Source: Beijerinckiaceae bacterium
GTDB lineage: Bacteria > Pseudomonadota > Alphaproteobacteria > Rhizobiales > Beijerinckiaceae
DNA length: 41,504 nucleotides
Direction of reading: 5' to 3'
Assembly: GCA_947455285.1 (NCBI GenBank)
Contig: CANGOK010000003.1
Span: forward strand, 1-41,504
In this document: positions 1 through 41,504 of the stretch, piece by piece
Numbering within the stretch: position 1 is the stretch's first letter
Layout: each line of letters opens with the position of its first letter
The notes under the pieces: generated by a model
What the model was told of the DNA's origin: nothing
Database searches by the model: none
What the model saw: only the letters and a program-made list of their open reading frames with translations
Made by a program: the position numbers and the translations under genes

Positions 1-246
1 CATTCCCACCCGCTCGACTTCGACATCGTCGCCCGCGCGCTTCAGCTTGGCCATTTTCCCTATGTCGGCCTCATCGGCTCGGCAACGAAGCGGGCGCGGT
101 TCGAGAGCAGGCTGAGGGATTTAGGCTTGGACGCGGATCGTATCGCGGGCCTCGTCTGCCCAATCGGCGTGCCCCGAGTGCGGGACAAAAGCCCCGCCGT
201 GATCGCCGCCACCGTGGCCGCAGAGCTGCTGCGGCGACGGGATTAG
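1..246 (+). CDS. xdhC: XdhC-family protein, C-terminal fragment (xanthine dehydrogenase accessory factor; 5' end outside window)
   Basis: Frame 1 reads HSHPLDFDIVARALQLGHFPYVGLIGSATKRARFESRL...LVCPIGVPRVRDKSPAVIAATVAAELLRRRD*, typical of the XdhC C-terminus (YVGLIGS.tKRARF, CPIG, PAVIAA.VAAELL). Confidence 0.85.
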   Translation, partial: HSHPLDFDIVARALQLGHFPYVGLIGSATKRARFESRLRDLGLDADRIAGLVCPIGVPRVRDKSPAVIAATVAAELLRRRD

Positions 247-344
247 CCGCCTTTCACATAAATTCGTTTTCGTTCCGTTCCCATCTTCGCCCTGATCGTG
301 GCATAGATGAACCTGAAACGAATCAGGACCCAACCGGCAGGACC

Positions 345-2390
345 ATGGCCAGCAACGATCTTTTCGGCGGCGCCGCCGCGCGCAAGCAAGCCCCCGCAAA
401 AGCCGCCCCCGAGCCGAAACAGGCTGCGCGCGCCAGCGGCACGCCCGGCGAGGCGGGCTATACAGCCGCCTCCATCGAGGTGCTGGAGGGGCTGGAGCCA
501 GTGCGCCGTCGCCCCGGCATGTATATCGGCGGCACCGACGAGACGGCCCTGCACCATCTCTTCGCCGAAGTGCTCGACAACTCCATGGACGAGGCCGTGG
601 CAGGCCACGCGACCTGGATCGACGTGTCCTATGAGGAGGATGGCTGGCTCTGCGTGAGCGACAACGGGCGCGGAATCCCGGTCGATCCGCACCCCAAATT
701 CCCCAAGAAATCCGCTCTCGAAGTCATCATGACGACGCTCCATGCGGGCGGCAAATTCGATTCCGGCGCTTACCAGACCTCGGGCGGCCTGCATGGCGTC
801 GGCGTTTCAGTGGTCAACGCGCTGGCCGAGCGGCTGGAAGTCGAGGTGGCTCGTGGCCAGACGCTCTATCGCCAGATCTTCGAACGCGGCCATCCCGTCA
901 CCAAGCTCGAAACCGTCGGCAAGGCGCCGAACCGGCGCGGCACGCGCGTGCGCTTCCGTCCCGATGACCAGATCTTCGGCAAGGGCGCGCAGTTCAAGGC
1001 GGCGCGGCTGTTCCGCATGGCGCGGTCCAAGGCCTATCTCTTCGGCGGCGTCGAAATCAGGTGGCGCTGCGCCCCCTCGCTCGTCACCGACAGCACGCCT
1101 GCCGAGGCGGTGCTGCGCTTCCCCGGCGGTCTGAAGGATTATCTGGCGCAGGATATCGAGGGTAAGCTCACGGTCGTCGAGCAGTCCTTCACCGGCAAGG
1201 TGCAGAAGCCCGAGGGCCATGGCTCGGTTGAATGGGCGGTTTCTTGGCTCGGCGAGGACGATGGCTTCGTCCATTCCTACTGCAACACCATCCCGACGCC
1301 CGACGGCGGCTCCCATGAGGCGGGCCTGCGCAGCGCTCTGCTCCGCGGCCTCAAGGACCATGCGGAGCGCATCGGTCAGGCCAAGCGCTTCGCGGCCGTC
1401 ACCAGCGACGACGTGATGAGCGGCTGCGCCGGCCTGATCTCGATCTTCTATAGGGAGCCGGAGTTTCAGGGCCAGAACAAGGGCCGCTTGATGTCGGTCG
1501 GCGCGACGCGCATCGTCGACCAGACCGTCCGCGACGCTTTCGACCACTGGCTGGCGGCCTCGCCATCGCAGGCCCTCAAGCTGCTCGACTGGACCGTGGA
1601 GCGCGCCGAGGAGCGCCTGCGCCGCCGCGCCGAAAAAGATGTGGCCCGCAAGACCGCCACGCGCAAGCTCCGCCTGCCTGGAAAGCTCGCAGATTGCTCG
1701 AATACTTCCGCGCAAGGCTCTGAATTATTTATCGTTGAGGGCGATTCTGCAGGCGGCTCCGCCAAACAGGCGCGCGACCGAACCAATCAGGCCGTGCTGC
1801 CGCTGCGCGGCAAGATCCTCAACGTCGCTTCCGCGACCAAGGACAAGCTCAGCGCCAACCAGCAATTGTCTGACCTCTCGCAAGCCCTTGGCTGCGCTGG
1901 CGGGTCGCACTATCGCGAAGCTGATTTGCGCTATGACAAGGTCATCGTGATGACCGACGCGGACGTCGACGGCGCCCATATCGCCTCGCTGCTGATCACC
2001 TTCTTCTATCGCCAGATGCCCAAGCTGATCGAAGGCGGGCATCTCTATCTTGCGGTGCCGCCGCTCTACAAGCTCACCCAGGGCGCCAAGATCGCCTATG
2101 CGCGCGACGATGCACACCGAGCCGAACTGATGAAGACCTTCTTCACAGGCAAGGGCAAGGTCGAGATCAGCCGGTTCAAAGGCCTTGGCGAGATGATGCC
2201 CGCGCAGCTCAAGGAAACGACGATGGACCCGCGCCGTCGCACCCTGCTGCGGGTCGAGATCAAGCCCGAGGATTCCGCGGGCACAGCTGATTCCGTCGAG
2301 CGCCTGATGGGCAACAAGCCGGAAGCCCGCTTCACCTTCATTCAGGAACGCGCTGCATTTGCCGCCGAGCAGGATTTGGTGGATATCTAG
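345..2390 (+). CDS. parE: DNA topoisomerase IV subunit B
   Basis: 681 aa; EVLEGLEPVRRRPGMYIGGTDE, GLHGVGVSVVNAL, TOPRIM EGDSAGGSAKQARDR, DADVDGAHIASLL; C-terminal IQERAAFAAEQDLVDI typical of ParE. Confidence 0.97.
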   Translation: MASNDLFGGAAARKQAPAKAAPEPKQAARASGTPGEAGYTAASIEVLEGLEPVRRRPGMYIGGTDETALHHLFAEVLDNSMDEAVAGHATWIDVSYEEDGWLCVSDNGRGIPVDPHPKFPKKSALEVIMTTLHAGGKFDSGAYQTSGGLHGVGVSVVNALAERLEVEVARGQTLYRQIFERGHPVTKLETVGKAPNRRGTRVRFRPDDQIFGKGAQFKAARLFRMARSKAYLFGGVEIRWRCAPSLVTDSTPAEAVLRFPGGLKDYLAQDIEGKLTVVEQSFTGKVQKPEGHGSVEWAVSWLGEDDGFVHSYCNTIPTPDGGSHEAGLRSALLRGLKDHAERIGQAKRFAAVTSDDVMSGCAGLISIFYREPEFQGQNKGRLMSVGATRIVDQTVRDAFDHWLAASPSQALKLLDWTVERAEERLRRRAEKDVARKTATRKLRLPGKLADCSNTSAQGSELFIVEGDSAGGSAKQARDRTNQAVLPLRGKILNVASATKDKLSANQQLSDLSQALGCAGGSHYREADLRYDKVIVMTDADVDGAHIASLLITFFYRQMPKLIEGGHLYLAVPPLYKLTQGAKIAYARDDAHRAELMKTFFTGKGKVEISRFKGLGEMMPAQLKETTMDPRRRTLLRVEIKPEDSAGTADSVERLMGNKPEARFTFIQERAAFAAEQDLVDI

Positions 2391-2406
2391 AGCCTGACAA
2401 CGGGGA

Positions 2407-2973
2407 ATGATGATGATCGACCAGCCCAACCTGCAGGAAGCTCCCGCCGCCCGCTATAGCCTGTCAGCGATCTTCTTCCACTGGGTGAGCTTCGCCCTGA
2501 TCGTCTTCGTGGGCGCTCTCGGTCTGGCGTTCGGGCTCATCCCGCGCCCTAATCGGCTTTTCTGGATCAATATCCACGCCGTCGTCGGGCTTGCCGTGCT
2601 GGCGCTCGCCGTGATCCGCATCGGCTGGCGCTTCCGCAATCCGCCTCCCGACTATCCCGAGGGGACGCCTGCGCTCACCCGGAAGCTTTCGGCGCCCGTC
2701 CATTGGCTGCTCTACGCCCTTATGGTCATCCTGCCGCTGGTGGGGATCGTCGCCTTTGTCTGGCACGCGCGCGTCTTCGATTTCGGCCTGTTCAAGATCG
2801 ATTTCGGCGTGGCTTCCAACAAGCCGGTCTATGAGGCTGCCGAGGAGATCCACGAGTTCCTCGCCTTTAGCCTCTTTGGCCTTGTGGGCCTGCATGCGCT
2901 TGCCGCCCTTTGGCATCATTTCATGCGCAAAGACGGGACTTTGGCGCGCATGTCGCCATGGGCGCGCAGCTGA
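2407..2973 (+). CDS. Cytochrome b561 family protein
   Basis: 188 aa, about four hydrophobic segments with His residues (FHWVSF, VHWLLYALM, GLHALAALWHHF) as in cytochrome b561/CybB; start could be 2407, 2410 or 2413. Confidence 0.88.
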   Translation: MMMIDQPNLQEAPAARYSLSAIFFHWVSFALIVFVGALGLAFGLIPRPNRLFWINIHAVVGLAVLALAVIRIGWRFRNPPPDYPEGTPALTRKLSAPVHWLLYALMVILPLVGIVAFVWHARVFDFGLFKIDFGVASNKPVYEAAEEIHEFLAFSLFGLVGLHALAALWHHFMRKDGTLARMSPWARS

Positions 2974-3164
2974 GGCTTTACAGCGGCGCCTTGTGAAATC
3001 CATTGACTTTCCGCCAAAGGGCCGTATGACTTGCGCGTCGAACGAGAGGCCCACGCGTGCCCGTCCGTCAATTCCGTTGCAAACCGTGCAGCGAGGTTTT
3101 CTCAGCAAACGCGTAAAGTGGCGATCAGCGCGGTCCTTCGCGCCCTTACGCCCAGGCGTCCAGA

Positions 3165-4724
3165 ATGACATTTAAAGACACAGGACTCAGCGAGAAGGTT
3201 CTCGCAGCCGTCGAAGCCGCCGGTTACACGACCCCCACCCCGATTCAGGCGCAGGCCATTCCCCACGCCCTGCAGGGCCGCGATGTTCTCGGCATCGCAC
3301 AGACCGGCACCGGCAAGACAGCCGCCTTCGTGCTGCCGATGCTCTCCCGACTCGAACAGGGCCGCGCCCGCGCCCGTATGCCCCGCACCCTGATCCTCGA
3401 ACCGACCCGTGAACTCGCCGCGCAGGTCGAGGAGAACTTCCTCAAATATGGCGTGAACTCGCGCCTCAACGTGGCCCTGCTCATCGGAGGCGTGTCCTTC
3501 GCCGATCAGGAGGCCAAGATCATGCGCGGCGCCGACGTGCTGATCGCGACGCCCGGTCGCCTGCTGGACTTCTTCGAGCGCGGCAAGCTGCTGCTTCAGG
3601 GCATCGAGATCCTCGTGATCGACGAGGCGGACCGCATGCTCGACATGGGCTTCATTCCGGACATCGAGAAGATCTGCAAGCTTGTGCCCTTCACGCGCCA
3701 GACCCTGTTCTTCTCGGCGACCATGCCGCCGGAGATCACGCGCCTGACCGAGGCCTTCCTGCACAATCCCGTGCGTGTGGAAGTCGCCCGCGCCGCATCC
3801 ACCGCGACCACCATCACCAAGGCCCTCGTCGCCTCCGCTGGTGGCGGAGCCAAGCGCGAGACCCTGCGCCGGCTCATTCGCGGCGCTGAGAACCTGAAGA
3901 ACGCCATCATCTTCTGCAATCGCAAGCGCGATGTGGCGATCCTGCACAAGTCGCTGACCAAGCACGGCTTCCGCGCTGGCGCCCTGCATGGCGACATGGA
4001 CCAGACGGCCCGCATGGCCTCCCTTGAAGGCTTCAAGACTGGCGATGTCGATCTGCTGGTGTGCTCGGATGTGGCCGCGCGCGGGCTCGATATTCCGGAC
4101 GTGAGCCACGTCTTCAACTTCGACGTGCCCACCCATGCGGAAGATTATGTCCACCGTATCGGCCGCACGGGCCGCGCCGGACGTTCCGGCACCGCGCTGA
4201 CCATCGTCACCCGCGACGACACGAAATATGTCGATGGGATCGAGAAGCTCACCGCCGAGAAGATCAACTGGATGGGCGGCTCACTCGACGACATCGTAGA
4301 GACCGAAGATCAGGGCGACGAACGCCGCAGCCGCCGCCGTGGCGAGGGCTCGCGCGGTGGTCGTCCGGAACGCGGACGTTCAGACCGCAGCCGCGGCCGC
4401 AACCGGGAGCCCGAATCAGCTGCTCGCGCGGAACGCTTCGCCCGCGCCGAACAGGCCGCCGACGAGCAGCCGCGCGAAGAGCGCCCTGCCCGCGAAGAAC
4501 GCCCTGCCCGCGCCCCGCGCCCCACTCGGGAAGTGCGTGCCGAAGAACAGCCGCGTTACGAACAACCCCGTGCGGCGCAGCCGACCGGGGATCGCCGCCG
4601 CCCTGATCGTCGTCGTCATCACGACGATGACGACACGCCTGTGGTGGGCCTTGGCGATCACGTTCCCTCGTTCCTGCTGCGCCCTGTGCGCCTGCCCACG
4701 AAAGCCGTGGCTGTCGAGGACTGA
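3165..4724 (+). CDS. DEAD/DEAH-box ATP-dependent RNA helicase (RhlE-like) with an Arg/Glu-rich C-terminal tail
   Basis: Q-motif (TPIQAQAIP), AQTGTGKTAAF, PTRELAAQ, DEAD, SAT, HRIGRTGRAG; low-complexity RGG/EERPAR tail. Confidence 0.96.
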   Translation: MTFKDTGLSEKVLAAVEAAGYTTPTPIQAQAIPHALQGRDVLGIAQTGTGKTAAFVLPMLSRLEQGRARARMPRTLILEPTRELAAQVEENFLKYGVNSRLNVALLIGGVSFADQEAKIMRGADVLIATPGRLLDFFERGKLLLQGIEILVIDEADRMLDMGFIPDIEKICKLVPFTRQTLFFSATMPPEITRLTEAFLHNPVRVEVARAASTATTITKALVASAGGGAKRETLRRLIRGAENLKNAIIFCNRKRDVAILHKSLTKHGFRAGALHGDMDQTARMASLEGFKTGDVDLLVCSDVAARGLDIPDVSHVFNFDVPTHAEDYVHRIGRTGRAGRSGTALTIVTRDDTKYVDGIEKLTAEKINWMGGSLDDIVETEDQGDERRSRRRGEGSRGGRPERGRSDRSRGRNREPESAARAERFARAEQAADEQPREERPAREERPARAPRPTREVRAEEQPRYEQPRAAQPTGDRRRPDRRRHHDDDDTPVVGLGDHVPSFLLRPVRLPTKAVAVED

Positions 4725-4800
4725 GGGGTTCAGCTTTCCAAAGCTATAGGCTAGTCTTCCTCCTGATCATGCTTCGAAGGCGTGACAGGAGGAAACAAAC

Positions 4801-5835
4801 GTGCGCCACCAACAAATCCGTAACGCCATCGCCGGCTGCCTCGGGCTGCTTTCTTGCGTCGCCGCGCAGGCCGCCGACAAGGTCAATGTGGCCGTGCTGA
4901 ACGCGGCTGGCGACGTCGGCATCTTCATCGCGCAGGAACGGGGCTATTTCCGCGACGAGGGCCTCGACGTTTCGATCAACCATATAGACTCCGCCGTGAA
5001 GATGATGCCGCTGCTGGGCACCGGCGACCTCGATGTCGGCGGCGGCGCGACGACCGCGGCCCTTTACAACGCTGCAGACCGCAAGATCGACGTTCGCGTC
5101 GTCGCCTCGCGAGCTCGCACCGCGCCGGGCTTTGGCTATCAGGCGCTGGTGATCCGCAAGGATCTCGTCGAGAGCGGCAAATATAAGGGTTACAGCGATC
5201 TCAAGGGCTTGAAGTTCGCCTTCGCCTCGCCGGGCTCGACACCGCTCTCGTCGCTCAACGAGGTGCTGAAAAAGGTCAATCTCACCTTCAACGACATGTC
5301 GCTCACCTATCTGAACTTCGGCGCGCAGGTCGCCGCGCTTCAGAACGGCGCTATCGACGGCACGATCATGATCGAGCCCTATCTCAGTCAGGTGGTGGCG
5401 TCAGGCGCGGCCGTCAACGTCACGCCGACCGAGGCCTATTACCCCAGCGCAGAAGTCTCACTGCTGCTCTATGGCGACAAGTTCATCAAGGAGCGGCCGC
5501 AAGTCGCGACCAAATTCATGAAGGGCTTCCTGCGGGGCGCACGCGATCTCAAGGACGCAATCGCCGACGGCCGCTGGAAGTCGGGCCCTGTGGCGGACGA
5601 CGTGATCCGCATCTTCGCGAAGGGCGTGAACATGCCCGAAGCGACGATCCGGGCGATGACGCCGCAATTCGCTGATCCGGACGGCGACATCAATATGGAA
5701 AGCCTGCGCATCGACCTCGCCTATTTCAAGCAAAGCGGCGACGTCACCAGCAAGACCATCACCGCCGACATGATCACCGACCTGACCTTCGCCAAGGCGG
5801 CGGCGAAGGAATTGGGGCCGTATAAGGCGAAGTAA
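4801..5835 (+). CDS. ABC transporter substrate-binding protein (NMT1/SsuA/TauA-like)
   Basis: Signal peptide followed by VAVLNAAGDVGIFIAQERGYFRDEGLDVSI...; GTG start preceded by a strong SD (aggaggaaac). Confidence 0.87.
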   Translation: MRHQQIRNAIAGCLGLLSCVAAQAADKVNVAVLNAAGDVGIFIAQERGYFRDEGLDVSINHIDSAVKMMPLLGTGDLDVGGGATTAALYNAADRKIDVRVVASRARTAPGFGYQALVIRKDLVESGKYKGYSDLKGLKFAFASPGSTPLSSLNEVLKKVNLTFNDMSLTYLNFGAQVAALQNGAIDGTIMIEPYLSQVVASGAAVNVTPTEAYYPSAEVSLLLYGDKFIKERPQVATKFMKGFLRGARDLKDAIADGRWKSGPVADDVIRIFAKGVNMPEATIRAMTPQFADPDGDINMESLRIDLAYFKQSGDVTSKTITADMITDLTFAKAAAKELGPYKAK

Positions 5836-5855
5836 AAAGCGCGAAATGCCTACCA

Positions 5856-6003
5856 CTCCCCTCCCCCTTGTGGGGAGGGGTGAGGGGTGGGGGTCGTGAG
5901 GCCTATGCAGGTTCGCGTCCCTTGTCACCACGCTAACGATCAGCATGCGCAGACCCCCACCCCGTCCGCTGACGCGGCCGACCCTCCCCACAAGGGGGAG
6001 GGT
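5856..6003. repeat. Palindromic intergenic repeat element, copy 1 (~148 bp)
   Basis: Left arm CTCCCCTCCCCCTTGTGGGGAGGGG..GGGTGGGGGTC, right arm GACCCCCACCCCGTCCGCTGACGCGGCCGACCCTCCCCACAAGGGGGAGGG; same architecture as 34992-35138. Confidence 0.88.
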
Positions 6004-6027
6004 AATTCCTGCCTATGGGAGACACTC

Positions 6028-7062
6028 ATGTCCATGAAGCGCGGCGCAGCACTCCTTGTTGCGCTTATCACGACGCTCGCTAACGCCCACGCCGCCGACC
6101 ATGTGACCGTTGGCACCGTCGGCAACAGTTCGGACGCGGGGTTCTTCATCGCCATGGATCGCGGCTATTTCGCCGCCGAGGGCGTCGACGCCGTGCTGAC
6201 GCCTTTCGATGGCGCCCAGCGGATGATGGCGCCGCTTGGTCAGGGAGAACTTGACGTAGGCGGCGGGACAGCCACCGCAAGCCTTTACAACTCCGCCTCT
6301 CGCGGCATCGGCATTCGGATTGTCGCTGATCGGTCGCGGATGGAGACCGGCTATATGTTCCAGACGCTGATGGTGCGAAAGGCCGTCATCGATTCTGGAC
6401 GCTTCAAGAGCTACGCCGATCTGAAGGGGCTTAAGTTCGCGCTCGTCGCGCCTGGCGGCAGCCCCGGCTCGGCCCTCAACGAGGCGGCGCGAAAGGGTGG
6501 CGTGCCCTATGACAGCATCGACAAGGTGTTCCTGCCCTTCCCCGCGCAGGCAAGCGCCTTCGCCAACGGCGCCATCGACGCCTCGCTGATGATCGAGCCC
6601 TTTGCGACTTATCTCGTCAATCAGGGCATAGCGGTCCGCTTCGCATCGTCGGAAGATTTCTATCCGGGCAACCAGATCGGCCTCGTTTTCTTCTCGGAGA
6701 AATTCCTGAAGGAGCGTCGCGAGGTCGGCGAGCGGTTTCTGCGCGCCTATGTGCGCGCGCTACGGGACTATAATGACGCTGTGATCGAAGGACGTTTTTC
6801 AGGCGGACCGAAAGGCGAGGCGATCGTCGCGATCCTCGCCCGCAATCTCAACATGAAGGAAGACCAGATCCGGGGCAGCTATGTTCAGGCGATCAGCCCG
6901 GACGGCAAGCCCAATGTGGATAGTCTGCGCAAGGATCTTCAGTTCTTCCTCGCTCAGGGCGATGTGACTGACGCCAAGGTGGATCTCGATAAGATCCTTG
7001 AGCTTTCGCTGATCGACAAAGTGGTGAAGGACCTCGGCCCCTACCAGCCCAAGCGTGACTAG
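6028..7062 (+). CDS. ABC transporter substrate-binding protein (NMT1/SsuA-like), paralogue of the 4801-5835 protein
   Basis: MSMKRGAALLVALITTLANAHAADHVTVGTVGNSSDAGFFIAMDRGYFAAEGVD...; aligns by eye with the 4801 protein. ORF-track start at 5887 lies within the repeat, so the ATG at 6028 is preferred. Confidence 0.87.
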   Translation: MSMKRGAALLVALITTLANAHAADHVTVGTVGNSSDAGFFIAMDRGYFAAEGVDAVLTPFDGAQRMMAPLGQGELDVGGGTATASLYNSASRGIGIRIVADRSRMETGYMFQTLMVRKAVIDSGRFKSYADLKGLKFALVAPGGSPGSALNEAARKGGVPYDSIDKVFLPFPAQASAFANGAIDASLMIEPFATYLVNQGIAVRFASSEDFYPGNQIGLVFFSEKFLKERREVGERFLRAYVRALRDYNDAVIEGRFSGGPKGEAIVAILARNLNMKEDQIRGSYVQAISPDGKPNVDSLRKDLQFFLAQGDVTDAKVDLDKILELSLIDKVVKDLGPYQPKRD

Positions 7063-7156
7063 ACTGCCCTACCCGGGGGCTGGACAGACTCGCGCCTTTG
7101 CGCATGATGTCGGAAACCGACCATAAACTATAACAAGGTCGGCGACGGGAGGGACA

Positions 7157-8176
7157 ATGCGCGCTGGTCTTTGCGCCTTTGCATTCGCTATCGGCTACGT
7201 CGCCGCCACTGCGGCCAGCGCCAACGCACTGGAGGATTTCTATCGCGGCAAGACCGTCTCGATGGTCGTCAGTTCGGCGACTGGCGGCGGCTATGACACG
7301 CTTTCGCGCATCGTGGCGAAACATATGGTCAAACATATGCCGGGCGCGCCCAATATCGTTGTGCGCAACATGCCGGGCGCAGGCGGCGTAGTGGCGACTA
7401 ACCATCTTTATAATGTCGCCTCGCGCGACGGCCTGACCTTCGGCCAGTTGCAAAACACCCTGCCCTTCGAGCCGCTGCTCGGCAACAAAGAAGCCATGTA
7501 TGATTCCAGCAAGTTCAACTGGCTGGGATCGCCCAGTTACGAAACGGGCCTGTTGGTGGTGCGCGCCAAGTCTCCGGTCGCCAACATCGCGGATATCCAG
7601 AAACAGGAGATCTCGGTCGGCACGCCGGGGTTGAATTCAACTCCGAGCTTCAACACGCGCTTGCTTGTCGAGGCGCTCGACATGAAGCTGCGCATCGTGC
7701 TCGGCTATCCCGGCCAGAACGAAGTGTTCCTCGCCATGGAACGCGGCGAGGTGGACGCCTTCCCAACTTTCTATTCCTCGATCATGTCGACGCGCCCCAC
7801 ATGGATCGCCGACAAGATCGTGAAGACAATCGTGCAGTTTGGCCCAGAGCCCGAACCCGATCTCAAGGACACGCCCTTTGCGGCTGATCTCGTGAAGGAC
7901 CCCGAGAAGCTCCGGCTCCTGAAGGCCGCCGCAGCGCCACTCGCGCTCGGCCGACCTTTCGCTGCGCCGCCTGATGTTCCAAAGGATCGAGTGGCGGCCT
8001 TGCGCAAGGCGCTGGCGGCGACATTCGCTGATCCGGAATGCCTTGAAGAAATGCGCAAGCTCAATCTGCCTGTGAACCAGCCTCGTTCGGGCGAGCAATT
8101 GCAGGCGGTCATCGACGAGGTCTGGCGCATGCCACAGGAGACCAAGGACAGGCTGCGCAAGCTCAGCGGCATGTAA
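7157..8176 (+). CDS. Tripartite tricarboxylate transporter substrate-binding protein (TctC/Bug family)
   Basis: Signal peptide then FYRGKTVSMVVSSATGGGYDTLSRIVAKHMVKHMPGAPNIVVRNMPGAGGVVATNHLYN, characteristic of this receptor family. Confidence 0.85.
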   Translation: MRAGLCAFAFAIGYVAATAASANALEDFYRGKTVSMVVSSATGGGYDTLSRIVAKHMVKHMPGAPNIVVRNMPGAGGVVATNHLYNVASRDGLTFGQLQNTLPFEPLLGNKEAMYDSSKFNWLGSPSYETGLLVVRAKSPVANIADIQKQEISVGTPGLNSTPSFNTRLLVEALDMKLRIVLGYPGQNEVFLAMERGEVDAFPTFYSSIMSTRPTWIADKIVKTIVQFGPEPEPDLKDTPFAADLVKDPEKLRLLKAAAAPLALGRPFAAPPDVPKDRVAALRKALAATFADPECLEEMRKLNLPVNQPRSGEQLQAVIDEVWRMPQETKDRLRKLSGM

Positions 8177-8269
8177 ACCACTCATCTGCGAAGATTATCC
8201 GCTTGCGAACGCGGTATGGCTTCGCTTAGGAGTTGCGACTGATTTCACACGGGTTGGAGGGAGCAAGGG

Positions 8270-9127
8270 ATGAAGCTGGTACGTTATGGCAAGCCGGGCA
8301 AGGAAAAGCCGGGCCTCATCGATATGGATGGTCGCATCCGCGATCTCAGCGAAGTCGTTGGCGATATCGGCGGCGATACGCTCTCGCCCAAGTCCCTGCG
8401 CAAGCTCGCGCGCCTGCGTCCGGGCAACCTGCCGCTCGTGCGCGGCAAGCCGCGTCTGGGCTCTTGCGTGTCGCGCCCCGGCAATTTCATCGCCATCGGC
8501 CTCAACTACGCCGATCACGCCGCTGAAGCCGGCGCGAAGATCCCGGCCGAGCCGATCGTCTTCATGAAGGCCACGAACTCCGTGATTGGCCCCAACGACG
8601 ACATCGTGATCCCAAAGGGTTCGACCAAGACCGACTGGGAAATCGAACTCGCCATCGTGATCGGCACAGGCGGCAGCTACATCGCTGAGCGCAGTGCGAT
8701 GGAGCATGTGGCCGGCTTCTGCGTCTGCAACGACGTATCCGAGCGCGAATATCAGATCGAGCGTTCGAGCGGTCAGTGGGACAAGGGCAAGGGCTGCCCG
8801 ACCTTCGGTCCCCTCGGCCCCTGGCTCGTCACGCCCGACGAGCTCGGCAATGTGCAGAAGCTCGACCTGTGGCTCGATGTGAACGGCGAGCGTCAGCAGA
8901 CCGGCAACACATCCACGATGATCTTCAATGTGAAGCATCTAGTGTCCTATGTGTCGCGCTTCATGAAGCTCGAGCCCGGCGACGTCATCACCACCGGCAC
9001 GCCTCCCGGCGTGGCTCTCGGCCGCAAGCCCCCGAACTACCTGCGCGCGGGCGACACAATCTCCTGCGGCATCGAAGGCCTCGGCTCGCAGGCCAGCCGC
9101 GTCATCGCCTGGAAGAAGGGCATGTAA
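8270..9127 (+). CDS. Fumarylacetoacetate hydrolase (FAH) family protein
   Basis: FIAIGLNYADHAAEAG, PIVFMKATNSVIGPND, DWEIELAIVIG, EREYQIERSSGQWDKGKGCPTFGPLGPW, ITTGTPPGVALG. Confidence 0.94.
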   Translation: MKLVRYGKPGKEKPGLIDMDGRIRDLSEVVGDIGGDTLSPKSLRKLARLRPGNLPLVRGKPRLGSCVSRPGNFIAIGLNYADHAAEAGAKIPAEPIVFMKATNSVIGPNDDIVIPKGSTKTDWEIELAIVIGTGGSYIAERSAMEHVAGFCVCNDVSEREYQIERSSGQWDKGKGCPTFGPLGPWLVTPDELGNVQKLDLWLDVNGERQQTGNTSTMIFNVKHLVSYVSRFMKLEPGDVITTGTPPGVALGRKPPNYLRAGDTISCGIEGLGSQASRVIAWKKGM

Positions 9128-9134
9128 AAAATTT

Positions 9135-9165
9135 GGCGCGGGGTCTTTGATCCCGCGCCTTTTTT
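9135..9165. terminator. Intrinsic terminator between convergent FAH-family gene and argC
   Basis: GGCGCGGG - 9-nt loop - CCCGCGCC followed by TTTTTT; A-rich stretch on the other side suggests possible bidirectional use. Confidence 0.85.
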
Positions 9166-19403: not shown

Positions 19404-20588
19404 TCAGCCTCGCTTGAGCCAACCGCCAATGCGCTTCACGCCCTCGCGCACTGCGGCCTCGCTGCCGGCGAATGAGAGGCGCATGGTGTGGCGCCCGCGC
19501 GCGCGATCGAAATCTAGGCCGGGCGTCACCGCGACGCCCGCCTCATGTAAAATTCGCTTGCAGAAATCGCCGGAGTCATCGGTCAAGCGGCTGATGTCGA
19601 CATAGACATAAAACGCGCCGTCGACCGGTTGGAAATCGCCAAGGCCCATGGCGGGGAGTTCTTGCAGCAAGAGCGCGCGATTGCGCGCATAACCCGCCTT
19701 CACCAATTCCAGCTCATCAATGGCGTGAAAAGCCGCCTCTGCGCCGACCTGACTGAGGAACGGCGCTGAGATCGCAAGGCTCTGTTGCAGGCGTTCGACG
19801 GGCCGAACCAGGTTATCCGGCAGCACCAGCCAGCCAATGCGCCAACCCGTCATGCAGAAATATTTGGAGAAGGAATTCACCACCACCGCATTCGCGGAAT
19901 AAGCGAGCGCGGTCGCCGCCGGACGCTCATAGGTCAGTCCGTGGTAGATCTCATCCGAGATGAAGCGAATGCCAAGCCTGTCGCAAGTTTCGCAAACGGC
20001 TTTCAATTCGTCATCGCCCATCATCACGCCAGAGGGATTCGAGGGGCTCATCAGCAGCACGCCCTGAAGCGGCGAACGCGCATGTTCCACCTCGATCATG
20101 CGTGCGGTGACGACATAGCGGGTCTGCGGCCCGGTTTCGAGGGAAACGCTTTCGATGCCCAGCGCCTGAAAAATATTTAAATAAGCAGGGTAGCCGGGCG
20201 CAGCCACAGCCACGCGTGCGCCTTGATCAAACAAGGCCAGAAACGAAAGCACGAAGGCGCTCGACGACCCCGTGGTGACTACGACGCAGGCAGGATCGAC
20301 TGCGACGCCATAGGACGCCTTGTAGTGAGCGGCGATGCGCGCACGCAGGCTGGGCCGTCCTAAAGCTTCGGTGTAGCCGATGCGACCGCCATCAAGCGCA
20401 GCGCGGGCGGCTTCCAGCACCGGTCTCGGCGCAGGCGCGCCAGGCTCGCCAAGCTCCAGATGCACAATGTCGCGCCCCGCCCGCTCCAACATTCCCGCCG
20501 CGCCCAAAACGTCCATGGCGATAAAGGGCGCGACCCTGCTGCGAAGCGAAGGCTCGAAAATTGCGACTTTTCCAGAGATTTCGGTCAT
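19404..20588 (-). CDS. Class I/II PLP-dependent aminotransferase
   Basis: HLELGEPGAPAP, YTEALGRPSLRARIAAHY, SPSNPSGVMM, SFSKYFCMTGWRIGW (PLP lysine). Confidence 0.93.
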   Translation of the reverse strand: MTEISGKVAIFEPSLRSRVAPFIAMDVLGAAGMLERAGRDIVHLELGEPGAPAPRPVLEAARAALDGGRIGYTEALGRPSLRARIAAHYKASYGVAVDPACVVVTTGSSSAFVLSFLALFDQGARVAVAAPGYPAYLNIFQALGIESVSLETGPQTRYVVTARMIEVEHARSPLQGVLLMSPSNPSGVMMGDDELKAVCETCDRLGIRFISDEIYHGLTYERPAATALAYSANAVVVNSFSKYFCMTGWRIGWLVLPDNLVRPVERLQQSLAISAPFLSQVGAEAAFHAIDELELVKAGYARNRALLLQELPAMGLGDFQPVDGAFYVYVDISRLTDDSGDFCKRILHEAGVAVTPGLDFDRARGRHTMRLSFAGSEAAVREGVKRIGGWLKRG

Positions 20589-20675
20589 CTTCGTCCGCGC
20601 TCTCCTGTTGCGTCTCGCGCCTTCGCCAAGTTAACGCCATAATGCGCGCGCTTCCCTCGTAGGAAGACTCACGGG

Positions 20676-22106
20676 ATGACGAAGATGGTTCAGGTGGTTC
20701 GGTCGACCCCTATCAGCAAGGTGACGAAGGCGCCAGCGCGCTTGACGGCCCTATTGCTGACACTGGCGACCGCCATGACGCCATCGGCCCGCGCGCAAGA
20801 TCAAGGCCCTGGCCAGAACACGCCGGGCGTCATCCGCGACGCCGAAGTCGAACAATTGCTTCGCGACTACGCCACGCCAATCTTCCGGGCGGCGGGCGTC
20901 AATGGCGGCGCCACGAAAATCATTCTCATCGGCGACCGCAGCTTCAACGCATTCGTCGCCAATGGCCGCAAGATCTTCGTCAATGTCGGCGCAATCATGG
21001 AGGCCAAGGCCCCGAGCGAAATCATTGGCGTGCTGGCCCACGAGACCGGCCATATCGCGGGTGGACATCTGGCGGGCATTCACGCGGAAATGGCCAAGGC
21101 CCAGATCTTCGCCATCGCGGGCATGCTGGTCGGCGCTGGCGGCATGGTGGCGACGTCGCGCAACAATCGCCCGGGATCGCAGGTGGGCGCTGATGCGGTT
21201 GGCCAGATGGGCATGCTGCTTGGGCCACAGGAGCTGGTGCGCCGATCGATCCTTTCCTACGTGCGCTCGCAGGAGGAAGCCGCCGACCGTGCGGCGGTGA
21301 AATATCTCGAAAGCACCGGCCAATCCGCCAGGGGACTTTTGGCGACGCTCGAGCGGTTCGAAAATGAATCGCTCTTCAAGACCTCATCAATCGATCCCTA
21401 TACGCTCTCCCATCCCCTGCCCCGCGAACGCCTGTCGAATCTTGAAAGCGCCGCCAAGGCGAGCCCCACCTTCAAGGCGACCGAACAACCGGCCCTGCAG
21501 GCGCGGCACGATCTCGCCCGCGCCAAACTCGTCGGCTTCATGGGAACGCCCGCCGAGATTGGGCGGCGCTATCCCGTTTCGGATCAGTCATTGGCGGCCA
21601 AATACGCTCGCGCCGTTTCAGCCTACCGCTTTGGGCGACTCGCGGACGCACAGTCCCAAGTTGACGCCCTGATCGCGGCCCAGCCCAACAATCCCTATTT
21701 CCATGAGTTCAAGGGTCAGGCGCTGCTCGAATCCGGCAGGGCGCGCGAGTCGCTGGCGCCGCTGCGCAAAGCCGTGAGCCTCGCCCCCAATGGCCTGCCC
21801 ATTAGGGTGCTGCTTGGCCACGCGCTCGTCGCCGCCGAACAGGCCGACGAAGCCGTAAAGACGCTGACGCAGGTCACGCAAAGCGACCCAGAAGATGGCG
21901 AGGCCTTTCAGTATCTCGCCATGGCCTATGACAAGAAGGGCAATGTGCCCCAGTCTCAACTCGCCGCTGCGCAGGGCTTTTTTCTGAACGGGCGCTATGT
22001 AGAGGCCAGAACACAGGCGGACCGAGCCAAGCGGCAGTTTGCTGAGGGGTCGCCCGGCTGGCTGAAGGCGGACGACATTCTCAACTATCGCCCGCCCAAA
22101 TTCTGA
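20676..22106 (+). CDS. M48 family metalloprotease with C-terminal TPR region (BepA-like)
   Basis: LAHETGHIAGGH zinc motif, EEAADRAAVKYLE, TPR-like C-terminal half. Confidence 0.92.
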   Translation: MTKMVQVVRSTPISKVTKAPARLTALLLTLATAMTPSARAQDQGPGQNTPGVIRDAEVEQLLRDYATPIFRAAGVNGGATKIILIGDRSFNAFVANGRKIFVNVGAIMEAKAPSEIIGVLAHETGHIAGGHLAGIHAEMAKAQIFAIAGMLVGAGGMVATSRNNRPGSQVGADAVGQMGMLLGPQELVRRSILSYVRSQEEAADRAAVKYLESTGQSARGLLATLERFENESLFKTSSIDPYTLSHPLPRERLSNLESAAKASPTFKATEQPALQARHDLARAKLVGFMGTPAEIGRRYPVSDQSLAAKYARAVSAYRFGRLADAQSQVDALIAAQPNNPYFHEFKGQALLESGRARESLAPLRKAVSLAPNGLPIRVLLGHALVAAEQADEAVKTLTQVTQSDPEDGEAFQYLAMAYDKKGNVPQSQLAAAQGFFLNGRYVEARTQADRAKRQFAEGSPGWLKADDILNYRPPKF

Positions 22107-22139
22107 CGACGCACGCGCCACCCTTTTTGGAGCTACAGC

Positions 22140-22931
22140 ATGTCTTTCGCCTCATACCGCCAGCGCCTGCAGGGCCTCGTAATGGCGCTCGCGCTTGGAC
22201 TTGGCGCATTTGTCAGCCTCGCCGCCCCCGCCAAAGCGGAGCTCAGCCCCGCCCAGCGCGCGGAAATCGAAGGCGTCATCAAGGATTACCTCATCAAGAA
22301 CCCCGATGTGATCCGCGAGGTTCTGACGGAGATGGAGCGGCGTCAAAAGGCCGATGAAGAGGCCGCCAGGACCAAGGCTGTCACCGACCTTGCGCCGCAA
22401 CTCTTCGATTCGCCCCGTCAGGCGGTGCTTGGCAATCCAAACGGCAAAATCACGCTGGTTGAGTTCTTCGATTATAACTGCGGCTATTGCAAAAAGGCTC
22501 TCGACGATGTCGCGCGGTTGGTGAAATCCGAACCCGATCTGCGCCTCATCATCAAGGACTTCCCAGTTCTGGGGCCAGGCTCTGTAGAAGCCGCCGAGAT
22601 CGCCACCGCCATGCGCAATCAGGCCAAGGGTGATAAATACTGGCAGTACCACACGAAACTCCTGTCGACCCGTGGTCAGGTCGGCAAGGCGCAGGCTCTG
22701 AGCGTGGCGAAGGAGCTTGGGGCGGACATGGACCGCCTCTCCAAGGACGCCGCTAGCCCCGAGACGCGCGCCAGCTTGCAGGAAGTGATGCTGATCGCCG
22801 ACAAGCTGCAACTGACGGGCACGCCGACCTTCGTGCTCGGCGACGAAGTGATCGTGGGCGCCGTGGGTCAGGACGAATTGCGCGTCCGGATCGGCAATAT
22901 GCGCAAGTGCGGCAAAACCACCTGCGGTTGA
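22140..22931 (+). CDS. DsbA family thiol-disulfide oxidoreductase
   Basis: Signal peptide; VEFFDYNCGYCKKALDDVARL active site; GTPTFVLGDEVIVGA cis-Pro segment. Confidence 0.93.
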   Translation: MSFASYRQRLQGLVMALALGLGAFVSLAAPAKAELSPAQRAEIEGVIKDYLIKNPDVIREVLTEMERRQKADEEAARTKAVTDLAPQLFDSPRQAVLGNPNGKITLVEFFDYNCGYCKKALDDVARLVKSEPDLRLIIKDFPVLGPGSVEAAEIATAMRNQAKGDKYWQYHTKLLSTRGQVGKAQALSVAKELGADMDRLSKDAASPETRASLQEVMLIADKLQLTGTPTFVLGDEVIVGAVGQDELRVRIGNMRKCGKTTCG

Positions 22932-23046
22932 GCGTTTAGCCACAGCACAATGGGCCGCATGGCTTCCCTCTCGCGCGCAATCGCGATAAGAGGGCGGTCC
23001 TGCGCTTGCTGGCGCTGCGTGAGTCTCCCTCCCCCACCAGAGCGAA

Positions 23047-23493
23047 ATGCCAGTCATCCACATCCTGAATGGTCCGAATCTGAACCTGCTCGGGACGCGA
23101 GAGCCGGCGACCTATGGGTCTTGCACGCTCGCGGATATCGAAGCGCGCCTGCGCGAGATCGCGGATGCGCGCGGGGCGACGATCGACTTCCGCCAATCCA
23201 ATCACGAGGGAGACCTCGTCACCTGGATTCAGGAAGCAGGCGCGGCGGGCGAACCGGTGATCCTGAACGCAGGCGCCTATACCCACACATCCATCGCCAT
23301 TCACGACGCGATCCGGGGCGCCAAGGCCCATGTGATCGAGGTGCATCTGTCGAATGTGCATGCGCGTGAGAGTTTCCGTCACCAGTCCTTCATCGCTCCG
23401 GTGGCCGCAGGCGTAATCCTCGGCTTTGGAGCCTTGTCCTATGAACTCGCGCTGGAAGCCGTTTTGGCGGACGCGCAGCAGAAGAAGAGCTGA
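23047..23493 (+). CDS. aroQ: 3-dehydroquinate dehydratase, type II
   Basis: HILNGPNLNLLGTREPATYG, RQSNHEGDLVTWIQEA, ILNAGAYTHTSIAIHDA, EVHLSNVHARESFRHQS. Confidence 0.97.
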   Translation: MPVIHILNGPNLNLLGTREPATYGSCTLADIEARLREIADARGATIDFRQSNHEGDLVTWIQEAGAAGEPVILNAGAYTHTSIAIHDAIRGAKAHVIEVHLSNVHARESFRHQSFIAPVAAGVILGFGALSYELALEAVLADAQQKKS

Positions 23494-23496
23494 CCT

Positions 23497-24132
23497 ATGA
23501 AGAAACCCCAAGCCAAGGCGGCCGCCGCCAAACGCGCGCCCGCGAAGAGCGCAGCCGCCAAGAAGGCGCCGGCCAAGGCCGCGGCAAAGAGCGCGCCAGC
23601 CAAGAAATCCGCCGCCCCCAAGGCTGCGCCCGCAAAGCCTGCGCAGACCAGCGGCGTGGACACGGGCCTCGTCGAGCAGCTCGCCGTCATCGTCGCCCAG
23701 CATGATCTTTCCGAGATTGAGGTCGATTTCGAGGGGCTGCATGTTCGCGTCGCGCGTCAGGCCGCGGTCGCAGCGCCCGTCATTCACGCGCCCGCCCAGC
23801 CCTTGGCTTATGCGGCTGCTCCCGCGCCCGCAGCAGCGCCTGCCGTCGCAGCCCCGCCGACGACGCTCTCCGTCCCCACACCTTCGGGCGCCGAGAACCC
23901 CGGCGCAGTGAAGTCCCCCATGGTCGGCACCGCCTATCTGCGCCCCTCGCCCGACGCCAAACCCTTCATTGAGGTAGGCGCACAGGTGAAGGCTGGCGAT
24001 AAGATCATGCTGATCGAGGCCATGAAGACCTTCAACGAAATCGTGGCTCCGCGCGGCGGCACTGTCACCGCCATTCTCGTCGAGGACGGCCAGCCCGTCG
24101 AATATGGCGAACCCCTGCTCGTGATCGAGTGA
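23497..24132 (+). CDS. accB: Acetyl-CoA carboxylase biotin carboxyl carrier protein with Lys/Ala/Pro-rich N-terminal extension
   Basis: [53 protein letters not shown] biotinyl domain; adjacent to accC. Confidence 0.95.
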
Positions 24133-24155
24133 GCGACGCTCACCGGAAGGCCGTG

Positions 24156-25511
<1,356 letters not shown>

Positions 25512-25518
25512 GGCTTGG

Positions 25519-25540
25519 CCGCGCGCCTTATTGCGCGCGG
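25519..25540. terminator. GC-rich hairpin downstream of accC (possible terminator lacking a T tract)
   Basis: CCGCGCGC-CTTATT-GCGCGCGG perfect 8-bp stem immediately after the accC stop; no poly-T. Confidence 0.45.
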
Positions 25541-25605
25541 GCGACCATCAGGCTATGTGACTTGCGCTGGCGCCTTTGCGCTGGCCGGGCCTAAGGGCCA
25601 AATGT

Positions 25606-25682
25606 CGGGGTATGGCGCAGTCTGGTAGCGCATCTGCTTTGGGAGCAGAGGGTCGCAGGTTCGAATCCTGCTGCCCCGACCA
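25606..25682 (+). tRNA. tRNA-Pro (anticodon TGG), CCA encoded
   Basis: 77 nt CGGGGTA...TCTGC-TTTGGGA-GCAGA...GGTTCGAATCC...TGCCCCGACCA; anticodon loop TTTGGGA gives TGG. Confidence 0.96.
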
Positions 25683-25870
25683 TTCGAAAACACTCAAGAT
25701 TCAGTCCGAAAGTTCATAGAACTAACCGGGACCTGTGGCTTACTGCTTCAAATTTTCAAAATTATCCGACAAGAGAGGGTCGCCGGAGTCCAAGTCACTC
25801 GATCGGCCTTCGAGGACGCAAGCTGGGGCGCGATGATCCCATCGAGACCATTCAATTCGGAGATCTGAGA

Positions 25871-26287
25871 ATGCGCAGCCACTTCCACCTTGCCTACAAC
25901 GTCCGCGACCTTGACGATGCACGGCGTTTCTACGGTGGCGTGCTCGGCTGCCGTGAGGGCCGCAGCGCCCCGACCTGGGTCGATTTCGATTTCTTCGGAC
26001 ATGAAATCTCGCTTCATCTCGGCGAGCCTTTCCCGACAGCGCTAACCGGTCGCGTCGGCGACCACCTTGTGCCTATGCCGCACCTCGGAGTTGCTTTGCA
26101 GCTTGACGACTGGAAGGTCGTGGCTAAGCGATTGAGCGAGCAAGGGATCAAGTTCGAACTGGCCCCGAGCGTGCGCTTCGAGGGGCAACCGGGCGAACAG
26201 TGGACGATGTTCTTTTACGATCCCTCCGGCAATCCGATCGAGATAAAAGGCTTCCCCACGCTGGACGCGCTTTTCCAGACTGCCTGA
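25871..26287 (+). CDS. VOC (glyoxalase/bleomycin-resistance/dioxygenase superfamily) protein
   Basis: FHLAYNVRDLDDARRFYGGVLGCREGRSAPTWVDFDFFGHEISLHL...MFFYDPSGNPIEIKGF. Confidence 0.93.
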   Translation: MRSHFHLAYNVRDLDDARRFYGGVLGCREGRSAPTWVDFDFFGHEISLHLGEPFPTALTGRVGDHLVPMPHLGVALQLDDWKVVAKRLSEQGIKFELAPSVRFEGQPGEQWTMFFYDPSGNPIEIKGFPTLDALFQTA

Positions 26288-26311
26288 AGCGGGGAAATCA
26301 CCCTGTTGGCT

Positions 26312-26803
26312 TCACCGCTTGAAAAGCGGGTGCCTTACTTCGTCGCCCGGCTTCAGGCCGATCTTCGCCGTGACGCCTGCGTTCACTTCCAGAACTGCAT
26401 AGGCGGGCGGGCCTGAGGAGATGGTGCGTTCGGACATGGGCTCCGTATTGGCCGCCACATGGGTGACGGTTCCGCTGCGGGAGATGAAGATCATGTCGAG
26501 CGGGATGTAGGTGTTCTTCATCCACATCAACACGGGTTGCTCGGTCTTGAAATCGAACAACATGCCGCGATCGGCGGGCATGAAGCGGCGGAACATCAGG
26601 CCGCGCCCGCGCTCCTCATCGGTGCGCATGACCTCGACGGCGAAGGCGTGGGCGCCGCTGGCGGTGACGATTTCGAGTGGTTCGGTGGTGGCTGCCGGCG
26701 CCTGAGCCGCGCTCTGGGCGCGGGCGGCGTCCGTGAGAGCCGGGGCGCCTAAAGCGGACAATGCGAAGCAGAAAAGAAAAGCCAGCAATTTCGAAAAGCG
26801 CAT
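26312..26803 (-). CDS. DUF192 family exported protein
   Basis: Signal peptide (MRFSKLLAFLFCFALSALGAPALTDAARA); FAVEVMRTDEERGRGLMFRRFMPADRGMLFDF...MWMKNTYIPLDMIFI; start chosen at 26803. Confidence 0.88.
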   Translation of the reverse strand: MRFSKLLAFLFCFALSALGAPALTDAARAQSAAQAPAATTEPLEIVTASGAHAFAVEVMRTDEERGRGLMFRRFMPADRGMLFDFKTEQPVLMWMKNTYIPLDMIFISRSGTVTHVAANTEPMSERTISSGPPAYAVLEVNAGVTAKIGLKPGDEVRHPLFKR

Positions 26804-26884
26804 TCTCAAACCCCGCATCAGGAGAGGCGCAACCATGCCTCTTCCCGTTGGCCGGAGCAAGCTGTCCGGCCGGGCGGTGCGTCC

Positions 26885-27484
26885 TCAGTGCGAGGAGGGC
26901 ATCGCCGTTTCAAGCGGACGAACTTCGGCGGCCATAAGTCCCTTGGAGCCCGGCCCGAAGCGTACGAGCAGGCCATCGCCGGGCTTGAGATCGGCGAGGC
27001 CGAACTTCCGCAGCGTCTCCATATGGACGAAGATGTCTTCCGTGCCCTGCCCGCGCGTCAGGAAGCCGAAGCCCCGCACGCGGTTGAACCACTTCACGAT
27101 GGCGATCTCGTAGCCGCTGGTCGGCACGACCTGCACATGCGTGCGGGCGGTGTGCATGGCGGGATGGGTGGCGGTTGATTCATCGAGCGAGATGACCCGG
27201 AACACCTGCATTCCCTTGACGCGCTTCTGGGCCTCGCAAACGATGCGCGCGCCTTCGGGCGCGGTCTGGAAGCCATCGCGGCGCAGCACCGTCACATGCA
27301 GAAGAATGTCGTGGCCGCCTTCGTCAGGCACCACGAAGCCGTAGCCTTTCGCCACGTCAAACCATTTGATGCTGCCAGCAACCTCGACCAGCTCCAGCGA
27401 CGTATCCTCGGACGTCGTCTGGCCAGGTTCGATGCCTGCCGTCTCAACAGTAAAGTCCTTGCTGGCCACGAAGTCAGCCCCCAC
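26885..27484 (-). CDS. Cold-shock-domain protein with two CSDs
   Basis: GSIKWFDVAKGYGFVVPDEGGHDILLHVTVLRR and AIVKWFNRVRGFGFLTRGQGTEDIFVHMETLRK. Confidence 0.93.
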   Translation of the reverse strand: MGADFVASKDFTVETAGIEPGQTTSEDTSLELVEVAGSIKWFDVAKGYGFVVPDEGGHDILLHVTVLRRDGFQTAPEGARIVCEAQKRVKGMQVFRVISLDESTATHPAMHTARTHVQVVPTSGYEIAIVKWFNRVRGFGFLTRGQGTEDIFVHMETLRKFGLADLKPGDGLLVRFGPGSKGLMAAEVRPLETAMPSSH

Positions 27485-27659
27485 AAAGCCCAGGCTCGCC
27501 CGCCCGGAACATCTAATTAACGAATCGATTCAGCCCGACCGGGGAATCACTCATTAACCATAGCATCAGGCCGGACCTGTCCAAGGGGACGCAAGGTAAG
27601 CGCTTGTGGACGACTCACTTTTCGCCCAGCGCTTTTGCAAAAAAGCCGGGGACGCTGCG

Positions 27660-28211
27660 TCACCCGCCCTGCCGCGCGATCCAGCGTAACATGGGCGGAG
27701 CCTCGAGAAGGCTGCGCAACGCCTCCAATGACTGGGGCGAGAGGTCGTGGCGGGCCGTGGCCATGGCGACGAAAGCGTTGCAATTTCGCCCGCCGGCGAA
27801 AACGGCCAGCGCGGCGCCGCTGTCGAGCCGATAACGGCGCAGCCGTGCGTTCATACCCGCCAACCCCTGCGGTTCACCTGCGCCTTCGGCTGTCACGCGC
27901 GGCGACATCAGGCCCGCATCGCTGACGCGCTCAAGATCTTCGTCATCGGCGACGCCAGCCACGCAATCGCACATGCCCTTCTTCACGCGTGCGTAGACCA
28001 TGACCTCTTCGCCGCAGGCGGCGGCGTCGCAGCGGAAGGCACGGCCTGATGGCCAACCATCGCGCAGGAATGGCCAGGCGGCGTCACGCCAGACAGAGCC
28101 GTCCTCGACGAGGGACACTGGGGCGAGAAAAATCCGCGCGCCCAAAAAACCAAGGCCGCCGACGAGGGCGGCCAAGGCGAAGGCGAGGGCTATGACGAGG
28201 CCGGGGCGCAT
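27660..28211 (-). CDS. Hypothetical membrane-anchored/exported protein
   Basis: N-terminal hydrophobic segment, Cys-containing central region, continuous ORF in a gap between coding genes. Confidence 0.6.
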   Translation of the reverse strand: MRPGLVIALAFALAALVGGLGFLGARIFLAPVSLVEDGSVWRDAAWPFLRDGWPSGRAFRCDAAACGEEVMVYARVKKGMCDCVAGVADDEDLERVSDAGLMSPRVTAEGAGEPQGLAGMNARLRRYRLDSGAALAVFAGGRNCNAFVAMATARHDLSPQSLEALRSLLEAPPMLRWIARQGG

Positions 28212-28247
28212 CAGGCCCCTACCCCGCCGCCCGAAGGCTGGATCAGA

Positions 28248-29405
28248 TCAGGCATAGGCCTTCATGACATGACGCGCGATCACCGTGCGCATGACTTCGC
28301 TGGCGCCCTCGGTGATGCGGTAGCTGCGCTGTTGGCGCCACATGCGCTCGATGGGCAGATCCGTCGTGAGGCCGATGCCGCCATGAATCTGCAAGCAGCG
28401 ATCGATCGCCGCAAAGGCCATTTCGTCTGAGAAATACTTGCAGTGATAGGCCTCCACACGTGCTTCCTGCCCATCGTCAATGAGCGAGGCGGCGCGGCGC
28501 ACCAGCAGAGTGGCGACATCGAGGTTCATCCAGATGTCGGTGAGTTGCCACTGAATGCCCTGACGCTCGGCGAGCGGCTTGCCGAAGGTGGAGCGCTGAT
28601 AGGAATATTTCACGGCCATTTCGAGTGCGCGCTCGGCCACGCCCAGAGCGCGCGAGCCATGCTTGACGCGTCCCGCGCCGAGCCACTTTTGCGCAAGGCC
28701 GAAGCCCTTGCCCTCTTCGCCGACGCGATGGGAGACCGGCACCCGGACATTGTCCAGCACGATCTCCCAGGGCTTATCGCCCATCATCGTTTCGTATTGG
28801 GCGGTCAGCTTCACGCCGGGCGTGTTCATGTCGACGATGAAGCAAGAAATGCCGCCGCGCGAGCCCTTGGTGCGATCGGTCGCGGCCATGAGCTGCATGA
28901 AGTCGGACTTGCCGGCGCCGGTGATGAAGCGCTTCACGCCGTTGATGACGTAATGATCGCCATCGAGCACCGCCGTGGTGCGCATGCCGCCGGGGTCGGA
29001 GCCCGCGTCAGGCTCGGTCTGGGCGAAGCAGCCGCGCTTCTCGCCGCGCAGGGTCGGCAGGAGATATTTCTCCCGCATCTCGCCCTGCAGCTGGAACAGG
29101 ATGTGGCGGACTTGTGGGCCGGTGATGCCATCCTCTCTGGCGGGCAGCGCGATGGTGCGCCCAAGCTCCTGCCACACGATGGACTTTGCAAGCAGAGACA
29201 GGCCGGGGCCGCCATGCTCCTCCGGCACATCCATCATCCACAGGCCAAGCTTCTTCATGCCGTCCTGAAACTTGGCGCGCCACTCGGGCTTCAGCTCGTT
29301 GCCGTCGAGCGTCTCGCGCTCATAGGGGATCATTTCATTGTCCACATAGCGCCGCAGGCTCTGCTGAAGCATCTGCAGTTCTTCGGGCAGTTTGAAGTCC
29401 ATCAT
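28248..29405 (-). CDS. Acyl-CoA dehydrogenase family protein
   Basis: PEEHGGPGLSLLAKSIVWQELGR, FAQTEPDAGSDPGGMRTTA, KRFITGAGKSDF, RSTFGKPLAERQGIQW, QIHGGIGLTTDLPIERMWRQQRSYRITEGASEV. Confidence 0.95.
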   Translation of the reverse strand: MMDFKLPEELQMLQQSLRRYVDNEMIPYERETLDGNELKPEWRAKFQDGMKKLGLWMMDVPEEHGGPGLSLLAKSIVWQELGRTIALPAREDGITGPQVRHILFQLQGEMREKYLLPTLRGEKRGCFAQTEPDAGSDPGGMRTTAVLDGDHYVINGVKRFITGAGKSDFMQLMAATDRTKGSRGGISCFIVDMNTPGVKLTAQYETMMGDKPWEIVLDNVRVPVSHRVGEEGKGFGLAQKWLGAGRVKHGSRALGVAERALEMAVKYSYQRSTFGKPLAERQGIQWQLTDIWMNLDVATLLVRRAASLIDDGQEARVEAYHCKYFSDEMAFAAIDRCLQIHGGIGLTTDLPIERMWRQQRSYRITEGASEVMRTVIARHVMKAYA

Positions 29406-29433
29406 TTTCTTTGTCCTCCCAGGTGTTGTTTGT

Positions 29434-30624
29434 TTATTCCGCCGCCACGCGCGGCAGGTCGAATCCGCGATAGTCCTTGTCGCCCAACTGCTTGATCGCA
29501 GGCAGAACCTCGCTGGCGAATAGCCGGATGTTCTTTTCCGTCAGATCGGGCGGCAGAGAGCCGAACATCAGCATGCACAGCATTTCGGAGAAGCCCATGC
29601 GGTGGTGGCGCTCGGTGATCTGCTTACGCACCGTATCAGGGCTGCCGCAGATGATGATGCCCCGTTCGATGAGCGACTCGATGGTCACGCTGCCCCGGTT
29701 CTTCGCCTTCATGGTGAGAACCTGATTGAGCGACTCGGGGCTCATGTAGCCCGGCGGGAAGAACATCAGCTCCGTCGCCTTGGGCAGCAGCACGTTGAAC
29801 ATTAGCTCGATGTGGGGCTTCGCCTCGACTATCGCCTGCTCGTCAGTCTCGGCCACGTAGACCGGCGCGCACCATGCGATCTGGCTTGAGGAAGCCTCGT
29901 AGCCATACTGCCGCCAGGCGGTCTCCCGATACATGTCGAGATATTTCGCCACCGCCTCGGCGGGGCTGTAGGTCTGCAGATAGACATATTTGCGGTCGGG
30001 ATGGGCCGCCCACTCAATGGTCTCGCGGCTGCCCTGCGAGGGGCACCAAATCGGCGGATGGGGCTGCTGGAAGGGGCGCGGCCAAAGGTTCACATATTCG
30101 AGATGGTAGTGCTTGCCCTCAAAGGAGAACGGTCCGGTCTCGGTCCAGGCCCGCACGACGAGATCGGCGGCTTCCTTGTGGCGCTCCAGCGAATGGACGG
30201 GATTGGCGCCGAAGGAGAAATATTCCGTCCCCACGCCGCGCACGAAGCCGCTGATGAGCCGCCCACCGGTGATGACGTCAATCATCGCGTGCTCTTCGGC
30301 GAGCGTCAGCGGGTTCTCGCGCAGGCAGAAAGCGTTGCCCAGAATGGCGATGCGGCCCTCGGTGCGGCGCGACAGGGCCGAGGCCATGACCACCGGCGAG
30401 GGCATGAGCCCATAGGCGCTCTGGTGATGCTCGTTGATGCAGACGCCGTCAAAGCCAAGCTCGTCGGCCAGCTCCAACTCGTCGAGATAGCGGTTGTAAA
30501 GCTGGTGGCCGACCTTCGGATCGAAATGATCGTTCGGAAGCACGACCCATGCGCTGCGATAGGTCTCACGAATGCCCGGATCGATATTCGCATAGGGCAT
30601 CAGATGAAAGCTCATGACCTTCAT
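29434..30624 (-). CDS. LLM class flavin-dependent oxidoreductase (bacterial luciferase-like)
   Basis: LADELGFDGVCINEHHQSAYGLMPSPVVMASALSRRTEGRIAILGNAFCLRENPLTLAEEHAMIDVITGGRLISGFVRG; start MKVMSFHL at 30624. Confidence 0.92.
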   Translation of the reverse strand: MKVMSFHLMPYANIDPGIRETYRSAWVVLPNDHFDPKVGHQLYNRYLDELELADELGFDGVCINEHHQSAYGLMPSPVVMASALSRRTEGRIAILGNAFCLRENPLTLAEEHAMIDVITGGRLISGFVRGVGTEYFSFGANPVHSLERHKEAADLVVRAWTETGPFSFEGKHYHLEYVNLWPRPFQQPHPPIWCPSQGSRETIEWAAHPDRKYVYLQTYSPAEAVAKYLDMYRETAWRQYGYEASSSQIAWCAPVYVAETDEQAIVEAKPHIELMFNVLLPKATELMFFPPGYMSPESLNQVLTMKAKNRGSVTIESLIERGIIICGSPDTVRKQITERHHRMGFSEMLCMLMFGSLPPDLTEKNIRLFASEVLPAIKQLGDKDYRGFDLPRVAAE

Positions 30625-30692
30625 GGCGTGTCCTTCCCGTATATTCCCGCCCTTAAATTCCAACAGCCCGGTCGAGCGGGCTGCCTATTTTC

Positions 30693-31733
30693 TCAGCCCA
30701 GCGTCGGATCAAGTACGATCTTACCCATTCCTGGATCGCTTTCCATGAGGCGATGCGCCTCAGCGGCCTGCGACAGGGGCAGCACATGAGCGATCCGTAC
30801 CTTGATCTTGCCTTCGGCCGCCGCAGCGAAGCAGAGCGGCAGATCGGCAGGCTTGTAGCCCGGCATCCCCTTGATGGTGATGCGCTTGTCATAGAGGTGG
30901 TGGAAGTCGATCGTGGCTTCCGGCCCGCCATGGGCGCCCGCCGTCACCATGCGCCCGCCTTCGCCCAGCGCCTTGAAGGCCTTGGGCAGAACCTTGGGGT
31001 TCGCGATATTGTCGTAGAGGACATTCACGCCCTTGCCGCCGGTGATGCGCATGACCTCGGCGGTCAGATCCTCGCTGGCGTAATCGATGGCGTGATCGGC
31101 GCCGAGCTCCAGACCCGAATCCGCCCGCGCGCGTCCGCCCGCCGTGCAGATGACATTCGCGCCGATGACGTGCTTGGCGATCTGGATGCCGACGGAGCCG
31201 AGGTTGCCGCTGGCGCCCATGATCAGCACCCATTCGCCAGCCTTCAACTGCGCCACATTGCAAAGAAGGTTCCACGCAGTCGGGCAATGGCGCATGACCA
31301 CCGCCGCCTCATGGAAATCGAGATTTTTGGGCAGCATGTTGGTTTTGAACGCGGGCACGCAGACCATCTCGGCGAAGCCGCCGGGCCGCTTGATGCCCAT
31401 CATGCCCTGCGGGCCGGAATAGCCCGCACCATCTTCGGCGCAGGGATCGAGCGGCATGCTGCCCGCCGAGGCCACATGGTCGCCGACCTTGAAGCGGGAG
31501 ACGCCCTCGCCGACCGCGTCCACCACGCCGGCGCAATCGACGCCGAGGATCAGCGGCAAGGCGGGCTTGCGGTGCATCTCGGTTCCCGCGCGCACCGAAA
31601 CGTCCAGCACCCGATTCACCGTCGCCGCATGGACCCTGATGCGGATTTCGCCAAAGCGCGGCTGCGGATCGGGAACGCTCTCGTAGCGCAGGACGTCCGG
31701 CGGTCCGAATTCGTGGAGAACGACCGCCTTCAT
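30693..31733 (-). CDS. Zinc-type alcohol dehydrogenase / quinone oxidoreductase family (MDR)
   Basis: MKAVVLHEFGPPDVLRYESVPDPQPRFGEIRIRVHAATVN, LGVDCAGVVDAVGEGVSRFKVGDHV, VLIMGASGNLGSVGIQIAKHV. Confidence 0.93.
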   Translation of the reverse strand: MKAVVLHEFGPPDVLRYESVPDPQPRFGEIRIRVHAATVNRVLDVSVRAGTEMHRKPALPLILGVDCAGVVDAVGEGVSRFKVGDHVASAGSMPLDPCAEDGAGYSGPQGMMGIKRPGGFAEMVCVPAFKTNMLPKNLDFHEAAVVMRHCPTAWNLLCNVAQLKAGEWVLIMGASGNLGSVGIQIAKHVIGANVICTAGGRARADSGLELGADHAIDYASEDLTAEVMRITGGKGVNVLYDNIANPKVLPKAFKALGEGGRMVTAGAHGGPEATIDFHHLYDKRITIKGMPGYKPADLPLCFAAAAEGKIKVRIAHVLPLSQAAEAHRLMESDPGMGKIVLDPTLG

Positions 31734-32656
31734 GTGCGCGGCTCCCCTTTGAAATCGCGGCGCATGAGCTTCAGGCTCGCGCGGCCGAGGATGCCATAGG
31801 GGTTCGCCAACGTCTCGGCGATCTCGAAGTGGTTGTAGCCACGAGCCACGATCTCGCGAACGGATTTTCCTGACTTTCTAACGGCTTCTGCGAATTCCCT
31901 GCCTTGGCGCTGGAACTCGGGGGATTCGCAATCGCCATAGGCGACCACGATGGGGCAATGCAGCCGATCAAGATGACGAATGGAAGAAAGTTGCTCGACC
32001 ATCTCATTGGTGAAGTTCACATATTTGCTGCGCGCCGAGAGCCGCACGGGGGCGAGCTCATACATGCCGCTGCAGACGACGCCGCCCTTGAGGATCGTGT
32101 TGGGCACGCCGTATTGGCCTTCCCAATCGGTCGTCAGGATATTGCCGGTGAGATGGGCGCCGGAGGAATGGCCGAAGACATAGATGTTGTCAGGATCGGC
32201 ATCGAAGGAAGAGGCGTTCTTCCAGACCCAGGCGACCGCACGGCGCACCTGATCGATCATGGGGAAGAGCGTGCCGCCGGCTTCATCGACATTGATGAAA
32301 TCGAGCGCGATGAAATTGACCCCTGCCGCATGGAAGAGCTCGGCAGGCGCGTGGCAGCGCGACGAGGAGCCGCTGCGCCAGGCTCCGCCATGGACATAGA
32401 TCATGATGGGCGCGCCGGGCTGCTTGGCCTTGAAGAGATCGAGCTTCTCGATCTCCGTGGGGCCATAAGAGAGGCGGATCGCGCCGCCCAGCCGCTCGCG
32501 GGCGCCAGCGCTGTTGACCTCGGTGCGGGCATGGACAATCGCCTGATTGGGCGCCCAGTTGGACTGATCATAGCAACGGTCGAGCTCGACCTGATCATAG
32601 TCCATGAAAACGAGCGGCCCCTTGACCCGCCCGGCCTGATCACCCTGTCCGCTCAT
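31730..32656 (-). CDS. Alpha/beta hydrolase (kynurenine formamidase/BD-FAE-like)
   Basis: IYVHGGAWRSGSSS, VFGHSSGAHLTGNI; 4-nt overlap with the downstream ADH gene; start MSGQGD at 32656. Confidence 0.85.
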   Translation of the reverse strand: MSGQGDQAGRVKGPLVFMDYDQVELDRCYDQSNWAPNQAIVHARTEVNSAGARERLGGAIRLSYGPTEIEKLDLFKAKQPGAPIMIYVHGGAWRSGSSSRCHAPAELFHAAGVNFIALDFINVDEAGGTLFPMIDQVRRAVAWVWKNASSFDADPDNIYVFGHSSGAHLTGNILTTDWEGQYGVPNTILKGGVVCSGMYELAPVRLSARSKYVNFTNEMVEQLSSIRHLDRLHCPIVVAYGDCESPEFQRQGREFAEAVRKSGKSVREIVARGYNHFEIAETLANPYGILGRASLKLMRRDFKGEPRT

Positions 32657-32721
32657 AGTTCCTCCCAATTCCCTCGACGCATGGTGGCGCCGCTTGGGGC
32701 GCGCTTGCAAGCGTCTTCGCC

Positions 32722-33048
32722 TCAGCCCTCGCCGAGCAGGGCGTAAACCTCTTCGCCCCGCACCTCGACCGGATAAGTCTTCAGGTCGACGGTGCAAGGC
32801 GCCAGCACCGCCTTGCCGGTGCGCACGTCAAAGCCGCCGAAGTGCATGGAGCATTCCACGAGCTCGCCATCGAGCTCGCCCTCGGTCAGGCTCGACAGGC
32901 CGTGGGTGCAGCAATCGTCGGTCGCATAGAAGGAGCCTTCGACATTGTAGACCGCCAGCGCCGGGCCATCCGCCCGGTCGACGCGCCGCATGGAGCCGGG
33001 CGCGAGGTCAGACACAGTGCACAAAAGCAGCGATTTTTCAGCCGACAT
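32722..33048 (-). CDS. Rieske-type [2Fe-2S] ferredoxin (non-heme dioxygenase electron carrier)
   Basis: MSAEKSLLLCTVSDLAPGS..., CTHGLSSLTEGELDGELVECSMHFGGFD (CxH...CxxH), small protein; start at 33048. Confidence 0.92.
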   Translation of the reverse strand: MSAEKSLLLCTVSDLAPGSMRRVDRADGPALAVYNVEGSFYATDDCCTHGLSSLTEGELDGELVECSMHFGGFDVRTGKAVLAPCTVDLKTYPVEVRGEEVYALLGEG

Positions 33049-33198
33049 GCGGTTCTCCAGATCGAATTGTGCAGCGCAGCATGGCGCAGCAGGACGCTTG
33101 GTTGGCACCCTTATGCCAAAAGCTGCGCGAATTGACACTCCCGAGGGGCAAAACTATTCATGACGTCACGCTTAACCCAGCTTTTCGAGGATCCGCCC

Positions 33199-34485
33199 AT
33201 GCCAGCCAATGGCTCATACGTGATCGACGACAAGGAGAAGGGGATCTTCCTTCTCGATCGATCCGTTCACGTCTCCGAGGAAATTCTGCGCGAAGAAATG
33301 CGCAAGATTTTCGCAAAATGCTGGATTTACGTCGGCCATGCGTCCGAGGTTAAGAAGCCCGGCGACTTCGTCAGCCGCAAGGTGGCGGGCCGTCCGATCA
33401 TCTTCGTGCGCGACCAGAAGGGTCAGGTTCGCTGCCTCTTCAACACCTGCCGCCATCGCGGCTCGGTGGTCACGACCGAGCGCTGCGGCAACGCCCGCCG
33501 ATTCATGTGCGTCTATCACGGCTGGAGCTATGGCAATGACGGGTCGCTGGCCCGCGTGCCCAGCGAAGAAGCCTATACGTCTGCTTTCGACAAGGGCGAT
33601 CTGGGGCTCAGGACCCCTGCCCGCTTCGAGAGCTACAAGGATTTCTGGTTCATGAACCTCGATCCGAACGCCCAGCCGCTGGCCGAGTACCTCGGCAAGG
33701 CGACGGAATATATGGACCTCGTGGTCGACCAGTCGCCCTCAGGCCAGATGGAAGTTCTGCCCGGCACGCAGGAATATGACGTCGCAGCCAACTGGAAGCT
33801 GATGGTCGAAAACAGCGTGGACGACTACCACCTGCCCACGACCCATTCGACCTGGCTGAACTTCATGAAGAATTCCGGCGTGGTCATGGAGCCGCCGAAG
33901 GGCGCGGGCATGGTGCTGCCAACCAAGGGCCTCGCGATTGATCTTGGCAACGGCCATTTCACCACGGACAACGTGAATTTCCGCGGACGCCCCGTCGCCG
34001 CCTGGATCCCGCTCTACGGCGAGGCCGCCAAGGAAGAGATGGCGGCCATCCGCGCCGAACTCGTCGAGCGCCTCGGCGCAGACCGCGCCAAGCGCGTCGC
34101 CGACACCAACCGCAACCTCGTGATCTTCCCCAACCTCGTCATCAACGACGGATCATCGGTGACGATCCGCACCTTCTTCCCCAATGGCGTCGACAAGATG
34201 CACGTCACCGCCTGGGCGCTCGGCCCGGTCGAGGAGAGCGAATCGGCGCGCGCGCGCCGCCTCGACGCCTTCCTCACCTTCTACGGCCCCGGCGGCTTCG
34301 CCACGCCCGACGACGTCGAGGCGCTGGAGATGGTGCAGAAGGGGCTCGCCAACTGGCAGGACGACCGCTGGTCCGAAATGTCGCGCGGCATGGGCCACGA
34401 AGACGGCGAACAGCTGAACAGCGATGAATTCCACCTCCGCCTCTTCTGGCGCAAATGGAACGCCATGATGGGAGAACAGGCATGA
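33199..34485 (+). CDS. Aromatic-ring-hydroxylating (Rieske) dioxygenase, alpha subunit
   Basis: Rieske CRHRGSVVTTERCGNARRFMCVYHGWSY; mononuclear Fe site NSVDDYHLPTTH; ATG 33199 preceded by GAGGA SD (33160 ATG is the ORF-track start). Confidence 0.94.
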   Translation: MPANGSYVIDDKEKGIFLLDRSVHVSEEILREEMRKIFAKCWIYVGHASEVKKPGDFVSRKVAGRPIIFVRDQKGQVRCLFNTCRHRGSVVTTERCGNARRFMCVYHGWSYGNDGSLARVPSEEAYTSAFDKGDLGLRTPARFESYKDFWFMNLDPNAQPLAEYLGKATEYMDLVVDQSPSGQMEVLPGTQEYDVAANWKLMVENSVDDYHLPTTHSTWLNFMKNSGVVMEPPKGAGMVLPTKGLAIDLGNGHFTTDNVNFRGRPVAAWIPLYGEAAKEEMAAIRAELVERLGADRAKRVADTNRNLVIFPNLVINDGSSVTIRTFFPNGVDKMHVTAWALGPVEESESARARRLDAFLTFYGPGGFATPDDVEALEMVQKGLANWQDDRWSEMSRGMGHEDGEQLNSDEFHLRLFWRKWNAMMGEQA

Positions 34486-34967
34486 GCGCCGTGACCCGCG
34501 CCGAGGTTGAAGACTTCCTCTATCTGGAGGCCGATCTTCTCGACAACTGGAAGCTGCCCGAATGGGAAGCCCTGCTGACCGACGATGCGGGCTATTACAT
34601 CCCCGCGAATGATGATCCGCATGGCGACCATCGCAGCTCGCTCTTCATCATCGCTGACGATCGTGAGCGCATCCACCAGCGCATCATCCGCGTGATGGAT
34701 CCGAACTGCCATGCCGAATTCCCGAAGTCGCATCTATCGCGCATAGTGGGGAATGTGCGGATTCTTTCGCAGGATGGCGACACCGTTGTCGCCGCTTCGA
34801 CCTTCGTCCTCCATCGCTATCGCCGTTATGAGCGCATGGGCGAATATGTCGGCAACACCCGCCACACCCTGAAGCGCGTGGGCGACAGCTTCCGCATCAA
34901 GGAGCGCCGCGTGTTCCTTAAATCCCACGAGCTGGGCTCGTTGGGATCGGTGAGCTTCATTCTGTGA
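34482..34967 (+). CDS. Aromatic-ring-hydroxylating dioxygenase, beta subunit
   Basis: ATGA overlap with alpha gene; EVEDFLYLEADLLDNWKLPEWEALLTDDAGYYIP..., typical small-subunit SnoaL-like fold; IKERRVFLKSHELGSLGSVSFIL. Confidence 0.9.
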   Translation: MSAVTRAEVEDFLYLEADLLDNWKLPEWEALLTDDAGYYIPANDDPHGDHRSSLFIIADDRERIHQRIIRVMDPNCHAEFPKSHLSRIVGNVRILSQDGDTVVAASTFVLHRYRRYERMGEYVGNTRHTLKRVGDSFRIKERRVFLKSHELGSLGSVSFIL

Positions 34968-34991
34968 CCATTACGCACGACCCCTCCGCTG

Positions 34992-35138
34992 CTCCCCTCC
35001 CCCTTGTGGGGAGGGGCCGGGGGTGGGGGTCGCGCGATTTCTGTAGTGAGCGCGTTAGTGAAGGGCGCTCACGATCAGCGCCTCACGACCCCCACCCCGT
35101 CCGCTGACGCGGCCGACCCTCCCCGCAAGTGGGAGGGT
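34992..35138. repeat. Palindromic intergenic repeat element, copy 2 (~147 bp)
   Basis: CTCCCCTCCCCCTTGTGGGGAGGGG...GGTGGGGGTCG ... ACGATCAGCG...GACCCCCACCCCGTCCGCTGACGCGGCCGACCCTCCCCGCAAGTGGGAGGGT; same orientation as copy 1. Confidence 0.88.
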
Positions 35139-35146
35139 ATTTTTTT
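35117..35146 (+). terminator. Intrinsic-terminator-like hairpin formed by the right end of repeat copy 2
   Basis: CCCTCCC-CGCAAGT-GGGAGGG followed by TATTTTTTT. Confidence 0.7.
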
Positions 35147-35215
35147 GCGCGCCCTTTTGACAAAGCGCGTCATCTTTCTGACGATGCACCATAAACGCTG
35201 CTCACTGGAGCCCCT

Positions 35216-36193
35216 ATGGCCGATCTCGAACTCAAACTTGCCTGCTGGGATTATGACCGCACCCGGCCCCTCATCGACGGGCGTGTGAAGCCTGAGGGCA
35301 TCAAGCTCAATATCGAGGTGCTGCGGCCCCGGCAGATGTTCCCACGCATGCTGGAGCATCAGGAGTTCGACGCCAGCGAAATCTCCCTCGCCTCCCACGC
35401 AAGCCTTATCGGACGCGGCAATTCGCCATTCGTGGCGATCCCGGTCATGCTGTCGAAGATCTTCCGCCATTCCTGCTTTTATGTGCGAGCGGGCGCCGGC
35501 ATCGAAAAGCCGGAGGATCTGCGAGGCAAGCGCGTCGGCACGACCCAGTTCACCGCCACCGCAACCACATTCATGAAGGGCATGCTGCAGCATGAATATG
35601 GCGTGGCGCAGCACGAGATGCACTGGTTCATGGGCGGGCTCGACAAGCCGACCGAACATCCTCTGATCCCGCTCAACCTGCCCTCCAATGTGAAGCTCGA
35701 TTTCGTGCCAGAGGGAGATACGCTTGAGAAGATGATGGCGGAGGATCGGCTGGATGCGCTGATCTCGATCTATATCCCGCCGAGCTTCCTGAGGGGTTCG
35801 CCCCGCATCAAGCGGCTCTTCCCTGATTATAAGCAGGCCGAGAAGGACTACTTCCGCAAGACCGGGATTTTCCCGATCATGCACACGCTGGCCCTGCGCG
35901 CGGACACCTATCGGAACGATCCATGGATCGCGAAGAGCCTCTATGACGCCTTCGAGAAGGCCCGCGCGCTCGCCCTCGACGAGCTCTACGACACCGACGC
36001 CCTGCGCCTTGGCCTTCCATGGCTGCTGGAACATGTGGAGGAGCTGTGGTCGGTCTTTGGCGAGAACTGGTGGAGCTATGGCGTCGAGGCCAACCGCGCG
36101 ACCCTGACGGCTCTCGGCCAATATGTCTTCGAACAGGGCGTCTCGCCGCGCGTCGTCACGCCGGAGGATATGTATGTTCCGGAGCTTCGCTGA
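35216..36193 (+). CDS. 4,5-dihydroxyphthalate decarboxylase-like / substrate-binding-fold protein
   Basis: LKLACWDYDRTRPLIDGRVKPEGIKLNIEVLRPRQMFPRMLEHQEFDASEISLASHASLIGRG...RGKRVGTTQFTATATTFMKGMLQHEYG; no N-terminal signal peptide. Confidence 0.8.
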   Translation: MADLELKLACWDYDRTRPLIDGRVKPEGIKLNIEVLRPRQMFPRMLEHQEFDASEISLASHASLIGRGNSPFVAIPVMLSKIFRHSCFYVRAGAGIEKPEDLRGKRVGTTQFTATATTFMKGMLQHEYGVAQHEMHWFMGGLDKPTEHPLIPLNLPSNVKLDFVPEGDTLEKMMAEDRLDALISIYIPPSFLRGSPRIKRLFPDYKQAEKDYFRKTGIFPIMHTLALRADTYRNDPWIAKSLYDAFEKARALALDELYDTDALRLGLPWLLEHVEELWSVFGENWWSYGVEANRATLTALGQYVFEQGVSPRVVTPEDMYVPELR

Positions 36194-37373
36194 CGGCCTG
36201 ACTCGCCGCAGGTTCTGTATCGGCCTTGCGCTGATGGCCGCGCCAGCGCAGGCGCAGGACGGCGGCTTCTCTGCCTTTCTTGAAACGCTATGGCCCGCTG
36301 CGAAAGAACGGGGCGTTAGCCGGGCGACTTTCACGCGCGCGCTGAATGGATTGACGCCGGACCCTGCTTTAATGGGAACCGGCGTCAAGCAGGCGGAGTT
36401 CGAACGCACCATCAAGGCCTATATCGAAGACGCCGTGACAGCGGGGCGCGTAGCGCGGGGAAAGGCGGCAGCGGAACGCTGGCGGGCTGAACTATCAACC
36501 ATCGAAAAGCGCTTCGGCGTTCCCTCGGAAATCATCCTCGCCATCTGGGGAATGGAGACGGACTTCGGGCGAGTCCATGGCGAGAAGGATGTGGTCCGCT
36601 CTATCGCCACCCTCGCCTATGCTCGCCGGGACAATCCGATCTTCGCGGAAGAATTCGTGGCTGCGCTCGTCATGCTGGAACGGGGCCTTGTCACGCGGGA
36701 GAGGTTCAAAGGCTCTTGGGCCGGCGCCATGGGCCATCCCCAATTCATGCCCTCGGCCTATCTGCGCCACGCCGTCGCCTATGCGGGAAATGGTCCGGCC
36801 GACATCTGGGCGTCCACGCCCGACGCGCTTGCGTCCATCGCCAATTTCATGGCGACGCAGGGCTGGACGCGTGGACTACCGTGGGGCTGCGAGGCGAAGC
36901 TTGCGGCCGGTTTCGACTGGGCGTCGCTGAAAGACCACGTGCGGGCCTTTGCGAGCAAAGGCGTGACGCCTGCGCACAGCCCTGCCCTTCCCGGCGCCGC
37001 TGAAGCGACGCTCTTCATGCCCGCAGGCGCGAGTGGCCCGGCCTTTCTGCTCACCGCCAATTACTGGCTGATCAAGCAGTATAACAATTCAGATTCCTAC
37101 GCCCTGTCGGTCGCCCTGCTCGGCGAGAAAATCGCTGGTCGCCCCGGCCTCACAAACCGCTGGCCCAAAGACTTCCGGCTGTTGTCGCGCACCGACCGCA
37201 TCCGCCTGCAGGAGATGCTGACCGACAAAGGCTTTTATGACGGCAAGATTGATGGCCGCTTTGGACCCGCCTCCAGAGACGCCATCCATCGCTTCCAACG
37301 GGCTGTGGGGATGCGCCCAGCTGATGGCTATCCTTCTGCCGCAGTTCTCGAACGGCTGAGCCAAAGAAACTAA
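36174..37373 (+). CDS. Lytic murein transglycosylase (MltB-type) with C-terminal peptidoglycan-binding domain
   Basis: IWGMETDFGRVHGEKDVVRSIATLAY, WAGAMGHPQFMPSAYL, ANYWLIKQYNNSDSYALSVALL, PG-binding RLQEMLTDKGFYDGKIDGRFGPASRDAIHRFQ; Tat-like TRRRFCIG leader. Confidence 0.93.
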   Translation: MFRSFADGLTRRRFCIGLALMAAPAQAQDGGFSAFLETLWPAAKERGVSRATFTRALNGLTPDPALMGTGVKQAEFERTIKAYIEDAVTAGRVARGKAAAERWRAELSTIEKRFGVPSEIILAIWGMETDFGRVHGEKDVVRSIATLAYARRDNPIFAEEFVAALVMLERGLVTRERFKGSWAGAMGHPQFMPSAYLRHAVAYAGNGPADIWASTPDALASIANFMATQGWTRGLPWGCEAKLAAGFDWASLKDHVRAFASKGVTPAHSPALPGAAEATLFMPAGASGPAFLLTANYWLIKQYNNSDSYALSVALLGEKIAGRPGLTNRWPKDFRLLSRTDRIRLQEMLTDKGFYDGKIDGRFGPASRDAIHRFQRAVGMRPADGYPSAAVLERLSQRN

Positions 37374-38353
37374 GGCGCAGATTTCCGCCGGGCGCCGCCA
37401 GCTTCGAACAGCAGAACCAGAGCCCCCGGCGCCAGAACCGCCAGCAAGAACAGCGCGTGCTGCAGGAGAGCGGCCGCCAGCGCCACTTCGGGCGAAACGC
37501 CGGCCCATTGATAGGCTGCGACCACGGCCAATTCGTAAAGCCCCAAATTGCCAGCAGGGACCGGGATCATGGTCACGATGGCGATTGAGGCGACCACAAG
37601 CAGGATGATCTCGGGCCCCGCGGAGATGCCGCAGGCGCGCGCCACGAACCACGCGCTCAGGCCCTCGAGAAGGCGGCGCAGCAGCATGAAGAGCACGGCC
37701 CCGCCAAGCCGCGAAGGATTGCGGACGGCATCCAGATGCGCGGTCCAGTCCGCCAGATGCTCGATCCAGACACGGGCGCGGCCGCCAATCCGCGCTGCCA
37801 GTTTGTGAAGCAAGGCGCCAGAGCGACTAACGAAGATGAGGCCGATCAGCCCGCCGCCCATGCCCGCCAGCAACGCGGCGCCAATCCCACGCAAGATGGC
37901 CTCGCCGGGCGCGAGAACGAGAGCCGCCCCCACGAGTATGGTCTTCACCAATCCGGTCGTGAGCCCTTCCATGACCAGCAACGAAGCAGTTCGCGGCTTC
38001 GACAAGCCAAGGCGACCGGTGATGAGGACGAAAGCCGTCGCGCCTCCACCCACGACCGAGAAGGCCTGTATCGCCGCTGCCACTACGGCGAGAATTCGCG
38101 TCAGGCTGATGAGCGGAACCGGCGCCTTTCGACCGAGCAAACAAATCCAGCACAAAGCCCAAAGGGGCGTGTTGGCGAGGTTGATGAGAAATGCCACGAG
38201 CAGCCAGACCGCATCCGCGCGTCCCGCCGCAGCCAGAACCTCCGCCCATGAGAGTGATGACGCCGCATAGACCAGCCCCGCCGCCAGCACCGCCCAGACG
38301 GCGATCCAGATCAGGCGGGAGCGGCGAGAGGGAAATGTCGCAGCGACGGTCAT
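37370..38353 (-). CDS. Lysylphosphatidylglycerol synthase TM-region / flippase-like integral membrane protein (UPF0104 type)
   Basis: Multiple TM helices; NLANTPLWALCWICLLGRK, PVPAGNLGLYELAVVAAYQWAGVSPEVALAAALLQH. Confidence 0.75.
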   Translation of the reverse strand: MTVAATFPSRRSRLIWIAVWAVLAAGLVYAASSLSWAEVLAAAGRADAVWLLVAFLINLANTPLWALCWICLLGRKAPVPLISLTRILAVVAAAIQAFSVVGGGATAFVLITGRLGLSKPRTASLLVMEGLTTGLVKTILVGAALVLAPGEAILRGIGAALLAGMGGGLIGLIFVSRSGALLHKLAARIGGRARVWIEHLADWTAHLDAVRNPSRLGGAVLFMLLRRLLEGLSAWFVARACGISAGPEIILLVVASIAIVTMIPVPAGNLGLYELAVVAAYQWAGVSPEVALAAALLQHALFLLAVLAPGALVLLFEAGGARRKSAP

Positions 38354-38436
38354 GGGAGGCCATCTATAGGCCAGAGCGCAGTTGCGCGACAGGTCGGAAC
38401 CAACCATGATCCATTCAAATTCCGCAGGAGCCTTCC

Positions 38437-39228
38437 TTGAACGACACCCCTTCCCCGCCGCGCAAGCAGAGGCCCCCGCCGAAAGAGGCCTTCATCGACG
38501 CCATTGAGCATGTCTCGCCGGGATTGATCCGCATTTCCTGTTCGGGTCCGGAGCTGGCCCAATTCGCGCAGCCAAAGCCCGCTGGCCATATCAAGCTATT
38601 CTTCCCGCCCGAGGGCGTCGTCTGGCCATCGAAGGACCCCGCCTCCGAAATCCCAAGGCCGCCCTCGCGCACCTATACGCCGCGCCGTTTCGACCCCGCT
38701 CAAAACCGGCTCGAAATCGAATTCGTCCGCCACGGCCAAGGCCTCGCCTCGTCATGGGCGGAGCGGGCGCGCATTGGGGAACGGGTGCTGATCGGCGGCC
38801 CGGGCGGCGGCTACCCCGTTCCCGAAGACATCAGCGACATTGTCATCATCGCGGATGAGTCCGCCATCCCCGGCGCGGGAATGGTGCTTGAGGCATTGCC
38901 GCACGGCTGCCGGGCGAAGGTCATTTGCGAGATCGCGAACCGCAGTGAAGAGCGCGCGCTAAGCCCAAGCGTTGCTAGCACGCCAGTCTGGCTGCATCGC
39001 GACAATACTTCATTAGCACCAAGCGCTCTGCTTGAAGAATACGTCCGTTCCATGCCGACGCCTGCAAGCGACGCCTATTTCTGGGTCGCTTGCGAAGCCG
39101 CAGCCATGCGCCGCATTCGCGATCTACTCATCACGAAGCATGGCGCGGAGCGGACGCGCCTGCATACGCGTGGTTACTGGAAATTTGGAGAGACCAACCA
39201 TCCCGACCACGATTACGGGGCGGACTGA
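38437..39228 (+). CDS. Siderophore-interacting protein (SIP/FAD-dependent ferric reductase family)
   Basis: SRTYTPRRFDPAQNRLEIEFVRHGQGLASSWAERARIGERVLIGGPGG, DESAIPGAGMVLEAL, YWVACEAAAMRRIRDLL, RGYWKFGETNHPDHDYGAD; TTG start. Confidence 0.92.
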   Translation: MNDTPSPPRKQRPPPKEAFIDAIEHVSPGLIRISCSGPELAQFAQPKPAGHIKLFFPPEGVVWPSKDPASEIPRPPSRTYTPRRFDPAQNRLEIEFVRHGQGLASSWAERARIGERVLIGGPGGGYPVPEDISDIVIIADESAIPGAGMVLEALPHGCRAKVICEIANRSEERALSPSVASTPVWLHRDNTSLAPSALLEEYVRSMPTPASDAYFWVACEAAAMRRIRDLLITKHGAERTRLHTRGYWKFGETNHPDHDYGAD

Positions 39229-39306
39229 CGGCGCCCGGTTTCTTGCAACCAGGCGGATTTCGGCTAAGCTTGGCTGACATTGGGCTCCATCACGGGTTTT
39301 TCTCCG

Positions 39307-40359
39307 ATGCTTTTGCGTTGGTCATTCATCGCTTGTTTGGCGCTGTCGCCTTCAGCCTTCGCGCAAAATCATCAGGTGAGCCAATTAACCAGCGGCAATT
39401 GGAAGGGCGGCGCATATCTCGATGATAAAACCAACGCCTTCAGTTATTGCGCGATGTCTACAAAGTATAATTCCGGAATTACGGTCTTTTTCGCGATAGA
39501 CAACGCTCATGAATGGCGCATCGGCTTCTCATCGTCGCAATTCAGATTGCGCAAGGGAAACACATATACGATCGCCTATACGATAGACGGTGCTTCTGCG
39601 AGCACGATCAATGGCGTCGCCCGGAATGAAGATTACATAGTCGTCGAATTGCCCGCCAAATCTGCGCTCTTCGAACAGTTCCGCTACGGGACGATGCTTG
39701 CAACCTCGATCAACGGAAGCGTTCACAGATTCAGGCTGGATGGCACCTCGCGCGCGCTCTCGATCTTGCTTGATTGCGCGAACACGAATTATGCAACTGC
39801 AGGGCGCGGCATCGATCCACCACGCACAGGCTCTCCTCCACCCGCTGCGCCGGCGCAGTCATCGCCAACGGGCAGAACCATCTCGGCGAACGACAGGCTC
39901 GACGCCACGCGTTTCGTCGCCAACCTATTTTCGAGCGCAGACTTCCGCGACTATCGTTTCATGACTTCGGAAGAGCTGAACGACAGGAAAATGCCGGAAT
40001 TAGTGCGTAATAGCGATGTCGCTTGGGTGGCCCCAAACGCGATAGGGCTCCTGCACATTTTCTCCACGGCGGCGACTTCCATCGACGACCAGATCAGTTC
40101 GGCCATGGCGGATGACGCCAAGTCCTGCAAGGGCCGCTTCGCATCGGGCAAAATGCCTGATGAGGAAAATGCGAACTTCAAGCAGCTATTCACCGTCTGC
40201 GACGACAAGGACAACAGCTTCAACATTGAATACCTGTTCCTGCCGCGCAAGAACGGGCTGGCCTACCGTTTCGGAACCATGATCTTTGGACGGTCAGACA
40301 AGGCTCCTGAAAACAAGGGCCTGCGCGAGGCGCTTAAAAACGCATCCTACAATCCCTAA
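39307..40359 (+). CDS. Exported hypothetical protein, two segments joined by a Pro-rich linker
   Basis: Signal peptide MLLRWSFIACLALSPSAFAQ; linker PPRTGSPPPAAPAQSSPTG; ORF-track start 39280 is upstream TTG. Confidence 0.7.
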   Translation: MLLRWSFIACLALSPSAFAQNHQVSQLTSGNWKGGAYLDDKTNAFSYCAMSTKYNSGITVFFAIDNAHEWRIGFSSSQFRLRKGNTYTIAYTIDGASASTINGVARNEDYIVVELPAKSALFEQFRYGTMLATSINGSVHRFRLDGTSRALSILLDCANTNYATAGRGIDPPRTGSPPPAAPAQSSPTGRTISANDRLDATRFVANLFSSADFRDYRFMTSEELNDRKMPELVRNSDVAWVAPNAIGLLHIFSTAATSIDDQISSAMADDAKSCKGRFASGKMPDEENANFKQLFTVCDDKDNSFNIEYLFLPRKNGLAYRFGTMIFGRSDKAPENKGLREALKNASYNP

Positions 40360-40402
40360 GTCGGTTGGCGAGGCGGAATGTGGCGCCTCGCCCTCCTCCA
40401 GA

Positions 40403-40690
40403 TCAGTGGGCGTTGGTGGTGCAGCGTCCGTCGGCGATCTTGAAATAGACCGGGTCGCACGGGAGATTGTCGCTATTGCACATGCGGATGCAGTGGCCCC
40501 ATGGGTCCGGCCAATTGTAGCGATCCACATAACCGCCGATATCCCGGCCCTGGTAGAGCATCCGCCCGTCACGGGTGTGGTAATAGCTCGCATATGGGGG
40601 ACTGGGATATTGGCCCGCTAATGCGGGCGCGGCCGCGCCCAGCAAGGCTGCAGCCGCAACGGTGGCGGCGATGACGCGCCTCATGCTCAT
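40403..40690 (-). CDS. Small secreted hypothetical protein, Cys-containing
   Basis: MSMRRVIAATVAAAALLGAAAPALAGQYPSPPYASYYHTRDGRMLYQGRDIGGYVDRYNWPDPWGHCIRMCNSDNLPCDPVYFKIADGRCTTNAH. Confidence 0.65.
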   Translation of the reverse strand: MSMRRVIAATVAAAALLGAAAPALAGQYPSPPYASYYHTRDGRMLYQGRDIGGYVDRYNWPDPWGHCIRMCNSDNLPCDPVYFKIADGRCTTNAH

Positions 40691-40905
40691 GCTTCACTCC
40701 TGTTGTTCCTGACCCCGGCCCCAAAGGCTGCCGACCGGGCGGCTGCGGACGTGAGGCCGCGCCACGCTCGCGTTCGGCGACGCGGGCACAGGGGGAAGCT
40801 TCTGAACTGCTGATCGGTTCCTGCGGCACGGGCGTCTTAAGCCATATTTACGAGCCAAGCCGACTGGCGTAGGCATAGGTTTCGAAACAATTTCAGGAGC
40901 CCGCA

Positions 40906-41504
40906 ATGATCTTCCGCCGCAACGAAGCCAAGGAATGGGCGCGCGAGAACATGCGCGGAATCTGGGCCGCCGCCCTGACCCCCTTCACCCCGGGCAGCCT
41001 GGCCATCGACGAGGCGGCCGTGCGCCGCAATTTCCGCCACTGGATCGAGGACCTCTCCATCGACGGGTTCTTCGTGGCGGGCAAGCAGGGCGAGTTCTTC
41101 TCGATGTCGCTCGCCGAGCGCAAACGGATCTTCGAGATCACAATGGAGGAGACGCAGGGCAAGGCCGGCTCAATCATGTCCTGCTCGGACCAGAACATGG
41201 ACACTGTCATCGAGCTTGCGAAACATGCACAGAAGATAGGCGCGACCTCCATCGTGGTCCATGCGCCCGTGCTGCATTTCACCCACAAGCAGGATGAAAC
41301 GCTCTACCAGTACTACAAGACGATCAGCGAAGAAGTGGACCTCGCCATCGCCATGTGGAGCCATCCGGACTCGGGCTATCTCATGAGTCCCGAACTCTGC
41401 GCGCGCATCGCCGAACTGCCGAACATCGTGGCGATCAAATATTCGGTGCCGCGCGAGATGTATGTGCGCCTCACCGAAATGGCGGGCGACAAGATCATCG
41501 TCTC
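40906..41504 (+). CDS. Dihydrodipicolinate synthase/DapA-family aldolase-lyase (truncated by window end)
   Basis: MIFRRNEAKEWARENMRGIWAAALTPFTPGSLAIDEAAVRRNFRHWIEDLSIDGFFVAGKQGEFFSMSLAERKRIFEIT...IVAIKYSVPREMYVRL; open to the window edge. Confidence 0.9.
   Translation, partial: MIFRRNEAKEWARENMRGIWAAALTPFTPGSLAIDEAAVRRNFRHWIEDLSIDGFFVAGKQGEFFSMSLAERKRIFEITMEETQGKAGSIMSCSDQNMDTVIELAKHAQKIGATSIVVHAPVLHFTHKQDETLYQYYKTISEEVDLAIAMWSHPDSGYLMSPELCARIAELPNIVAIKYSVPREMYVRLTEMAGDKIIV

Follow-up and report, generated by a model that had tools for sequence, protein, structure and literature searches.

What is the palindromic element of about 147 bp that occurs twice between genes in this 41,504-nucleotide stretch (the window) of a Beijerinckiaceae genome (assembly GCA_947455285.1, contig CANGOK010000003.1)? 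A preliminary description had noted two copies of 148 and 147 bp in equal orientation, with the positions and lengths that we also obtained, and had suggested a mobile or structural repeat family, MITE-like or REP/BIME-like. We consider it probable that this is an intergenic mosaic repeat of Hyphomicrobiales, of a REP/BIME-like (RIME-like) kind. Each copy is a composite of two units, here called S and T, and the two copies and their neighbouring genes are laid out as follows:

4801-5835, + strand: NMT1/THI5-like substrate-binding protein gene, stop codon 20 bp upstream of copy 1
5856-6003, + strand: copy 1, complete S-T composite element, 148 bp (R1 model match 5854-6003, 169 bits, this sequence being itself in the model)
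5859-5879, + strand: copy 1, S unit inner hairpin, CCCTCCCC-CTTGT-GGGGAGGG
5884-5895, + strand: copy 1, S unit outer arm, GGGGTGGGGGTC, complement of the T outer arm
5952-5963, + strand: copy 1, T unit outer arm, GACCCCCACCCC
5964-5981, + strand: copy 1, T unit tag hairpin, GTCCGCTGACGCGGCCGA
5982-6002, + strand: copy 1, T unit inner hairpin, CCCTCCCC-ACAAG-GGGGAGGG
6028-7062, + strand: NMT1-like substrate-binding protein gene, ATG 24 bp downstream of copy 1
34455-34967, + strand: ring-hydroxylating dioxygenase beta subunit gene, stop 24 bp upstream of copy 2
34992-35138, + strand: copy 2, complete S-T composite element, 147 bp (R1 model match 34990-35138, 140 bits)
34995-35015, + strand: copy 2, S unit inner hairpin
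35020-35032, + strand: copy 2, S unit outer arm
35086-35098, + strand: copy 2, T unit outer arm
35099-35116, + strand: copy 2, T unit tag hairpin
35117-35137, + strand: copy 2, T unit inner hairpin with one stem mismatch (GTGGGAGGG)
35216-36193, + strand: NMT1-like protein gene, starting 77 bp downstream of copy 2

The claimed arms were seen in both copies, as was the ACGATCAGC remnant of the core, and the segment said to give the element its polarity, GTCCGCTGACGCGGCCGA, was confined to the right side. Copy 1 contains two perfect inverted repeats, 5859-5879/5982-6002 (21 nt, 100%) and 5884-5895/5952-5963 (12 nt, 100%), and copy 2 contains one, 35020-35032/35086-35098 (13 nt, 100%). The reading of the terminal arms as hairpins held as well, with local hairpins in both units and predicted folds far beyond those of dinucleotide shuffles (-96.8 kcal/mol, z -6.6, for copy 1; -102.3 kcal/mol, z -7.8, for copy 2).

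Had the genome held only these two copies, there would be no family to speak of, but the right-arm core gave 28 matches in the same genome at up to three mismatches (0 for the reversed pattern), and the inner hairpin CCCTCCCC-N5-GGGGAGGG occurred 82 times (2 for the reversed control), corresponding to about 40 elements. Since the assembly is incomplete (3.05 Mb, 84% complete, 326 contigs) and some of the contigs break off within the repeat or close to it, the counts of 28 and 82 are lower bounds. The dispersed repeat family proposed at the outset is thus real.

Its build follows a rule. The S unit consists of the inner hairpin and the outer arm, with a few bases of spacer between them (in window orientation CCCTCCCCCTTGTGGGGAGGGG-NNN-GGGGTGGGGGTC), while the T unit is the same plan inverted, with the spacer replaced by an 18-bp tag hairpin, GTCCGCTGRCGCGGCCGA; in the window S comes first and is separated from T by a core of about 57 bp. 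Among 95 clusters of elements from six carrier genomes, 55 of the 56 pairs with facing outer arms were S/T heterodimers, the remaining one being T/T, and the spacing of facing pairs was 51-61 bp. Additional units alternated in orientation with 27-60 bp between inner hairpins, and S-T-S-T arrays, solo T units and fused T-S units all occurred. Pair counts with a gap of -19 were set aside as overlapping or fused units or pattern noise.

Two structures could underlie such a palindrome, local hairpins within each unit or pairing between the left and right inner arms. When 24 copies from the window's own genome were compared, the local-hairpin model left 98.4% of the cells paired, with compensatory change, C-G to U-A, at two pairs of the S inner hairpin in eight sequences, which probably stem from one change and so represent one or two events. 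Left-right pairing of the inner arms, which we rejected as the conserved structure, was kept in 86.9% of the cells of the same copies with zero compensatory changes. The compensatory changes support the local hairpins over left-right pairing. Across lineages the T tags differed in sequence, and nearly all of them kept a hairpin: 46 distinct tags had a mean of -11.1 kcal/mol as against -5.7 kcal/mol for shuffles, 30 of them folded better than 95% of their own shuffles, and stem positions showed up to five pair types. The tag pairs were taken from the folding itself, so the shuffle test serves as their control. Little change was seen in the S unit when other genera and another family of the order were compared.

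The S unit reads GGGG-A-GGGG-NNN-GGGG-T-GGGGG, and its four G runs with short loops were kept in 84 of 110 distinct S units, a pattern that could also form a G-quadruplex. We regard this as quite improbable, because the G runs are explained by hairpin pairing and an AGAG subfamily loses them while keeping the hairpin by compensating changes. A subfamily of the window's own genome with the left arm CTTCTCTCC...GGAGAGATTAGAGAG (L004, L006, L015, L018, L021-L023 and L025) had its inner and outer G runs altered in parallel, the outer alteration weakening the pairing with the T arm.

The family extends well beyond this genome. A covariance model matched 67 of 121 relatives (E <= 0.01, at most 25 matches being counted for each genome), the named carriers being MAGs labelled Beijerinckiaceae, Rhizobiales or Rhizobium. 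Matches were also found in 23 plasmid records, including those of Terrarubrum, Pannonibacter and Methylobacterium, which we take to come without exception from Hyphomicrobiales genera; no annotated gene lay beneath any plasmid match, some of these records being little annotated or unannotated. The 350-kb plasmid p.BB_1 of Pannonibacter phragmitetus BB carried about 29 places (57 matches, both strands), at a copy density far above that of the window's own genome. The copies (L214, L255-L261) belong to a relative of S-S type, about 180 bp long, in which those inspected showed two short spacers. On pSymB of S. meliloti the matches were weak (best E 2.8e-6). Matches in other alphaproteobacterial orders (48 of 289) were on inspection in many cases merely analogous G+C palindromes, and for this reason we do not claim a family beyond Hyphomicrobiales. 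No earlier description of the repeat's sequence was found in the literature covered, which lay mostly outside subscription papers.

We then asked where the copies sit relative to genes. The expected intergenic placement was borne out, 88 of the 95 clusters overlapping called genes by no more than 15%, as judged with a simple home-made codon-usage gene caller that marked 88% of the loci as coding. Some of the overlaps reflected over-extended called starts, copy 1 among them: the ATG at 6028, preceded by GGGAGA, is a better start than the called one overlapping the element. Among the 76 clusters for which both neighbouring genes were known, 34 lay between convergent genes, compared with 37 of 299 other gene pairs in those loci (Fisher p 2.7e-9), and 9 lay between divergent genes, compared with 50 of 299. 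The loci of other species had been chosen for holding the core, which biases presence at shared sites and leaves the type of gene pair unbiased. The median distance from stop codon to element was 22 nt, and orientation relative to co-directional genes was unbiased (19 same, 14 opposite).

The enrichment between convergent genes, the position just after stop codons and the very stable hairpins are what a bidirectional transcription terminator between convergent genes would display. Such a role seems rather unlikely, since a T-rich tail followed the T unit in only 3 of 56 full copies and an A-rich tract preceded S in none of the 56, and since copy 1 lies between two co-directional genes and a terminator scan found no terminator-like site there. 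The scarcity of T-rich tails also argues against similarity confined to generic C/G-tract terminators, although a Rho-assisted or U-tract-free terminator role may apply. The convergent and 3' bias may be pure survivorship.

Both window copies fold stably and have an NMT1-like gene downstream, which could instead point to a structured RNA or a regulatory leader of that gene. We consider this extremely improbable: the only Rfam match in the window at gathering score was a tRNA, with none at the element, the copies examined outside the window flank unrelated genes such as ruvB and a radical-SAM gene, and divergent (5'-5') gaps are not preferred.

Have these elements moved? The gap orthologous to that of copy 2 was empty in three related genomes (G008, G011 and G017), and that of copy 1 was empty in one of these (G017). 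Further empty sites were found among carriers, between the window's own genome (G000) and G033, between G000 and G032 on one side and G036 on the other in both directions, and between G036 and G005; many sites were common to species at 80-90% identity with a differing number of units. The insertion ends could not be placed exactly, because the species with empty sites are about 75-88% identical. In a further genome (G014; L162, G014:C463) the gap orthologous to window positions 34968-35215 contained a palindromic repeat unrelated to ours, CGTCCTTGCGAGGAGCGAAGCGAC..., that resembles a CGTC-tagged REP, so that two repeat families would have used one intergenic spot.

Inverted arms, dispersed copies and empty sites would all be expected of a MITE, which as a non-autonomous transposon would rely on a DDE transposase supplied in trans and recognising the inverted arms, and short direct repeats near the ends were in slight excess (6-mers, 17 vs 8.2 +/- 2.8). 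However, this excess may stem from repeated linker sequence, and no target-site duplication was found at a shared offset in 56 full copies, a weak test because the ends of the element are placed only approximately. T units that stand alone and differently arranged T-S joints do not fit a MITE either, and among the element loci examined there was no autonomous element with the repeat's ends: the only transposase found with the repeat belongs to an IS481 element that inserts into it and has ends different from those of the repeat (TGTTNAGACCGG). With no shared duplication and no partner the MITE reading fails, and we judge it improbable.

The associated RAYT that the preliminary description had thought worth seeking was likewise missing. 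Y1 transposases move REPs elsewhere, and the RAYT is typical of GTAG REPs and not of all REPs. The Y1/RAYT transposase domain (PF01797) was absent from all six carrier genomes (the window's own 84% complete, the others up to 99-100%). The search took in 61 genomes, the window's own and 60 others, and found the domain in 11.

The IS481-family element came to light in a locus of G032 (L056, 878-2147), where its gene is flanked by inverted halves of the repeat. One reading of this locus, that the repeat is the end of an IS481 transposon, was rejected because the insertion sequence has its own ends, TGTTNAGACCGGANANATGGTGGACA, and because in a repeat-independent search of the six carriers all 15 IS ends, from four genomes (L056, L263 and L265-L279), lay against the inside of inner hairpins belonging to S or T units, and thus within hairpins of different units; 13 of the 15 were at CCCAC or its complement GTGGG. 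A full single-site copy of 1270 bp in the window's own genome (G000:C120; L263:1081-2350), in which the duplication was testable, showed 5 bp, CCCAC. It encodes a 387-aa transposase that exceeds the IS481 cut-off of NCBIfam and shares 50.6% identity with that of ISRm20. We examined relatives of this IS (L281, L282, L283 and a Mesorhizobium copy). ISRm20 of S. meliloti (L282) and a relative in Sinorhizobium sp. K101 lay at the axis of another palindrome, ATCCCTGTGCTCGTCACAGGGAT, with the duplication CTCGT, a Neorhizobium relative lay between palindrome halves without a clean duplication, and the Mesorhizobium relative did not lie between palindrome halves. IS711 inserts in the Bru-RS of Brucella. 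REP palindromes have been described as insertion targets of other IS families (PMC1525189), and ISRm20 is absent from the accounts of insertion at REPs in the part of that source consulted. Compared with ISRm20 and the IS481 family, the target here is the inner hairpin of the repeat, with the 5-bp duplication CCCAC, and the landing of an IS481 element in this repeat's hairpins is new here.

To which known class does the repeat then belong? By its build, and in the way it works, we assign it with reasonable confidence to the REP/BIME class of intergenic mosaic repeats. REP/BIMEs, extragenic palindromes numbering tens to hundreds, form inverted pairs of two unit types and mosaic arrays, and are located 3' of genes. 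Our element resembles those of enterobacteria and pseudomonads in being a dispersed imperfect palindrome outside genes, in the inverted pairing of two unit types, in its mosaics (the S-T-S-T arrays and solo or fused units follow a logic like that of BIMEs), in lying 3' of genes and in being an IS target. It differs in its inner hairpin plus outer arm, in the extra tag hairpin of T, in units that are longer (about 50 bp, with two hairpins in T) than classical REPs of 20-40 bp, and in the absence of a RAYT gene from the six carriers. The structural-repeat half of the preliminary proposal, with its many intergenic copies, paired inverted units, mosaic arrays and empty orthologous sites, is therefore the one that stands.

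Closer to home, CGTC-tagged REPs of Alphaproteobacteria often form dimers of unlike units and have no dedicated transposase (PMC3733652), as is the case here. Their rules require a CGTC-type tag left unpaired at one end, A/T for the first two pairs of the stem and a CCA tail, and our consensus departs from the tag, stem and CCA-tail rules alike (PMC3733652). RIMEs are intergenic mosaic repeats of Rhizobium and Sinorhizobium (Osteras et al. 1995, as cited in PMC2573895) and, compared by description only, share with our element the mosaic intergenic character and the order. Two repeats of pSymB (L256, L260; 1222495-1222695 and 1069871-1070093) have a like plan, inner hairpin, tag palindrome, outer arm, core and mirror image, but carry the tag, GGCCGGCAGGCC, in both arms and differ in sequence; we suspect that this GGCCGGCAGGCC-tagged repeat is a RIME. 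The Bru-RS of Brucella, palindromes of 103-105 bp (PMC2267715), are similar in length, order and intergenic location, again by description only.

Taken as a REP/BIME-like repeat, the element consists of S and T, related units in inverted orientation about 59 bp apart, each an inner G+C hairpin with an outer arm, T adding the tag hairpin between the two. Since neither a RAYT nor a flanking transposase is present, copies would have spread within each lineage by a mechanism acting in trans, and would survive mainly after stop codons and between convergent genes, where insertion harms least. There the elements would be transcribed into transcript ends as very stable hairpins, which could protect or delimit mRNA 3' ends, a function in the 3' region that we infer from position and stability, and the same hairpins double as a landing site for the IS481-family insertion sequence. 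More speculatively, because S is nearly fixed across the order while the tag changes in sequence yet still pairs, the T tag might be a lineage-specific address coevolving with a hairpin-reading enzyme that copies the S-T pair, and an IS481 clade (this IS, ISRm20 and the Neorhizobium relative) might be specialised for the centres of host palindromic repeats, a combined proposal that we offer with considerable doubt.

The preliminary description had missed the rule of S/T heterodimers, the covariation of the tag hairpin, the 3'-end and convergent bias, the order-wide spread and the IS481-type insertion into hairpins. Short intergenic palindromes shape transcript ends and genome plasticity, and many of those in Alphaproteobacteria have no known mover. 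This family is a case easily recognised throughout an order: its two-part build is fixed, its tag covaries and its copies are clearly present or absent between species. Through it the question of what spreads repeats without a RAYT becomes testable, and an IS481 element joins the insertion sequences that land in such repeats.
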